A DNA stretch of 64,000 nt from contig JAQWNF010000023.1 in the NCBI GenBank assembly GCA_029246415.1, positions 124,001-188,000 of the forward strand. The letters run 5' to 3'. Origin of the DNA: Glaciecola sp. Lineage in GTDB: Bacteria; Pseudomonadota; Gammaproteobacteria; Enterobacterales; Alteromonadaceae. The notes below the pieces were generated by a model. That model saw nothing but the letters and a program-made list of their open reading frames with translations, did no database searches and had not been told where the DNA came from. The position numbers were made by a program, and so were the translations under genes. Below, one piece after another: positions 1-64,000 of the stretch; position 1 is the stretch's first letter, and the number at the start of each line of letters is the position of its first letter.

Positions 1-644
1 CAGTCAAGTAAATGTAATGGCTCACAGATCCATTTTGACGCTTGATGATCGGCTAAAGTAATGGGTTTTTCATAGAAAAAGGCAGCTGGATTTGTTGCAG
101 CAAAATCACGGGCAGCAACAGCAACCTTTCCAAAATCTTCTGATGTCGCACCATATTCATGCATATAACGCTGGGCAAACATGCCAACCCAACTAGCTGG
201 AGTATGAAAGCCATGCGGCATATACCAACCGTAATTGGTATTTTCAAAAATAGGCGTTGAACCAAAGCCATATGTGCCAGTTCCAAATCGATACCATGAA
301 CGTTCATTCATCGCTCGATAAACCACAACAGTTTTGGCCACACCACTAGCTACAGCCATCGCAGCATGCATGATTGGTGCACAAGCGGCACCGCCACCAT
401 GAGGTATTTGTGAAAAGAATTTAACTTCTTTACAGCCTAACAAGCGGGCAATTTCATATTCAGGTACTTTATCGACAGAGTAACTACTAAAGCCGTCAAC
501 TTCACTCGGATCGATCCCAGCATCTTCTAGTGCTGCTAAGGTCGCTTCCATAGCAAGGCGTAATTCAGTGCGTCCTGAGTTTTTTGAAAATTCTGTGGCA
601 CCTAGGCCAACAATGGCAGCTTTGCCACTGATTGATTCACTCAT
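1..644 (-). CDS. ltp2: Ltp2-like steroid side-chain retro-aldolase (thiolase fold), 3' end cut off by window edge
   Basis: About 214 N-terminal residues are visible; the rest lies past the left edge. The start is the ATG at 642-644, preceded by an AGGAGA ribosome site. The N-terminus reads AAIVGLGATEFSKNSGRTEL, and later YRAMNERS, ATSEDFG and FFYEKPITLADHQ-S-WI-EPLHLLD follow. I recognise these as the pattern of actinobacterial Ltp2, which cleaves the 17-hydroxy-C22-CoA thioester to androstenedione-type ketone plus propionyl-CoA. Known Ltp2 works only in complex with the DUF35 domain of ChsH2, and a ChsH2-like gene lies three genes upstream. It is the last visible gene of a tight leftward operon. 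An ordinary SCP2-type thiolase is the alternative, but the neighbours favour Ltp2. Confidence 0.85.
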   Translation of the reverse strand, partial: MSESISGKAAIVGLGATEFSKNSGRTELRLAMEATLAALEDAGIDPSEVDGFSSYSVDKVPEYEIARLLGCKEVKFFSQIPHGGGAACAPIMHAAMAVASGVAKTVVVYRAMNERSWYRFGTGTYGFGSTPIFENTNYGWYMPHGFHTPASWVGMFAQRYMHEYGATSEDFGKVAVAARDFAATNPAAFFYEKPITLADHQASKWICEPLHLLD

Positions 645-660
645 TTTTGTCTCTCCTAGG

Positions 661-1077
661 TTATGGTAATGCTAAACGCACAGTACCGTTTACGTGTGTG
701 CCATACTGGTTTTGCCCTGCCAAACCCACTTCAATCGTGTTGGTTTGCGCGTCAACAGCAGTCACTGCGCCTTTAAAGGTCATCGTATCGCCTGGATAAT
801 TTGGCATACCTAGCTTAATCTCGATATCCTTAAACACACTATCTGGACCGCTCCATTGCTCGACAAAGCGTTGGACTAAACCATTTGTAGTCAGAATATT
901 CATAAAAATATGCGGCGAACCAAGCTCTATCGCGGCATCCTTATCATGATGTCCAGGAAAGAAATCACGGGTAGCTATCGCACCGCTGGTAATTAAGGCA
1001 ACCGTAATAGGAATAGCTAACTCTGGTAATTTGTCGCCCACTTTAACGTGGTTAAATTGTATTGTTTTATTTTGCAT
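661..1077 (-). CDS. chsH1: ChsH1-like MaoC-fold enoyl-CoA hydratase subunit
   Basis: A 138-residue single hotdog-domain protein. I chose the ATG at 1075-1077 (MQNKTIQFNHVKVGD), with GGAT about 11 bases upstream. The frame also opens at a GTG at 1122, but that would overlap the dehydrogenase gene by more than 50 bases. The stretch ATRDFFPGHHDKD keeps an Asp and His spaced as in hydratase-2 catalytic sites, and GSPHIFMNIL follows. In mycobacteria ChsH1 supplies the catalytic Asp/His of the ChsH1-ChsH2 hydratase that hydrates the C22 enoyl-CoA of the side chain. The gene overlaps the end of the upstream dehydrogenase gene by 11 bases, which suggests translational coupling. Confidence 0.85.
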   Translation of the reverse strand: MQNKTIQFNHVKVGDKLPELAIPITVALITSGAIATRDFFPGHHDKDAAIELGSPHIFMNILTTNGLVQRFVEQWSGPDSVFKDIEIKLGMPNYPGDTMTFKGAVTAVDAQTNTIEVGLAGQNQYGTHVNGTVRLALP

Positions 1078-2200
1078 CAGATTCATCCAAATTATATTTC
1101 CAGCCAATGTTATTGTTTGCACTTAGCACATCGCCAAGCTTAGCTAACAGTGCAGGACTGCCTCCTAAGTTCAGGCTGATTGCTCGGCTCCAATATAAAT
1201 ATCTGAAAATAATATAACTCACATCGACCCCAAATCCGCCATGTACATGTTGTGCTGCATGTCCGATCTTGTGCCCAGCTTCACAGGCATGCCATGCGGT
1301 TGCATATGCTTCATGTTCACAAGCCAAACCGTTATCTAAACGGTAACAAAGTTGCCATAAATTACTACGCAGCGCTTCTAATGCAATTTTGGTATCTGCC
1401 ATAGTCATTTGTACTGCTTGGAAGGTACCAATTGCGCGACCAAACTGCTGACGCTCGCTAATATACTCAACCGTCTTAGCTATTTGGACTTCACTGACAC
1501 CTAATTGTAACGCTGCAAGACAGGCAAAGATGCGAGGAGTTAGCCAAGTATTCACATCACCGCTAAGGATGAAAGTGCTCTCAATGGTCACATTTGTAAG
1601 CTGTACATCGGCCACTTCTTCGCCATGGGTCATTTGTCCGCTAACTAACGACACACCACTGGCTTTACTCTCCACGACAACCCATTTAGTTTCATCGTTT
1701 ATTGTGCACGGTAATAGTATAAAATCAGCTAGACCAGCAACTGCGACGGCCTGTACCACACCATTTAATTTAAGACCATTAGGACTTTTCTCTGCGCTCA
1801 CTCCTGTACCGCTGGTAGTATCAACGAGATTAAATGCTAGCGTCAGTAAGTTATCGCCTTGAGCAGCAGTTTCAACAATCGATGCGAGTGCGTTGCTACC
1901 AAATTGAGCCATTGCCGTAGCAACTAATTGATGACGCCATAAAGGTACTTGTGCCAGTGCACCACCTTGTGCTTGCAATACCAAGCTTAGCTCAGCCATA
2001 CCCAGAGCAATACCACCATTTTCTTCAGGAATAATGACGCCATGCAACCCTGTCTCGACCGACTTGTTCCACAAATCAGACATAGTGCCTTGACCTGCTT
2101 CATCATAATCTCGTAAATATTGATCAGTACAGGTATCAGTAAATAAGCTGTTTGCCATATCAGCAATAGCTAATTGTTCTTCGCTAAAGGTAAAATTCAT
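1067..2200 (-). CDS. chsE2: ChsE2/FadE28-like acyl-CoA dehydrogenase subunit
   Basis: A 377-residue acyl-CoA dehydrogenase with an N-terminal helical domain, a middle beta domain and a C-terminal helical domain. The C-terminal segment QHVHGGFGVDVSYIIFRYLY followed by LGGSPALLAKLGD matches the FadE28 (ChsE2) class. That class forms an alpha2-beta2 enzyme with ChsE1 and desaturates the three-carbon steroid side chain. QQFGRAIGTFQ is the usual ACAD signature. The start overlaps the stop of the upstream ChsH2-like gene as ATGA. The obligate partner of ChsE1 type is not in the window and probably lies to the left. Electrons would pass to the ETF encoded at 15.2-16.9 kb. Confidence 0.85.
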   Translation of the reverse strand: MNFTFSEEQLAIADMANSLFTDTCTDQYLRDYDEAGQGTMSDLWNKSVETGLHGVIIPEENGGIALGMAELSLVLQAQGGALAQVPLWRHQLVATAMAQFGSNALASIVETAAQGDNLLTLAFNLVDTTSGTGVSAEKSPNGLKLNGVVQAVAVAGLADFILLPCTINDETKWVVVESKASGVSLVSGQMTHGEEVADVQLTNVTIESTFILSGDVNTWLTPRIFACLAALQLGVSEVQIAKTVEYISERQQFGRAIGTFQAVQMTMADTKIALEALRSNLWQLCYRLDNGLACEHEAYATAWHACEAGHKIGHAAQHVHGGFGVDVSYIIFRYLYWSRAISLNLGGSPALLAKLGDVLSANNNIGWKYNLDESDAK

Positions 2201-3183
2201 GATGACTCCTTCATTGGCATAAGTCTAAATTGCGGCAACGTTAAATCACCTTCAAACGTATTAAATTCTACTTGCACTGCTTGACCAATTTGTGGTGCTA
2301 AACCATCGGTTACACCGACTAAGCCAGCGGTAATTCGAACACCTTCGTCAAGCTCAATCAGACCAATTGGGTTAGGATTATCGAATGGCGGCACATGCGG
2401 ATGATGCATCACGACAAAAGAATATAATTCGCCCTTACCACTGGCGACTTTGTAACCCAAATCAAATGAATGACAATGCATACACACTGGCGCAGGTGGA
2501 TGCTGTAATTTTTTACAACTATTACACTCTTGCACTCTCAGTTCATTGACTTCACAACCTTCCCAAAAGAAGCTGTTATCATCGCTGATCCCAGGTTTGG
2601 GTCTGAGCATTTTAGGCATCGCTGCAGGGGCATCGTTACTGTCTGGTTTCTTCGCTGGTTTAAATTTGATGACTCTGAAGAGTAATTCACCGACTTTTTC
2701 ATCAGCCTTATCACCAGTATGTTCTGAAAAGAACACCATTTTGAGAGTGACAAAAAATCCCGTACCCAAGGCTGTTGTTTTCTCTTCGCTGATACTGTCA
2801 AACGTAGTGGTGTAATAGAGTGTTTCGCCAATGCCAATATAACGATCAAAATGCAAATTAGAGTTAACCGCAACAACAGCTGGATAACCTTGTGCCTCAA
2901 GCAATTTAAGCACGCCGTACGGATTTTCAGTCGTTGAGCCTGGCGCCAAAATATCGTTAAAACCAGCTAAACACCATGCTTGCAACATCGCCGGCGGAGC
3001 GACAAGCTGTTTATGTTGACTCTTGGCTGCATATTCTGCGTCAGTATAAATAGGATTATCTACACCCATTACTTCACACCACTGTCGAACCATTGCTTCG
3101 TTTACTTTATCCCATGCGTAGATACGACCATATTGCTTGCCTACCATCGCTTCAATCTGAGCTAACCATTCATATTTAGCCAA
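2197..3183 (-). CDS. chsH2: ChsH2-like protein: MaoC-like domain fused to DUF35 zinc-ribbon/OB domain
   Basis: A 328-residue protein. The first half is a MaoC-like hotdog domain; WCEVMGVDNPIYTD lacks the catalytic His, as expected of the non-catalytic hydratase half. The second half is DUF35: a zinc ribbon CNSCKK...CMHCHS followed by an OB fold (GELYSFVVMHHPHVP, PIGLIELDEG). This architecture is that of ChsH2. Its first half pairs with ChsH1, and its DUF35 half binds Ltp2 so that hydration and retro-aldol cleavage are coupled. Both partners are in the same operon. Other MaoC-DUF35 fusions exist in other CoA pathways, so the steroid assignment rests on the gene set. Confidence 0.85.
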   Translation of the reverse strand: MAKYEWLAQIEAMVGKQYGRIYAWDKVNEAMVRQWCEVMGVDNPIYTDAEYAAKSQHKQLVAPPAMLQAWCLAGFNDILAPGSTTENPYGVLKLLEAQGYPAVVAVNSNLHFDRYIGIGETLYYTTTFDSISEEKTTALGTGFFVTLKMVFFSEHTGDKADEKVGELLFRVIKFKPAKKPDSNDAPAAMPKMLRPKPGISDDNSFFWEGCEVNELRVQECNSCKKLQHPPAPVCMHCHSFDLGYKVASGKGELYSFVVMHHPHVPPFDNPNPIGLIELDEGVRITAGLVGVTDGLAPQIGQAVQVEFNTFEGDLTLPQFRLMPMKESS

Positions 3184-3235
3184 CGTTCGTCTCCTACATT
3201 TATTAAGATGTATGCTTATTATTGAAAATTAATCG

Positions 3236-4030
3236 TTACTTGCTTTCGCTAGCATTTAAAAAGGCTGGCAATTCACCACCACCATTAAGTAGTAAATTAC
3301 AACCACTAGAATAACTGGCTTGAGGGGATGCCAAAAACAAACACGCATTCGCCACGTCTTCTGGTTCTGCCATCCTGCCTGCAGGAATAGTTTTACACAC
3401 CTTATCAATACCTGCTTCGTCACCATAATGTAAATGCGAATTTTCGGTTTTAACTAAACCAGGACTCAGTGCAGTAACTCGCACTTTTGGTGCCCATTCA
3501 ACAGCTAAGGTTTTTACTAACGATAAGATACCTGCCTTGGCTGCACCATAAGCCGCAGTACCTGGTGATGCACGCAATGCACTAATACTGCCAATAAAAA
3601 TAATACTCCCGCCATCTTCCTGCATTAGCTGGTTAGCATGTTGAGCAACAGTCAATGGTGCAATTAAATTGAGTTTAATGATCGATTCATGAAAACGCGG
3701 TGACGCTTTATCAGCCAATGCAAATGGACTACCGCCGGCGTTATTGACTAATACATCAAGTTTGCCATATTGTTCTTTGATCGCTAAAAATAAAGTATTA
3801 ATACTATCGTTATCTTTTACATCAGCTTGGATAAAGTGCGCTTGGTTAACCTTATTATTGACTGTAACTTGCGGTAGTGCCTCGGGTTCTTTTCGACCAC
3901 AGACTACGACCTTCGCACCAGCAGCGAGAAAACCAGTAGCAATCGCAAATCCAATACCTTTGGTACCTCCAGTTACCAGAACAACTTGATCTTGGTAGTT
4001 TTGTGGTGGGTTAACATTATGTGTCGACAT
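3236..4030 (-). CDS. Short-chain dehydrogenase/reductase, first gene of the steroid side-chain operon
   Basis: A 264-residue classical SDR. It has the Rossmann motif VTGGTKGIGFAIA, the NNAGG motif, catalytic Ser in IFIGSIS, and Tyr/Lys in AAYGAAKAG. The C-terminal SSGCNLLLNGGGE is a typical SDR end. It is the promoter-proximal gene of the leftward operon (52-bp gap to the ChsH2-like gene) and is divergent from the enoyl-CoA hydratase gene. Substrate cannot be read from the sequence. By context it oxidises or reduces a hydroxyl on a steroid or its CoA thioester. A palindrome at 4097-4112 lies 67 bp upstream of the start. Confidence 0.8.
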   Translation of the reverse strand: MSTHNVNPPQNYQDQVVLVTGGTKGIGFAIATGFLAAGAKVVVCGRKEPEALPQVTVNNKVNQAHFIQADVKDNDSINTLFLAIKEQYGKLDVLVNNAGGSPFALADKASPRFHESIIKLNLIAPLTVAQHANQLMQEDGGSIIFIGSISALRASPGTAAYGAAKAGILSLVKTLAVEWAPKVRVTALSPGLVKTENSHLHYGDEAGIDKVCKTIPAGRMAEPEDVANACLFLASPQASYSSGCNLLLNGGGELPAFLNASESK

Positions 4031-4096
4031 TGATATAGTACAGCCTTATATTAATAACATACAAAACAGTTTACATTGCACAATACAAAGGTAACT

Positions 4097-4112
4097 TCGT
4101 CTATATGGACGA
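4097..4112. promoter_or_regulatory. Putative operator of steroid regulon, site 1 (best copy)
   Basis: TCGTCTATATGGACGA is an inverted repeat with five-base arms TCGTC/GACGA and a nearly self-complementary centre. It lies between divergent SDR (4030) and enoyl-CoA hydratase (4198) genes. Very similar 16-mers occur at 10704, 12434, 12594 and, weaker, 6352, always upstream of steroid cluster genes. The binding protein is unknown; a TetR-type repressor would fit the size and symmetry. Confidence 0.6.
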
Positions 4113-4197
4113 TGCTGGCATTATTGACTAAACGTCACAATAGCCTAGTGTATACAAAGCTTGCCTACAGCACGTTAAAACCATTTTGGAGATACTA

Positions 4198-4983
4198 ATG
4201 CCTGATTCACAAGAGCCCGTTGTCATACTGAGTTTTCCTGAGGACGGTGTGGCTGAGCTTAGGCTGAACCGCCCACATGCAACCAACGCGCTTAGTTTAG
4301 AGTTACAAACACTTTTGTCCGAGCATTTCTTAGCGCTCGCTGATAATCCGTCGGTACGCTGTATTTTGTTAACCGGTGGTGACAAAGTGTTTGCCGCTGG
4401 CGGTGATATTACCGGCTTGATTGATGCTGACCCTATCGAAATATACCAACGCCATACTGAGCGTTTGTGGGCGCCTATCGAACAATGCCCTAAACCCGTC
4501 GTTGCTGCCGTAAACGGCTATGCGTTTGGTGGCGGCTGCGAATTAGCCATGCTGGCTGATATCATTATTGCAGGAAAGAGCGCGAGTTTCTGCCAACCCG
4601 AAATAGCTATTGGCATTATGCCTGGTATTGGTGGTACTCAACGGTTAGTCAGAGCTGTGGGCAAAGCCAAAGCTATGCAAATGGCACTGACAGGTAAACC
4701 TATCAGCGCACATGATGCTTGGATAGCGGGTTTGGTCAGTGAACTATGTGAGGACGAAGACGTGCATGCACAAGCGTTAGCTAACTGTCGCCGCATTGCT
4801 CGCATGCCACCTCTTGCAGCCGAACAAATTAAAGAAGTGATACTGGCCGGTATGGACGCGCCATTAGCTAGTGCAATGGCGCTAGAACGAAAAGCCAATG
4901 CGATTTTGTTTGCGTCACAAGACCAGCGTGAAGGGATGCAAGCATTTTTAGAAAAGCGCCACCCTAAATTTATGGGGAAATAA
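4198..4983 (+). CDS. Enoyl-CoA hydratase/isomerase (crotonase family)
   Basis: 261 residues from the ATG at 4198, which follows TTGGAGAT. A crotonase fold is shown by GGDKVFAAGGDI (oxyanion hole) and by GGGCELAMLADI and PEIAIGIMPGIGGTQRL, which carry the two catalytic glutamates of true hydratases. The length matches EchA-type enzymes. It would hydrate enoyl-CoA intermediates in side-chain or ring beta-oxidation. It is monocistronic, divergent from the leftward side-chain operon, and followed by a good rho-independent terminator at 5027. The exact substrate is not readable. Confidence 0.85.
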   Translation: MPDSQEPVVILSFPEDGVAELRLNRPHATNALSLELQTLLSEHFLALADNPSVRCILLTGGDKVFAAGGDITGLIDADPIEIYQRHTERLWAPIEQCPKPVVAAVNGYAFGGGCELAMLADIIIAGKSASFCQPEIAIGIMPGIGGTQRLVRAVGKAKAMQMALTGKPISAHDAWIAGLVSELCEDEDVHAQALANCRRIARMPPLAAEQIKEVILAGMDAPLASAMALERKANAILFASQDQREGMQAFLEKRHPKFMGK

Positions 4984-5026
4984 TCATTTACCTTATTTTA
5001 CACAAACAATATTGAGTGTACCTTGT

Positions 5027-5047
5027 GCCAGCTTTTGCTGGCTTTTA
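5027..5047 (+). terminator. Rho-independent terminator after enoyl-CoA hydratase gene
   Basis: GCCAGC-TTTT-GCTGGC is a six-base-pair GC-rich stem directly followed by TTTTA. It lies 44 bp after the hydratase stop and before the convergent MFS gene. Confidence 0.8.
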
Positions 5048-5061
5048 TTATGACCGCTTAA

Positions 5062-6258
5062 TCATGAAGTGATATGTATTGGGCTAATCTCGCCAGTTTT
5101 AGTACGACTTTGCAGACGAGCCAGTGGCCAAATAAAACATCCAATCGCAACCACACTAGCAACAAATGCCAACACCAATATTTGGTAATACCCTGATGCA
5201 GCTAACCAACCACCCATTGCAGGGCCTATCATAGCACTCAAACCAAACGCGGCAGGGATTAACATAATAGCCCGACCTTTCGCATCCAGTCTCGCCACTG
5301 CTGCGGTCTGAAACACGCATCCCCATGTGAATGCGACTTCCCAAATCCATGCACCCATAGCAAATAACATGAACTGATTAGTTGTACTGTTAAAAGATAG
5401 CCAGATCAAATATAAACCAATAGCAAGCACACACAATACGATTACATATGGTAAACGTAAGCCTATACGAGCACCAATCAACGCAACAGAAAACGCCGCA
5501 GCACCGCCTAATAGTTTAAGTACGGCAAACACCGTTCCCATTTCAGAAGAACTTAACGCTATTGCATTACCCATGCGTTCCAAGAATGCCCATAACGCAA
5601 TATTACCTGTTGCAAACACTAAAAACACCAACAATGCCAACCACGCACCAGTAGGAATATTTAGTTGTGCTTTTATGCTGTTATCAATTGATTCTAAATG
5701 GGTATCTTTAGGAAGCCAAAACACGCTAAGGCTCAGGAGTGCGATAATTAACGATAGACTGACGGCTGCACCGGCATAAGCATACTGACTGATCACATAA
5801 GCAGGAAGAACAAATAAAACTAAAGCTGTTACCCCTAATTCAATCCCTTGCCTGACGCCTAATGCACGTTCTTTATTTGCCATTTGTCCAATAATTCGTA
5901 AACCCAGACAAGTCATTAGGGCAGCAAAAAAACCGATCCCTCCCCATAAAGGCATTTGTAATATAGCATCAGATAATGACGACGCGAGCAATAGAAGTAT
6001 GGAGCACAGTGAGGAGACTAGCGTGAGCCGGCGTAAGCAGAATCGATTAATTATCAAGACCGATGATAATGTCCCCAGTAAATAGCCCGCAAAACATATC
6101 GACCCGAGTAGGCCCACTGTTTGTAACTCAAAACCAAACGTATCCGCTAGCGAGCCAAGTAAAATAGGTAAGGAATTAAATGGTAATCCGCCAATGGTTG
6201 ACGCAAAACTGGCAGCCAATATTAAAGCTGCCGTTTGTTTAGTCGTTGTTTGCATCAC
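5062..6258 (-). CDS. MFS transporter
   Basis: 398 residues with about twelve hydrophobic segments, the usual size of an MFS permease (for example LLGSICFAGYLLGTLSSVLII and WLALLVFLVFATGNIALWAFL). No subfamily signature tells the substrate. Its position between the hydratase and the LuxR-type regulator, inside the steroid cluster, suggests uptake or efflux of a steroid or a steroid intermediate. The start could be either of two adjacent Met codons. A degenerate copy of the cluster operator lies 94 bp upstream. Confidence 0.8.
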   Translation of the reverse strand: MMQTTTKQTAALILAASFASTIGGLPFNSLPILLGSLADTFGFELQTVGLLGSICFAGYLLGTLSSVLIINRFCLRRLTLVSSLCSILLLLASSLSDAILQMPLWGGIGFFAALMTCLGLRIIGQMANKERALGVRQGIELGVTALVLFVLPAYVISQYAYAGAAVSLSLIIALLSLSVFWLPKDTHLESIDNSIKAQLNIPTGAWLALLVFLVFATGNIALWAFLERMGNAIALSSSEMGTVFAVLKLLGGAAAFSVALIGARIGLRLPYVIVLCVLAIGLYLIWLSFNSTTNQFMLFAMGAWIWEVAFTWGCVFQTAAVARLDAKGRAIMLIPAAFGLSAMIGPAMGGWLAASGYYQILVLAFVASVVAIGCFIWPLARLQSRTKTGEISPIHITS

Positions 6259-6351
6259 GTATCCTCAAGTAAATTGTAATTCAGCTTGCTGTATAATTCA
6301 GCCTACTGAGTTGTATTTTTACTAGAATCAACCAATATTCAACAAGATACA

Positions 6352-6367
6352 TGGTGCAGATGGACTA
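6352..6367. promoter_or_regulatory. Possible weak operator copy, site 5
   Basis: TGGTGCAGATGGACTA matches the site at 10704 at 12 of 16 bases, but only the right arm (GACTA) is well kept. It lies 94 bp upstream of the MFS start and overlaps the stop codon of the LuxR-type gene. Low confidence on its own. Confidence 0.3.
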
Positions 6368-7528
6368 TTCGCACTCAGGAGATTCATCATATCCAAGGGC
6401 TGCAACACTATTTAAAAATAAACGAACTAATTCAGTTTGACGACGTACACCCGTCTTTGAAAAAATAGAACGTAAATGAGCTCTTGCAGTATTACGTCGA
6501 ATATTCAACACTTCTGCCGCTTCTTCCAAAGACAAGCCATTAGTGAGTTGCAATGTTAAGCCTGTTTCAGCTGGTGTTAGGCCAAACAATTTTTTGGAGA
6601 TATCGATACTCGTTGTCGATTTTCCAACTGCGTCACGAATATAAACGACGGCACGTTTCTGACCTTTACCCTCACCCCATTCCAAACCTGGTATTACTTC
6701 AATGACTACGCCTAAAGCAATTTCACCTGATGGTCTCGATATAGACATTGCTTCTGGCATCGAATTGATATCATTATTATGTTCAAAGGCAGTTTTAATG
6801 AGTCGCTTAAGTTCACTATTGTCACTGTGATGTTGAGCTGTCAATTTACCTGCAGTAATTTTAAGCCCATCAGGCTCGGCTAATAAATGGCTAGCAAAGA
6901 CGTTTTTATCTAGCACTTTACCTGTTTCATCAATTGTAACAGTCGCAATTGAAAGCCTACCAATGGCTCTGGAATACAAAGAACCCAAAGAAGCACTGCT
7001 GTGTAACTGCAAAAACGTCGATAACGAACGGCGTAAATGTGGAATTAGAAACTTACAGAGTGTTTTATCCGAGTCAGAGAAGTTACCTAGTGCTTCTTCA
7101 CGTGTCACCCTAAAACGAAAATTGCCCAAGTTTGGTGTGCTAATATCGACGCTCATCACATGGTAGACATCGTTCACTGCGCACCAATGCTTACGATACG
7201 AGCTCGTTTCCCATTCTTTTTCATCCATAAAATCGCTCACCGTAAATACCGTATCAAGGGGTTGGTCAGTAAATGGAGTAAGTTTGTATTGATAAGGCAG
7301 ATTTTGAACGCTATGTCCGCCTTCAATATTCTTACCTACCGCCACCATTAATCCTAAATCATCTTCTTCCGGTACTTTAAGAATAAGCGTAACGTAATTA
7401 GCGTGGAAAATATCTTGTAATATTTTAAGCGGTTTACTCCAACTTTCCGAGGTCGCGTCCCCTGCCGCATCATACAATAAGTTAATAAATTCGTTATACT
7501 GCTCAAGCTCTATATCTATTAGTGCCAT
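6365..7528 (-). CDS. LuxR-family transcriptional regulator (TeiR-like size and context)
   Basis: A 387-residue protein. The C-terminal GerE/LuxR helix-turn-helix spans about residues 315-375 (FGLTPAETGLTLQLTNGLS...EAAEVLNIRRNTARAHL). The N-terminal 300 residues have no receiver domain and look like a PAS/GAF-type sensor region, with PAS-like TVTIDETGKVLDKN. The architecture and length resemble TeiR, the LuxR-type activator of steroid degradation in Comamonas; that link is by context, not by alignment. It is in the same direction as the MFS gene, 106 bp upstream of it. A LuxR dimer could bind the cluster palindrome, although LuxR sites differ from it. Confidence 0.75.
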   Translation of the reverse strand: MALIDIELEQYNEFINLLYDAAGDATSESWSKPLKILQDIFHANYVTLILKVPEEDDLGLMVAVGKNIEGGHSVQNLPYQYKLTPFTDQPLDTVFTVSDFMDEKEWETSSYRKHWCAVNDVYHVMSVDISTPNLGNFRFRVTREEALGNFSDSDKTLCKFLIPHLRRSLSTFLQLHSSASLGSLYSRAIGRLSIATVTIDETGKVLDKNVFASHLLAEPDGLKITAGKLTAQHHSDNSELKRLIKTAFEHNNDINSMPEAMSISRPSGEIALGVVIEVIPGLEWGEGKGQKRAVVYIRDAVGKSTTSIDISKKLFGLTPAETGLTLQLTNGLSLEEAAEVLNIRRNTARAHLRSIFSKTGVRRQTELVRLFLNSVAALGYDESPECE

Positions 7529-7652
7529 AATCCGGTTAGCCTGTTGTTATTTGTCATTAAAACGTTAACATAAAGATTAATTCATAACGATATCATAACT
7601 TTGTCGCTATATTTAGCTTTCTTTGCTCAGTCTGATAATATAGACAAAAGTT

Positions 7653-8726
7653 TTAAGCCTTGGGGTAATCAGAATAACCTGATATACCTGGCGTATATAG
7701 CGTTTTTCGGTCAAAATCAGCAAGTGGTAAATCTGCAGCAATTCGTTCTACAAAATCAGGATTGCTCACATAATGCCTTGCAAATGAAACTGCATCGGCT
7801 TGTTTATTATTAATGGCTTGCGCGGCGAGATTTGCATCAAAACCATCATTAATAATTAATGAACCGATAAACTTTTCCCTACCAATTTTAAATGCATCGA
7901 TTGATTCAATTGGCGCACGCATCATATGTAAATAACCGAGGTTAAGATCTGTCACTTCATCGAGCAAAGCGATGTGAGTTTGTTCTGGATCTGCGTCTTT
8001 TGTATCATTAAAACGATTGCCAGGGTTCATACGCAGACCGACACAACCAGCACCAAACACAGTGGCCATAGCGCGTAAGCACTCAACTGCAAACTTGATT
8101 CTGCCTTGGACACTTCCTCCAAACTCATCGGTGCGTTGATTCGAATCTGAGCATAAAAACTGCATTGGTAGATAACCACTAGTACAGTGTAACTCAACAC
8201 CATCAAATCCTGCTTTTAATGCATTTTCAGCAGCTTGTCGATGCTCTTCAATTACTTGCCAAACTTCCTGGGTACTTAATTCTACAGGCATATCAAAGGG
8301 CTGCATCCCTGCACTATCGGTATGAACCTCACCTCTTGCTTGAATTGCTGAAGGTGCAACAGTCGCGACATTTTCACCTTTGATGTGATGCGAACCAATC
8401 CGGCCCGCATGCATTATTTGCAATACAATTTTACCGCCAGCTTGATGCACTGCATCGGTAACAGCACGCCAGCCTGCAATGTGTTGTTCAGTTTCAATAC
8501 CAGGTTGACGGTTATATGCTTGCCCTGCAGCTACTGGCCAAGTACCTTCCGCTACAATTAACCCTGCACTTGCACGCTGTGCATAGTAATCGCGCATAAT
8601 ATCATTTGGTGTTCCATCGGGATCAGCACGATTTCGGGTCATCGGTGCCATAACCACTCTGTTTGCAATGTCTATAGCACCGAGTTTTGCGGCACTAAAC
8701 AATGAATTTGTCTGTGTCATACTCAT
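7653..8726 (-). CDS. Old Yellow Enzyme family flavin-dependent ene-reductase
   Basis: A 357-residue TIM-barrel FMN oxidoreductase of the NemA/OYE class. Evidence includes NRVVMAPMTRNRA at the N-terminus, QIMHAGRIG, and SNQRTDEFGGS. In the active-site loop the usual H-x-x-N/H-G-Y reads HCTSGY at 180-185: His180 and the proton-donor Tyr185 are kept, but the second substrate-binding residue is Ser183. In this cluster it probably reduces an enone of a steroid ring or side chain. It lies 10 bp downstream of an SDR gene and is surely co-transcribed with it. Confidence 0.85.
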   Translation of the reverse strand: MSMTQTNSLFSAAKLGAIDIANRVVMAPMTRNRADPDGTPNDIMRDYYAQRASAGLIVAEGTWPVAAGQAYNRQPGIETEQHIAGWRAVTDAVHQAGGKIVLQIMHAGRIGSHHIKGENVATVAPSAIQARGEVHTDSAGMQPFDMPVELSTQEVWQVIEEHRQAAENALKAGFDGVELHCTSGYLPMQFLCSDSNQRTDEFGGSVQGRIKFAVECLRAMATVFGAGCVGLRMNPGNRFNDTKDADPEQTHIALLDEVTDLNLGYLHMMRAPIESIDAFKIGREKFIGSLIINDGFDANLAAQAINNKQADAVSFARHYVSNPDFVERIAADLPLADFDRKTLYTPGISGYSDYPKA

Positions 8727-8736
8727 TCCTTAATTT

Positions 8737-9507
8737 TTAATCTAGCGCAGTTACCAATACACATCCCCGTCCACCATCAACGGGTAAACTTGCACCAGTA
8801 ATATAAGACGCATCATCGCTAGCTAAAAAGGCAATCGCACTAGCGAGCTCATCACTGCGTCCGACTCGGCCCATTGGGATCAGTCTATTGGTGTTGTTTA
8901 GCATACCTTCGTCACTTAGCATACCGGCAGTAGCGGGAGTTTCAACTACTGCAGGGACAACAACATTAACACGGATATTTTTGCTGGCACCCTCTGCAGC
9001 GGCTGCACGAGAAAAATTAACTACCGCCGCTTTTGAAGCGCTATAACCAGCCATCATTGGGGTACCTAACTCTCCACAAATAGAGGATATATTGACAATC
9101 GCCCCACCCGTTTCCTGCATTAACCGCATCGCAGTGCGAGTGCCCCAAAAGGTCCCATCTACAGAAGTCGTAAAGTTACTATGCCAATCTTCGGTACTCG
9201 TATCAATAATGCTGCCATAGGAAAAAGCCATCGCATTATTGACCATGATATCTAACCCACCATGCTCTTTCGCTGTGTTTTCTATAGCTTGTACAAATGC
9301 AAGCTCATTACTAACATCAGCTTGCACAGCATAAGCTTTGCCGCCATCGCTGCGGATTGCAGCGACAACCTCATCAAGCGGTGCTTGACGACGACCACAG
9401 ATGATCACCGTTGCGCCTTCTTTGGCTAAGCGTTGTGCCGTTGCTGCTCCTATCCCACTTCCGCCACCGGTGACAAAAGCGATTTTATTCGTAAAACGTG
9501 CCTGCAT
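8737..9507 (-). CDS. SDR family oxidoreductase, hydroxysteroid-dehydrogenase-like
   Basis: A 256-residue classical SDR. It has VTGGGSGIGAATA for NAD(P) binding, NNAMAF in place of the usual NNAG, catalytic Ser in IVNISSICGE, Tyr/Lys in AGYSASKAAV, and a C-terminal ITGASLPVDGGRG. It is followed after 10 bp by the OYE gene. By family and context it is a hydroxysteroid dehydrogenase candidate; the position oxidised cannot be told. Its start follows AGGAGTTATCC. Confidence 0.8.
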   Translation of the reverse strand: MQARFTNKIAFVTGGGSGIGAATAQRLAKEGATVIICGRRQAPLDEVVAAIRSDGGKAYAVQADVSNELAFVQAIENTAKEHGGLDIMVNNAMAFSYGSIIDTSTEDWHSNFTTSVDGTFWGTRTAMRLMQETGGAIVNISSICGELGTPMMAGYSASKAAVVNFSRAAAAEGASKNIRVNVVVPAVVETPATAGMLSDEGMLNNTNRLIPMGRVGRSDELASAIAFLASDDASYITGASLPVDGGRGCVLVTALD

Positions 9508-9587
9508 GGATAACTCCTATTATTTTTGTAGGTAAGATGTATGAACATTTAACGATTTTTATTATTGAAATCGACCTCAAACACATC

Positions 9588-10637
9588 TTATGCATATTTG
9601 AGACTCAGCTCGCTGGTTAGAGGCACTGCCTGACAACTCAAGGTTAAATTGTTGTTTAAATCTTTTTCATCAAGTACATCGTTATTCTTAAGCTTAACTT
9701 TCCCATTAAGAATTTCGCACATACAAGATGCGCACATACCTTCACGGCACGAATAAGGCAGTTCAATACCTATTTTTTCAGCAGCATCAAGTACTGTTTC
9801 GCCTGGCTCACAAGGAATGACATAGTGTTCACCGTCTAACTCCAATTTTACAGTAGCCGCAGGGAAATCCTGAGTGTCAGTTACAGCTTCAGCATTGATA
9901 GTATTTAATGGCGAGTCATTTGTCGTTGAGGACGGTTTAGCGATAACAAAACGTTCAATATGAATCCGTTCTTTTGACATACCAGCAAGATGTAAAGCCA
10001 TCTCCATGGTATCCATAAAAGGACCAGGCCCACAAATAAAGGCTCTTGCATCGTCCATCCCCTTTGCTAAAGAAGACAATAAGGTTGTGGACGGGATACC
10101 TTGCAGTGAATCGAGTAAATGAATCACTTGTAAGCGTTCCGGATACTCAGCAGCAAGCGTTTTTAGTGTCTGTTTAAAAATGACTGATGATTCATCTCGG
10201 TTGGCATAAATCATTCGTACCTTACCGGTACCATTAACCAACACATTGCGTAAAATTGATAATATCGGTGTAACGCCACTGCCTCCTGCACACAAAAGGT
10301 GATCTTCAGATAAATCTTTACTGATGAATAGTCCTGCTGGCTGCATCACTTCAATCTGGCTGCCTGCTTTCAAGTTATCGCAAAGCCAGTTTGAGCCTCT
10401 GCCATTCACCACACGTTTCACTGTGACCCGTAACTGGTCATCAAGATGCGGCGTACTAGACATTGAATAACAGCGTTGCAACGATTCTTCGTTAAACTTA
10501 AATTTAAGGGTAATAAATTGACCCGATTGATAATTGAATTTTTCGCGCACGTCTTCTGAAATATCAAATAATATGGAATGTGCATCGGCGGTTTCTTGCA
10601 CCACTTGGGCAACTTTAAGCATGTGATAACGCGCCAT
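9588..10637 (-). CDS. kshB: KshB-like 3-ketosteroid 9-alpha-hydroxylase reductase component
   Basis: A 349-residue three-domain reductase. It has an FAD domain with RCYSMSS (55-61), an NAD domain with GGSGVTPIL (118-126) and ICGPGPFMD, and a C-terminal plant-type 2Fe-2S domain with Cys297, Cys302, Cys305 and Cys335. GSNWLCDN (81-88) is a feature I associate with KshB proteins. KshB passes electrons from NADH to the Rieske oxygenase KshA, which opens ring B together with KstD. No KshA is in the window. Phenylacetyl-CoA epoxidase reductase (PaaE) has the same layout but sits with other paa genes, which are absent here. It is divergent from an SDR across the operator at 10704. Confidence 0.8.
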   Translation of the reverse strand: MARYHMLKVAQVVQETADAHSILFDISEDVREKFNYQSGQFITLKFKFNEESLQRCYSMSSTPHLDDQLRVTVKRVVNGRGSNWLCDNLKAGSQIEVMQPAGLFISKDLSEDHLLCAGGSGVTPILSILRNVLVNGTGKVRMIYANRDESSVIFKQTLKTLAAEYPERLQVIHLLDSLQGIPSTTLLSSLAKGMDDARAFICGPGPFMDTMEMALHLAGMSKERIHIERFVIAKPSSTTNDSPLNTINAEAVTDTQDFPAATVKLELDGEHYVIPCEPGETVLDAAEKIGIELPYSCREGMCASCMCEILNGKVKLKNNDVLDEKDLNNNLTLSCQAVPLTSELSLKYA

Positions 10638-10703
10638 GATTACTCCTATAAATACTTTCTTTTAATTTGGTCTTAGGTTTTCATAAACACCACTGTGACT
10701 TCA

Positions 10704-10719
10704 TCGTCAATATGGACTA
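10704..10719. promoter_or_regulatory. Putative operator of steroid regulon, site 2
   Basis: TCGTCAATATGGACTA, in the gap between divergent kshB-like (start 10637) and SDR (start 10778) genes, matches site 1 at 14 of 16 bases. Its distance to the leftward start codon, 67 bp, equals that of site 1. Confidence 0.6.
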
Positions 10720-10777
10720 AGCATTTTCAGGCTGTATAGTAAATATTAGAGGTACCAATGGTTTTGAAGGATTATAT

Positions 10778-11530
10778 ATGCAAAGGTTTAACAATAAGGT
10801 GGTATTTATCACTGGCGCTGCTTCGGGTATAGGACGTGAGACTGCAGTTAGATTAGCGTCAGAGGGAGCCAGTCTATCGTTGTGTGATATTGATGAGAAA
10901 GGTTTAGGTGACACACAAAAAGCATGCGAAGAACAGGGTGCGAAAACCACAATTTATCGTTGTGATGTTGCTAATTATGATGAATGCGTCAATGCGATGG
11001 ATGCATGTATTTCACACTATGGTCAGCTCGACGTTTTATGCAACATTGCAGGTATAGCACAGATGCAGCATTTTACCGATATAACCCCTGCACAGTGGCA
11101 CAACATGCTTGGCGTTAATTTATCGAGCGTGTTTTATTTATGTCAATTAGCGATGCCCCATTTAATCAAAACAAAAGGCAACATTGTCAATATGGCCTCT
11201 TCAGCAGGATTGGTCGGTCAGGCTTATACATCATCTTATTGTGCCACGAAAGCGGCAGTTGTGAACTTGTCTAAATCATTGGCAATTGAATATTCCGCAC
11301 AATCGGTAAGAGTCAATGCACTATGCCCGGGTAATGTTAAGACCCCACTCGCAGCGAAACTGAATATCCCAGATGACATCGACAAACGTTTACTTGGGCG
11401 AATGTTTCCGTTGCTTGAAGCTGCACAAGCAAGTGAAATAGCTGCTGCGGTAGCATACTTAGGCTCTGATGAAGCACGGTTTATTACCGGAGCGACGTTA
11501 CCTATTGATGGTGCACAAACGGCAGGATAA
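10778..11530 (+). CDS. SDR family oxidoreductase
   Basis: A 250-residue classical SDR with ITGAASGIGRETA, CNIAGIAQ (an N-x-A-G variant), catalytic Ser in NMASSAG, and Tyr/Lys in SSYCATKAAV. The C-terminus is ITGATLPIDGAQ. The start follows a GAAGGATT ribosome site. It is transcribed alone, divergent from the kshB-like gene, and convergent with the next SDR. Likely a hydroxysteroid dehydrogenase by context; the substrate is unknown. Confidence 0.8.
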   Translation: MQRFNNKVVFITGAASGIGRETAVRLASEGASLSLCDIDEKGLGDTQKACEEQGAKTTIYRCDVANYDECVNAMDACISHYGQLDVLCNIAGIAQMQHFTDITPAQWHNMLGVNLSSVFYLCQLAMPHLIKTKGNIVNMASSAGLVGQAYTSSYCATKAAVVNLSKSLAIEYSAQSVRVNALCPGNVKTPLAAKLNIPDDIDKRLLGRMFPLLEAAQASEIAAAVAYLGSDEARFITGATLPIDGAQTAG

Positions 11531-11557
11531 AAGATTTAACTCGCATCTAATATCTAG

Positions 11558-11589
11558 TAGCTATCGACACATCTCTATGTCGATAGCTA
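11558..11589. terminator. Hairpin between convergent SDR genes
   Basis: TAGCTATCGACA and TGTCGATAGCTA form a perfect 12-bp stem with an 8-base loop, 28 bp after the rightward SDR stop and overlapping the stop codon of the leftward SDR. There is no clear T-run, so it may act as a bidirectional barrier rather than a classic terminator. Confidence 0.5.
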
Positions 11590-12379
11590 GTTGTTGCGCA
11601 TTTATGGTACGACATTGCAATTTATCAGCCTCTTTATGAGTAGCAATCCACAGTAATATGTCTGCAATTATCTCAGGCTCAACGACAGCTTGACCAAGAG
11701 CTTTAATCCCTCGATTACCCAGTGTCACACGTAGAGTTTCGGTATTAACCACTCCTGGATTAACGGTAAATGCACGTATACCTTGCTTACCATGCTCGAT
11801 ATTTATGATTCCTGATAAACGTGATACAGCTGCTTTGCCAGCACCATATGCATATCCCCACCCACCATCAATTGCAGCGATGGGCGGATCTTTTTCTCCA
11901 GCACCGGAAGTAATATTGATAATACACCCCGACTGCTGTTCAAGCATTTTAGGAATAAGCATTTGCGAAATTTGCACAGGAGCAAAAATATAAGCTTTTG
12001 ATACCTTATCTAAAGTATCAGGTGTAAGGTCTAATAACGGCACATTAAGGTCTGGCCCTTGATATATAGCATTATTGACTAATACATCTACAACGCCAAA
12101 GTGAGACAGCGTTTGTTCAACTGCAGTATGAACAGAGCTTGGGCTAAGTAAGTCCATCTTTATCGCTAGCACTTCTACACCAATTGTCTTAATCACCCTA
12201 ACAGTATCTAACAGGCTACCGACTGCATAATTGCTATGAGTTATCTTATTGCGTTGTAGTTTGTCATTATCAAACTCTCTAGCGGTGATAGCAACGTGAA
12301 ATCCAGCTTTAGCAAATGCAATTGCTGTAGATCGCCCTATTCCCCTACTAGCACCAGTAATAAAAGCAACTTTATGCAT
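11561..12379 (-). CDS. SDR family oxidoreductase, extended-loop type
   Basis: About 272 residues from the ATG at 12377-12379, which has AGGAG 10 bases upstream; a GTG three codons earlier is less likely. It has ITGASRGIGRSTA, NNAIYQGP, catalytic Ser in NITSGAG, and Tyr/Lys in YAYGAGKAAV. The insert after the glycine-rich motif (residues about 32-65) resembles SDRs of the hydroxysteroid dehydrogenase-like 2 type. It is divergent from the TonB receptor gene, with two operator-like sites between. Substrate unknown. Confidence 0.75.
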   Translation of the reverse strand: MHKVAFITGASRGIGRSTAIAFAKAGFHVAITAREFDNDKLQRNKITHSNYAVGSLLDTVRVIKTIGVEVLAIKMDLLSPSSVHTAVEQTLSHFGVVDVLVNNAIYQGPDLNVPLLDLTPDTLDKVSKAYIFAPVQISQMLIPKMLEQQSGCIINITSGAGEKDPPIAAIDGGWGYAYGAGKAAVSRLSGIINIEHGKQGIRAFTVNPGVVNTETLRVTLGNRGIKALGQAVVEPEIIADILLWIATHKEADKLQCRTINAQQLAIDIEMCR

Positions 12380-12433
12380 TGTAAACACTCCTATTTATAC
12401 CGAAAAACATACCGCAAAAAAAATCACTTACCA

Positions 12434-12449
12434 TCGTTTAAATGGACGG
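12434..12449. promoter_or_regulatory. Putative operator of steroid regulon, site 3
   Basis: TCGTTTAAATGGACGG, 55 bp upstream of the leftward SDR start, keeps the CGT...ATGGACG core of site 1. It is in the same intergenic region as site 4. Confidence 0.5.
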
Positions 12450-12593
12450 TAACAATAAATTTACAATGTGGTCTATCCAGTATAGGATGTTGTCAAGTCT
12501 CTTAACCAATATTTAAATAATTACTGTTTTTTCATAAGGTTAGATTGTTTTAGACCGAAATACTTAAAGCTTGATAAACAAGATCAAATTAAC

Positions 12594-12609
12594 TAGTCCG
12601 AATAGACGT
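12594..12609. promoter_or_regulatory. Putative operator of steroid regulon, site 4
   Basis: TAGTCCGAATAGACGT; its reverse complement ACGTCTATTCGGACTA aligns with sites 1 and 2 with both GTC/GAC arms kept. It lies 118 bp upstream of the TonB receptor start. Confidence 0.5.
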
Positions 12610-12726
12610 ATCTGTGGAAAATATTTTGTACAAAAATCACAATAACAAAAATAACATTTTGTTAACAGAACAATAAGGCGTTGATCTACTCGTCAATTGC
12701 ACAAGATATCAATCCAGGAGAATATT

Positions 12727-15066
12727 ATGAAGAATATTGGTCACCAAACTAAATATAAGTCTATTAAGCCATTAGCATTTGCGATTACTTGTGCTTTGTC
12801 GGGAAATGCTTACTCGCAGCAAGAACAACCTACCGAATCAGAAGCTGATAAAGCCTATGGTGTTGAACGTATATCAGTTACAGCACAAAAACGCGTTACG
12901 CCATTGCAAGAAACACCCATTGCGATTTCTGCATTTAACAGTGAAACTATTGAAAAACTGGGGATTGAGGATGTCTCTGATTTAAATAATCTGGCCCCAA
13001 ACACCCTAATCGTTGCTCCAATAGGCAGTGCATATAATGTCGGAGTAAATATTCGAGGTATAGGAACAGCCTCACCATCACTAGCGATAGATCCTAAAGT
13101 GGGTATTTATGTTGATGGCGTTTATTATGCGCGAAATGTAGGTGCTATTCTAAGTATTGTTGATCTAGAAAGAGTGGAAGTACTGCGTGGTCCACAAGGT
13201 ACACTTTGGGGTAAAAACACGACCGGTGGTGCCATCAGTATGGTTACAAAAGGGCCTGCTGATGAATTTGGATTTAGTCAGCGTTTCACTGTAGGAAATT
13301 TTGGATTAAAAAGTTCTCTTACTTCTATTGATACTGGAGAAAAAAATGGTTTTTCTGGTAAATTCACATACCTGAAAAGTGAAGAAGATGGTTGGGCAAC
13401 TAACGAATTTGTTGGTGCTAAAGAAAAAGATTTAGGTGCTAAAGAAACTGACGCGATTCGTATTGCTTTACAATACGAAACTGATAAATTAAAAGTTAAT
13501 TATACCTATGACAACACTGACGGAAGTGCTGTTTCAATACCTGTGCAAGTCAGTAATGTTCGTCCTTATTTTACTGACCCTACAGTACCCACTCTACATA
13601 TGGGTACGGGTGTGATGTATGGTGGTAACGTCTTTGCACAAATGTCACAAAATGAATTTACAGGTGGTCGACAAGAAATATTTGAACTTGATCAACATGG
13701 TCGAGAGTATGTAGAAATCTCAGGGCATTCATTAAATGTAGAGTGGGATTTTGCTGCAAATCATCGCTTGAAATCGATTACCTCATCCCGTAAATACTCC
13801 TCTGATATTCCAGATGGAGTTGATTCTGACGGTGGCGCTTATTTTGGGGCTGAGCTTGATGCAACATACCAGCCTACAGGTAACTTTGGCCCTATTCCTG
13901 CTTTTCATTTCTATAACAAAAAATCTCAAGAACAAAAATCTCAAGAGTTCCAATTTTTAGGAAATTTCATGGATGGTAAACTTGAATATGTTGCTGGCTA
14001 TTTCTACTTTAGTGAAGAAGGTGAAGAGAATAACCCTTGGGAAATTGGCATTTTTACAGGACAAGGTGCGAATTTATTATTTGATGATCCATTAGCTTGG
14101 GGTGGTTTTTATCAATCAAAATCTGATGCAACAGCGTTATTTGCACAAGTTAATTATGATATAAATGAAAAATTAAATGTATCAGTAGGTATTCGTAATA
14201 CCAAAGACGAAAAATCGATTACCCAACTAGCTGCTCCCGATCCTATGTTACGTAATGATAAAAGCGCTAAAGAAGATTGGAGTAAGACAGTTGGTTCAAT
14301 CGTAGCTAATTATGTACAAGACGACAATACAACTTACTATGCCTCAATCTCTCAAGGTTATGCTGCTGGCGTATATAACCCTGGTACCGTAGACCGTTTT
14401 GCTTACTTAAACCCTGCTAACATGGGGGAAGCAATTTATGATGGTAGTTTAATTCCGGGTAACCCTGAAGATACTACTGCTTATGAAGTTGGCTCAAAAA
14501 TGTTTTTATTAAACGACCGTTTAATGTTAAACACAGCCATATTCATGAACGACAATACTAACTTATTAGTCACAGTATTTGACGGTACTATTCAACGCGC
14601 TCTGAATTCGGGTGAGTCAGAAACCATTGGTTTTGAATTAGACGCGCAATTTGCAGTTACTCCTGAACTTTCACTTAGCGCGAGTTATGGCTACCGAGAT
14701 ACCGATTACTCGCTTGAGGAATTTACTGACGTAGACACCTTTTCAGCGACGTTTGGACTTGATTGGAATATTGCCGAATTTGAATATGGTAATATGAACT
14801 TGAATGTTAACTATGTGATGAACGATGACAATCAGTTTAATAACAACGATCCAACTCTAGTCGGTGAAGCGTACAATTTACTCAATGCCCGTTTGACCTT
14901 ATCTGATATTCAAGTTGGTCAAAGATCAAGTCTCAAAGTATCACTGTGGGGTAAAAATATAACTGATGAAGAATACACATTACATGGTGCAAACTTCAGT
15001 TTTTATGACACTCATGTGTATGGTACTCCAGCAAGTTTTGGTTTAGATGTTAGTTTTACTTACTAA
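12727..15066 (+). CDS. TonB-dependent outer-membrane receptor
   Basis: 779 residues from the ATG at 12727, which follows CCAGGAG. There is a signal peptide (LAFAITCALSGNAYSQQ). A plug domain begins at about residue 50 (ERISVTAQKRVTPLQETPIAISAF, ...VEVLRGPQGTLWGKNTTGGAISMVTK), then a 22-strand barrel ending in an aromatic residue (LDVSFTY). The TonB box is not obvious. The family (PRR-type TonB receptors of marine Proteobacteria) often imports hydrophobic or bulky nutrients. Here it probably imports a sterol or bile acid. The upstream gap holds two operator-like sites, and a strong terminator follows. Confidence 0.9.
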   Translation: MKNIGHQTKYKSIKPLAFAITCALSGNAYSQQEQPTESEADKAYGVERISVTAQKRVTPLQETPIAISAFNSETIEKLGIEDVSDLNNLAPNTLIVAPIGSAYNVGVNIRGIGTASPSLAIDPKVGIYVDGVYYARNVGAILSIVDLERVEVLRGPQGTLWGKNTTGGAISMVTKGPADEFGFSQRFTVGNFGLKSSLTSIDTGEKNGFSGKFTYLKSEEDGWATNEFVGAKEKDLGAKETDAIRIALQYETDKLKVNYTYDNTDGSAVSIPVQVSNVRPYFTDPTVPTLHMGTGVMYGGNVFAQMSQNEFTGGRQEIFELDQHGREYVEISGHSLNVEWDFAANHRLKSITSSRKYSSDIPDGVDSDGGAYFGAELDATYQPTGNFGPIPAFHFYNKKSQEQKSQEFQFLGNFMDGKLEYVAGYFYFSEEGEENNPWEIGIFTGQGANLLFDDPLAWGGFYQSKSDATALFAQVNYDINEKLNVSVGIRNTKDEKSITQLAAPDPMLRNDKSAKEDWSKTVGSIVANYVQDDNTTYYASISQGYAAGVYNPGTVDRFAYLNPANMGEAIYDGSLIPGNPEDTTAYEVGSKMFLLNDRLMLNTAIFMNDNTNLLVTVFDGTIQRALNSGESETIGFELDAQFAVTPELSLSASYGYRDTDYSLEEFTDVDTFSATFGLDWNIAEFEYGNMNLNVNYVMNDDNQFNNNDPTLVGEAYNLLNARLTLSDIQVGQRSSLKVSLWGKNITDEEYTLHGANFSFYDTHVYGTPASFGLDVSFTY

Positions 15067-15089
15067 GTAAAGATGCAAAATAAGTACAT

Positions 15090-15124
15090 AAAGGCCTTAA
15101 TATTAGTATTAAGGCCTTTATTTT
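15090..15124 (+). terminator. Rho-independent terminator after TonB receptor gene
   Basis: AAAGGCCTTAAT and ATTAAGGCCTTT form a perfect 12-bp stem with a six-base loop, followed by ATTTTAAGTTTTT. It lies 24 bp after the receptor stop. Confidence 0.85.
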
Positions 15125-15181
15125 AAGTTTTTATTATAGATAAATTTAGTATTACGTAAAATGTATACCGATGGAGAAAAC

Positions 15182-15931
15182 ATGAAAATATTAGTACCAG
15201 TAAAACGTGCTATCGACTATAACGTTAAAGTGCGTGTAAAAGCTGATAATTCAGGACTGGATTTAGCGAATGCAAAAATGGCGATTAATCCGTTTTGTGA
15301 AATCGCCGTTGAAGAAGCTATTCGACTGAAAGAAAAAGGTATCGCCACTGAAATTATCGCCATATCGATAGGCGATAAAGCCTGTCAGGAACAGATTCGC
15401 ACCGCATTAGCACTAGGTGCTGATCGTGGTATTCAAATTGATACGTCTGATGTATTAGATTCATTACAAGTCGCTAAATTATTACAGAAGGTAGTCGAAG
15501 AAGAGTCACCTGATTTAGTGATTTTGGGTAAGCAATCAATAGATTCTGATAATAATCAAACAGGTCAAATGTTAGCGGCATTATGTGGATTGCCTCAAGG
15601 AACGTTTGCATCCGTGGTCGATATCAATGACAACAAGGTCAATGTGACGAGAGAAGTCGATGGCGGATTACAAACCGTCGCGCTAACATTACCAGCTATA
15701 GTAACTACTGATTTACGGTTAAATGAACCGCGTTATGCCTCATTGCCGAATATCATGAAAGCCAAGCGTAAACCACTTGAGGTCAAATCTGCTGCAGATT
15801 ACGGCATTGATTTAAGCTCAAAATTGACCATTTTGAAATATGATGCGCCGGCACAACGTAAAGGTGGCGTGAAAGTAGCTAGCGTAGCAGAGCTAGTTGA
15901 TAAATTAAAAAATGAGGCAAAGGTGATTTAA
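15182..15931 (+). CDS. etfB: Electron transfer flavoprotein beta subunit
   Basis: 249 residues from the ATG at 15182, which follows TGGAGAAAAC. It has [20 protein letters not shown] at the N-terminus, [21 protein letters not shown] and the AMP-binding/recognition-loop region [21 protein letters not shown]. These are standard for EtfB. The heterodimer with EtfA takes electrons from acyl-CoA dehydrogenases and passes them to ETF-ubiquinone oxidoreductase. Placed next to the steroid cluster, it probably serves the ChsE-type dehydrogenase, but it may be the cell's only ETF. Confidence 0.95.
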
Positions 15932-16860
15932 TGACTATTTTAATTTATGCAGAGCATGATAATACTCATCTCAAGTCCGAAACCCACAAATTAGTAACTG
16001 CAGCAAAAGCAATTGGTGGTGATATACATGTGCTAGTTGCTGGTGAAAACTGTAGTGAAGTAGCCCAAAAAGCAGCTAAAATGATGGATGTAAGTAAAGT
16101 ATTGCTTGCTGACAATGCGGCTTACCACTATCAATTAGCTGAAAATATTGCTGATCTGGTTGTTGAGTTAGGGAAAGACTACAGCCACATATTGAGTGCT
16201 GCTACTACGACGGGTAAAAACTTTATGCCTCGCGTTGCTGCACTGCTTAATGTTGCGCAAATATCTGACATCATTAATGTCATCAGTGCAGATACGTTTG
16301 CACGTCCTATTTATGCAGGTAACGCCATCGCAACTGTTCAGTCGGCGGATACGATTAAAGTGATCACTGTCAGAACATCGGCATTTGATAGCGCAAGCGA
16401 GGGTAATAATGCTCCCGTTGCAGCTATTGATATCATTAAGGTGTCGAATAATTCTGAATTTGTATCTGCAGAGTTGACAGTATCTGAGCGTCCTGAGCTG
16501 ACTGCTGCTGAGGTAATTATCTCTGGTGGACGAGGAATGCAAAATGGTGAAAACTTCAAACTACTCGATGGCATCGCTGATAAATTGGGTGCCGCTATGG
16601 GTGCATCTCGTGCCGCTGTAGATGCTGGTTTTGTACCTAACGATATGCAAGTCGGACAAACGGGCAAAATTGTTGCTCCGCAATTATACATTGCAGTCGG
16701 GATATCAGGCGCTATTCAGCATTTAGCGGGCATGAAAGATTCAAAAGTGATTGTTGCCATCAACAAAGATGAAGACGCGCCTATTTTTCAGGTTGCCGAT
16801 TATGGTTTGGTTGGTGATTTGTTTGATGTGCTACCTGAACTGGAAGCCGCTTTAGAATAA
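15931..16860 (+). CDS. etfA: Electron transfer flavoprotein alpha subunit
   Basis: A 309-residue EtfA. The C-terminal FAD-binding domain shows VIISGGRGMQNGENFKLL, AAMGASRAAVDAGFVPNDMQVGQTGKIVAPQLYIAVGISGAIQH and AINKDEDAPIFQVADYGLVGD. Its ATG overlaps the etfB stop as TAATG, so the two are translationally coupled. A hairpin follows the stop. Confidence 0.95.
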   Translation: MTILIYAEHDNTHLKSETHKLVTAAKAIGGDIHVLVAGENCSEVAQKAAKMMDVSKVLLADNAAYHYQLAENIADLVVELGKDYSHILSAATTTGKNFMPRVAALLNVAQISDIINVISADTFARPIYAGNAIATVQSADTIKVITVRTSAFDSASEGNNAPVAAIDIIKVSNNSEFVSAELTVSERPELTAAEVIISGGRGMQNGENFKLLDGIADKLGAAMGASRAAVDAGFVPNDMQVGQTGKIVAPQLYIAVGISGAIQHLAGMKDSKVIVAINKDEDAPIFQVADYGLVGDLFDVLPELEAALE

Positions 16861-16873
16861 CATTTTTCTATAT

Positions 16874-16908
16874 AGCTACACTGAATTGAGATAATTTCCA
16901 GTGTAGCT
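16874..16908 (+). terminator. Hairpin after etfA
   Basis: AGCTACACTG and CAGTGTAGCT form a perfect 10-bp stem with a 15-base loop, 13 bp after the etfA stop. Only TTTA follows, so it is a weak rho-independent terminator. Confidence 0.6.
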
Positions 16909-16992
16909 TTACTAAGCGCAACAAATGATTTTTTGAAATGAATTTAAATATGCTATCAATATCACACTAAAATAAACTGGACGTGTCAGTTT

Positions 16993-17436
16993 TTAGATAA
17001 ACATATTGAGTTGTTCCAGCATATGACCAAATATGCGACCACCTCGCACAGGCTCTCCCATGATAATTTGATTACCTGCCCAACCATGATCAGTTCCATC
17101 ACCATTGGATGTTAAGGTTCGACCAAATTCTGATTGGGTAAATGTCACAACGTTCTGACTCAAACCCCGAGCTTGCAGATCCGCATCAAATCCAGCCATC
17201 GCTAGGCTTAATGTTTGCTGTAATCGTGGTAACAAATACGCTTGGTTATCATGGGCATCAAACCCTCCCAACGAAGCAAAAAATACCTGACGTGATTGCC
17301 CCAAAGTAGATTGTGCCGCAATCAATTTTGCTATTGTTTGTAATTGCAGAGCTAAATCATCGCTAGAGCCATAATCTACAGTCGTTTGCGCTATAGGTGT
17401 TAAAGCTGCGCTGAGATTAGCGTTATTTTCACGGAC
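16993..17436 (-). pseudogene. Truncated DUF1501 gene remnant (paralog of the gene at 19206-20558)
   Basis: The leftward reading frame gives VRENNANLSAALTPIAQTTV... through HGWAGNQIIMGEPVRGGRIFGHM. It aligns without frameshift to the C-terminal part of the intact DUF1501 protein nearby. After GHM it jumps straight to LEQLNMFI and stop, where the intact protein has about 50 more residues before its own QLNLFV end, so an internal in-frame deletion removed part of the C-terminus. The 5' two thirds are missing: the frame ends exactly at the left end of the IS element, and no DUF1501 sequence resumes beyond its right end. Confidence 0.85.
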
Positions 17437-17495
17437 TGGACTGCCCCAGATTTATAAACACTCTTAGGCTATTATTTTTGCATAGGAGAAACATT

Positions 17496-17777
17496 ATGAG
17501 TAATCAAAGATACAGTCCCGAATTTAAAGATGAAGCAGTACGTCAAGTTATCGATCGCGGCCATCATGTCGGTGATGTTGCCAAGAATTTAGGTATTTCC
17601 CAACATAGTTTATACAAGTGGGTTAAAGCTTGTAGGCCAGATACTTCAGTACAAAAGGAAAATGAATTACTGGATGCGAAGAAAGAAATTCTTTGATTAA
17701 GGTCTCAACTCAAAAGGACTGAAGAAGAGAGGGATATCCTAAAAAAGGCCGCAAGGTATTTTGCAAGTCAACCCTAG
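17496..17777 (+). pseudogene. IS3-family OrfA (helix-turn-helix), nonsense mutated
   Basis: The frame starts MSNQRYSPEFKDEAVRQVID with the usual helix-turn-helix (VGDVAKNLGISQHSLYKW). It is stopped by TGA at 17694-17696. Reading through gives RLRSQLKRTEEERDILKKAARYFASQP, the expected leucine-zipper end of OrfA, with stop at 17775. A single C-to-T change at CGA explains the break. Confidence 0.85.
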
Positions 17778-18631
17778 TAAAGTACCAGTTTATTAATGAT
17801 TACCGACTTCAATTTAAGACTAGGGTGATGTGTCGTATCCTTAGGGTCCATCCGTCTGGGTATTATGCCTGGGTGCACAAGCCTTTATCGGATAGTGCAG
17901 TAGATGATTTGCGACTATTCAAGGTGATAAAAGACTCATATGAAGCGAGTCATCGTGTTTATGGATATCAGTGAGTTCATTTAGACCTTCGTGAGACTGG
18001 CGAACTAGTTGGACCCAATCGTGTGTTCAAAATCATGAAACAGCATGATATCAAGGCTGTTCGTGGTTATAAGATCCATAAATATGGCTACGGTAGGCCT
18101 TCTATTATTACCCCCAATCACTTAAAAAGAGAATTTGATGTCGCTCAACCTAACGAGGCTTGGATTACCGACATCACTTACGTGAGAACATGGCTGGGTT
18201 GGCTTTATTTAGCCCTCGTTATTGACCTCTATTCTCGAAATATAGTGGGCTGGTCAATGAAACCAACACTTGCCAAAGAAATAGTTATTGACGCATTGTT
18301 AATGGCTGTTTGGCGCAGGAAACCTAAAGCCAAAGTATTGGTACATTCCGACCAAGGCTCACAGTATGGAAGCGATGAGTGGTACCTATTTTGTCGTGAG
18401 CATAACTTAATGCCAAGTATGAGTCGAAAAGGAAATTGCTGGGATAATGCAGTCGCAGAATCTTTTTTTAGCAGTTTAAAAAAAGAGAGTATCAAAAAAC
18501 GCATCTACAAAACTCGTGACTTAGCTCGAGCAGACATTTTCGATTACATCGAAATGTTCTACAATAAAACAAGACTAAATACCTACCTTGGTGCTATCAG
18601 TCCAGAGCAGTTTGAACAAGCCTCAAATTGA
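17747..18631 (+). pseudogene. IS3-family OrfB DDE transposase, nonsense mutated
   Basis: After a -1 shift at the A6G site the frame reads through VKYQFINDYRLQFK and SGYYAW to YGYQ, then TGA at 17972-17974, then VHLDLRETGE. The rest (open from 18023) is an intact rve integrase core with TDITY, VHSDQGSQYGS and NAVAESFFSSLKKE supplying D, D and E. Arg is expected at the TGA (CGA to TGA). Without read-through no full transposase can be made. Confidence 0.85.
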
Positions 18632-18697
18632 GGCTGCCAAATGTCATAAAAAGCGGGGGCAGTCCAATCTTTAGCCTTTATCGGCCAAAAACGAATT

Positions 18698-18746
18698 TAT
18701 TAATCTATATCAACACATACAACAGCAAACACTATTAATCTATATC
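18698..18746. repeat. Direct repeat of TATTAATCTATATC upstream of the OsmC gene
   Basis: The 14-mer occurs at 18698-18711 and 18733-18746, 35 bp apart start to start, in the 115-bp gap between the IS right end and the OsmC start. It could be a pair of regulator sites or a small duplication. Confidence 0.4.
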
Positions 18747-18781
18747 TCAATAACCTCATTCGTGATCATCGGAGTATCACC

Positions 18782-19252
18782 ATGCAAGCACTGCCACATC
18801 AATATAACGTTCATGCTGAAGCGCATTCGGATAATCGATTAACTGTGAAGGTTGACAATTTGGATGAACTCGCGATTGCTCCACCGCAAAATTTTGGTGG
18901 ACCCGGCGATCAATGGTCTCCAGAAGATCTGTTCATGGCATCCGTCGCAAGTTGCTTTATATTGTCGTTTCGTGCGATTGCGCGTGGCTCAAAATTAAGC
19001 TGGTCATCCTTGAACTGTTCATCCCAAGGCACATTGGAAAAAGTAAATGGGGTATTAAAATTCACTAATATCGTCACTTCAGTCTCATTAACCATCCCAA
19101 CATCAGAATCACCAGATACTGCACGACGTATTCTGGCTAAAGCCGACAAAAGCTGTTTAGTGGCAAATTCATTAAACTGTGAGATCAAGTTGGAGATTGT
19201 CGCAATCACACAAACAGATTCAACTGACCTTGGTCGAAGCGGTACAGATTAG
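18782..19252 (+). CDS. OsmC/Ohr family peroxidase-like protein
   Basis: A 156-residue OsmC-like protein. Both redox cysteines are visible: ASVASCFILSFRAIA at about residue 57 and KSCLVANSL at about residue 124. The family reduces organic hydroperoxides using lipoyl or thiol reductants in the cytoplasm. Its 3' end overlaps the 3' end of the convergent DUF1501 gene by 47 bp. The start follows ATCGGAGTATCACC. Confidence 0.85.
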   Translation: MQALPHQYNVHAEAHSDNRLTVKVDNLDELAIAPPQNFGGPGDQWSPEDLFMASVASCFILSFRAIARGSKLSWSSLNCSSQGTLEKVNGVLKFTNIVTSVSLTIPTSESPDTARRILAKADKSCLVANSLNCEIKLEIVAITQTDSTDLGRSGTD

Positions 19253-20558
19253 GAAATATTTCGTTGATTTCGCTTTGCCCTAACCCAAACCAAGCAGCAA
19301 GCTCGCCACCAAATTGATCAATCGATGTTGTAGGGATAATCCGTCCATCCCCCAAATCATCTTGGCTGTTAATTATTTGCGAAGGCATGTGGCCATAAAT
19401 CCGCCCTCCCCGCACCGGCTCACCCATGATAATTTGATTTCCCGCCCAACCGTGATCAGTACCATCGCCATTGGAGGTTAATGTGCGACCAAATTCAGAC
19501 TGGGTAAACGTCACGACGTTTTGACTTAATCCTCGTGCTTGTAAATCGGCATCAAAACTTGCCATGGCATCACTTAGCGTGCGTTGTAACCGAGGTAGTA
19601 AATACGCTTGATTATCATGCGTGTCAAAGCCACCAATCGACGCAAAAAATATTTGGCGCGATTGTCCCAAGTTCGACTGAGCAGCAATCAGTTTAGCAAT
19701 CATTTGTAGTTGCCCCGCTAAGTCGCTAGTCCCATAATCAACTGCCGTGTTAGCAATCGGTTCAAGAGCTGCACGTAAACTTGCATTATTCGCACGTACA
19801 TCGAGGATCTTTTGGGCATAAGCTTGACTAAAAATATCTTGAGTCGCATTCACCATCCGCAAATGGTGCTCCATTCTCCCCCGATCCCAATCATAAGCAG
19901 GATTGAGCCCACCAAACTGTTCGACACCTTCGGTGTTCATCGAGTAATGTTGTGCAATACGGCCACTTTGAAATTGGTTTGTTCCACCTAAACTAAAGCT
20001 TAACGGTAGGCGTTGCTCGGTATCCATTAGCAGATCGGCCATCCTCCCGCCCCAGCCTGACGTATTATTAGTATCGAGCAAGCCACTCTGCCACAATGCT
20101 TGTTGGTCATTATGCGAAAACAATTGTGGGGGTTGTACACTAGTATTATTATTGAGCTCTTGTTTGGTTGCAGGGGCAACCATCGGCCCCATGTTACTGA
20201 CAATGGACGCCCGCCCATTATTAAACAAGGTTTGTAACGCACCAGCATCCTTATGCACACTTAGATCCATCACATCAGTTTGGTTGAGACTGACTAAATC
20301 GGATTGAGCGTAGGCTAACGATTGGCGAGTACGAGCGTAATCTTGATAATCGCTACCGCTACTAGGCACGACTAAATTAAAACTATCGTGGCCACCATAT
20401 AAAAAGATACACACCATCGCTTTATAATCACTAAACCGACGCGCATAATTAGCCCCTGCTAATTGGTTAGCTAATTGCAACTGCCCTGCTAAACCTGTAG
20501 ACGTAGTTAATGCACCAATGGAAGCAAGTGAAGCTTTTAAAAATTGACGTTTGTTCAT
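19206..20558 (-). CDS. DUF1501 family exported protein
   Basis: About 450 residues from the ATG at 20556-20558 (MNKRQFLKASLASIGALTTS), after a GGGAAAATAT ribosome site. The N-terminus resembles a signal peptide with a KRQFLK motif close to a Tat signal but lacking twin Arg. The alkaline-phosphatase-like DUF1501 fold shows FLYGGHDSFNLVVPSSG, SIGGFDTHDNQ and FGRTLTSNGDGTDHGWAG. It is 31 bp downstream of a DUF1800 gene; the pair is widely conserved and of unknown function. A shortened paralog remnant lies at 16993-17436. Confidence 0.85.
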   Translation of the reverse strand: MNKRQFLKASLASIGALTTSTGLAGQLQLANQLAGANYARRFSDYKAMVCIFLYGGHDSFNLVVPSSGSDYQDYARTRQSLAYAQSDLVSLNQTDVMDLSVHKDAGALQTLFNNGRASIVSNMGPMVAPATKQELNNNTSVQPPQLFSHNDQQALWQSGLLDTNNTSGWGGRMADLLMDTEQRLPLSFSLGGTNQFQSGRIAQHYSMNTEGVEQFGGLNPAYDWDRGRMEHHLRMVNATQDIFSQAYAQKILDVRANNASLRAALEPIANTAVDYGTSDLAGQLQMIAKLIAAQSNLGQSRQIFFASIGGFDTHDNQAYLLPRLQRTLSDAMASFDADLQARGLSQNVVTFTQSEFGRTLTSNGDGTDHGWAGNQIIMGEPVRGGRIYGHMPSQIINSQDDLGDGRIIPTTSIDQFGGELAAWFGLGQSEINEIFPNLYRFDQGQLNLFV

Positions 20559-20589
20559 ATTTTCCCTCATCAACCTTATTAAATTATGA

Positions 20590-22377
20590 TTAGCGTTGTA
20601 CGGCGAATTGTGGCGAACCTGTCACCATAAATGTGAGTTCTTTCACCCTAGTGGTATCATCCGCCCACAGTTGTAATTGCGTATCATAATCGATCAATAT
20701 CTCGCGCATGGTGTCAGTCATCGTGCCGGCTAGTAATACAATATCTAGCCAATCAATAAACGCAGCAGTATCGTTTTCAACCAATGGCGCATATTGTTCA
20801 TAATTGAGCGTTAAACGTCGCTCATGCCCAGCATCAACCTCACTCATTGTGGGAGCCCAAATAGACAACCAAGCCGCATGATTAGAATTTCTGACCATGT
20901 AAGTATCATTGATAATTTGCATTTCTGGGGCGACTAAATTGGCCTCATTTAACCTGCCCACAGGTGAAAAATCAGGAGAATAAAAGTTAAAAACAGACGG
21001 CGAGGATAATGGCGCTTGATTATGCTGATAGTCGGTCCATTGTGGCTGCATTGTTTCGGGCATGTATATACCAAAAGCACGCATATATTGGACTGCACGC
21101 AACAACGGCTCTTTGAACTTACCAAAATGAGGATCTTGTTGCGCATATTCAGTGCGCGCCGATTCATCGAGTAATAATGCTGTAATGACCGCAGCAAGAT
21201 CACCTCGTACGCCTTGTCCATTATCTTCAAATACCATTGCTATGCGTTCGATATAATCAGGTGTGGGATTTGAGGTGACTAAGCGTTGGATCAGATGTTT
21301 AACAACAAACGGGGCAACATTTGGATGGGCAAACAGACTATCTATAGCCATTTGCATCGCTGTTTCTCCGTCGGTACCAGCCTCAACGATTACATCACTG
21401 AGTAAGACTTTACGAACATCAGTAGCATGATATTCTGGGACTAATGCCATTGGATTGCGAAAATTACGATTACCCCACCAATCTCCCCAAGTATCAACTC
21501 GTGTGCCATAAAAATTCCAACCAGTAAACACATTCGCATAGGCTTTTACGGTATCAATATCATATGTTGGAATAGGCTGGCCGTTTGCTAATTTACGTGT
21601 GCCATCGAGGTTTAGCTCATCTAGCCCAATGGTAAATAATTGCATCACTTCACGAGCAAAGTTTTCATCCGGTCGGATATTATTGCTACTGTCGGGTTTT
21701 TCATTACCCAACATATTTAAATACACGCCCATAACTGGAGATAAGGTGACAAATTCAAGTAAATCGCGATAGTTACCAAATGCGTGTTCAGCAAGCCCTT
21801 CATAATAAGTCGCGATGCCTAAATGTTCACTGTCTAATTGGCTTTTATCCGATACGACAAATAACTGACTCAGCGCAAAAGCAACACGCTGCCGCAACTG
21901 ATCCTCACCATGTAACGCAATATCCATCCACGCGCCATATCGATGTCCATTCCACGGCCATTCAGCGCCTTGCTCTCGAGCATTTTCATCAGCATTGAAA
22001 ATAGCTAATGTTTTAGCACGATGGGCACTTTGCGGGCTCTGCATTTGTGCTTCAATCCAAGCAGATAAGCCCATTTGAGCAGTAGCATCGATTTCTTCTA
22101 GGGTAGGCCCAAATGTGGTTTGCGTTAAAAAACGTGCAGCATCAATACGCGTTGTCGGTTGTGACTCAGCTTGTGTCTCGGATTGTGTCTCATTAGCTGG
22201 ATTAGCACTGCCATATGTTGGAGTGCCAGTCGTTGGGGTGTTGGTAGTTGGAGAGCTAGTAGTTGGGGTGTTCGTGCTAGGTGTACTAGTCGGGGAATCA
22301 CCTCCACCACCACAACCAGTTAACAAGATCCCAATTAAACTCACATATAGAAATCTTACAAATATAAATTTTGTCAT
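20590..22377 (-). CDS. DUF1800 family lipoprotein
   Basis: A 595-residue protein. It has a lipoprotein signal with lipobox LTGC, then GGGGDS and a Thr/Pro/Ser-rich linker of repeated TPT units (about residues 28-75), then a DUF1800 domain (RFLTQTTFGPTLEEI, LRQRVAFALSQLFVVSD, NFAREVMQLFTIGLDELNLDG, VKAYANVFTGWNFYG). The family is exported and uncharacterised, nearly always next to DUF1501. The two are presumably made from one transcript here. Confidence 0.85.
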   Translation of the reverse strand: MTKFIFVRFLYVSLIGILLTGCGGGGDSPTSTPSTNTPTTSSPTTNTPTTGTPTYGSANPANETQSETQAESQPTTRIDAARFLTQTTFGPTLEEIDATAQMGLSAWIEAQMQSPQSAHRAKTLAIFNADENAREQGAEWPWNGHRYGAWMDIALHGEDQLRQRVAFALSQLFVVSDKSQLDSEHLGIATYYEGLAEHAFGNYRDLLEFVTLSPVMGVYLNMLGNEKPDSSNNIRPDENFAREVMQLFTIGLDELNLDGTRKLANGQPIPTYDIDTVKAYANVFTGWNFYGTRVDTWGDWWGNRNFRNPMALVPEYHATDVRKVLLSDVIVEAGTDGETAMQMAIDSLFAHPNVAPFVVKHLIQRLVTSNPTPDYIERIAMVFEDNGQGVRGDLAAVITALLLDESARTEYAQQDPHFGKFKEPLLRAVQYMRAFGIYMPETMQPQWTDYQHNQAPLSSPSVFNFYSPDFSPVGRLNEANLVAPEMQIINDTYMVRNSNHAAWLSIWAPTMSEVDAGHERRLTLNYEQYAPLVENDTAAFIDWLDIVLLAGTMTDTMREILIDYDTQLQLWADDTTRVKELTFMVTGSPQFAVQR

Positions 22378-22554
22378 GACACGCTACAACACCAAAAGTT
22401 AATAACTTGTTAAGTTTATCGTTTTTGAGTATGAAAGCAATCTATATGTTGATACGTAAGTATGTATTGAGAAGCGACTTAAACTGTTGTGCCATGCGTT
22501 AAAATGTTATTATGTTGGGCTATTATAAACTCCACATATTTATTAGGATGCACA

Positions 22555-23241
22555 ATGACATCATGGGTTAAACTCGGCACGGCTCAAATACCAAACAATG
22601 GCGGTGAGCTCACTTTTTCCCAACGTGAAGAAGAGTTTTCAATTCGCTTATCTGGGATTCGCGGTGAACTCATGAACAGTCGAGTGTACAACTCTGAACA
22701 AGAACTTGCTCAGCTTGGTTGTGCGTATATTAAATCTACACCTAACGCGCATGTGCTCGTTGGCGGTTTAGGGATGGGTTATACTTTGGCTGCCGCTCTC
22801 AAAGCTGTGACATCTAGTTCAACAGTCACCGTTGCGGAGCTGATCCCAGAAGTACATCAATGGAACCAAGGCCCATTAGGTAAATGCGCTAACAACCCAC
22901 TGCAAGATCCGCGTACTCGAGTCAAAATAGGGGATGTAAAACACCTCTTAAACACCCAAACGCCTACCTATGATGCTATTTTGCTTGATGTGGATAATGG
23001 ACCTGAGGGCTTAACCCATTCGGATAATAATTGGATCTATTCAGAGGCAGGATTAAAAGAAATTCACCAAGTGCTCCGCCCAGGTGGCATGTTAGCGATC
23101 TGGTCTGCTGGCCCTGATTATTTGTTTACCGTTCGACTTAAAAAAGCTGGATATGATGTGCGCACACAAATTGCGCGTTCTCGTAAAGGAAAAGGCAGTA
23201 AGCACACTATTTTTCTTGCGCGTAAAGCTAAATGTTTTTAA
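22555..23241 (+). CDS. Spermidine-synthase-like methyltransferase-fold protein
   Basis: 228 residues from the ATG at 22555, which has TTAGGATG upstream; a frame extension to 22489 looks untranslated. A Rossmann SAM-type fold is shown by HVLVGGLGMGYTLAAAL, VTVAELIPEVHQWN, VKIGDVKHLL, YDAILLDVDNGPEG and VLRPGGMLAIWSAGPD. It lacks the N-terminal beta-barrel of true SpeE. Such short homologues are annotated as spermine/spermidine synthase domain proteins, and the reaction is not known. Confidence 0.75.
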   Translation: MTSWVKLGTAQIPNNGGELTFSQREEEFSIRLSGIRGELMNSRVYNSEQELAQLGCAYIKSTPNAHVLVGGLGMGYTLAAALKAVTSSSTVTVAELIPEVHQWNQGPLGKCANNPLQDPRTRVKIGDVKHLLNTQTPTYDAILLDVDNGPEGLTHSDNNWIYSEAGLKEIHQVLRPGGMLAIWSAGPDYLFTVRLKKAGYDVRTQIARSRKGKGSKHTIFLARKAKCF

Positions 23242-23314
23242 TACTTCTTTTTTGATGAACGATGCTGATTATCAAGATTTTATCTGTTTTGCGGAGCGAT
23301 TAGATAAAAGATAT

Positions 23315-23569
23315 TTATTTGTCATTGAGCTCAGCTTTTGCCTCGGCGATAATATCAGACATTTTCTTATCACTTATTCCACTATCTTCACCAGCAGTTA
23401 ATTCTTTTCGTAACCACTCCAATTTAGCGTTGTATTCAGACTCTTCACGCTCTAACAATCTCAAACCAGCCCTTAATGCTTCACTCGTATTGCGATATCT
23501 ACCGCTTGATTTTAATTCTTGAACAAAATTAGTAAAATATTCACCCAAATCTACACTCGTTGTTGCCAT
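23315..23569 (-). CDS. ParD-like antitoxin (type II), without an adjacent toxin
   Basis: 84 residues: MATTSVDLGEYFTNFVQELKS, YRNTSEALRAGLRLLEREE and an acidic C-terminal tail match ParD ribbon-helix-helix antitoxins, which normally precede parE. Downstream on this strand there is no toxin frame; the 73 bp to 23241 is followed by the oppositely oriented methyltransferase gene. So it is an orphan antitoxin or the remnant of a module. Confidence 0.8.
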   Translation of the reverse strand: MATTSVDLGEYFTNFVQELKSSGRYRNTSEALRAGLRLLEREESEYNAKLEWLRKELTAGEDSGISDKKMSDIIAEAKAELNDK

Positions 23570-23714
23570 ATTTTGTTCCCAAACAAAGTTAATGTAATAG
23601 ACTACTTAACATTAGTAATTTTATTATTTTAATCAACTTTTTAGTTGTTGATATGAAAGTTTCTACATAGCTACTAGGTCTATATTTACTCACTCATTAA
23701 AATATGGACTTATT

Positions 23715-24170
23715 ATGCAACGCTTACTCGCACTGTCACTGTTCTCACTTTCACTATTCATGTTCTCTTTTAGTACACTTGCCAATGATCCTATCGAAAC
23801 AGGTACCTTTAATAACAAAGCTATCTACGGTTATGACACTGTCGCTTATTGGACACAAAATAAGCCCGTTAAAGGGAGTGAAGATTACATTACTCAATGG
23901 CGCGGTGCTGATTGGTATTTTGTCTCTGCTGAGCATTTGGCTATGTTTGTTGCAGATCCAGTAAAATACGCGCCACAATACGGAGGCTATTGCGCTTATG
24001 CAATGTCCAACGACAGTTTTGCCTCCATCGATGAAGAAGCCTTTACAATTTATCAAGACAAGCTATATCTCAATTATAACAAGCGTATTATGAAAAAATG
24101 GCAAGCAGACAAAGATGCGTACATTCAATTAGCCAATGAGTATTATCCTAACAAAGTAACATTGCCTTGA
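23715..24170 (+). CDS. Exported YHS-domain protein
   Basis: 151 residues with a signal peptide (LLALSLFSLSLFMFSFSTLAN) and a YHS domain (AIYGYDTVAYWTQNKPVKGS, YITQWRGADWYFVSAEHLAMF, PQYGGYCAYAMS). YHS domains resemble TRASH/metal-binding modules, and the single Cys sits in GGYCAYA. Periplasmic, function unknown. Monocistronic. Confidence 0.8.
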   Translation: MQRLLALSLFSLSLFMFSFSTLANDPIETGTFNNKAIYGYDTVAYWTQNKPVKGSEDYITQWRGADWYFVSAEHLAMFVADPVKYAPQYGGYCAYAMSNDSFASIDEEAFTIYQDKLYLNYNKRIMKKWQADKDAYIQLANEYYPNKVTLP

Positions 24171-24291
24171 AGCACTTATGTGTATCACGCAATTATTAGT
24201 AATAGTGCTTAAGTAAAATCAAGCCACATCAAGCAAACTTTTATACGCGTTGTGACGTATCTACATATTATTAATTGCAAATGAGCAAACA

Positions 24292-24957
24292 ATGTTGATA
24301 TTACGAACCGCCTTGATACTAATTGGATGGATTAGCTTGATGAGTTTTGCTGCAGATGAGACGCAGACACCTGCAATGTACAAAGGAACGGAAACCTTAC
24401 AATACTCAGTCATAGCGTCATTAGCGGAGGATATTGAAATCCGTGTTTATAAACCAGCAGTAAAAGTAGTCGCACAGGCGAATGGTGAAAATAACGCTTT
24501 TGGGCAACTTTTTCGCTATATCTCCGGAGCGAACTCCGTTAATAAGTCGATAGCAATGACGGCTCCGGTTGAGACGGCATCAGTTGAAAAAGCATCGGTC
24601 AAAGTTGCGATGACCACTCCTGTAGAAATGACAATGGCCAATTCGGATGATTCCAATGCGGCCAAAAAATCAATGAAAATGAGCTTTTTCTTACCTTCTA
24701 TGTACGATTATCAAACAGCGCCTAAGCCTACATCACCCGGTTTGTCATTAGTCGCAGTGCCAGAAAAAACGGTTGCTGTAATACGTTTTTCGGGACTACG
24801 TAGCGATAATAAACTAATTAAGAAAACACAACGGCTGCGAGATGCAATCGCACAGTCCCCTTACACAATTACTTCTGTTCCTGTCATGATGGGTTATGAT
24901 GCGCCTTGGACGTTGTGGTTTAATCGTCGTAATGAAGTGATGTTTGAAATACAATAA
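24292..24957 (+). CDS. SOUL heme-binding family protein
   Basis: 221 residues with a signal peptide ending near SFAADE. The SOUL domain covers YSVIASLAEDIEIRVYKPAVKV, SIAMTAPVETASVEKASVKVAMTTPVEM, MSFFLPSMYD and the conserved C-terminal YDAPWTLWFNRRNEVMFEI. Bacterial SOUL proteins are small exported proteins of unclear role; heme binding is known only for some eukaryotic members. Monocistronic. Confidence 0.85.
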   Translation: MLILRTALILIGWISLMSFAADETQTPAMYKGTETLQYSVIASLAEDIEIRVYKPAVKVVAQANGENNAFGQLFRYISGANSVNKSIAMTAPVETASVEKASVKVAMTTPVEMTMANSDDSNAAKKSMKMSFFLPSMYDYQTAPKPTSPGLSLVAVPEKTVAVIRFSGLRSDNKLIKKTQRLRDAIAQSPYTITSVPVMMGYDAPWTLWFNRRNEVMFEIQ

Positions 24958-25063
24958 TAAGTAGCTAAATCAGAGTAATAAGACTAAAAGCTAGGATGCC
25001 TTTAGGATCTTGATTAGTTAAATTACAGCCTTTCTCGCTCTCACCTATAAGACCAGTTGCCAC

Positions 25064-25936
25064 ATGCCACAACGCTATCAGTATTTAATACCTTGGCTGT
25101 TTTTAGTCGTGTGGAGCTCTGGTTACTCAATGGCGAAACTTGCCCTTGAATACACCCTACCATTTAATTTATTAGCCTATCGTTTTTTAGGTGCAGCACT
25201 AGTTGTCACTCCTTTGGTGTTTATTTTACGATTAAATCTGCCCACTTGGTCACATGCCAAGAGTCTCATCGGCACCGGTATGTTTTTACATTTAGGACAT
25301 TTTGGGACTATGTATGTCGGCATGAAACTCGGTGCAAGTGCCAACATAATGGCTTTATTTGCAGCATCACAACCCGTATTGATAATTTTAACTGGCGCAT
25401 TAGTAGCAAAACAAATGCCTTCGTGGAAAATTTGGTTAGGGCTGATGATGGGTTTGGCCGGTGCAGCATGGGTAATTGGCGTTGATATGCAAGGTGATAC
25501 AGGATATTTACTTGGTGCTTTATTAGGCTTTACCGCAGTGGTGGGTATGTCTATCGGTCAATTCATTGAAAAACGTCGTACATTACCTTTACATCCGCTA
25601 GTCGCCACTTGGGTACAATATATATTTGCAGCCATTGTCAGCGTGCCACTCGCGTTAATGACAGAAGGGCTTTATTTTGAAGCCACACCAGCCTTTTTCC
25701 TTTCAGTTGGACATTTGGTTGTGGTCAATACCGTTATCGGTATCATGTTAATGTTTTCCATGGTGCGCAGTGGCTCGATGTCTCAAGCAACGGCTATTAT
25801 GTTTTTAGTGCCTGCGATGGCGGCGATAATAGCATGGCCTGTCGCCGGTGAAACCGTCTCACTGATTGCTATCCCAGGTATGCTGTTAGCAATGGCAGGT
25901 GCGATATGGACACGTAAGGTCACCGCCAAAACATAA
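25064..25936 (+). CDS. EamA/DMT family transporter
   Basis: 290 residues with ten hydrophobic segments in two EamA repeats (YLIPWLFLVVWSSGYSMAKL ... and LLGALLGFTAVVGMSIGQFIE ... GMLLAMAGAIWT). This is an inner-membrane metabolite exporter of the drug/metabolite superfamily; its substrate is not predictable. The start follows CCACATG with only a weak ribosome site. Confidence 0.85.
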   Translation: MPQRYQYLIPWLFLVVWSSGYSMAKLALEYTLPFNLLAYRFLGAALVVTPLVFILRLNLPTWSHAKSLIGTGMFLHLGHFGTMYVGMKLGASANIMALFAASQPVLIILTGALVAKQMPSWKIWLGLMMGLAGAAWVIGVDMQGDTGYLLGALLGFTAVVGMSIGQFIEKRRTLPLHPLVATWVQYIFAAIVSVPLALMTEGLYFEATPAFFLSVGHLVVVNTVIGIMLMFSMVRSGSMSQATAIMFLVPAMAAIIAWPVAGETVSLIAIPGMLLAMAGAIWTRKVTAKT

Positions 25937-26055
25937 CTACCTTTGCATTTACTTTATCCAGTAGTTGCCGCAGATATTAAGGGATATCCACAATATTTAA
26001 ACTCATCAATTCGAGTTATAGTATTGTTATATTTTTAACCATATCGAGTTTTCAG

Positions 26056-26253
26056 ATGAAAAAAAATGAAGGTACACTAGATAGAACTATACGCGTTGTA
26101 GCTGGTTTGGTATTGGTTGGGCTTGCTGCATCAAACACATTAGGCAGCTGGGCTTATATCGGAGTTGTTCCAATTCTTACTGGTGCATTTGGGATATGCC
26201 CGCTTTATTCGGTATTAGGCATAAACACTTGTCCATTATCAAAAACTGATTGA
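26056..26253 (+). CDS. Small DUF2892 (YgaP-type) membrane protein
   Basis: 65 residues: MKKNEGTLDRTIRVVAGLVLV, then TLGSWAYIGVVPILTGAFGICPLYSVLGINTCP. This is the DUF2892 two-helix module found at the C-terminus of YgaP rhodanese and as stand-alone proteins. The paired cysteines in GICPLY and NTCPL are typical. Function unknown. Confidence 0.85.
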   Translation: MKKNEGTLDRTIRVVAGLVLVGLAASNTLGSWAYIGVVPILTGAFGICPLYSVLGINTCPLSKTD

Positions 26254-26335
26254 ATCTTTTCTATGCTACTAGCGATAGCCAATGTGGCTGCAAACAATTA
26301 AAATCATCATTAAATAATATTTTTTATTTAATGTG

Positions 26336-26363
26336 TTGACTCCTAAGCTAACTTCCCTATAAT
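26336..26363 (+). promoter_or_regulatory. Sigma-70 promoter of tRNA-Val
   Basis: TTGACT, 16 bases, TATAAT, followed by the GC-rich discriminator ACGCCCC typical of stringently controlled stable-RNA promoters. The start site would be near 26370, 35 bases before the tRNA. Confidence 0.8.
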
Positions 26364-26404
26364 ACGCCCCACTTGCTCATCAGCAGCAAGGTTTTAAAAG
26401 ATAC

Positions 26405-26480
26405 GGTCGCTTAGCTCAGTTGGGAGAGCATCGCCCTTACAAGGCGAGGGTCACTGGTTCAAGCCCAGTAGCGACCACCA
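26405..26480 (+). tRNA. tRNA-Val (anticodon TAC)
   Basis: 76 bases with encoded CCA. The acceptor stem GGTCGCT pairs with AGCGACC, D arm GCTCAGTTGGGAGAGC, anticodon loop CTTACAA in stem CGCCC/GGGCG-like context (anticodon TAC), and T arm with GGTTCAAGCCC. All arms are intact. Confidence 0.95.
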
Positions 26481-26670
26481 TCTTACTCACACATCATCCA
26501 CTAACTAGAAAGCTATAATGCTAAACGCGTTCAATTTGCGACTTTCCCCTGTGCGTATTATCCTAAGCGTGTCGAATCGGTGCCAAATTTACACAGCCTA
26601 CTCTGCTAATCCGTTTATAAATAAACAACGTAGCGGTTTGCTATTGTTTCCCAATTTCATTTTTTATTCT

Positions 26671-26712
26671 CTATGATTTTCATGACCACTTAATAGGTCA
26701 TAAAAATCATAG
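26671..26712. repeat. 17-bp imperfect inverted repeat between tRNA-Val and its decayed copy
   Basis: CTATGATTTTCATGACC and GGTCATAAAAATCATAG pair with a single C/A mismatch around an 8-base loop. No T-run follows on either strand. It could be the transcript's terminator or processing hairpin, or a small repeat element. Confidence 0.6.
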
Positions 26713-26723
26713 GGATATTTTGC

Positions 26724-26793
26724 GGTCGCAAATAACTGATCGGTAAACAACGTCCTTACAAGGCGAAGCGCACTGGTTCAAGTCTTTCCGACC
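26724..26793 (+). pseudogene. Decayed tRNA-Val copy
   Basis: GGTCGCA at the 5' side and CCGACC at the 3' side echo the tRNA-Val acceptor stem. The middle keeps CCTTACAAGGCGA and CACTGGTTCAAG, identical to the intact tRNA's anticodon and T-arm segments. The D arm (AATAACTGATCGGTAAAC) and the acceptor pairing are degraded. The 417-bp gap from 26481 to 26897 holds only this and the inverted repeat. Confidence 0.75.
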
Positions 26794-26897
26794 GAGGCGC
26801 AGAGTGACCACTAGTAAATAACCACCAAAATTTCACATATTTTCAATCTCCATTTACTGTTATAATGCTGCTTCAAGCAACTAGGTACCTATATCCC

Positions 26898-29111
26898 ATG
26901 CAAGCAACTATTAAAGCCGACCGAAGTCTATTTTCTTATCCCAAATATTGGGCACATTGTTACGGCACTGCGCCTTTTTTACCCATGTCTCGCACAGAAA
27001 TGGACGAGCTAGGCTGGGACAGTTGCGATATTATTCTTGTCACAGGTGATGCTTATGTTGACCATCCTAGTTTTGGTATGGCCGTAATTGGCAGATTATT
27101 AGAATCTCACGGCTTTCGCGTTGGGATCATTTCCCAACCTGATTGGCACTCTAAAGAAGACTTCATGCAATTAGGCGAGCCTAATCTATATTTTGGTGTG
27201 ACCGCAGGTAACATGGATTCGATGATCAATCGCTATACCGCAGACAAAAAACTGCGCCATGATGATGCCTACACAGCTGGCAACATTGGTGGCAAACGCC
27301 CCGATCGTGCCGTTACTGTCTATACCCAACGTTGTAAAGAAGCGTATAAACATATCCCAGTCGTGATAGGCGGTATCGAAGCCAGTCTGAGACGGATTGG
27401 TCATTACGATTATTGGTCAGAAAAAATTCGCCGCTCGGTGTTATTTGATTCTAAAGCTGACTTACTGATGTTTGGTAACGCCGAACGTCCGTTGATTGAA
27501 GTGACGCATCGCTTAGCTGCGGGTGAAAATATTAAAGACATCATTGATGTACGTGGTACTGCGATTATTGTCAAAGAAGCCCTTCCCGAGTGGCAAGGTG
27601 TGGATTCTACGTCTTTAGAAAAACTCGGTAAGATTGACCCCATCCCCTCTCCTTATATCATGGAGCCTGATTGTCCTAGTGATGTTGAAAAAGTCGATCC
27701 CAAAAACGATGTCACCCAAACCGAACAAGTTATTACCATTCAGCCGCCAACAACTGAAAAGCGTAAGCCTTGGGAAAAGGTCTACATCAAGTTACCCGCA
27801 TTTGAGACTGTGCGTGATAACAAGGTATTGTATGCGCATACCAGTCGTATCTTTCATCAAGAAACCAATCCAGGCTGTGCAAGAGCATTGATGCAGCGTC
27901 ATGGTGATCGTCATATATGGTTAAATCCACCCGCTATGCCATTAGAAACCGAAGAGATGGATGCGGTATTTGGCTTGCCGTATCAACGTATCCCACATCC
28001 AGTATATGGTGAAAACAAAATCCCTGCTTATGACATGATTAAATTCAGTGTCAATATCATGCGCGGTTGTTTTGGTGGTTGTACTTTTTGTAGTATTACC
28101 GAACATGAAGGACGCATCATTCAAAGTCGTTCGGAAAAATCTATTTTACGTGAAATCGAAGAAATTCGAGATACTGTCCCCGGCTTTACTGGCGTTATCT
28201 CCGATCTTGGTGGCCCTACCGCTAACATGTATCGCTTACGTTGTAAGAGTCCTAAAGCTGAAGCCACGTGTCGCCGCCCTTCTTGTGTGTATCCAAGTAT
28301 CTGTGCGCATATGGATACCGACCATAAACCTACGATAGATTTATATCGCAAAGCGCGTGATTTACCTGGTATTAAAAAGATCCTAATTGCCTCTGGCGTA
28401 CGTTATGATTTGGCTGTTGAAGATCCAGAATACGTTAAAGAATTAGCCAAATACCATGTCGGTGGCTATTTAAAAATCGCCCCAGAGCACACCGAAGATG
28501 GCCCGTTAACCAAGATGATGAAACCGGGTATGGGCAGTTATTATCAATTCAAAGAGTTGTTTGATAAGTTTTCTAAAGAAGCGGGTAAAGAACAATACTT
28601 GATCCCTTATTTTATTGCCTCACACCCTGGCACCAGTGATGAAGACATGCTGGAATTAGCAATTTGGCTAAAAGAAAATAAATTTAAACTCGATCAAGTG
28701 CAAAACTTCTACCCATCTCCTATGGCGACGGCGACGACTATGTATCACACCGAAGTGAACTCATTGCGCAAAGTGACCAAAGAGTCAGAATCAGTGATCA
28801 GCGCCAAAGGTGAGATCCATCGCCGCTTGCATAAAGCGATGCTGCGCTATCATGATCCTAAAAACTTTGCTCAGATCAGAAAAGCGCTACAAAAAATGGG
28901 TCGTGAAGATTTAATTGGACGAGGCCCTGATCATCTAGTGCCACCAGAAACCGCACAAGAACGTAATCAAAAAGCGGCAAAAGCACACAAAGGACAGCGC
29001 GCAGCCACAAAACATACTAAAGCTCAATTTGTGAAGACTTCACCAAAATCCAATAATAAACATACAGCCAAGGGGAAAGTTAAACACACCTCCCCAAGGC
29101 CCACCTCTTAA
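26898..29111 (+). CDS. ygiQ: YgiQ family radical SAM protein
   Basis: 737 residues from the ATG at 26898; the frame extends to 26865 but family members begin close to the LFSYPKYWA motif. The order is an N-terminal B12-binding-like/DUF3362-type region ([17 protein letters not shown]), a radical SAM core with [11 protein letters not shown] (the CxxxCxxC binding 4Fe-4S) and a C-terminal Lys/Ala-rich basic tail ([15 protein letters not shown]). It is widely conserved and its reaction is unknown. Followed closely by the HopJ-YciA gene. Confidence 0.95.
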
Positions 29112-29135
29112 TTATAGATGTAAAGAGAACTCGTT

Positions 29136-29882
29136 ATGACCCCACATACCTTAATTGCCAACGCAGCATCTGCTCCTGAATCAATCATGTTTCAGGACGT
29201 GATGACAGTAATATCTAATCATTATGATTATACGCCAAGTACATTTACCAATGGTGATGTCACTAATGCCGCAGGAACCAATGAAGGTTCGTGTAAAATA
29301 TTTGCATTCGCTCAGCTTAACAAATTAGACAAGGCCAGCACTTTGGCATTGTTCGGTGAGTTTTATCGCAACGATGTGTTAGGGCATCCACAAGGCTCTG
29401 ATCACGCTAACATCCGTAATTTTATGATCCACGGTTGGGAAGGAATACAATTTGAATCAGTTGCTGTTACCGAAAAACAACCTACAGGCAGATTGACCAC
29501 TTGCACAATCGCTATGCATGCAGACACCAATGCCGCGGGTGATATATTTGGTGGCTGGGTGTTATCACAAATGGATATGGCTGCAGGTATTTGCGCAGGC
29601 CAGCGCGCACAATGTAGAGTCGTGACAGTTGCACTCGATGGCATGAGTTTTATCAAGCCCGTGCATGTTGGTGACATCCTAGGTGTCTATACCAATATTG
29701 TTAGAGTTGGACGTAGCTCGATTGATGTAAACGTAGAGTGCTGGGTAAGACGAAGCCGTATTGGACAACGAGAAAAAGTCACCGAAGCCATATTTAAATT
29801 CGTTGCGTTAGATGCGGACGGACAGTCAATGCCAGTGCCACAACTAAGTGATTTGCCACATTATGTTGAAAGTGAATTGTAA
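29136..29882 (+). CDS. HopJ-domain / YciA-type acyl-CoA thioesterase fusion
   Basis: A 248-residue single frame. Residues about 13-108 form a HopJ domain (YDYTPSTFTNGDVTNAAGTN, EGSCKIFAFAQLN, LFGEFYRNDVL, HANIRNFMIHGWEGIQF). Residues about 115-240 form a hotdog acyl-CoA thioesterase of the YciA/BFIT class (HADTNAAGDIFGGWVLSQMD at 128-147, with the catalytic Asp at about 147, and VALDGMSFIKPVHVGDIL). Both domains are normally separate proteins of about 110 and 130 residues. There is no stop, frameshift or good internal start between them. It lies 24 bp after ygiQ. Confidence 0.85.
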   Translation: MTPHTLIANAASAPESIMFQDVMTVISNHYDYTPSTFTNGDVTNAAGTNEGSCKIFAFAQLNKLDKASTLALFGEFYRNDVLGHPQGSDHANIRNFMIHGWEGIQFESVAVTEKQPTGRLTTCTIAMHADTNAAGDIFGGWVLSQMDMAAGICAGQRAQCRVVTVALDGMSFIKPVHVGDILGVYTNIVRVGRSSIDVNVECWVRRSRIGQREKVTEAIFKFVALDADGQSMPVPQLSDLPHYVESEL

Positions 29883-29988
29883 ACTTAAAGTAATAATTTT
29901 AAGTTAGCCTCCAATAAAATATTTGAAAAAAGTTTATTTTCGCTATTTATTGCCGATAAAACTTATATTGTAATTGATAGATTTTATT

Positions 29989-30489
29989 ATGCGCATTAAA
30001 CGTGGATTTACCGTCATCGAACTTATCATCGTCATTGTTATTTTGGGCATTATGTCAGTTATGGCTATGCCTAAAATGATAAATTTTAGCCAAGAAGCTC
30101 GTGTTGCATCTGTTTCCACGATGCAAAGTGCATTAGAAGCCGCAAGCAAGTTAACTTACTATAAATGCCAAGTCAGTCAGAACTGTAGTACCTCTGCTTG
30201 GGGCCCCATTCAGACAATCGATGGTAAAGCATATTGTTTGTTAAACGGATGGTTTGATGCAGGCCGAGGCGGCCCATTAGGCTCAAACCCAATAGGAACA
30301 TGCGGTATCGATAGATACATAAAATACAATGGGTTTAGTGTAATGGTTGGAACTGGCTCTGCTAGTGGGCATGAGCATTGGTTTACATTAGACAATGCTC
30401 CTGATCCTGAAAACTGCCGCGCGGTGTATCGACAGCCAGATAATCTCGGTGACTTACCAGATTACTCTAGCGTCACCACTGGTTGTTAA
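29989..30489 (+). CDS. Type IV pilin-like / pseudopilin protein
   Basis: 166 residues from the ATG at 29989 (MRIKRGFTVIELIIVIVIL). The short basic leader RG, Phe at +1, Glu at +5 (FTVIE) and the hydrophobic N-terminal helix are the class III signal recognised by a PilD-type prepilin peptidase. The C-terminal part has paired cysteines (CQVSQNC, CGIDRY, GC at the end), as in MSHA-type minor pilins. No other pilus or secretion gene is near, and it is convergent with the alpha-E gene. Confidence 0.85.
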   Translation: MRIKRGFTVIELIIVIVILGIMSVMAMPKMINFSQEARVASVSTMQSALEAASKLTYYKCQVSQNCSTSAWGPIQTIDGKAYCLLNGWFDAGRGGPLGSNPIGTCGIDRYIKYNGFSVMVGTGSASGHEHWFTLDNAPDPENCRAVYRQPDNLGDLPDYSSVTTGC

Positions 30490-30502
30490 ATCGATAATAT
30501 GC

Positions 30503-31468
30503 TTAAGCTTGCATGATTTGTACTTGTTTTTGTTCTATCTCTAGCGTGTTAGGGATAAAAAACTGGTCACACAATAGTTGATGAATGTCCGACAAGTCGA
30601 TCTGTAATGCATCAATAAACGCATGTAGTTCTTCGCCATGTAACTCAGCCACGACATTGCCTTGTAAACGTTCTTGGCAGTAACCAATTCGCGCTTTTAA
30701 GGCTGGATCCATTGACAACAAATCACCCAAGCGTGACAACGAGCTTAAACAAAATTGCACACTACGTGGAAAATGAATATTGGTTAAGATAAACGTGAGT
30801 ACTTCCTTTGCACGGATGCGCATCCCCATCTTTTGACGATACATTTGATACGCACTCATTGAACGTAATACACTGATCCACTGTAAATTTTCATAAGGTT
30901 TTTCGTCACCTTCATGGATCAAGCTCGCAGTTCTGACATCTAAGATCCGACTACTCATATCGGCACGTTCTAAATACATGCCGTAACACATGAAAATATA
31001 ACCTTCATCATGATTTAATGTGGCATGTAATGCGCCAGAAATAGTTAAAATCGCATTAGTCACATATTCAAAGAAACCGAACATATCGCGCTTGTCAATA
31101 CACTTACTGCGGTTGTCTTGGATGTAATGATATAAGCTATTGACCAACTGCCAGACATGGTTAGGGATCACTTCACGCACAGTGCGTAAGTTATTCCGTG
31201 CGGATTTAACACACATATATAACGACGAAGGATTTTCTTCATCAATGGTTAAAAATGACAATACGTTTCTATCATTAAAATCTTGATAAGTATCGCTATA
31301 TACAGCCACCGAGCCGACAATATCGATTAACGGTCGCCAACCTGATGATACGCCTTTAGGTAAGTCCATCATCAACATGTTATTTATGCTGATTAAGCGT
31401 GATAAATTTTCAGCGCGCTCTAAGTAACGAGCTGACCAGTATAGAGTTTCTGCTACGCGTGCTAACAT
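30503..31468 (-). CDS. Alpha-E domain protein (DUF403)
   Basis: A 321-residue all-helical protein starting MLARVAETLYWSARYLERAE, the standard alpha-E opening. It continues with NHVWQLVNSLYHYIQ, ERADMSSRILDVRT and FPRSVQFCLSSL. The family has conserved Glu/Arg residues and always accompanies circularly permuted ATP-grasp proteins; its biochemical role is unknown. It is the last gene of the five-gene operon, and its start overlaps the ATP-grasp stop by 7 bp. Confidence 0.9.
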   Translation of the reverse strand: MLARVAETLYWSARYLERAENLSRLISINNMLMMDLPKGVSSGWRPLIDIVGSVAVYSDTYQDFNDRNVLSFLTIDEENPSSLYMCVKSARNNLRTVREVIPNHVWQLVNSLYHYIQDNRSKCIDKRDMFGFFEYVTNAILTISGALHATLNHDEGYIFMCYGMYLERADMSSRILDVRTASLIHEGDEKPYENLQWISVLRSMSAYQMYRQKMGMRIRAKEVLTFILTNIHFPRSVQFCLSSLSRLGDLLSMDPALKARIGYCQERLQGNVVAELHGEELHAFIDALQIDLSDIHQLLCDQFFIPNTLEIEQKQVQIMQA

Positions 31469-32928
31469 GCCGCCTCCTGATTATCTGCGATGATCCATGT
31501 GTCTTTGCTACCACCACCTTGAGATGAATTAACGACTAGTGAGCCTTTTGTCATCGCCACGCGCGTTAATCCTCCTGTTGTGACATACGTATCATCGCCG
31601 GAAGACAAGATAAATGGACGTAAATCAACATGTCGACCCTGAACTTCGTTCTCTGGCGTCAAGGTCGGGACAGTCGATAAATTTAAGGTAGGCTGAGCAA
31701 TAAAGTTACGTGGATCAGCTTTGATTTGTCTGATTGTTTCAGCTTGTTCGGCCTTAGTTGAATGCGGACCGATTAATAATCCATAACCACCAGATTCGTT
31801 AGCCGGTTTTACTACTAACTCAGCAATGTTCTTAATCACATAATCAAAATGCTCAGGATCGTTACAACGGAAGGTTTCAACATTAGGAAGCAAGGTTTCT
31901 TCGGCTAAATAGTATTTGATCATATCAGGAACGTAGCTATATACCACTTTATCATCCGCCACTCCAGCACCTGGTGCATTCACTAATGACACATTACCGG
32001 CACGCCAAGCGCGCATTAACCCTGCCACACCGAGAGTAGATTTAGCGTTAAACACTTCTGGATCAATAAACAAATCATCGACCCGACGATAGATCACATC
32101 GACACGACGTAAACCGCGGATCGTCTTCATATAAACACAGTCATCATCACCGACTTGTAAATCTCCACCTTCAACTAACTCACAACCCATTTGTTGCGCT
32201 AGGTAACAGTGTTCAAAATATGCCGAATTATACATTCCAGGGGTTAACACCACGACCTCTGGTGCATCTCCAGAACGCGGAGACATCGCCGCTAACATAT
32301 CAAATAATTGCGATGGGTAATCATTAACAGGTAATACATTAATATTATCAAATAACTCCGGAAATACGCGCTTCATGACGCTGCGATTTTCAAGCATGTA
32401 CGAAACACCTGAAGGCACTCGTAAATTGTCTTCTAATACCCGAATAACCCCTTCCCCATCACGTACCAAATCTGAGCCACAGATGTGCGCCCAAATATTA
32501 TTTTTTGGCGAGATACCGACACATTCTTTACGAAAATTTACCGATTGTTCTAATAATGATTTGGGAAATACGCCATCTTTTACAATACGTTGGTCATGAT
32601 AAATATCATTAATAAACATATTTAAGGCTTTGACTCGTTGTTTTAATCCTATCTCAACTTGTTGCCATTCTTTTTGTTGGATCACCCGAGGAATAATATC
32701 AATAGGCCAAGACCGGTCAATACTGCTACCTTCACCATATACAGTAAAAGTAATGCCCATTTCTTTGACGGCTAAATCCGCGACATGCCGCGCATTATCC
32801 ATTTCGGTGGGATTGAGGGTTTTCAAAAAATCAACCAACGCTTGACCCGTTAACCGTGCGGTTAGATCTTCGTTAATCAACTCGTCATAAAAACCTTTGG
32901 CTTGATAACTCTGCCATGAATGTGCCAT
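31462..32928 (-). CDS. Circularly permuted type 2 ATP-grasp protein
   Basis: A 488-residue protein. The complete set of ligase motifs is visible: NLRVPSGVSYMLENR (169-182), VVKPANESGGYG (372-383), RHVDLRPF (432-439) and NSSQGGGSKDTW (467-478). Members are predicted ATP-dependent carboxylate-amine ligases that make or extend peptides. Paired with alpha-E and transglutaminase proteins they form a predicted peptide-modification system. It lies 39 bp downstream of the transglutaminase gene. Target unknown. Confidence 0.9.
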   Translation of the reverse strand: MAHSWQSYQAKGFYDELINEDLTARLTGQALVDFLKTLNPTEMDNARHVADLAVKEMGITFTVYGEGSSIDRSWPIDIIPRVIQQKEWQQVEIGLKQRVKALNMFINDIYHDQRIVKDGVFPKSLLEQSVNFRKECVGISPKNNIWAHICGSDLVRDGEGVIRVLEDNLRVPSGVSYMLENRSVMKRVFPELFDNINVLPVNDYPSQLFDMLAAMSPRSGDAPEVVVLTPGMYNSAYFEHCYLAQQMGCELVEGGDLQVGDDDCVYMKTIRGLRRVDVIYRRVDDLFIDPEVFNAKSTLGVAGLMRAWRAGNVSLVNAPGAGVADDKVVYSYVPDMIKYYLAEETLLPNVETFRCNDPEHFDYVIKNIAELVVKPANESGGYGLLIGPHSTKAEQAETIRQIKADPRNFIAQPTLNLSTVPTLTPENEVQGRHVDLRPFILSSGDDTYVTTGGLTRVAMTKGSLVVNSSQGGGSKDTWIIADNQEAAC

Positions 32929-32967
32929 CTTACTGCGTCCTTTGCCTGTAATGCGACTATGTCGCTG

Positions 32968-33846
32968 TTATTTAATTCTGTTCATATCAACGGAAACACT
33001 CAATTGATGTGCCCCGCCTCCGAAAATGACACCTTTTAATGGGGCCACATCGTTATAATCTCGACCACATGCCAAAGTAACATGTTGATCGTGTGGAACT
33101 ATGTTGTTAGTTGGATCAAATTCCAACCAACCTAAATCTGGAACAAACACCGAAAACCATGCATGCGTAGCATCTGCACCGATTAATTTCACTTCGCCTT
33201 TTGGCGGTATTGTTTCTATATAACCACTAACATAGCGAGCAGCTAAGCCAATCGCGCGTAAGCCACTTAATGCTAAATGTACAAAGTCTTGGCATACGCC
33301 TTTTCTCATCTCTATGACTTCAACTGCCGTGGTATCAACGTTAGATGCAGCAGAATCAAACGCAAAATCCGTAAATATACGCGTCATGAATTCAGACACC
33401 GCATCGGATATATCTCGACCAGGGGTAAATGTTTTTAAAGTATAGTCTAGGATTTTTGCATTCGACACTGTGTATGCTGTAGGCACACAATGAATCGCTG
33501 CTTTGAGTAGTTCAGGGTTATTTGGTAAACGCAACGCATCTCGTACCGTTTCCCACGAAACCTGATTAGCAAATAAATCCCATTGTGGTCTAGGGGTTAT
33601 TTCTACTTCAGAATACGCCGTTATCACAATGTGCGTATGTAAGTTAGACACTTCAAACACATTGACTATATTACTAAAACTATCTTCATATTGAGATTGA
33701 TAGTTTATCGTTGGTGTCACCGATAACTTAGACACTAGACAGTGTTGTTTGTCATTACTCAAAGGTGTCAAGCGCGCGTGGTTTTGGGCTAAACTTACAT
33801 TTTGTTGATAGGTATATTCGGTCTTATGCGTAATGCTATATTTCAT
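32968..33846 (-). CDS. Transglutaminase-like cysteine peptidase family protein
   Basis: A 292-residue cytoplasmic protein with no signal peptide. The N-terminal beta-rich domain (YSITHKTEYTYQQNVSLAQN) is the bacterial transglutaminase-like N region. The core holds a Cys-His-Asp triad: Cys185 in RKGVCQDF, His228 in DATHAWF and Asp244 in EFDPTN. In this system such proteins probably act as peptidases or amidases on the ligase product. The start overlaps the upstream fusion gene by 11 bp. Confidence 0.9.
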   Translation of the reverse strand: MKYSITHKTEYTYQQNVSLAQNHARLTPLSNDKQHCLVSKLSVTPTINYQSQYEDSFSNIVNVFEVSNLHTHIVITAYSEVEITPRPQWDLFANQVSWETVRDALRLPNNPELLKAAIHCVPTAYTVSNAKILDYTLKTFTPGRDISDAVSEFMTRIFTDFAFDSAASNVDTTAVEVIEMRKGVCQDFVHLALSGLRAIGLAARYVSGYIETIPPKGEVKLIGADATHAWFSVFVPDLGWLEFDPTNNIVPHDQHVTLACGRDYNDVAPLKGVIFGGGAHQLSVSVDMNRIK

Positions 33847-36124
33847 GGTTATACCTCACTGACGTATAACTTTGGCGCTCAACACTATGAGCAAGTTGAG
33901 TATGCGTAAAATATTGTGTTTGTATAGTTTCACGCAACGCCGTGCATTGTGCTTTGATGGTCAAACAAAAATCATGCAAATGTTTACGTTGCCCATCTTC
34001 AATACCCGCTAATTGATACTTATCTTGTGCGTGACAAGTTGAGCGCATCGCCAACAATTGCTGATCAAATTCACTTAAGAAACCCGAGTTAGATTGCTGC
34101 GGTAAAACTTGCACTAACTTGATCATTTTATCAATTTGGAAAGCCAAAGAACGTGGGTATTGAGTATCTAACAAGAGTAACTCAAGTGCAGTTTGTACAC
34201 TTTGGTACATCCGATAGCGACGCTTATGTGTTACCGAACTGACTTGTGATATTAATAAAATATCTAACAAATGTGATTGTTCCGAATCATCTAAAGCAAC
34301 GTGAAGTAGACTATCCAATAAACTGACTAACTGCTCACTTCGTGCTAAGCGTCGGCCAAAATCGAGCATGAATGCGCCATTAGTGTGCGACATTGTGTCG
34401 TGCAAGCCACCGCTTAACATTAAAATATGTGACATCACATCGTCTAAATGCACATGTATCATATGGTTAGGCATGTTTGGCTCTACATCTTTAAGGTGTT
34501 GTAAGTCATGACGCAACATTTCTATAGTCCGAATACTATCTGACACTAATAATTCTTGTACTTGAAATGCTGCAAAATCAATGCCATTTAATGCTGCATA
34601 TAAACTACCTGCAATTTCTTTGGTCTTAATATGCTTAATAACCGTTTGTTTATGTGCGAGTAAAGGTTGATAGCTTAATTCTATATGCTGCATGGGCGTG
34701 AATGGATATATGCAGGCTTGCTGTTCAATAGCTTGTTGTAGTGCCAAAATTGCTGTTTGGTTTTGTAGATCAGGATACATAGGTAATTGTGAATATTTAT
34801 CGATATAAGTGCGCAAAAGACGAATTGAGGTCTCACAACGCTCGATATAAGTCCCTAACCAAAATAAATTTTCTGCTGTTCGACTGGAAATCACTCCTTC
34901 AATTAACGCTGCATCTTGGACTTGTGACGGCTGGCGCAATGGCATCGAACTAAATATATCGACATCACTAGCCTTGATCCATGCGTCTTTGACAAGCATG
35001 GCATCATTTTGAGTATCTTTTGCCCAGATCATAGCGCTCGGCATGACACTGACATCTAACCCGTTCATTAATGCAAAACAGCGGATCCATACAGGTTGTG
35101 TCTGCCACTGTCCATTGTGCCAAAATGCCGCACTGAGTTGCTCACTGGTTGGTGTTAGTGAATCGTCCATAAACAGCGAAGGCGCTTGGATTATCGCCTC
35201 GGTTAACTGAACTAACTGCTTAGTGACTGCTGGAATATTGACGATAGAAATGTGTACTGGATTAATAATGTAGACATTATCGTGACGAATTACATCAAGT
35301 AAACCTGCGACGCCACTCATTTGCGATTGAGTTTGCTCAAGCGGATCAAGCTGCCCATCTTCAAGCCATCTAATAATAACATCAACGGCTTGTAGCCCTT
35401 CAAGTGTTTTGATCCAGACTTTTCCTTGGCGCACCGTAAGATCATCACAACGCACTAATGTATAACCCAAATACATTGCCAAATAGGCTTGTTCAGAATA
35501 ATACTTATCATCCTTTGGCTGAGCTAACATAACAATGCGAGGATCATCTAAGGTCGGATGAACAGAGCTAATGACTGACTGCAATTTTTCAATAAAATGC
35601 AGAACACGGGTGACATTAATTTCAGAAAACAAATCTCCCATCACGCGTCTTGTCACTATCCGATTTTGCAATAACACCCCTAGCCCTTTAGGGGCTTGTA
35701 AGTGCTGTTTGGTGACCTGCATCGAGCCATCCACATACATCGCAATATCAAAGGCAATCATTGATGGAGTATCTTGCTGCATCGTTGCTTGCTGACATTC
35801 TTGTAAATATAAAGGATCACCCAACACATCAGAGCTGGCAATCAGCCCTTGCTGCAAAAAAAAGCGACCTGATAAATTATCAATTAACACGTGCTGCATC
35901 ATTTGCGCGCGTTGTATGACAGCGCGCTCAATGTCTTGCCAGTGTTCAGTTGCAATAATGTACGGCAAAGGATCGAGTTGCCAATTACTTTCACTATCAT
36001 GGCTCACGCTATTGTCTCGCTTAGCAAGGCGCTGCATTTGTGCAACGCGATAGGCAATATCAACCTGTGCTAAACGAGAAAATTCGTTAGCATTGAGCGC
36101 TAAGGTAGTGTCTATGGGTTTCAT
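33836..36124 (-). CDS. Fusion of a degenerate circularly permuted ATP-grasp domain and an alpha-E domain
   Basis: A 762-residue protein. The N-terminal part (about 60-400) resembles ATP-grasp proteins (YIIATEHWQDIERAVIQRA, QAPKGLGVLLQNR, YLAMYLGYTLVRCDDL, MSGVAGLLDVIRHDNVYIIN). However, the lysine-bearing KPA...GYG segment, the R-x-DLRPF segment and the GGGSKDTW-like segment of the stand-alone copy have no counterpart. Between VNIPAVTKQLVQL and the alpha-E domain only about 110 residues remain. The alpha-E domain (about 413-745) begins ISSRTAENLFWLGTYIERCE. Overlaps the DUF2126 gene by 4 bp (ATGA). Confidence 0.85.
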   Translation of the reverse strand: MKPIDTTLALNANEFSRLAQVDIAYRVAQMQRLAKRDNSVSHDSESNWQLDPLPYIIATEHWQDIERAVIQRAQMMQHVLIDNLSGRFFLQQGLIASSDVLGDPLYLQECQQATMQQDTPSMIAFDIAMYVDGSMQVTKQHLQAPKGLGVLLQNRIVTRRVMGDLFSEINVTRVLHFIEKLQSVISSVHPTLDDPRIVMLAQPKDDKYYSEQAYLAMYLGYTLVRCDDLTVRQGKVWIKTLEGLQAVDVIIRWLEDGQLDPLEQTQSQMSGVAGLLDVIRHDNVYIINPVHISIVNIPAVTKQLVQLTEAIIQAPSLFMDDSLTPTSEQLSAAFWHNGQWQTQPVWIRCFALMNGLDVSVMPSAMIWAKDTQNDAMLVKDAWIKASDVDIFSSMPLRQPSQVQDAALIEGVISSRTAENLFWLGTYIERCETSIRLLRTYIDKYSQLPMYPDLQNQTAILALQQAIEQQACIYPFTPMQHIELSYQPLLAHKQTVIKHIKTKEIAGSLYAALNGIDFAAFQVQELLVSDSIRTIEMLRHDLQHLKDVEPNMPNHMIHVHLDDVMSHILMLSGGLHDTMSHTNGAFMLDFGRRLARSEQLVSLLDSLLHVALDDSEQSHLLDILLISQVSSVTHKRRYRMYQSVQTALELLLLDTQYPRSLAFQIDKMIKLVQVLPQQSNSGFLSEFDQQLLAMRSTCHAQDKYQLAGIEDGQRKHLHDFCLTIKAQCTALRETIQTQYFTHTQLAHSVERQSYTSVRYNHEI

Positions 36125-39100
36125 TTAGTATAAAAACTCGCTGGTCGTCGTAAATCAAGAGTATAAGGGTATTCTCGATTTAATGGTTCCATTAATGGTT
36201 CTAATTGTACTTTTGTATTGGTTCGTGAGGGCGCAGTTGAAGATTCTTCAACACGTTGTGCCCCTTCGATATAATTACTCAATGCCGCCTGACTTTGGCG
36301 TTGTTGCGATACATGTTGTGCCGCAGTGTGACCATCAATAGTATAACGCGCAGTTCGACGCCCTTCGGCTTCATGACCATTAACAGGGAAATCTTCTTCA
36401 CTGCGCCCACCTGGATGTGAAACATGGTAAGTAAACCCACCAATCGAACGGTTATTCCATGTATCAAACACATCAAACGTTAACGGAGCATGCACGCCAA
36501 TTGTGGGATGCAGTGCAGTAGGTGGTTGCCAAGCGCGGAAACGGATACCCGCTGCTTGTTGGCCTTTTATCGAAGTATCATGTAATGGAATACGACGCTC
36601 ATTACAGGTCACAATATAACGGTCGTGAGGCACATTGGTCAGTCGGACTTCGACTCGCTCTACAGAAGAGTCCACATAACGGGCTGTACCCGTCGAAGAT
36701 GCTTCTTCACCCAATACATGCCAAGGCTCAATCGCATTGCGTAATTCTAAGGTCATATCACCAATTTGACGCCTACCACATATAGGAAAACGGAATTCAA
36801 AAAATGGCGTAAACCAATCAGGTTGAATGCCAAAACCACTGTATTTTAAGTAATCACACACTTGGTTTATGTCTTCTTGTACATAAAATGGGAGCATAAA
36901 TTTATCATGCAACTGCGTGCCCCAACGGATCAATGGTTTGTGATAAGGCTGACGCCAAAAACTCACTAACAACGCACGTATCAACAAGTTTTGCATTAAA
37001 CTCATTTGCGAGTGTGGTGGCATTTCAAAGCCCCTAAACTCAACAATGCCTAAGCGACCCGCCGCAGAATCTGGCGAATATAACTTATCGATACAAAACT
37101 CTGCACGATGGGTATTACCTGTTAAATCAACCAACAAATTGCGTAACAATCGGTCGACTAACCAAGGATTAGGAGCATCGGCTTCAGGCATTTGTGAAAA
37201 GGCGATTTCTAGTTCGTAGAGTAATTCGTCTCTCGCTTCATCTACTCGCGGCGCTTGGCTTGTAGGACCAATAAATTGACCCGAAAACAAATAAGATAAT
37301 CCAGGATGATGCTGCCAAAACGTGATAAAGCTGCGCAAAACATCTGGACGCAATAAAAACGGAGACTCAGCTACCGTTGCCCCACCTAATGTCACATGAT
37401 TCCCACCACCGGTGCCGGTATGACGACCATCAATACAGTATTTTTCTGTACCTAAACGCGTTGCTTTAGCTAGGCCATAAAGTGTTGTTGTATTGTGTTT
37501 TAACTCTTCCCACGATTTTACTGGATGAACGTTAACTTCAATGACGCCTGGATCTGGGGTAACAGCAAATTTTTGTAAACGTGGATCATTAGGCGGCGTA
37601 TAGCCTTCAATAACAACTGGAATATTGAGTGTTTCAGCGGTTTGTTCAATTTGTTTGAGTAATTGCAGATAATGCTCTAAATGCGTCATCGGAGGCATAA
37701 AGATATATAACGTGCCTTTGCGCGTCTCAATCGACAATGCCGTTTTGATAATTTCTTTTGTGCTGTATCCAGACTGCAAAGGGGTATCAATTAAAGTGGT
37801 CGGGATAGCAATAGGATCGCGCTCAAGCATCGGCGCATCGACAGTTAAACTGGCTAACGGTAAACGATAACCCAGCGGAGAATCACCTGGGATCAAGAAA
37901 CAACGTTGACGCTTAAATTTCCATTCATTACTCACAAAACATGAACGGTTATCATCAAAACTGAGTGGTAAAACAAAACCAGTAGGATTAGTGACACCGT
38001 TTGCTAAGCGCGCTAAAAATCCTTCTCGAGACATCGCATCAAGCATATCAGCGTCTTCAGGATGTTTATCAATCGGCAACGCACCCTCTTGCCACATATA
38101 GTAAACGTAATCTTCATAGGCACTTTGCATGCACTCACTAGGCACTTGTAAGCGATCAAGCAGATGCGTCATAAATTGTTTAGCGTCATTATAATCAAAC
38201 TCATAGGTTTGATTGATATCAGCTAGTAATGCTTGGTTGTGCCATAGCGGTTGACCATCTGGACGCCAATAACAACCATATTGCCAACGCGGAAGTGGCT
38301 CACCGGGATACCATTTACCTTGTGCATAATGAGTTAATGGTGCCGCGGCAAATTCCTTTTTCATTTTCAAAAATAATTCATGCGCTAAGCGGCGCTTATC
38401 CTCGCCGTCAGCAGCGGTATTCCACTGTTCAGATTCCATATCATCAAGAGAAATAAATGTCGGTTCACCGCCCATTGTCAGCTTAATTTTTTCTTCTGCT
38501 AATGCTTCATCAACTTTTAAGCCTAAGTCATCAATCGCAGCCCACTGCCCTGGTGTATAAGGTTTTGTGACGCGAGGCGTTTCATTGATTCGGGTAATTT
38601 TGTTATAAAAATCAAACGTGACTTCACATTCATCAATTGCACCTGTCACCGGTGCAGCGGCTTCTGGCGAAGGCGTGCAAGCTAATGGAATATGCCCTTC
38701 ACCGGCAAACAATCCCGAAGTAGGATCAAGACCAATCCAACCTGCACCAGGCACATACACTTCGCACCAGGCGTGTAAATCAGTAAAATCTTCCGTTGGA
38801 CCACTAGGTCCATCAAGTGATTCTTCGTCAGCCGTAAGCTGAATCAAGTACCCTGACACAAACCGCGCCGCTAACCCAATATGACGAAACGCTTCAACCA
38901 ACAACCACGCAGAATCTCGACACGAACCCGTTTTCAGTTTTAACGTTTCCGTTGCGGTTTGCACCCCAGGCTCCATGCGGATCGTATACCCCACATAATT
39001 TGCAATGTATTGATTAAACGCCACCAAAAAATCAACAGTGCGCAGTGGCTCTTTGGGTAAAACCGGTGCAATAAAATCCAATAGCAAAGGATTAGGCTCA

Positions 39101-39462
39101 CCTTTTAACAAATAAGTTTGCACTTCATGATTAGTCGCATCATCGTAGGTGAATGGATAATTATCAGCGTATTCTTCGAGGAAAAAATCAAACGGGTTAA
39201 TAACATTCATCTTAGCAACGAGATCAACTGTAAAACTAAATGATTTGGTTTGTTCAGGAAACACAACACGTGCTAAGTAATTACCATAGGCATCTTGTTG
39301 CCAATTGATAAAATGATTTTCAGGGGTGATTTTTAGGCTGTAGCTCTCGATGCCAGTTCTGCTGTGTGCAGCTGGTTTGAGGCGAAAAACATGAGGACTC
39401 ATTGAGATCGGTTTATCGTAGTGATAAGCGGTGTGATGAGTTAAACCAACTGTAACTGTCAT
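36121..39462 (-). CDS. Transglutaminase-like / DUF2126 amidoligase fusion protein
   Basis: 1113 residues from the ATG at 39460-39462 (MTVTVGLTHHTAYHYDKPIS); the frame stays open to 39528, but the N-terminal domain begins here. An N-terminal transglutaminase-like peptidase has Cys181 (GSCRDSAW), His230 (DLHAWCEV) and Asp246 (GLDPTSG). From about residue 330, DUF2126 begins at MGGEPTFISLDDME; it is predicted to be a glutamine-synthetase-like carboxylate-amine ligase (GTGGGNHVTLGG, LGIVEFRGFEMPPH). It is the first gene of the operon. Family members of this length are known in many Proteobacteria, with unknown substrate. Confidence 0.9.
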   Translation of the reverse strand: MTVTVGLTHHTAYHYDKPISMSPHVFRLKPAAHSRTGIESYSLKITPENHFINWQQDAYGNYLARVVFPEQTKSFSFTVDLVAKMNVINPFDFFLEEYADNYPFTYDDATNHEVQTYLLKGEPNPLLLDFIAPVLPKEPLRTVDFLVAFNQYIANYVGYTIRMEPGVQTATETLKLKTGSCRDSAWLLVEAFRHIGLAARFVSGYLIQLTADEESLDGPSGPTEDFTDLHAWCEVYVPGAGWIGLDPTSGLFAGEGHIPLACTPSPEAAAPVTGAIDECEVTFDFYNKITRINETPRVTKPYTPGQWAAIDDLGLKVDEALAEEKIKLTMGGEPTFISLDDMESEQWNTAADGEDKRRLAHELFLKMKKEFAAAPLTHYAQGKWYPGEPLPRWQYGCYWRPDGQPLWHNQALLADINQTYEFDYNDAKQFMTHLLDRLQVPSECMQSAYEDYVYYMWQEGALPIDKHPEDADMLDAMSREGFLARLANGVTNPTGFVLPLSFDDNRSCFVSNEWKFKRQRCFLIPGDSPLGYRLPLASLTVDAPMLERDPIAIPTTLIDTPLQSGYSTKEIIKTALSIETRKGTLYIFMPPMTHLEHYLQLLKQIEQTAETLNIPVVIEGYTPPNDPRLQKFAVTPDPGVIEVNVHPVKSWEELKHNTTTLYGLAKATRLGTEKYCIDGRHTGTGGGNHVTLGGATVAESPFLLRPDVLRSFITFWQHHPGLSYLFSGQFIGPTSQAPRVDEARDELLYELEIAFSQMPEADAPNPWLVDRLLRNLLVDLTGNTHRAEFCIDKLYSPDSAAGRLGIVEFRGFEMPPHSQMSLMQNLLIRALLVSFWRQPYHKPLIRWGTQLHDKFMLPFYVQEDINQVCDYLKYSGFGIQPDWFTPFFEFRFPICGRRQIGDMTLELRNAIEPWHVLGEEASSTGTARYVDSSVERVEVRLTNVPHDRYIVTCNERRIPLHDTSIKGQQAAGIRFRAWQPPTALHPTIGVHAPLTFDVFDTWNNRSIGGFTYHVSHPGGRSEEDFPVNGHEAEGRRTARYTIDGHTAAQHVSQQRQSQAALSNYIEGAQRVEESSTAPSRTNTKVQLEPLMEPLNREYPYTLDLRRPASFYTK

Positions 39463-39509
39463 AAAGTGCATCCATTCGTAGAGAATTATTAAATAATAAT
39501 TTAAAAAAA

Positions 39510-39561
39510 TTGTTTTTGTAAAAATCACTCAACAAATGTTAAATAATTATTACAAAAACAA
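39510..39561. promoter_or_regulatory. Perfect 12-bp inverted repeat in divergent promoter region
   Basis: TTGTTTTTGTAA at 39510-39521 and TTACAAAAACAA at 39550-39561 are exact inverted copies 28 bp apart. They lie in the AT-rich gap between the DUF2126 operon (start 39462) and the TPR lipoprotein gene (start 39661). They may be paired operator half-sites or a hairpin. Confidence 0.5.
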
Positions 39562-39660
39562 CGATTTACGGCATTCCTTACCTCTTAAATTTAATACTAT
39601 CACAAGAAATAGAGCAAAGACTATACATCTTTTATCAAAAATATAGACTACTATTGTTAT

Positions 39661-40872
39661 ATGAATGTTAAATATATGTTATTTATTTTATTATTTAATT
39701 TATCTTGTGCTGTTGCCCTCAGTGGTTGCAACGCTACTTCTACTGCCCATAGTTCAGGTGGTGTCGCACATATTAACAGTCACGCTGTTACTCCGTTCCC
39801 GCAGTGGCAAGATGCGCACTTTCAACTAACCAATATATCGGTTCCTGAGCAAGAGTCGATTTTTTGGCTTGATGACGAAGCAATTCAATTTGCTAAAAGA
39901 ACATCAAACAACACTCAATCAATTAACGAACAGATCCGAGCTTTAAGTTATGGGATCTTAAATCGCACCGGCCTCAACCTGTTATACGCTGCAGATGCCA
40001 ATACCAACGCTAATACCACTTTTTTAAATCGAGCTGCTAATTGTTTGTCGTTGACTATCATGACCTATGCCCTTGCTGAAAAAGCCGGATTTAGTGCCCA
40101 ATTTCAACAAGTACACATTCCAGAGTATTGGACCGAACGAGATGGCCAATCTTTTATTAACAGTCACGTTAATGTGCGCATACAACCAAATGCATTAATG
40201 CGTAATCAAATGTTGTTTCCGCATATGACGGTCGTTGATTTTGATCCAATAGCCAATCGCTCAGCTATGAAAAGTGACGTGATTACTAAACAACGTATTA
40301 TTGCCATGTTTTATAACAACCAAGGCGCGGATGCGTTATTGCGATATGAACACAATCAAGCTTATGCGTTATTTAAAGCGGCTATTGAAACCGATACACA
40401 ATTTCCTGATGTATGGGTTAATCTTGGCTTATTATACAAACGAGAAGGATTGTTAAGTGCAGCAGAAGAGTCTTATCGGTTTGCGATTGCGTTAAATGAT
40501 AAAAAAACTGCATGGGAAAACCTGGCGTATTTGTATCGGTTTACTGGAAAAACTGAACAAGCTGAGGAGATCTTTGAACGCTTAGAGCGCCAGCGATTAA
40601 ATAATCCTTACTACCATTATATGCTTGCTCAACGGGCTCTTAATGAGGGCGATGTAGAGGAAAGTATAATCAAATTTAAACGCGCCATCTCACTAGATGA
40701 CCATCCACATCAGTTTTATGCAGGACTTGCTGAAGCCTATGCCCAACAAAACCTGTTTGAAAAAAGTCGTCATTATCTGAGACTAGCAAAGCGCAAAGCT
40801 GAATTTGCAGATGAAGTACAACGCTATGAATCTAAATTATCGGTGTTAGCCAATGTGCAAGCTGGACACTGA
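39661..40872 (+). CDS. Lipoprotein with transglutaminase-like domain and TPR repeats
   Basis: A 403-residue protein. There is a signal peptide with lipobox LSGC (Cys23). Residues about 65-195 look like a transglutaminase-like fold with a possible triad: Cys128 in RAANCLSL, His169 in NSHVNV and Asp193/195 in VVDFDP. From about 215 to 395 there are TPR repeats (DVWVNLGLLYKREGLLSAAEESYRFAI and later units). It is divergent from the ATP-grasp/transglutaminase operon. The role is unknown; it could be a periplasmic partner of that system or unrelated. Confidence 0.8.
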   Translation: MNVKYMLFILLFNLSCAVALSGCNATSTAHSSGGVAHINSHAVTPFPQWQDAHFQLTNISVPEQESIFWLDDEAIQFAKRTSNNTQSINEQIRALSYGILNRTGLNLLYAADANTNANTTFLNRAANCLSLTIMTYALAEKAGFSAQFQQVHIPEYWTERDGQSFINSHVNVRIQPNALMRNQMLFPHMTVVDFDPIANRSAMKSDVITKQRIIAMFYNNQGADALLRYEHNQAYALFKAAIETDTQFPDVWVNLGLLYKREGLLSAAEESYRFAIALNDKKTAWENLAYLYRFTGKTEQAEEIFERLERQRLNNPYYHYMLAQRALNEGDVEESIIKFKRAISLDDHPHQFYAGLAEAYAQQNLFEKSRHYLRLAKRKAEFADEVQRYESKLSVLANVQAGH

Positions 40873-40900
40873 CAACACCTGATTACTACTCTAGTTAAAA

Positions 40901-41338
40901 CTAGGTATTAGGCACAACACGCTGCGCATAATCAGCAAAATCCGCTTGATGCACTTGGGCTTGTTCAAACAGTGGGCTATGGATCACGAAATCTGCTGTC
41001 GCAATGTTACACGCCACCACACAGTTATACATAGTAGATAACCGTAACAACGCTTTGATATCGACATCATGGGGTTGTGGCGTCATTGGATCGGTAAAGA
41101 AAAACAATATATCTAACTTTCCTTCAGCAATCATCGCACCTAACTGTTGATCCCCGCCCAAAGGCCCTGATTTTAATGCATTGATTGTCAGATCAGGGTT
41201 CGCAGCTTGAATTAGCTTGCCTGTTGTCCCTGTTGCAAAAATAGCATGAGGTTGTAATTTGGCTGCATGCTCACTGGTCCAGCTGATTGCTTGAGGTTTC
41301 ATTTTGTCATGCGCCACAATGGCGATATTTTTTTTCAT
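40901..41338 (-). CDS. mgsA: Methylglyoxal synthase
   Basis: 145 residues from the ATG at 41336-41338 (MKKNIAIVAHDKMKPQAISW); the frame extends to 41395 without a better start. Motifs are FATGTTGKLI, SGPLGGDQQLGAMI and FFFTDPMTPQPHDVD, which carry the phosphate-binding and catalytic Asp residues. It converts dihydroxyacetone phosphate to methylglyoxal and phosphate. It is slightly shorter than E. coli MgsA (152). Confidence 0.95.
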   Translation of the reverse strand: MKKNIAIVAHDKMKPQAISWTSEHAAKLQPHAIFATGTTGKLIQAANPDLTINALKSGPLGGDQQLGAMIAEGKLDILFFFTDPMTPQPHDVDIKALLRLSTMYNCVVACNIATADFVIHSPLFEQAQVHQADFADYAQRVVPNT

Positions 41339-41417
41339 AGTATTTAGCTTATTTGTCCCTTGCCAACGTATAATACTCAAACTACCACATAACATTTTCT
41401 AATATAAGATTTTTTTT

Positions 41418-43202
41418 ATGCGTTCTTCTCGATTTGAAATGAAAGATGACCAATCTGTCTCTTGGTCAGTATTTGCCAAATTACTGCCCTATTTAGGTGA
41501 GTTTAAACAACGTGTTGCATTGGCGATGTTGTGTTTAATTTTAGCCAAAGTCGCCAGTGTCGGCCTGCCGTTTATTCTCAAATATGCGGTTGATAGTCTC
41601 AACGATCCCAGCACAATCACACCATTATTACTTGCTCCCATTGCGCTTGTCGTTGCTTATGGCGTGTTTCGATTCTTAAATGTCATATTGGGTGAAGTGC
41701 GCGATACATTATTTGGCCGGGTAACTGAGCGCGCCATGCGCCGTCTAGGATTAGAAGTATTTGAGCATTTACATCGCTTAGATTTGGGCTTTCATTTATC
41801 GCGGCAAACGGGCGGTTTATCTCGGGATATTGACAGAGGCACCAACGGGATTAGTTTTTTAATGCGCTTTATGGTGTTTAACATCGGCCCAACGCTTTTA
41901 GAAATAGCCTTTGTCGTTGGCATTTTATTTACCCAGTACGGCGCTAAGTTTGCATTAATTATCTTATGCTCAGTGGTCTTGTATGTGTTCTTTTCTATGA
42001 AAGCTACCGATTGGCGAACGCGTTATGTTCGTGAAGTTAACCAGGCAGATAACCAAACCAATACCCGTGCTGTCGATAGTTTATTGAATTACGAAACCGT
42101 TAAATACTTCAACAATGAAGCGTATGAAGCCAATTTATACGATACCAATCTTGCACGTTGGGAAACGGCGCGCCGTCAAAACCGTTTATCTTTGTTTGCC
42201 CTAAACGGTGGACAAGCCTTGATCATTGCCAGCGCCATGACATCCATGTTGATACTTGCGGCGTTAGAAGTTCAAGCCGGAACAATGACAATCGGTGATT
42301 TTGTATTGATTAATGCATTTACGATGCAGATTTTTATGCCGCTTAATTTTTTAGGATTTGTCTATCGTGAGATCAGAGGCGCATTAGCCAATATTGAAAA
42401 CTTATTCGCGTTACTCAAAACCAAAGTAGGTGTCGAAGATAAACCCAATGCACCTGAAATCCAAGTGAGTAAAGGACAAATCGAATTTGCAAATTTGAGT
42501 TTTCATTATGATGCCAAACGCCCTATTCTCAGTGAAATCAACTTTACTGTACCTGCTGGTGCCAAAGTAGCGATTGTGGGTCCGAGTGGCAGTGGTAAAT
42601 CAACTTTGGCCAAGCTGTTGTTTCGTTTTTATGATCCTGCACAAGGGAGCATTAAAATTGACGGCCAAGATATTGCTCAGTACCAACAGTTATCGTTGCG
42701 TAGCCAAATTGGTATGGTGCCACAAGACACAGTGCTGTTTAACGATACGTTGCGTGCCAATATTCAATATGGTGATACGGATGCCGATGAAGCGGCATTG
42801 CAACAAGCAATTGAGATGGCGCAGTTAAGCGATTTTGTATCACGTCTGCCTGATGGGTTGGACAGCCAAGTCGGTGAACGCGGATTAAAACTATCTGGTG
42901 GCGAGAAACAACGCGTGGCAATAGCCAGAACCATTTTGAAAAACCCACCAATTGTCATCTTTGACGAAGCGACGTCATCGTTGGATAGTCACTCTGAACA
43001 AGGTATTTTGAGTGCGTTAAACGCATTGGCCAATCAACATACTGCAATTGTAATTGCGCATCGCTTATCGACTATCCAAGACGCTGATATGATTGTGGTT
43101 CTGCAAGATGGAAAGATCCAAGAACAAGGTACACACACTGCGCTACTTGAGTTAGATGGCGTGTATGCAGGATTGTGGCAAGCGCAACAAAAAGCTCAGT
43201 AG
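41418..43202 (+). CDS. ABC exporter of the ATM1/HMT1 type (permease-ATPase fusion)
   Basis: A 594-residue half-transporter: about six transmembrane helices (residues 25-320), then the ATPase with Walker A GPSGSGKST, Q-loop, signature LSGGEKQR, Walker B IVIFDEATSSLD and H-loop IAHRLST. The sequences LNYETVKYFNNEAYE and FALNGGQALIIASAM are typical of ATM1-type exporters, which move glutathione-linked metal or sulfur species in mitochondria and bacteria. The start ATG is at 41418, divergent from mgsA. Confidence 0.9.
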   Translation: MRSSRFEMKDDQSVSWSVFAKLLPYLGEFKQRVALAMLCLILAKVASVGLPFILKYAVDSLNDPSTITPLLLAPIALVVAYGVFRFLNVILGEVRDTLFGRVTERAMRRLGLEVFEHLHRLDLGFHLSRQTGGLSRDIDRGTNGISFLMRFMVFNIGPTLLEIAFVVGILFTQYGAKFALIILCSVVLYVFFSMKATDWRTRYVREVNQADNQTNTRAVDSLLNYETVKYFNNEAYEANLYDTNLARWETARRQNRLSLFALNGGQALIIASAMTSMLILAALEVQAGTMTIGDFVLINAFTMQIFMPLNFLGFVYREIRGALANIENLFALLKTKVGVEDKPNAPEIQVSKGQIEFANLSFHYDAKRPILSEINFTVPAGAKVAIVGPSGSGKSTLAKLLFRFYDPAQGSIKIDGQDIAQYQQLSLRSQIGMVPQDTVLFNDTLRANIQYGDTDADEAALQQAIEMAQLSDFVSRLPDGLDSQVGERGLKLSGGEKQRVAIARTILKNPPIVIFDEATSSLDSHSEQGILSALNALANQHTAIVIAHRLSTIQDADMIVVLQDGKIQEQGTHTALLELDGVYAGLWQAQQKAQ

Positions 43203-43215
43203 CCATAAACAAAAA

Positions 43216-43250
43216 CGCACAACACCAATATTTATTACTCGTGTTGTGCG
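43216..43250 (-). terminator. Terminator between the ABC exporter and DAHP synthase genes
   Basis: CGCACAACAC and GTGTTGTGCG form a perfect 10-bp stem. On the minus strand the stem is followed by TTTTTGTTT, so it terminates the leftward DAHP synthase transcript. It may also stop the rightward gene. Confidence 0.75.
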
Positions 43251-43308
43251 CTAGATTATTTGCTAATTGACTTCTAAATTTTGCGGTCAGCAGCACCGCT
43301 GATCTTGA

Positions 43309-44652
43309 CTATTTCGCTTTTAAATAATCCGACACCAAGAATGCCATTTCCAATACTTGATCGGCATTTAAACGAGGATCACATTGCGTTTGGTAAGCTT
43401 GAGCCAAATCATCATCACTGATCTTATACGCCCCACCAGTACATTCAGTTACGTGCTGTCCCGTCATTTCTAGGTGGATACCACCGGCATGAGTACCTTC
43501 TTGTTTATGTGCAGTGAAAAACTGTTGGATCTCACGTAATATCGCATCAAAGTCACGCGTTTTGTAACCGCTTGACGCTGAGAACGTATTACCGTGCATT
43601 GGGTCAGAACTCCATACGACATGGCGACCTTCGGCTTTTACACGTGCTAATAAGCGCGGTAAATTATCCGCTAATTTATCAGCGCCCATACGAGTGATTA
43701 ACGTCAAACGCCCTGGGATATTATTTGGGTTTAAAGCATCAATTAACGCAATCAACTCATCCGGTTGCATCGTTGGACCAATTTTTACGCCAATCGGGTT
43801 GTTGATCCCACTAAAGAACTCAACGTGCGCATGATCAAGTTGACGCGTACGCTCACCAATCCATAACATATGTGCTGAACAGTTGTACGGAAGACCTGTT
43901 AAGGTATCAATGCGAGTTAAGGCTTGCTCATAATTAAGCAACAAGGCCTCATGTGAAGTAAATAGAGATGTCTCATGTAACGTATTGTTGGTTTTGCTAT
44001 TAATACCAATCACATCCATAAACGCAAGGGTATCTTCAATGCGCGTTGCCATATCTTGGTAACGGCTTTTCAGCGGATTGTTTTCAACAAATGCCATATT
44101 CCAGCGATTAACCTGATGTAGATCAGCCAACCCACCTTGTGAAAACGCACGCAGTAAATTCAAGGTTGCAGCTGAGTTATGATAAGCTTGCAATAGACGT
44201 TGCGGATCAGGACGACGTGCACTTTGTGTAAACTCAAACGAATTAATAATATCACCGCGGTAGCTCGGTAAGCTCACACCATTAATGGTTTCCATATCAG
44301 AAGAGCGCGGCTTGGCATATTGACCCGCCATACGTGCCACTTTCGTCACAGGGCAACGACCACCAAACGTCAATACAATCGCCATCTGTAACATCACTTT
44401 GAATGTGTCACGGATCTTAGGTGCATTAAACTCAGCAAACGACTCAGCACAATCACCACCTTGTAGCAAAAAGCCTTCACCTTTTGATACATCTGCAAGT
44501 TGTGATAACAAATCACGGGTTTCAGCAGCAAACACTAACGGCGGATAGCTCGCCAATTTACTCTCGACTTCTGCTACTTCTGCAGCGTCATCATAGGTAG
44601 GTTGCTGTAAAATCGGCTTGTTGCGCCAGCTGTCAATACTCCAGTTACTCAT
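43309..44652 (-). CDS. Class II 3-deoxy-7-phosphoheptulonate (DAHP) synthase
   Basis: 447 residues from the ATG at 44650-44652, which has AGGA about 10 bases upstream. A class II (plant/actinobacterial type) aldolase is shown by [25 protein letters not shown]-like [51 protein letters not shown] and [18 protein letters not shown]. It makes the first shikimate-pathway product from PEP and erythrose 4-phosphate. Many Alteromonadales carry it besides class I AroF/G/H enzymes. Confidence 0.95.
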
Positions 44653-44804
44653 GGGGGTCATTTCCTAAAAATATTTATAATATATGCGTAAAATAATCTG
44701 TAGCAAATACTAGCATATGCTGCACACAAATAGTGAATTTGAATACAATGATTTGAATGATTTAGTGCTAATTTACCGCTGATTTTTAGTATTACGTATG
44801 TTAT

Positions 44805-45524
44805 TTAGGAGGAAGACTGTAAATATAGAGGTATGCGTTGCTCAGGGATGTGAAAATATTGCGTTAAACATTCAGATTGCCAGATGGTTGCAATTTTACC
44901 ATGTGCTTGCACTTGTCCATCTTGCATGATTAATACATCATCATCTCGGCACTCATTAAGCCAAGCCAATTGATGATGCGCTATAACAATAATATTACCG
45001 AGTTGTTGTAAGTCGTGTAGGCAGTCTAGCCATTTAATTTGATAGGCTAAATCTAACGCATCAAACGGCTCATCAAACAACAATACACCACGGCCTTGTT
45101 CAATTGCTTCCCATATTTGCATCATACAGCGTGCAATATGAACGCGTTGTTGTTGACCACCTGACAGCTCACGGAGTAAACGCGTTTGATATTGATTAAC
45201 CTGTAACACCTGATCTATAGACTCTGGCGCGATAGAAAAAGGCGTATAAAAACGAAATAACTCGGCTACCGTCAAACCAAACACACTATCGTTATGCTGC
45301 GTTAAGCAACAGCGGTGTGCAGCAATATGCGCAGGTGGTATATCCGAAATTGTCATCTCAGCATGAAGCGATTCTGAAGATATAAGCCCTGCGATAACAT
45401 GTAACAAGGTCGACTTCCCTGCTCCATTTTTACCTATAACATGGGTTAATGTACCTGCAGCAATATCCAGTTTAGACACGTGTAAGCGCTCAGCAATGTA
45501 GATGTCTTGTAAGTGAATATTCAT
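44805..45524 (-). CDS. btuD: ABC transporter ATPase, BtuD-like
   Basis: A 239-residue ATPase: Walker A GKNGAGKST, signature LSGGQQQR, Walker B VLLFDEPFDALD, and H-loop IVIAHHQLAWL. It overlaps the FecCD permease gene by 4 bp. The BtuD assignment rests on the short length, the N-terminus and the shape of the pair. A siderophore or hemin importer is possible, since no BtuF-type binding protein or cobalamin riboswitch is seen nearby. Confidence 0.75.
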   Translation of the reverse strand: MNIHLQDIYIAERLHVSKLDIAAGTLTHVIGKNGAGKSTLLHVIAGLISSESLHAEMTISDIPPAHIAAHRCCLTQHNDSVFGLTVAELFRFYTPFSIAPESIDQVLQVNQYQTRLLRELSGGQQQRVHIARCMMQIWEAIEQGRGVLLFDEPFDALDLAYQIKWLDCLHDLQQLGNIIVIAHHQLAWLNECRDDDVLIMQDGQVQAHGKIATIWQSECLTQYFHIPEQRIPLYLQSSS

Positions 45525-46486
45525 CGTGCCTGACCTTTAAATAACACCCACACAAATATCGGCCCACCAATACTGGCTGTCAATAATGATATAGGTAAAT
45601 CGACACCATTGAGTAATTGATTTACCGTTACGATCACCAGCATTAGGGCTGCGCCAACTAAACCACTTAACGGAATAATTAAACGATTATCACTGCCGAA
45701 AATACGGCGCAAGATATGTGGCACTAACAAACCAACAAATGCAATTGAGCCTGCAATAGATACACTGACACCGACCAGTAATGCACAGATAACCAGTACA
45801 ACTCGGGTTAAACGTTGTGGTTCAATGCCTAGTAATTGAGCATTGATATCACCAAGATACAAACTATTGAGTGCATTACGCTGCAAACACAGTGCGCCAA
45901 TACCCAATATGAGGATGCCACCGGCTATAGCTAAGATTGGATAACTAGCGTGCTGAAAACTACCCATTAACCAAAATGTTAAATTACGCGTCGCTTGGGC
46001 ATCACCAAAAATATATAACCAAGCTAACGCAGCAGCACAGACCGTAGATATCGCAATACCGGCTAAAATCACCGCAGAATGGGTCAAGGCCAAACGTTTA
46101 GCTAATAGATAGATCAGGCCACTACTGAGCAGTGCGCCAGCAAAGCAAGCTAAGGGTAATCCCCATATCAACTCGCTCGCGGGTAAAACGCCACCAATAA
46201 TCACAATACCGGCACATAAGCTTGCCCCACTACTAATGCCAATAATACCCGGATCAGCTAACGGGTTATTTAATACCACCTGTAATGCTGCTGAGCTCAT
46301 GGCTAATGCACTACCGACTAATACAGCGGTAATTAACATGGGTAAGGATAAATTGATAAAGATATGTTGTTCAACTACGTCTGTTAACAATTGAGAATGC
46401 AAGCCAACATTGAGCCCTAGCAATCCGACAATAACGGCAATAGCAATAAATACAGGAGCTGATTGAATAGATGAAACAGGCAACAA
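45521..46486 (-). CDS. btuC: FecCD-family ABC permease, BtuC-like
   Basis: A 321-residue protein with about ten transmembrane helices. The motifs LAMSSAALQVVLNNPLADPGIIGISSGAS and GSIAFVGLLVPHILRR are classic for the BtuC/FecCD family. It is downstream of the low-molecular-weight phosphatase gene by 24 bp and upstream of the ATPase with a 4-bp overlap. Vitamin B12 is the favoured substrate. This makes sense next to other cofactor genes but is not proven by motifs. Confidence 0.8.
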   Translation of the reverse strand: MLPVSSIQSAPVFIAIAVIVGLLGLNVGLHSQLLTDVVEQHIFINLSLPMLITAVLVGSALAMSSAALQVVLNNPLADPGIIGISSGASLCAGIVIIGGVLPASELIWGLPLACFAGALLSSGLIYLLAKRLALTHSAVILAGIAISTVCAAALAWLYIFGDAQATRNLTFWLMGSFQHASYPILAIAGGILILGIGALCLQRNALNSLYLGDINAQLLGIEPQRLTRVVLVICALLVGVSVSIAGSIAFVGLLVPHILRRIFGSDNRLIIPLSGLVGAALMLVIVTVNQLLNGVDLPISLLTASIGGPIFVWVLFKGQAR

Positions 46487-46510
46487 TTTTCCAATAACGC
46501 TAAACAGCCC

Positions 46511-46987
46511 TTAGCTAACTTCACTATTACTAAGGACCAGACAATGTTCAACAAGCCCATCACTGGCTTGTTCGATTAAATCTAACACAAGTGCAAACCC
46601 TTTAATTCCACCATAATAAGGATCGGGTACTTCGGTAAAATCAGAATCCGCAAAATCCATAAACAGTTTTACTTTATCTTGGTGTTCTTGCGGACAGCGC
46701 TTTAATAAACTACTGTGGTTCGCGTTATCCATCGCAATAATTAAATCCGCTAGAATAAAATCATCATCTTCAATTTTGCGACAACTGATCCCGTCAAAAT
46801 GATAGCCGCGCTCTTGCGCTACTGCCATTGAACGTTTGTCCGGTCGGGCTCCTATGTGATAGCCTGCTGTGCCAGCAGAATCAATCACTAATTCGAGCAT
46901 TGCTGCTTGTGCTTTATGTCTAAAAACAGCTTCAGCAGTCGGTGAGCGACAAATATTTCCGAGGCATACAAATACAACTCGCAACAT
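46511..46987 (-). CDS. Low-molecular-weight protein tyrosine phosphatase
   Basis: A 158-residue protein with the N-terminal phosphate loop VCLGNICRSPTAE (CX5R-S) and the distal acid in VPDPYYGG. It is a cytoplasmic LMW-PTP; in this group it often lies next to the FecCD/BtuD genes, but a functional link is not known. The start overlaps no other gene and is divergent from peptidase E. Confidence 0.9.
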   Translation of the reverse strand: MLRVVFVCLGNICRSPTAEAVFRHKAQAAMLELVIDSAGTAGYHIGARPDKRSMAVAQERGYHFDGISCRKIEDDDFILADLIIAMDNANHSSLLKRCPQEHQDKVKLFMDFADSDFTEVPDPYYGGIKGFALVLDLIEQASDGLVEHCLVLSNSEVS

Positions 46988-47067
46988 AAAATCTTCCTTG
47001 AACTTTGTTGGTACTTGATTAGTTTGTGTATACTAGCGAGAATTTAGACCAACGTGTACTTTTTTTT

Positions 47068-47781
47068 ATGCAAATATTAATGCTCAGCTCATCTAGAGTG
47101 AACAACTGCGATTACTTACAAGATGCAAAACCATCGATTATTGCGCATCTTGGTGCGATTTCCTCGGCTGTATTTGTACCTTATGCAGGCATATCAGTCA
47201 GTTACGACGACTACACCCAGCAAGTACAAGACGCCTTACCCGAACTCGCTATTACCGGTTTGCATACTTGTGCCGATCCGATTAAGGCTATCTTAGAAGC
47301 CCCTGCGATATTAGTCGGAGGGGGTAATACTTTCCATCTACTCCATCAATTGCAACAACTTAAGCTTATCGATGCGGTTCGCCAAGCCGTTATTAAGTAT
47401 AACGCCCCTTATATTGGTTGGAGTGCTGGTTCAAATATTTGCGGGGCAACTATCCGCACGACTAACGACATGCCCATTATTGAACCTGCATCATTTGACG
47501 CATTAAACTTTGTTCCTTGCCAATTAAACCCGCATTACACTGACGAACATCCAGCAGGTTTTCATGGGGAAACACGTGATCAACGCTTAACTGAGTTTGT
47601 CACTCTTAATCAGTCGACGCCTGTCATTGGGATCAGAGAAGGTAGCGCGCTACTATTAAAACAAACGGACACCTCTGCATCATTGTCATTAGTGCCCGGT
47701 CCTGACGGTATTTTGTATACCTACCAAGCAGGTAAAACCATTATTCCAGCAGGCACAGATTTAAGTTATTTGCTAGCGTAA
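47068..47781 (+). CDS. pepE: Peptidase E (alpha-aspartyl dipeptidase)
   Basis: 237 residues from the ATG at 47068 (MQILMLSSSRVNNCDYLQ). Peptidase family S51: ILVGGGNTFHLLHQL and the nucleophile Ser in GWSAGSNI, followed by NFVPCQLNPHYTDEHP. It cleaves N-terminal Asp dipeptides. Its stop overlaps the 3' end of the convergent bioD gene by 9 bp, leaving no space for a separate terminator. Confidence 0.95.
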   Translation: MQILMLSSSRVNNCDYLQDAKPSIIAHLGAISSAVFVPYAGISVSYDDYTQQVQDALPELAITGLHTCADPIKAILEAPAILVGGGNTFHLLHQLQQLKLIDAVRQAVIKYNAPYIGWSAGSNICGATIRTTNDMPIIEPASFDALNFVPCQLNPHYTDEHPAGFHGETRDQRLTEFVTLNQSTPVIGIREGSALLLKQTDTSASLSLVPGPDGILYTYQAGKTIIPAGTDLSYLLA

Positions 47782-48441
47782 CAAACTAATATCAAGGTAG
47801 CTTGCGGCCTCACTTGCTGTGGCTACCTTAGGTATCACGCCTAATAATGGTGCGGTAATATGTGCTTGTAGTGTCGCTAAGTTTTCGTTAAAAAACGGCT
47901 GAGTGTCTGGTGCATTGGCAATCCATCCTGCGATGTGACAACCGTTAGCAAGTATCGCCTGTTGGGTGAGTAACGCATGATTTAAACAGCCCAAGCGCAT
48001 GCCTACGACCAAAATTATCGGCATTGCTAATTGTTGTACTATTTCAGGTAACACTTGTTCAGCGTTAATTGGCAATAACCAGCCCCCTGCTCCCTCACTG
48101 ATTAATACATCGACATCCAACGCCATCAACTCCCGATAATTAGCCAATAAGCCTTGCTCGGTAATCGTCTGGGCACTGCGTTGTGCAGCAATATGCGGCG
48201 CAATAGGCTCGCGAAAGGCAAAGGGGTTAATTAACTCATAAGGTAATTCAACGTTACTTTGCGCGATTAACAACTGTGCGTCTTCATTGCGCAAACCTAA
48301 ATCGGTTTGTTCACAGCCTGCGGAAATAGGCTTATGTCCCACAGTTCGTGATCCTTGTGCCACAAACGCGTTAACCAAAGCGGTAGAAGCGACGGTTTTG
48401 CCGACATCAGTATCGGTACCAGTGATAAAATATTGGCGCAT
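47773..48441 (-). CDS. bioD: Dethiobiotin synthetase
   Basis: A 222-residue P-loop protein: FITGTDTDVGKTVASTALVNA, SEGAGGWLLPI and VVGMRLGCLNHALLT are the substrate and nucleotide motifs of BioD. It closes the ureido ring of dethiobiotin with CO2 and ATP. It is the last gene of bioBFCD, 44 bp after bioC. Confidence 0.95.
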   Translation of the reverse strand: MRQYFITGTDTDVGKTVASTALVNAFVAQGSRTVGHKPISAGCEQTDLGLRNEDAQLLIAQSNVELPYELINPFAFREPIAPHIAAQRSAQTITEQGLLANYRELMALDVDVLISEGAGGWLLPINAEQVLPEIVQQLAMPIILVVGMRLGCLNHALLTQQAILANGCHIAGWIANAPDTQPFFNENLATLQAHITAPLLGVIPKVATASEAASYLDISLLR

Positions 48442-48485
48442 AATACAAACCTTTTTTGGGATAAAAACTAGAAATCAATAAAAAG

Positions 48486-49292
48486 TTAACGAGTGAGTTG
48501 CAGTTGTACAACATGATAATCCAAGCTGAATTGCCCTTGGTTAAGGGCGCTAAATGCTGTTTGTGCATCACGCAATTGGCGCTTAGTTAACAAGGTTGCA
48601 GTATTAGGTGTATCGGGATCATCAACCGCCGTGGATGCGCCGACATCTTTTATCGAATGCAACATACTCAAAAAATCAGGATAAGTATCGATAAACACGT
48701 CGCTTCTACTATGACAAGTTAAGCCCGCATTTGCTGCAGCGGCTTGCCATTGTGCTAATGAGGCAAAACTATGTACTGCATACCCTCGCCCAATACTAGC
48801 CCAGGCTTGACGTAAACGAGAGAAAGAAGGTGCAATCAAAATGGTCAAATCAGCACGTCCATCTAGGGTTAAAATATGACTAATGTCCATTAATAACTGT
48901 TCAGGAGAGCTCGACCATTGCAACGCCATAGAGGAAAAAATACGACCCACACTGTTAGGTTCGAATACCTTGATTAGATCATCAAAATCAGCACATTGGT
49001 ATTGAATATTTTTAATCACATGGTTGCGGCTTTGGGCATAATCCAACATAGGCTGGGCTATATCGACAGCAACCACGGTATCGGCAAAAGGGGCTAAAAT
49101 GGGTAATGCACTGCCCGTGCCTGAGCCCAGATCGATTAACTTAGCGACCGATTTTGTTACTAAATCCTGACGAGTATACGCATCATTGATATTGCGCAAT
49201 GACCAATCTAGTATTCGTTGTTGCACGTGCGCGTGTTTATCGTATTGGGCTGCAGCAGCGCCAAAACACTCAGCTATATGTAATTTATCCAA
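48486..49292 (-). CDS. bioC: Malonyl-ACP O-methyltransferase
   Basis: A 268-residue SAM methyltransferase: LIDLGSGTGSALPIL, VAVDIAQPMLDYAQ and SMALQWSSSPEQLL. It methylates malonyl-ACP to disguise it for pimelate synthesis by the fatty-acid enzymes. The start is a TTG at 49290-49292, overlapping the bioF stop by 8 bp, so it is translationally coupled. No bioH-type esterase is in the window. Confidence 0.9.
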   Translation of the reverse strand: MDKLHIAECFGAAAAQYDKHAHVQQRILDWSLRNINDAYTRQDLVTKSVAKLIDLGSGTGSALPILAPFADTVVAVDIAQPMLDYAQSRNHVIKNIQYQCADFDDLIKVFEPNSVGRIFSSMALQWSSSPEQLLMDISHILTLDGRADLTILIAPSFSRLRQAWASIGRGYAVHSFASLAQWQAAAANAGLTCHSRSDVFIDTYPDFLSMLHSIKDVGASTAVDDPDTPNTATLLTKRQLRDAQTAFSALNQGQFSLDYHVVQLQLTR

Positions 49293-50448
49293 GCTTAGCT
49301 CTCATCATTACAAGGCCATCTACAAGTGACTCTATATCTTTATGTTGATGCAAAGCACTGATCGTTACTCGTAATCTGTCCTGCCCTTTGGGCACTGTCG
49401 GGGTGCGGATCGCATTAACCCATAAGCCTAAACTTTTGAGCATGTCACTCGCTTTAAGCGCTTTGGCCGGATCACTAATCAAATACGGTTGGATGGCGCT
49501 ATCAGAAGGTATAATCGGTAAATCTTGAGCGTTGGCAAGTGTTTTAAAGTAATCAATATTTTCATGCAATTGACGTCTAGCTGAACCTTGCTGCATCAAC
49601 TGAATACTCTTCAATGTTGCTTGAGCTTGAGCGGCACTAAATGCCGTAGAATAAATATAATGTTTAGCTTTATTAATCAAATAATCAATCAGTACGTGTG
49701 AACCTGCTACAAATGCCCCACCCGTACCAACTGCTTTACCAAAAGTGCCCATGACTATCGGACATTGCGCTTGTGTTAAATTGAATGCCTCAACACTGCC
49801 CAACCCATTCTCTCCGATGACACCAAACGCATGCGCATCATCGAGCATTAACCATGCATCATGTTGTTTACATAATCCTTGCAGAGCAACGACATCGGCA
49901 CTATCACCGTCCATACTAAATACCCCTTCAGACACACAAAGGGTGTTGGCAGCCGCTTTACTAAACTGCGTTTGAGCATGTTGCATATCATTATGCTTAA
50001 AACGTAAAAATTGTGCGGGGCTATGCATAGCAGCATCGATAAAAGAGGCGTGCATTAATTTATCTGTAATGACGGTATCACCTGAGGATAGCAAGGCTTG
50101 GCAAATTGCCTGATTGGCCGCAAAGCCCGAGGAAAATAACAGCACCGCCTCGCGATTTAATGCGCCAGCCAAATGCTCTTCAAGTGCCTGATGCGCTTTC
50201 GTGTGCCCGGTTACTAGTGGTGAAGCACCTGAGCCAGCACCATAGCGTGATAAGCCTTCAACATAAGATTGTAAAATATCCTGATTCTGGCGATGCCCTA
50301 AGTAATCATTACTAGAAAAGTTTAAATAATGCTTCCCATCAACCTTAATGACACTATCATAATCGTCTTCCACTACGACGAGTTTGCGGAGTAAACAATC
50401 ATGGGCCAGTGCCGTTAGGTCTTTTTGTAAATGGGAAAATGCCATCAT
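49285..50448 (-). CDS. bioF: 8-amino-7-oxononanoate synthase
   Basis: A 387-residue PLP enzyme of the alpha-oxoamine synthase family: NFSSNDYLGHRQ, GSGASPLVTGHTKAH, DDAHAFGVIGENGLG and the PLP lysine in GTFGKAVGTGGAF. It condenses pimeloyl-ACP with alanine. The start could be either of two adjacent ATG codons. It lies 14 bp after bioB. Confidence 0.95.
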   Translation of the reverse strand: MMAFSHLQKDLTALAHDCLLRKLVVVEDDYDSVIKVDGKHYLNFSSNDYLGHRQNQDILQSYVEGLSRYGAGSGASPLVTGHTKAHQALEEHLAGALNREAVLLFSSGFAANQAICQALLSSGDTVITDKLMHASFIDAAMHSPAQFLRFKHNDMQHAQTQFSKAAANTLCVSEGVFSMDGDSADVVALQGLCKQHDAWLMLDDAHAFGVIGENGLGSVEAFNLTQAQCPIVMGTFGKAVGTGGAFVAGSHVLIDYLINKAKHYIYSTAFSAAQAQATLKSIQLMQQGSARRQLHENIDYFKTLANAQDLPIIPSDSAIQPYLISDPAKALKASDMLKSLGLWVNAIRTPTVPKGQDRLRVTISALHQHKDIESLVDGLVMMRAKLG

Positions 50449-50462
50449 CTACTCTCTACAAA

Positions 50463-51632
50463 CTAAGTTGCTGATGCATCATAAAACAAATCACTCGGAT
50501 CAGCTTGTTGCTCTTGTTGCATTTGGATTTCATCATGCAATGCTGCTTCGTGTGCTTCATCTGAATACGCTTTAGTTTGATGTGAATTAATGCCAAGTTT
50601 CTTGAACAACATTACATCTTCGTGAGTTTCAGGGTTTGAGGTCGTTAACAACTTACAGCCATAAAAGATAGAGTTGGCGCCAGCCATAAAACACATAGCT
50701 TGCATCTGTTCGTTCATCGCTTCACGCCCTGCTGATAAGCGCACAAAAGATTGTGGCATCATGATCCGTGCAATGGCGATAGTACGGATAAATTCAAAAT
50801 AATCTAAATCGTCTACTTTATCTAGTGGCGTGCCTTTTACTTTAACCAACATGTTAATAGGTACACTTTCTGGATGACGTTCTAGATTAGCTAACGCGAT
50901 AAGTAATCCTGAACGGTCATCACCGGTTTCGCCCATTCCAACAATCCCGCCTGAACAGACATGCATACCAGAGTCACGTACGTTTTGTAACGTGTCTAAG
51001 CGGTCTTGGTAAGTACGAGTAGTAATGATGTCCCCATAATATTCAGGAGAGGTATCTAAGTTGTGGTTGTAATAATCTAGTCCAGCTTGCTTCAAGGCAA
51101 TCGCTTGATCGCGGCTTAACATACCCAAAGTCATGCAAGTTTCTAAGCCTAATGCCTTAACTTGTTTGACCATATCAACGACATACGGCATGTCACGTTC
51201 ACGCGGATTACGCCACGCAGCACCCATACAAAAACGGGTTGAGCCCGTTGCGCGAGCTTCTTTGGCGCGTTCGATGACTTTGGAAATTTCAAGTAAGCGT
51301 TCTTTTTCCAGCCCCGTATCATAACGTGCTGACTGTGGACAGTAAGCACAGTCTTCAGGGCAAGCACCGGTTTTAATGGATAATAAGGTGCTTACTTGCA
51401 CATAATTCGGATCAAAATGCGTACGGTGCACCGTTTGGGCTTTAAACATTAAGTCGTTAAACGGCATGTTATATAATTCATTCACTTCATCTAATGTCCA
51501 ATTATGACGCACATCTTGTTGCATCGCCGCGGTCAGCGGTTTAGGTAAACTAATTGGGTTGGATGAGATTTGATCAGCTTGAGATGAAATTGGAGATTGC
51601 GCTGATGTTGGGGTAATAGTGTCGGTTTGCAT
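50463..51632 (-). CDS. bioB: Biotin synthase
   Basis: A 389-residue radical SAM enzyme: [13 protein letters not shown] carries the CxxxCxxC 4Fe-4S cluster, and [11 protein letters not shown]-like [11 protein letters not shown] and RLSAGREAM carry the 2Fe-2S ligand region. It has a 20-residue Thr/Ser/Pro-rich N-terminal extension before the core and an acidic Gln-rich tail. First gene of the leftward operon; its promoter is overlapped by the BirA operator. Confidence 0.95.
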
Positions 51633-51669
51633 GCGTGCCTTGCTCTTTACTTAACGGGTATAGAGCGGT

Positions 51670-51697
51670 AGTCTATGCGGTATTCAGGCTTTGTCAA
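51670..51697 (-). promoter_or_regulatory. bioB promoter
   Basis: On the minus strand, TTGACA (51692-51697), 16 bases, then TAGACT (51670-51675). The transcript would begin near 51663, giving a leader of about 30 bases before the bioB ATG. The -35 box is inside the BirA operator. Confidence 0.6.
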
Positions 51698-53003
51698 CCA
51701 AAAGCCATCTAGCAAGTTTACAAGTGATTATAAATTGAACAATATTGAATATGATAAGCGCCACCTATGGCATCCTTACACCTCAGCAACACAACCATTA
51801 CCTTGTTATGAAGTGATAGGGGCAAACGGTGTCGAACTTACCCTAGCCGACTCTAAAATCTTAATTGATGGCATGTCGTCGTGGTGGGCTGCTATTCATG
51901 GTTATAATCACCCACATCTAAATCAAGCGGCAAAAACACAGATTGATGCCTTTTCACATTTTATGTTTGGTGGGATCACCCACGAACCTGCGATTAGATT
52001 AACCAAACAATTATTATCCATGGTACCGGATGGTTTAAATCGCGTTTTCCTAGCTGATTCAGGCTCAGTATCGGTAGAAGTGGCGATCAAAATGGCATTA
52101 CAGTATTTTGCTTGCCAAGGTCAGCCAAATAAACACAAGATCATTACCCCGCGCAACGGCTATCACGGTGATACCTTTGCAGCGATGTCAGTCTGTGATC
52201 CGATTAACGGCATGCACTCGTTATTCAAAAATGTGTTAGCTGAACAGATTTTTGCCCCTGCCCCGCAAACCCGTTTTGAACAAACGTGGAATGAAGATGA
52301 TATCGCACCACTCGCTGAGCTAATTGCCGCGCATCATAACGAACTGGCGGCATTGATCTTAGAGCCTATAGTGCAAGGTGCCGGCGGAATGCGTATGTAT
52401 CATCCTATGTACCTAAAACGCGCTCGACAATTGTGTGATGAATATAATATTTTGTTGATCGTCGATGAGATTGCCACGGGCTTTGGCCGTACCGGAAAAT
52501 TATTTGCCTGCGAGCATGCGGGTATTTCTCCTGATATTATTTGTCTAGGAAAAGCCTTAACTGGTGGTTATATGACCATGGCTGCAACAATTTGCACCGA
52601 AGATGTCGCTATGGGCATATGTCAAAGTGCACCGGGTGTGTTTATGCATGGACCAACTTATATGGCAAACCCTCTCGCCTGTGCGGTCGCTTCTGCGAGT
52701 CTAGATATTATCGCCACTGGTGAATGGCAACAGCAAGTCGAGTCGATTGAAAAATGGATCAAACAATACCTCACTCCTTGTAAAGATCTCACTGCCGTAG
52801 CGGATATACGCATCTTAGGTGCGATTGGTGTGGTTGAAACCAAAGTCCCGGTAGACGTTGCAGCAATCCAAGCTAAGTTTGTCGAAAGCGGCGTATGGAT
52901 CCGTCCTTTTGGAAAATTAGTTTACATCATGCCGCCGTTTATTAGCAGCGAGGTGCATATCAAACAACTTTGCGCAGCTATTTATTCTGCGCTTGATGAG
53001 TGA
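51675..53003 (+). CDS. bioA: Adenosylmethionine-8-amino-7-oxononanoate aminotransferase
   Basis: A PLP aminotransferase of 442 residues counted from the ATG at 51675: DKRHLWHPYTS, DGMSSWWAAIHGYNHP, PRNGYHGDTFAAMSVCDP, DEIATGFGRTGKLFACEHA, and the PLP lysine in CLGKALTGGYM. It uses SAM as amino donor. The BirA operator lies inside this frame, and E. coli BioA begins just before DQRH, so translation may really start at the TTG at 51735, giving 422 residues. The coordinates given are those of the longest ATG frame. Confidence 0.9.
   Translation: MRYSGFVNQKPSSKFTSDYKLNNIEYDKRHLWHPYTSATQPLPCYEVIGANGVELTLADSKILIDGMSSWWAAIHGYNHPHLNQAAKTQIDAFSHFMFGGITHEPAIRLTKQLLSMVPDGLNRVFLADSGSVSVEVAIKMALQYFACQGQPNKHKIITPRNGYHGDTFAAMSVCDPINGMHSLFKNVLAEQIFAPAPQTRFEQTWNEDDIAPLAELIAAHHNELAALILEPIVQGAGGMRMYHPMYLKRARQLCDEYNILLIVDEIATGFGRTGKLFACEHAGISPDIICLGKALTGGYMTMAATICTEDVAMGICQSAPGVFMHGPTYMANPLACAVASASLDIIATGEWQQQVESIEKWIKQYLTPCKDLTAVADIRILGAIGVVETKVPVDVAAIQAKFVESGVWIRPFGKLVYIMPPFISSEVHIKQLCAAIYSALDE
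51691..51723. promoter_or_regulatory. BirA operator of the biotin genes
   Basis: TTGTCAACC, 15 bases, AGTTTACAA. This is the bacterial BirA half-site pair TTGTAAACC-N15-GGTTTACAA with two mismatches, located between divergent bioB and bioA. Biotinoyl-AMP-loaded BirA would repress both directions. Confidence 0.8.
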
Positions 53004-53090
53004 TTAGCCTGTATTTAGTGTGGAGAAAGTCACAAATTTGGGTATAATTCGCTTTTTTATCCGCTTATCAATAATTTAATGGAGTTCACT

Positions 53091-54488
53091 ATGGCGTATG
53101 CCTCAGTTGTCGACGTGCTAAAAGGATCTTACGAGATCGCGCAAACCGTTACTATCAAAGGATGGGTTCGTACTCGTCGTGATTCAAAAGCCGGTTTATC
53201 TTTTATTGCGCTACACGATTGTAGCTGTTTTGATCCCGTTCAAGTCATTGCACTCAATACATTAGAAAATTACGAACAAATTACCACATTGACTACAGGT
53301 TGTTCATTGTCTGTTACGGGTGTGGTTAAAGCCTCACAAGGTCAAGGTCAATCAGTTGAAATTGAAGCGGCCAGAGTAGAAATCATTGGCATGGTTGAAA
53401 ACCCTGATACTTATCCAATGGCTGCGAAACGTCACAGCATTGAGTATTTACGTGAACATGCTCACTTACGTCCGCGTACTAATATCATGGGCGCGGTGAC
53501 TCGAGTGCGTAATACTTTGTCACAAGCGGTACATCGCTTTTTCCATGAACAAGGCTATTTTTGGATTTCTACCCCTATCATTACCGGCTCCGATACTGAA
53601 GGTGCAGGCGAAATGTTCCGCGTATCGACCTTAGATATGATGAACTTACCGATGAATGATGAAGGTCAAGTAGACTACTCTGAAGACTTTTTCGGTAAAG
53701 AAACCTTTTTAACCGTATCTGGTCAGTTAAATGTTGAAACTTACGCTACAGCGATGTCCAAGGTATATACCTTTGGTCCTACGTTCCGTGCTGAAAACTC
53801 AAACACCACGCGTCATTTAGCTGAGTTTTGGATGATTGAGCCAGAAGTGGCTTTTGCCGATCTAGCAACAGTTGCTCAACTAGCTGAAGATTTATTAAAA
53901 TACGTGTTCAAAGCAGTATTAGAAGAAAATCCTGATGATATGGCGTTTTTTGCCCAGCGCGTCAACAAAGAAGCGATTTCGCGTCTTGAGCAAGTCGTAA
54001 ATTCTGAGTTTGTCCGTATGGATTACACCGATGCGATTGAGATTTTACAAAACTGCGGTAAGAAATTCGAGTTCCCGGTATCATGGGGTGTTGATTTATC
54101 TTCAGAGCACGAACGTTATTTGGCAGAAGAGCACGTCGGTGCGCCGATTATCATGCAAAACTACCCTAAAGACATCAAAGCCTTTTACATGCGCATCAAC
54201 GATGATGGCAAAACAGTAGCGGCGATGGATATCCTAGCGCCTGGTATCGGTGAAATCATTGGTGGCTCACAACGTGAAGAACGTTTAGATGTGTTTGATG
54301 CACGTTTAGCTGAAATGGGCTTAGACCAAGCAGATTACAGCTGGTATCGCGACTTACGTCGTTACGGTACTGTGCCACATGCTGGTTTTGGATTAGGGTT
54401 TGAGCGATTGGTTGCTTATGTGACAGGCGTACAAAATGTGCGTGACGTGATCCCATTACCACGTACACCAGGAAGCGCGCCTTACTAA
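53091..54488 (+). CDS. asnS: Asparaginyl-tRNA synthetase
   Basis: A 465-residue class II synthetase starting at the ATG at 53091 ([15 protein letters not shown]) after AATGGAGTTCACT. It has an N-terminal OB fold ([26 protein letters not shown]), motif 2 ([25 protein letters not shown]) and motif 3 ([15 protein letters not shown]). The length is that of E. coli AsnS. Confidence 0.97.
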
Positions 54489-54534
54489 GCAGCGCACCTA
54501 ACTAACAAAGCATCATAGATAAATATTAAAGAAA

Positions 54535-54568
54535 GTAATCAACTGTAGTGGTTGGTTACTTTTTTTTT
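54535..54568 (+). terminator. Rho-independent terminator of asnS
   Basis: GTAATCAAC and GTTGGTTAC form a 9-bp stem (one T-G pair) with a 7-base loop, followed by nine T. It lies 47 bp after the asnS stop. Confidence 0.9.
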
Positions 54569-54580
54569 GCGATAGTGAAC

Positions 54581-54856
54581 TTACCTCTCCTCTTTTGTAT
54601 GCCAAATTCTCAATACATAAAAACAATCGTTTCTAAGCTCGTAGCGCAACTCATAATCACCAATTAATAATTTTCGCACCTCTCGGTGTTCAAACTGCTC
54701 CAGTCTTTCACCAATTCTAGGTTGATGAATTATTTTATCTGGTGCTTGAGTCAACGATTGAACAACTCTAGCCGCTGCAACACGATTAACTGAAGCCAAA
54801 AACTCATACAACCGATTTAAATCCAATATTGCACTGCGGGTCCATTTAATTTCCAT
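54581..54856 (-). CDS. ParE/RelE-family toxin
   Basis: A 91-residue protein: MEIKWTRSAILDLNRLYEFL, RIGERLEQFEHREVRKLLIG and YELRYELRNDCFYVLRIWHTKEER. These match the RelE/ParE fold and its C-terminal strand. Targets of the family are gyrase (ParE) or mRNA (RelE), and the sequence does not settle which. Two bp after the antitoxin gene. Confidence 0.9.
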   Translation of the reverse strand: MEIKWTRSAILDLNRLYEFLASVNRVAAARVVQSLTQAPDKIIHQPRIGERLEQFEHREVRKLLIGDYELRYELRNDCFYVLRIWHTKEER

Positions 54857-54858
54857 TA

Positions 54859-55116
54859 CTAAGGTTTCGATAGTGGTTTATCAGTACTTAAACTTTGCGC
54901 CCAAGCTTGCACAGTTTGGTGGTCTGTTACATTACCATCATCAATATCTTGCAACGCCTCTAACGTCAAACGATGACGCTCTTCTTCTTGTGCCACCCAG
55001 GCGCCAAGTGCTTGTTTGACTATCCAAGCTTTAGATCTTTCTAAACGGTGTGATAAATCATCAACTTTATCAGCCAAAAGTAATGGAACATGTGCCGTAA
55101 TAACTTTTGTTTCCAA
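54859..55116 (-). CDS. Ribbon-helix-helix antitoxin of the ParE/RelE-type pair
   Basis: 85 residues from a TTG at 55114-55116 that has GAGG about 10 bases upstream; the frame can be extended to another TTG at 55161. VITAHVPLLLADKVDDLSHRLERSKAWIVKQALGAWV is a CopG-like DNA-binding fold, followed by an acidic tail for toxin binding. Antitoxin first, toxin second, as usual. Confidence 0.85.
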   Translation of the reverse strand: METKVITAHVPLLLADKVDDLSHRLERSKAWIVKQALGAWVAQEEERHRLTLEALQDIDDGNVTDHQTVQAWAQSLSTDKPLSKP

Positions 55117-55579
55117 GGAAATACCCTCAATATAATTTATATTTAAATCAGAGTTAATCAAATATAATCAGATTGATTAACGCTGAATATATATTAGTCA
55201 TTGCAGTAATTAATTACAAACAATCAAGTCACATTACTCCAAATTATTTGCTGTATTGCATAAGCAATACTCAAGTCAATTACACCACAATTTAGGCTAT
55301 CTCACACTAATTGCGTCAAACAAACAATACTCCTGCATAATCGCCTGCTAACCCACTGATATTTATTGATTTTAATTCTGGAACAAGTCTTGCTATGTTT
55401 TGTTATGTAGTATACGAAGTTCTATTAAGAACCATTGTAATAGGCGCTGCAAACCACTATTTAAGTTACTAAAGTAACGAACACTCACCCATAATTACAA
55501 CTAGTTACATTTGACAACAGATCTGTACATTTAGGTCAGTTATTATTTACACATAAAAATGGATATTAAGGCAACACAC
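55117..55579. other. Intergenic region upstream of the RND operon
   Basis: About 460 bp without a gene. It contains small palindromes GTATTGC-ATAA-GCAATAC at 55253-55270, GTTAC-TAAA-GTAAC near 55466, and ACAGATCTGT near 55517. TTGACA at 55511-55516 has no -10 box at standard spacing. These palindromes may be regulator sites for the efflux genes. Confidence 0.4.
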
Positions 55580-56779
55580 ATGAACAGCACACTAAAAAAA
55601 ACCGGCTTAGCTCTCATCATTCTTGCGGTAGGTATTGGCGGAATGATAGGAATAAAAGCAACGGCAGATGAAAAAGAAGAAAAAGAAAAAGTCGACACCC
55701 GTCCATCGGTTAGTGTGCTCAATGCCGAAGCCATTGATTATGATGTAGTCATCAAATCTAACGGTGAAGTACGCCCTTTCGAAACCACTGCAATGTCTGC
55801 ACAAGTTTCTGGTGAAGTGATTTCATGGCATGCAAACTTTGTCGAAGGCGGTTTAGTGAAGCGTGGCGATGTATTGTTTACTATTGAAGCGGATCAATAT
55901 GAAGCGGCGGTATTACAAGCTGAATCAGAAGTATCACGTGCTCAAGCGACCTTGATCGAAGAACAAGCCCGTGCCGATGTAGCCAAGCGTGAAGCCAAAA
56001 AACTCCCCTCATCTAAAGTAACCGACCTATATCTACGTAAACCACAATTATTAAGCGCCCAAGCGTCCTTAAAATCGGCGCAATCACGTCTTAAAATAGC
56101 CAACAAAGATCTTAACAACACAATTATTACTGCCCCTTATGATGCGTTAATTGTATCGCGTGATGTCGGTGTCGGCCAATTTGTAAATAAAGGCGTGCAA
56201 GTTGCGCGTTTAAACAACATTGAGCGTGCTGAAGTAGTATTCCCGATAGCGGGATTTGATGCGCCATTTTTGCCTAATACAATTGCCAACACCTCTGCAA
56301 CCATTGTTTCAAGAGGCGCTGACAAAACGGTACGCCAAGGGATCATTGCACGTGATTTAGGCCGTGTCGATCAAGCTACACGTATGACGCACCTAGTGGT
56401 ACAAATCGAAGATCCATACAGCTTGCAAACCAACGCTCCACGCATCAAGTTTGGCACGTATGTCGAAGTTAATTTCAACGGTAAAACCATTACTAATGTC
56501 TTTAAAGTTGCACAATCTTTGGTCAACAAACGCTCTATTTGGGTATTAGATGACAACAATAAAATGTTCGCTAAACCTGTCAATGTCATTCGTGAAGAAG
56601 GCGCGTTCTTTTATATCGATGAAGGTATCAACGAACTAGACCGCTTAGTGATGACATTACCTGAATATCCACAAAATGGGATGGAAGTTAAAATTATAGG
56701 TGAAGAAACACCTCTTGTCGCGGATAGCAACTCATTGGCACCATCAGACACTGACGCAGCTCAGTCTGATTCTCAATAA
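55580..56779 (+). CDS. RND efflux membrane-fusion (periplasmic adaptor) protein
   Basis: 399 residues from the ATG at 55580 (MNSTLKKTGLALIILAVGIG). An N-terminal membrane anchor is followed by a Lys/Glu-rich segment (residues about 32-40), then a lipoyl domain (TTAMSAQVSGEVISWHANFVEGGLVKRGD), an alpha-hairpin coiled coil (VLQAESEVSRAQATLIEEQARADVAKREA) and beta-barrel domains. It links the RND pump to an outer-membrane channel. It lies 15 bp before the pump gene, and no TolC-type gene is in the window. Confidence 0.9.
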   Translation: MNSTLKKTGLALIILAVGIGGMIGIKATADEKEEKEKVDTRPSVSVLNAEAIDYDVVIKSNGEVRPFETTAMSAQVSGEVISWHANFVEGGLVKRGDVLFTIEADQYEAAVLQAESEVSRAQATLIEEQARADVAKREAKKLPSSKVTDLYLRKPQLLSAQASLKSAQSRLKIANKDLNNTIITAPYDALIVSRDVGVGQFVNKGVQVARLNNIERAEVVFPIAGFDAPFLPNTIANTSATIVSRGADKTVRQGIIARDLGRVDQATRMTHLVVQIEDPYSLQTNAPRIKFGTYVEVNFNGKTITNVFKVAQSLVNKRSIWVLDDNNKMFAKPVNVIREEGAFFYIDEGINELDRLVMTLPEYPQNGMEVKIIGEETPLVADSNSLAPSDTDAAQSDSQ

Positions 56780-56794
56780 AAAGGACGTTATCTC

Positions 56795-59700
56795 ATGAGT
56801 GAACATATAACCGAAGAAGTCGTCGATTTAAACAAAAAAGAAACCGGGTTAATCGCATATTTTGCCAATAACTCGGTTGCCGCTAATTTGATGATGGGCT
56901 TTATCATCATCATGGGCCTGATCAGCTATAACTCAATCCAGCGTCAGATGTTTCCCAATGTAGAAATTAACTTTATTAATGTAAAAGCATCCTACCCTGG
57001 CGCAGCGCCACGCGAAATTGAAGAAAGTATCTTAATCAAAATCGAAGAATCCCTTAAAGATATTACCGAAATAAAAGAAAGTGTGTCGCGTTCCTTTCGT
57101 AATGGTGGACGCATTAGCTTACGTATTCATCAAGGTGAAGACTTAGCTTCTGTGCTGGATAAAGTGAAACAACGTGTGGATAGTATTGGTACCTTCCCTG
57201 CTGATATGGAGCCCATTCAAGTTACCCAAGCAGAGTTTCAACAAGATGTAATTGAGATGTCCTTGGTCGGTGATGTTCCACTAGAACAGCTTAAACCTAT
57301 CGCCAATCAAATTGAAAATGAGTTACTACAATTAAACAATGTGTCGTTAGCCAATGCTTCGGCGCCAAATGATGAAATTGCTATTGAAGTACAACCTGAA
57401 ACACTCAAACAATATGATTTAACCATCAACGATATTACTGCAGCAATACGTCGTTACTCAGCTAACTTTTCTGCTGGACAACTTCGTACGGATGCCGGGA
57501 TCATTGCTGTACGTGTTGAAAATCAATACTACAACGGAGAAGAGTTTCGTAATATCCCGGTGAAAATTGGTGCCAATGGTGGTCGTGTATTACTACAAGA
57601 TGTTGCGCTCATCAAAGACGGTTTCACTGAAGGCGAACGTTACTTTAAATACTCTGGGCAAAATGCAATATTTATCGATGTAAAAGCGACAAAATCACAA
57701 GACACAATCCCTGTTGCAGAATCGGTCAAAGCCTATATTGAACAAAAAAATAAAACCCTTCCCCAAGGACTAGAAATAAAGATCCTAGTGGATATGACCT
57801 ACTATTTAAATGCACGTTTAGACATGATGTTAGGTAACTTAGTACAAGGTGCGATCTTGGTTGCATTGATGTTGACCTTGTTCTTGCGCTTTAAACTGGC
57901 GTTTTGGGTCATGGTTGGCCTGCCGGTGTGTTTTTTAGGCGCGATGATGATGATGCCAGTGTTTGGCGTGACCATCAATATCTTGTCGTTATTTGCGTTT
58001 ATCATGGTGTTGGGGATAGTCGTTGATGATGCCATCGTCATTGGTGAATCCGCTTACAGCGAAGTGGAACAATACGGAGGCGGCGTAAACAATGTTGTCC
58101 GTGGTGCAAAACGGGTCGCCACCCCAGCCACATTTGGTGTATTAACCACCATCGCTGTGTTCGCTCCCTTTACCCAGTCAAGTGGATTTGAAGGCGCGTT
58201 TTTCTATAATATTTCTATGGTTGTGATTTTATGTTTGGTCTTTTCATTAATCGAATCAAAACTCATTTTACCTGCTCATATTGCACAGATTAACTTCACG
58301 CCAATCAAAGAAAATGGCTTTAGAGATCGCTTTAACAAAGCCTTCTTTGGTTTTGTTAATGGTAAATACCGTCGCTTTGTCGAGCGTTGTGTTGAGTATC
58401 GTTGGGCTGTATTTGCGTTCTTTATTGCAATGCTGTTAATTAGTTTTGGATTAATTCAAGCTAACTATGTACGTATGGTGCCAAATCCTAAAGTCCCACA
58501 TGATTTTCCATCTGTCAGCATAGAAATGAGTGAAACAGTATCGGACCAAACTACGATTGATGCACTCAAAACTATCGAAAAAATCATTTTAGATGTCGAT
58601 AAAGAAACGATAGATGAATACGGCACGGGTATGATACGTGACATTTTAGCTTTTAACCGTGGTCGCACAGAAGCTCGTATCGTGGTGCCATTAGTCGATG
58701 AAGAACTGCGTCACTACGATACATTTGAATTGGCTCGCCGCTGGCGTGAACGTATTCCTGAAATCGCAGGGATGAAATCATTTTCGATTCAAGATGATGT
58801 CAATGGTGGTAATGATGGTGGCGAGTTTGGTTATCTGATTTATGGCAGTGATATCAGCACGCTCAATGACGCTGGCCGTTATCTGATCTCATTACTGCAA
58901 CAAGAAAATGGTTTATTTGATATTAGTTCAACCATCGATCCTGCAAGCAAAGAAATTCGCATGTCGCTGTTACCGGTAGCTGATGACTTAGGTTTGGATT
59001 TATCTAATATTGCCCGTCAAGTTGGGTTGAGTTTTTATGGCGGTGAAGCGCAACGTGTTATTCGAAATGGTGAAGAAGTCAAGGTTATGGTGCGATACCC
59101 GCAACTGACACGAGAACGCTTCGCCGAACTAAAATACACCATGATCAAAACCCCATCAGGCCAAGAAGTCATGTTAGGTGATGTGGTTGATTTGACCGAA
59201 GAACCAGGTATTTCCTATATTCGTCGTGAAGAAGGTTATCGCACGGTCTACGTATGGGGCGCAATAGACGAAGAAGTCGTTGAGCCCAATGAGGTGGTTG
59301 AACAAATTAAAGAAAACCTATTACCTAAGATGAAAGAGGCCTTCCCTGCGGTTAAAACTCAATTAGGCGGTAGCATTGAAGAACAACAAGCCCAACAAGA
59401 TGAACAAATCATGTTTTTCTGGGCTGGTATGATCATGGTCTTTATCTTGTTAGCTGTCCCTTTAAAAAGCTACGGCCAACCACTGATTATTATGTCTGTG
59501 ATCCCATTTAGTTTAACCGGTGCGATTTGGGGACACTTCTTACTCGGCATCGACTTATCAATGATGTCGACGTTCGGCTTAATCGCTGCTGCGGGTGTGG
59601 TAATCAATGACTCATTAGTGATGACAGACTATATCAACCAAAGACGCAAACAAGGTTATGAAGTCAAAACTGCGGTATTAGAAGCTGGCTGTGCGCGTTT

Positions 59701-59962
59701 TAGGGCCATTACCTTAACCTCAATTACGACATTTGCAGGGGTGCTACCGATTATGTTTGAAACCAGTCTTCAAGCATCATTTGTTATCCCTATGGCTGTT
59801 GCTCTGGGCTTTGCTGTTTTATATGCAACGTTAGTTACACTCGTATTAGTGCCTTGCTTATATATTATATTATTAGACTTAGCGCGTCCTTTCACTTGGA
59901 TAAAAAGCAAATTATTTAAAGCCAAAAATGTTGATTCAAATACTGTTCTCATTAGAGAGTAG
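56795..59962 (+). CDS. RND family inner-membrane efflux pump
   Basis: A 1055-residue permease with twelve transmembrane segments and two large periplasmic loops. N-terminal NSVAANLMMGFIIIMGLISY, VKASYPGAAPREIEESILIKIEE, and the TM4 proton-relay region IMVLGIVVDDAIVIGESAYSE are typical of AcrB/HAE1-like pumps; GGSIEEQQAQQDEQ and AAAGVVINDSLVMTDYINQRR follow. It is co-transcribed with the adaptor gene. Substrate unknown (drugs, bile-type detergents or metabolites). Confidence 0.92.
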   Translation: MSEHITEEVVDLNKKETGLIAYFANNSVAANLMMGFIIIMGLISYNSIQRQMFPNVEINFINVKASYPGAAPREIEESILIKIEESLKDITEIKESVSRSFRNGGRISLRIHQGEDLASVLDKVKQRVDSIGTFPADMEPIQVTQAEFQQDVIEMSLVGDVPLEQLKPIANQIENELLQLNNVSLANASAPNDEIAIEVQPETLKQYDLTINDITAAIRRYSANFSAGQLRTDAGIIAVRVENQYYNGEEFRNIPVKIGANGGRVLLQDVALIKDGFTEGERYFKYSGQNAIFIDVKATKSQDTIPVAESVKAYIEQKNKTLPQGLEIKILVDMTYYLNARLDMMLGNLVQGAILVALMLTLFLRFKLAFWVMVGLPVCFLGAMMMMPVFGVTINILSLFAFIMVLGIVVDDAIVIGESAYSEVEQYGGGVNNVVRGAKRVATPATFGVLTTIAVFAPFTQSSGFEGAFFYNISMVVILCLVFSLIESKLILPAHIAQINFTPIKENGFRDRFNKAFFGFVNGKYRRFVERCVEYRWAVFAFFIAMLLISFGLIQANYVRMVPNPKVPHDFPSVSIEMSETVSDQTTIDALKTIEKIILDVDKETIDEYGTGMIRDILAFNRGRTEARIVVPLVDEELRHYDTFELARRWRERIPEIAGMKSFSIQDDVNGGNDGGEFGYLIYGSDISTLNDAGRYLISLLQQENGLFDISSTIDPASKEIRMSLLPVADDLGLDLSNIARQVGLSFYGGEAQRVIRNGEEVKVMVRYPQLTRERFAELKYTMIKTPSGQEVMLGDVVDLTEEPGISYIRREEGYRTVYVWGAIDEEVVEPNEVVEQIKENLLPKMKEAFPAVKTQLGGSIEEQQAQQDEQIMFFWAGMIMVFILLAVPLKSYGQPLIIMSVIPFSLTGAIWGHFLLGIDLSMMSTFGLIAAAGVVINDSLVMTDYINQRRKQGYEVKTAVLEAGCARFRAITLTSITTFAGVLPIMFETSLQASFVIPMAVALGFAVLYATLVTLVLVPCLYIILLDLARPFTWIKSKLFKAKNVDSNTVLIRE

Positions 59963-60021
59963 AGCAAATAAAACAAAAGAACTAATATACAAGTAATACA
60001 TGCAATAACATTTACTTTAAC

Positions 60022-60057
60022 AAACCCCTATTGATCACATGATTATTAGGGTTTTTT
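60022..60057 (+). terminator. Terminator after the RND operon
   Basis: AAACCCCTA and TAGGGTTTT pair with one bulged C around a 16-base loop and are followed by a run of T. It lies 60 bp after the pump stop. Confidence 0.55.
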
Positions 60058-60221
60058 AGTATAGTACTTATATATACGATTGCTTATATGGCAAGGGAAT
60101 AAAAAAAATAAATGTGCTATCTACTTAATCCAAAGTGTTTTTCACCGATATATAGTTATATGTAAAAAACTGCTCAAAGATAAAATCAATATTTATCTGG
60201 CCACATGAACAAGGATGTATC

Positions 60222-61277
60222 ATGGCTAATAAATCAACAAATCAAAGAACAGCGAAATGGCTTAAGGATCGGCGGTTAATTAAACGTGACTTCACCCAAT
60301 TAAAAATTCAATTAACGAGTTTAATCGCATCGGAAAGGCGTTGGGCAGCTAGAGATTTATCTTTTCATAGTAAGGCGTCTCCTGCATTAATTCATGCGTT
60401 AACGAATGAAAGTAACGACGACGTCATTGATGCTATTTTGGCTAGTTTGCAGCAGTTACGTAATAAGCATCCCTCAGTAACTACCTTAGAACTAACAAGT
60501 GCGCCTAAATGGGTGTCACAATTACATCACATTGCCAGAATCACTTTATATAAAGGCCTAGCAGCAAGTGATAAGCATCTTCATATTATTACTTATACCC
60601 CTGATGAGAAGGAGCTAGGCAATGGTATCGATCCTATGACTATTGTCCAGCAATGCCCTGGGCTTATCTCATTTCATATTGATACGAGTGAACCTATTAG
60701 CGAAGAAGATACCTTTAGCAACTCGTTGAATTGTAAACTTGATATACAGATACTGGTAAGCAGCGAACCCCCTCAAATTAACGAGTATTTTAATCGATTA
60801 AATATCCCAGTACATACTTACATATTAGATCGACAATTTTTAGCTTTTCCTGAAGGAAAATTTATTCCTACTCAGGCCTACCGCTTGTTTACTGATGAGA
60901 TTAACTTTTCAATTATTAATGGTGATTGGAAAAAATATGCTCAACAAAGTGCAGCTATGTTTGCAGTCCAAGCTAATGCTCCTTTTCAGGAAACGACTAT
61001 TGAATGGTTAACAGCATTAAGCCACGAAAATAAACCTAACACCCGGATCATTAAAGCGCTATTAGCGACATTCAAAGCAGGTAATTTTGATTTAGTGGAC
61101 TCTTCACAAAGTGCTATTGCACTAGCAAGTAGTAGCTTTCAACCATTATCAGCAGCGTTAAACAGTCTGTTTTATGATTATTCAAGTGAAACTCCTAACG
61201 AAATGGTCAATTTAAGTGGTCATATTGTTCCAATTGCTCAATTACGCCGGTTACTTGGCTTAAACAATTCAGATTAA
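60222..61277 (+). CDS. Hypothetical protein with HEAT-like N-terminus and CheA-like domain
   Basis: 351 residues, no signal peptide or membrane segment. Residues about 40-90 (SERRWAARDLSFHSKASPALIHAL, DDVIDAILASLQQL) look like HEAT repeats. Residues about 105-200 (RITLYKG, HIITYTPDEKELGNGIDPM, ISFHIDTSEPISEEDTF, LDIQILVSSEPPQINEYFNRL) follow the pattern of the CheA domain between the Hpt and kinase parts. No His phosphotransfer, kinase or CheW domain is present. The C-terminal 120 residues are unrecognised. The CheA resemblance is an inference by eye. Confidence 0.6.
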   Translation: MANKSTNQRTAKWLKDRRLIKRDFTQLKIQLTSLIASERRWAARDLSFHSKASPALIHALTNESNDDVIDAILASLQQLRNKHPSVTTLELTSAPKWVSQLHHIARITLYKGLAASDKHLHIITYTPDEKELGNGIDPMTIVQQCPGLISFHIDTSEPISEEDTFSNSLNCKLDIQILVSSEPPQINEYFNRLNIPVHTYILDRQFLAFPEGKFIPTQAYRLFTDEINFSIINGDWKKYAQQSAAMFAVQANAPFQETTIEWLTALSHENKPNTRIIKALLATFKAGNFDLVDSSQSAIALASSSFQPLSAALNSLFYDYSSETPNEMVNLSGHIVPIAQLRRLLGLNNSD

Positions 61278-61288
61278 ATAACGCAGTA

Positions 61289-61304
61289 GATATATATATA
61301 TATC
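61289..61304. repeat. Short AT dinucleotide palindrome
   Basis: GATATATATATATATC, a 16-bp perfect palindrome of TA repeats in the 174-bp gap before dgcN. Probably only a low-complexity tract. Confidence 0.6.
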
Positions 61305-61451
61305 AATTTTTATATTCAAATAGATTTAATCAGAAAAGTATTATCTACTTAATATTTCAACAAGTGCAGTATATTTTTCTATAAATTTCAAAATGATGTG
61401 TATAATTATTCTGAGACTACAAAAACGCACACAAAATGAGAATTTTTTATT

Positions 61452-62450
61452 ATGAAATTAACCCCTCCTTATGCGCTCTTCTTAGGTGATGCATCTGACA
61501 GCTTAGGATTAAAAATGGCCAACAGCATCGCAACATGGCGAGCAACCCAATGTGTTGGTGAAATAGCTCTGCCTGAATGTTCTGTTACGACAGGTTTACC
61601 TCTTTTATCAATCAAAGATGCAGCTGAGCAAGGTGCTAAATCATTTGTTTTAGGTTTTAATAATGCCGGTGGCCATATTGATACCAAATATTTGCCGCAC
61701 ATTAGCCAGGCCATTGAAAATGGTATGCACGTGATTAATGGCTTGCATGATAAATTAACCGACATACCCGAATTAGTTGCATTAGCACGGCAGTATCAGG
61801 TCAATTTGATTGATATCCGTCACCCCACTACTCGTTTTAAAACGGCTAACGGACAAAAACGCACAGGTAAACGGTTGTTAACTGTTGGAACAGATTGCTC
61901 TGTGGGTAAGATGTACACCACGCTTGCATTACATGAAGCCATGCAAGCAAGAGGAATGGATGCAACGTTTCGCGCGACCGGTCAATGTGGCATTTTAGTC
62001 GCAGGTGAAGGCGTTGCAGTGGATTGTGTTGTATCTGATTTTATTTCTGGCGCTATTGAAACCTTAACACCGGATAACACAGCCGAGCATTGGGATGTAA
62101 TTGAAGGTCAAGGTTCATTATTTCATCCTGCGTTTGCAGGGGTAACATTAGGTTTGATCCATGGTGCACAAGCTGATGCATTGGTCGTATGTCATACGCT
62201 GCGTCGTGAATTTATGCGTGGCATGCCTGGTTATAGACTGCCAACAGTGCAACAAGCTGTTGAACTAAACTTGCTTCATGCACGTCTCACCAATCCAAAT
62301 TGTAAAGTCATCGGTATCAGTCTCAATACCAGTGCTGTAGACGAGCAAACTGCGCGTGAAACGTGCTTACAAATTTCTCAAGAAACGGGTTTACCTTGCC
62401 AAGATCCTATTCGACATGGAGTGGATGGTTTAATAAACCAAATTGCATAA
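61452..62450 (+). CDS. dgcN: DUF1611 protein, D-glutamate N-acetyltransferase DgcN
   Basis: A 332-residue DUF1611 protein. A P-loop-like motif LLTVGTDCSVGKMYTTLALHEAM (about residues 143-165), FRATGQCGILVAGEGVAVDCVVSDFISGA and IEGQGSLFHPAFAGVTLGLIHGAQADALVVCH are characteristic. DgcN acetylates D-glutamate, and the downstream DgcA racemises N-acetyl-D-Glu to the L form, opening D-Glu as a nutrient in marine bacteria. The next gene's ATG follows 1 bp after this stop. Confidence 0.88.
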   Translation: MKLTPPYALFLGDASDSLGLKMANSIATWRATQCVGEIALPECSVTTGLPLLSIKDAAEQGAKSFVLGFNNAGGHIDTKYLPHISQAIENGMHVINGLHDKLTDIPELVALARQYQVNLIDIRHPTTRFKTANGQKRTGKRLLTVGTDCSVGKMYTTLALHEAMQARGMDATFRATGQCGILVAGEGVAVDCVVSDFISGAIETLTPDNTAEHWDVIEGQGSLFHPAFAGVTLGLIHGAQADALVVCHTLRREFMRGMPGYRLPTVQQAVELNLLHARLTNPNCKVIGISLNTSAVDEQTARETCLQISQETGLPCQDPIRHGVDGLINQIA

Positions 62451-62451
62451 T

Positions 62452-63474
62452 ATGATATTTGCCGTCTCTTTACACTCATTGCCTCTAGCGCGTGAATTTC
62501 GCATTTCACGTGGCGCTAAAACACACGCTGATGTCGTGCGTTTACGCATTGATGCTTGTGGTTTTAGTGGACGTAGTGAGTGCGTGCCGTATGCGCGTTA
62601 TAACGAGAGTGTAGATTCTGTCAGTGCCAGTATAGATGCGTTTTTGACACAGTGGCAAATTGAACTATCGCTTATATTTACCGATATCGCTTACATCAAT
62701 GATGCGTTTAAACTAACTGATTTTATTGAATCAAAACAGCTAAGCGGCGCAGCGGCTAATGCTATTGATTGTGCTATGTGGGATTGGCTATGTAAGCGAT
62801 TTAACCAATCCATTTACACTCTATTGGAGTTACCTGAAAACAAACCAGCCCTAACTGCGCAGACTCTCAGTTTAGGTTCAATAGATGACATGCTTGCACA
62901 AGCTAAGCAAATGCGACATGTACCGCTAATAAAAATAAAGTTTGATGCTACTGACGTCGTGCTTAAAATGAAAAAGATCGCTGAACTTTGCCCCAATAGC
63001 GAATTTATTTTAGACGCCAATGAAGCTTGGTCAATCGAATTACTAAATCAAATAGTGATTGGATTAACGGGAATAAGAGTTTGCTTAATTGAGCAACCTC
63101 TTCCAGCCGATAGCGACGAGGACATGCTTTTGTACCAAGGTAAAATACCTATCTGTGCCGACGAATCTTGTCATACTAGTCGTACATTTGCACAATTAGT
63201 TGGCAAATACCAGGCGATTAATATTAAGCTAGATAAAACGGGCGGTTTTACTGAAGCGTTGCGTTTAATTCAGCTAGCTCAAGCCGCTCGGATGCAGATA
63301 ATGCTTGGCTGTATGGTCGGTTCCTCTTTAGCTATGGCACCAAATCGTGTACTAGCAGGTTATGCCGATGTACTTGATTTAGACGGGCCTATATTAGTTG
63401 CTCAAGATATTGAAAATGGTTACACAATTGATAGCGGGTATATATCAAGCCATTCTTCACGTCTATGGGGGTAG
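62452..63474 (+). CDS. dgcA: N-acetyl-D-glutamate racemase DgcA (enolase superfamily)
   Basis: 340 residues from the ATG at 62452. Enolase superfamily, dipeptide-epimerase-like: the acid/base KxK in LIKIKFDA, metal ligands in LDANEAW, IEQPL and CADESC, and the second base Lys in NIKLDKTGG. Close members are called L-Ala-D/L-Glu epimerase; the DgcN neighbour makes the DgcA assignment preferable. Its 3' end overlaps the end of the decayed kinase gene. Confidence 0.88.
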   Translation: MIFAVSLHSLPLAREFRISRGAKTHADVVRLRIDACGFSGRSECVPYARYNESVDSVSASIDAFLTQWQIELSLIFTDIAYINDAFKLTDFIESKQLSGAAANAIDCAMWDWLCKRFNQSIYTLLELPENKPALTAQTLSLGSIDDMLAQAKQMRHVPLIKIKFDATDVVLKMKKIAELCPNSEFILDANEAWSIELLNQIVIGLTGIRVCLIEQPLPADSDEDMLLYQGKIPICADESCHTSRTFAQLVGKYQAINIKLDKTGGFTEALRLIQLAQAARMQIMLGCMVGSSLAMAPNRVLAGYADVLDLDGPILVAQDIENGYTIDSGYISSHSSRLWG

Positions 63475-64000
63475 TGTAATCGTGAGTATTAAGCCATCAT
63501 CAGCGTTAATTCCCATCTTGCCACCTAAACTGATCACACGATTTATCACACTTTGATACTCTGAGTTAATATCGTCATTGATTGTTGTTTCTCGGTGACC
63601 AAGGCTAAGCCGGTCGTCAGTAATGCATTAAGGTATACACACTATCATACATACGACGGGTATTTTTTTTCATTTCAGCTAAGGTTGAGGCAAACATTTG
63701 TGGTTGAATTTCAATTTTATATATTGCTGTATTGAGCTCGACTAAGTTTTGTCGCACTTCTGTTTGTAATTCTTTGGATAACCAATTACGTTCTTGTTCT
63801 TGGACATTTAGCATGTCAAGTGAGAGCTGTTTAACATGTTAAGTCGATTGCAGTAATTCATCACGCTTAATTAGTAACTGCTCGCCAACGAAAGAAATAC
63901 TACGCATCGTTTTGGCATGTTCGAGCATCACACCGCCGACCAAAAAGCCCACTAATGAATAACTAATAATATACGGTTGATATAGGACTAATTCGTTACC
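63463..64000 (-). pseudogene. Decayed NarX-type sensor histidine kinase gene, 5' end beyond the window
   Basis: The leftward frame gives a transmembrane segment (YIISYSLVGFLVGGVMLEH), a coiled segment ending in TAA at 63839-63841, then QEQERNWLSKELQTEVRQNLVEL. This matches a HisKA_3 dimerisation box with the phospho-His replaced by Gln. The frame stops again at 63617. In another frame, NRVISLGGKMGINADDGLILTITL matches the C-terminal end of a HATPase domain. Most of the ATPase domain is missing. So there is one in-frame stop, one frameshift, one large internal deletion and loss of the key His. Confidence 0.8.

Follow-up and report, generated by a model that had tools for sequence, protein, structure and literature searches.

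A palindrome in a Glaciecola steroid degradation cluster is the predicted operator of a LuxR-type regulator related to TesR/TeiR

We analysed a 64,000-nucleotide stretch of a Glaciecola sp. contig, here called the window. Part of it carries the genes and palindromic sites listed below by position in the window.

3236 to 4030, minus strand: SDR, proposed target, first gene of a leftward run with site 4097 lying 66 bp upstream
4097 to 4112, no strand assigned: predicted operator TCGTCTATATGGACGA in the gap between the SDR (3236–4030, minus) and the enoyl-CoA hydratase gene (4186–4983, plus), an exact match to TCGTC-N6-GACGA
4186 to 4983, plus strand: enoyl-CoA hydratase, proposed target
6352 to 6367, no strand assigned: candidate fifth site TGGTGCAGATGGACTA, rejected
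6365 to 7528, minus strand: LuxR-type regulator of 387 aa, TesR/TeiR homologue with GAF-like and PAS-like parts and a LuxR HTH, proposed to bind the operators
9588 to 10637, minus strand: oxygenase-type ferredoxin reductase, proposed target, first gene of the run that includes the luxR-type gene
10704 to 10719, no strand assigned: predicted operator TCGTCAATATGGACTA between this leftward run and the SDR gene at 10778 (plus), a matrix match
10778 to 11530, plus strand: SDR, proposed target
11561 to 12388, minus strand: SDR, proposed target
12434 to 12449, minus strand: predicted operator TCGTTTAAATGGACGG (leftward CCGTCCATTTAAACGA) before the SDR gene 11561–12388, a matrix match
12594 to 12609, plus strand: predicted operator TAGTCCGAATAGACGT before the TonB-dependent receptor gene and upstream of the same-strand etfBA, a matrix match
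12697 to 15066, plus strand: TonB-dependent receptor, proposed target

Models of HsaA, HsaB, HsaC and HsaD match proteins of the cluster, every one below its equivalog cut-off, and together with the gene layout these matches place the luxR-type gene within a steroid degradation cluster. The four sites at 4097, 10704, 12434 and 12594 lie where the original prediction had put them, with 0, 1, 2 and 2 mismatches to TCGTC-N6-GACGA, respectively. Each of the three divergent gaps holds at least one of them. The spacing of 67 bp to two leftward start codons was also correct (4097 minus 4030 and 10704 minus 10637).

A matrix built from these four sites was scanned over 122 kb, where site 4097 is the best-scoring match. 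The scan revealed seven further sites, six in gaps and one at the over-called start of hsaA, and all matrix sites fall in one 67-kb steroid cluster that reaches beyond the window. Of the top 11 matches, 10 are in gaps; the remaining one (C6:69435) sits at the margin of an ORF, hsaA, whose start we take to be over-called. The next six are coding. Only 8% of the scanned stretch is non-coding. By the same matrix, the weak fifth site at 6352 (10.3 bits) is level with the coding background; it runs into the luxR-type stop codon, and we dropped it. The equivalent position scores 9.9 bits in G142 and 7.6 in G118. No site before etfB in the window was found among the best 30 matrix matches, as previously noted; elsewhere, the etf genes are preceded by a site in Vibrio and, at a distance of about 0.3 kb, in a Comamonas-like genome.

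The bare pattern TCGTC-N6-GACGA is not enriched in the window at up to two mismatches (15 found versus 12.6 expected; 29 of 100 shuffles gave as many). The distinguishing signal is the fuller matrix plus location. A relaxed consensus, derived from the cluster sites so that the count is partly circular, matches the Glaciecola genome exactly at 17 places. Eight of these are in the 67-kb cluster, which makes up 2.3% of the genome, and the other nine all lie inside ORFs of at least 100 aa. The genome scan proposed earlier bore out the expected concentration in the cluster. Genome-wide pattern counts are no higher than those of a reversed-pattern control; what stands out is where the matches lie.

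The palindrome is a genuine feature and is not confined to the window: sites are found again at orthologous promoters of another genus, of Endozoicomonas, of a Vibrio plasmid and of betaproteobacteria, which is the conservation in related clusters on which the original prediction depended. In the gap between the SDR and enoyl-CoA hydratase genes (site 4097), a site is also present in G142, G118, L080 (a further Glaciecola MAG), a Vibrio alfacsensis plasmid, Parazoarcus (G515) and the Comamonas-like G1004. Site 10704 is kept in G142, G118 and L080, and the TonB-dependent receptor gene is preceded by a site in G142 and L080 as well. In G115, a member of another genus with a 59% identical LuxR-type protein, the 13 best matches of 160 kb (at least 14.4 bits) are all located in a rearranged steroid cluster; 12 are in gaps and one is inside the initial part of an apparently over-called hsaA ORF. 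All seven exact places of TMGTCYRNNYRGACGA in the 5.0-Mb Parazoarcus genome lie within 109 kb, in the steroid cluster. The consensus is about TMGTCYAWWTRGACKA, and T[AC]GTCCRNNYGGACGA in GC-rich genomes.

Which protein binds the palindrome? Across loci, the motif tracks the LuxR-type gene 6365–7528. We selected 45 non-Glaciecola loci (L082–L126) by the LuxR protein alone, and TCGTCC-N4-GGACGA occurs within one mismatch in 42 of them, versus a mean of 3.5 and a maximum of 25 for 59 permuted halves. All 23 non-Burkholderia loci have a site (permuted halves: mean 1.7, maximum 7). Within the Burkholderia group, TCATCCGATYGGACGA coincides with the luxR ORF start or lies shortly before it in 18 of 22 loci, and L110, L124 and L126 have no site within one mismatch. 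Conversely, G163 encodes 16 steroid-gene homologues and no luxR relative at E<=1e-30, and 60 kb of it contain no site (12 bits or one mismatch); this regulator-lacking control is a single cluster. G306 and G389 also have steroid homologues without luxR and no sites, on fragments too short to count. Fourteen distant luxR relatives (L133–L144, L146, L147; E 1e-51 to 1e-31), in loci of about 3.5–4.1 kb, have no site of at least 15 bits (best 14.9 and 13.3); 12 of them are 25–39% identical by BLAST and two gave no BLAST match. A homologue on a Sphingobium plasmid (33%) is accompanied by two weak gap sites of 14.7 and 13.9 bits.

The luxR-type gene could be a passenger, with another factor binding the palindrome. 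One candidate is the AraC-type protein of the cluster (C6:116863–117927). A 13.3-bit site precedes its gene in G142, but the called genes in the 160 kb surrounding the G115 cluster, with its 13 sites, include no homologue of at least 40%, and AraC proteins usually bind direct repeats. We consider this assignment extremely unlikely. Hardly credible is a role for the C-terminal half of HsaB (C6:87783–88760), which looks like a MarR-type winged helix fused to the flavin reductase. MarR proteins do bind palindromes, and HsaB homologues of similar length (324–330 aa) accompany the motif in G000, G142, G115 and G617. The whole protein, however, matches the model of the 4-hydroxyphenylacetate hydroxylase reductase, below its cut-off, and the extra domain of that reductase is presumably ligand-sensing rather than DNA-binding. 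Pfam names the flavin reductase part only. Moreover, 20 of the 22 Burkholderia-group loci lack a cluster homologue of at least 45%, yet 18 have a site at luxR.

The LuxR-type protein itself has a C-terminal GerE/LuxR HTH. Its Pfam match to GerE (4.6e-5, 23.4 bits) is just below the cut-off of 23.5, the Comamonas-like homologue reaches 27.8 bits, and the AlphaFold model places helices 308–378 at this C-terminal HTH. The N-terminal part is modelled as GAF-like and PAS-like. Pfam gave no match to an acyl-homoserine-lactone autoinducer-binding domain, which sets the protein apart from the AHL-LuxR class, and neither the predicted model nor the Pfam search contains a kinase-like domain.

We then compared the locus with the published TesR/TeiR system. 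A search for ketosteroid isomerase in 398 Burkholderiaceae genomes gave a best match of 50% and no C. testosteroni; an order-wide sample of 298 genomes gave one genome at 81%. The isomerase of the Comamonas-like G369/G1004 is 81% identical to what we take to be the C. testosteroni sequence. In G369/G1004, a tesB homologue is followed by an extended series of cluster homologues, the last of them an scdJ-like thiolase (the pairing with scd names is our own), and then by the LuxR homologue (45%), with the ketosteroid isomerase about 36.5 kb away. This is the tesR position of the published C. testosteroni cluster, which is described as running from tesB through tesR with the isomerase about 38 kb away (PMC13101464). 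The HTH end is the best conserved part (57 of 74 residues identical between the window protein and the Comamonas-like homologue, versus 110 of 302 in the rest). Sites were found before tesB and in the gap between tesA2 and tesA1. The tesB–tesR, tesA1–tesG and tesA2–ORF18 regions, which are reported to be TesR-dependent (PMC6895838), start beside the palindrome in this genome. No site lies within 1.5 kb of the tesR-position homologue (L132); the closest one is at 2.8 kb. A 15.1-bit site precedes the paralogue of L132 (L145) by about 0.26 kb. The regulator type is already known: it is a homologue of TesR/TeiR of Comamonas testosteroni and not of an unknown kind. Our limited literature search, which covered few subscription papers, found no published TesR/TeiR operator.

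The sites stand at a preferred distance from promoter-like elements. A -10-like hexamer (at least 4 of 6) peaks at offset 23, about 22 bp after the site, in 15 of 43 gene-facing directions of AT-rich genomes (median count over offsets 3.5) and in 29 of 72 of GC-rich genomes (median 0), counts that include related promoters (several from Pseudomonas) and so are not all independent. None of 1,000 shuffles reached the peak in either set. In the window, the best -10 offsets range from 19 to 24, with TATGTT at offset 23 from site 12434; in G1004, only 3 of 13 gene-facing directions have such a hexamer at offsets 22–24. From the distance of about 22 bp we deduce that the palindrome would be centred near -42.5, as for class II activators, relative to predicted transcription starts.

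This geometry bears on two further readings. With its 16 bp, the palindrome resembles a typical TetR operator, and the site might belong to a KstR/KstR2-like TetR-type repressor that, as in actinobacteria, comes off the DNA when a steroid-CoA ligand binds. Indeed, TetR repressors are described as controlling the actinobacterial pathway (PMC6678751). But the preferred spacing is more in keeping with an activator bound upstream of -35 than with a repressor site, and the motif tracks the luxR-type gene. Genome-wide we found three TetR_N genes, none of them in C6:66001–188000, and within the 3-kb loci around them the matrix scores at most 11.3, 3.6 and 4.5. We judge a TetR operator very unlikely: of the two candidate types proposed initially, the LuxR-type protein is strongly favoured, because none of the mere three TetR genes found in the genome lies in the cluster. 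Alternatively, the LuxR-type protein may bind the site to repress transcription, or act both ways. In C. testosteroni, a hydroxysteroid dehydrogenase gene is mentioned as being repressed by a LuxR protein (PMC6678751), and several Burkholderiaceae genomes carry two to four paralogues. The position of the site relative to the -10 element speaks against repression, as does the description of TesR/TeiR as a positive regulator of steroid degradation, and we regard this alternative as unlikely.

Taking the computed site distribution, conservation, co-occurrence with the gene and -10 spacing together, we conclude that the palindrome is very probably the operator of the LuxR-type regulator 6365–7528. 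This supports the core of the original prediction, an operator of one regulator, with sites gathered upstream of steroid genes and retained in related clusters. We infer that the regulator would dimerise and that its GAF-like and PAS-like sensory part would respond to a steroid or steroid metabolite. The C-terminal HTH would bind the palindrome centred near -42.5, whose promoter-proximal half (GGACGA-TG) would adjoin the -35 element. The bound protein would act as a class II activator and draw in RNA polymerase. In a divergent gap, the near-symmetric site could serve both promoters. We predict that the regulon corresponds to the 9,10-seco steroid cluster, the run with the regulator gene included. 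Since site 10704 stands at the head of this leftward run (10637 to 6365), autoregulation is possible.

We further lean towards a broader view, in which one operator–regulator pair governs complete aerobic steroid catabolism in many Beta- and Gammaproteobacteria, on chromosomes and a Vibrio plasmid, through a soluble GAF-PAS-LuxR sensor that directly activates the main operons from a box at -42.5. If true, a soluble sensor would replace the membrane-kinase model of TeiR, and a portable steroid-responsive promoter would be at hand. With a defined operator, the regulon could be read from sequence, transferred steroid clusters would be marked and the proposed kinase mechanism of TeiR would become testable by gel shift. 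The activator–operator pair also suggests itself for steroid biosensors.

How does this compare with known systems? TesR/TeiR of Comamonas testosteroni likewise has its LuxR-type HTH at the C-terminus. Compared via the Comamonas-like homologue, the window gene, unlike tesR, does not close a tesB-type run. TeiR is described as a polar membrane protein acting via a kinase (PMC6678751, PMC8399759), whereas the model of the window protein is without a kinase domain and we propose direct operator binding; the two accounts contradict each other. Pseudomonas stutzeri Chol1 has two TeiR-like genes in its steroid cluster, and deletion of one delayed cholate degradation, a result called unpublished there (PMC8399759). 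The available text of that paper describes no operator for them; homologues are present in our Pseudomonas loci, which do not include Chol1. Foldseek matched the model of the LuxR-type protein to the VqmA–ligand–DNA complex (6ide, E 2e-5; TM-score on the query 0.20, which is low). VqmA also combines PAS with a LuxR-type HTH, but has a single PAS part and a quorum-sensing ligand. KstR/KstR2 operators of actinobacteria are likewise dispersed palindromes that control cholesterol catabolism clusters, but KstR and KstR2 are TetR repressors, for which this cluster has no gene. The lux box and other class II LuxR-type operators share with our palindrome the C-terminal LuxR HTH of the regulator and a deduced position near -42.5 abutting -35; the sequence differs, and here the sensory part is GAF/PAS-like, with no match to an acyl-homoserine-lactone domain.

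The four stronger palindromes of the original prediction were found in the window, at 4097, 10704, 12434 and 12594. The loose pattern alone was not enriched there (15 found versus 12.6 expected), and the claim was therefore tested with a fuller motif, a 16-bp palindrome close to TCGTCC-N4-GGACGA. A matrix trained on the four good sites was used to scan 122 kb of contig C6, which carries the window as C6:124001-188000 (C6:66001-124000 joined to the window), in a genome of 2.96 Mb and 46 contigs.

Best 11 matrix matches in the 122-kb scan
C6:128097, 113693, 134704, 87603, 108033, 87706, 136434, 83340, 69435, 136594 and 113667, candidate operators

Gaps between genes hold 10 of these 11 best matches, in a stretch with a non-coding share of 8%, and ranks 12-17 were all coding. 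The exception, C6:69435, lies at the edge of the hsaA ORF, whose true start we put 111 bp inside the ORF as called. Seven of the 11 were outside the training set. The new sites adjoin homologues of hsaA, hsaB, hsaC and hsaD (NCBIfam matches, each below the curated equivalog cut-off) as well as MFS-like, metallo-hydrolase-like, aldehyde-dehydrogenase-like and SDR-like genes, named by inspection of their sequences. A weaker site at 6352, proposed as a fifth operator, was the one part of the original observation not upheld. Exact WMGTCYNWWWNGACKW occurred at 17 places genome-wide, 8 of them within the 67-kb cluster, the pattern itself having been derived from cluster sites. All nine places beyond the cluster fall within ORFs of at least 100 aa; Pfam analysis of five of these ORFs gave peptide deformylase, class II tRNA synthetase, glycoside hydrolase 97 and a CxxCxxCC protein, and no match for the fifth (199 aa).

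Two further observations concern nearby genes. The HsaB flavin reductase (325 aa, C6:87783-88760, L017:2783-3760) has a C-terminal extension that we read as a MarR-type winged helix; the two-domain model of the 4-hydroxyphenylacetate hydroxylase reductase aligns over its residues 3-309, scoring below the model's cut-off. At window 16993-17325 and 18023-18631, just beyond the etf genes, a transposase ORF of the integrase-core (IS) type has a truncated DUF1501 copy close by; the copy resembles part of a longer gene at window 19206-20573.

The sites recur in other genomes. The nearest homologues of the LuxR-type protein (window 6365-7528, minus strand, 387 aa) are 92-96% identical and belong to Glaciecola MAGs. 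One of these (G142, 92%) has 13 sites of at least 12.3 bits, 12 in gaps and one at the same hsaA start; a 19-kb contig of another (G118) has two strong sites. In G115, which belongs to another genus and has a rearranged cluster, the best 13 sites of 160 kb (at least 14.4 bits) span 1941116-2009453, 12 in gaps and one within the first part of the hsaA ORF. In that G115 cluster, outer-membrane-like, RND-like and repeat-protein genes, read from sequence, have putative operators nearby (L067, G115:C1:1947379-1959605). None of them matched any of the larger ORFs in the 122 kb from Glaciecola at E<=1e-10, and they are possibly a steroid transport set. A 174-kb Vibrio alfacsensis plasmid carries a steroid-type degradation cluster with a LuxR-type regulator and three putative gap operators, located in the ECH/SDR gap equivalent to window 4097, before the hsaA homologue and before etf-luxR; a fourth site (13.6 bits) is inside a gene, and the stretch (L127) includes an annotated addiction module. 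In Parazoarcus, all seven exact TMGTCYRNNYRGACGA matches fall within C111:3594-112410; this consensus was drawn partly from L103, itself a piece of C111. Five of the matches are in gaps as called and two in short ORFs (115 and 123 aa). An alphaproteobacterial homologue (33%) on a Sphingobium plasmid (L130) lies in a cluster whose annotation includes ketosteroid hydroxylase, with weak palindrome versions in gaps at 6724 and 22256.

The regulators noticed in the cluster, by a library scan of part of its genes, were one LuxR-type and one AraC-type; no TetR gene lies there. Among 45 non-Glaciecola loci retrieved by the LuxR protein alone, 42 contained the palindrome; the 59 permuted halves averaged 3.5, one of them reaching 25. 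Together these loci held 11 exact palindromes and 70 within one mismatch (permuted means 0.2 and 3.8). The nearest site was at most 100 bp past the luxR end, ahead of the next gene, in 11 of 16 Pseudomonas-group loci; 18 of 22 Burkholderia-group loci have it at the luxR start or a little upstream. The single control is G163, with homologues of 16 steroid genes at 42-77% identity; it has no luxR relative at E<=1e-30, and 60 kb held no site of at least 12 bits or within one mismatch. That the palindrome is the putative operator of one regulator, as originally predicted, is supported by site distribution, conservation in related clusters and tracking of luxR. The LuxR-type protein, a TesR/TeiR homologue already named as a candidate, is its likely owner.

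Tandem LuxR-type homologues occur in Pseudomonas/Halopseudomonas, three in L095 and L099 and two in L096, L097, L098 and L125; the palindrome near the triplets reads TAGTCTGCGCAGACGA, possibly a shifted specificity. Many Burkholderiaceae genomes have 2-4 paralogues. Burkholderia homologues of 37-39% (L105-L124) mostly have a palindrome upstream, and these stretches contain no cluster homologue of at least 45% except in L106.

Reading each site towards a facing gene, we scored TATAAT matches of at least 4/6; these directions are partly non-independent. A -10 peak appeared at offset 23 past the site in 15 of 43 directions of an AT-rich set (G000, G115, Vibrio, Endozoicomonas, G672) and in 29 of 72 of a GC-rich set, plus 11 at offset 24; none of 1,000 shuffles equalled either peak. 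An initial tally including near-identical Glaciecola promoters gave the same peak (24/78). The pattern is weaker in a Comamonas-like genome (G369, also G1004; 3/13) and loose at the window sites (best offsets 19-24). Of the 62 directions with such a -10 at offsets 22-24, 41 have TG after the site, versus 21 of the 53 without (Fisher 0.005). Given a 17-bp spacer, the peak at offset 23 would centre the site on -42.5, its final base falling at -35. The LuxR-type protein may bind the site and activate transcription in response to a ligand. In its AlphaFold model (mean pLDDT 75, pTM 0.49) we read a probable order of GAF-like part, long helix, PAS-like part and LuxR HTH, with no kinase fold. Foldseek returned phytochrome-type and PAS structures plus VqmA at low TM-scores, and a PDB sequence search eight weak matches (E 0.04-0.95), seven on the HTH.

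The Comamonas-like genome links the protein to TesR/TeiR. Its ketosteroid isomerase is 81% identical to what we take to be the C. testosteroni sequence. Its LuxR-type homologue follows a run from a tesB homologue to a thiolase, which we equate with scdJ; some 36.5 kb separate it from the gene for the isomerase. At the HTH end 57 of 74 residues are identical to the window protein (remainder 110/302). In 200 kb, 10 of 11 places with at least 14 bits or within one mismatch are in gaps, including the hsaA/hsaB homologue gap and that before tesB; these two homologues are taken as heads of tesA2/tesA1 runs from the genes that follow them. According to PMC8399759, P. stutzeri Chol1 carries TeiR-like genes, and deletion of one delayed cholate degradation (unpublished there). 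TesR-dependent regions are given, in PMC6895838, as tesB-tesR, tesA1-tesG and tesA2-ORF18. The homologue sits like tesR in C. testosteroni TA441, where, according to PMC13101464, the cluster runs from tesB through tesR with the isomerase gene about 38 kb away.
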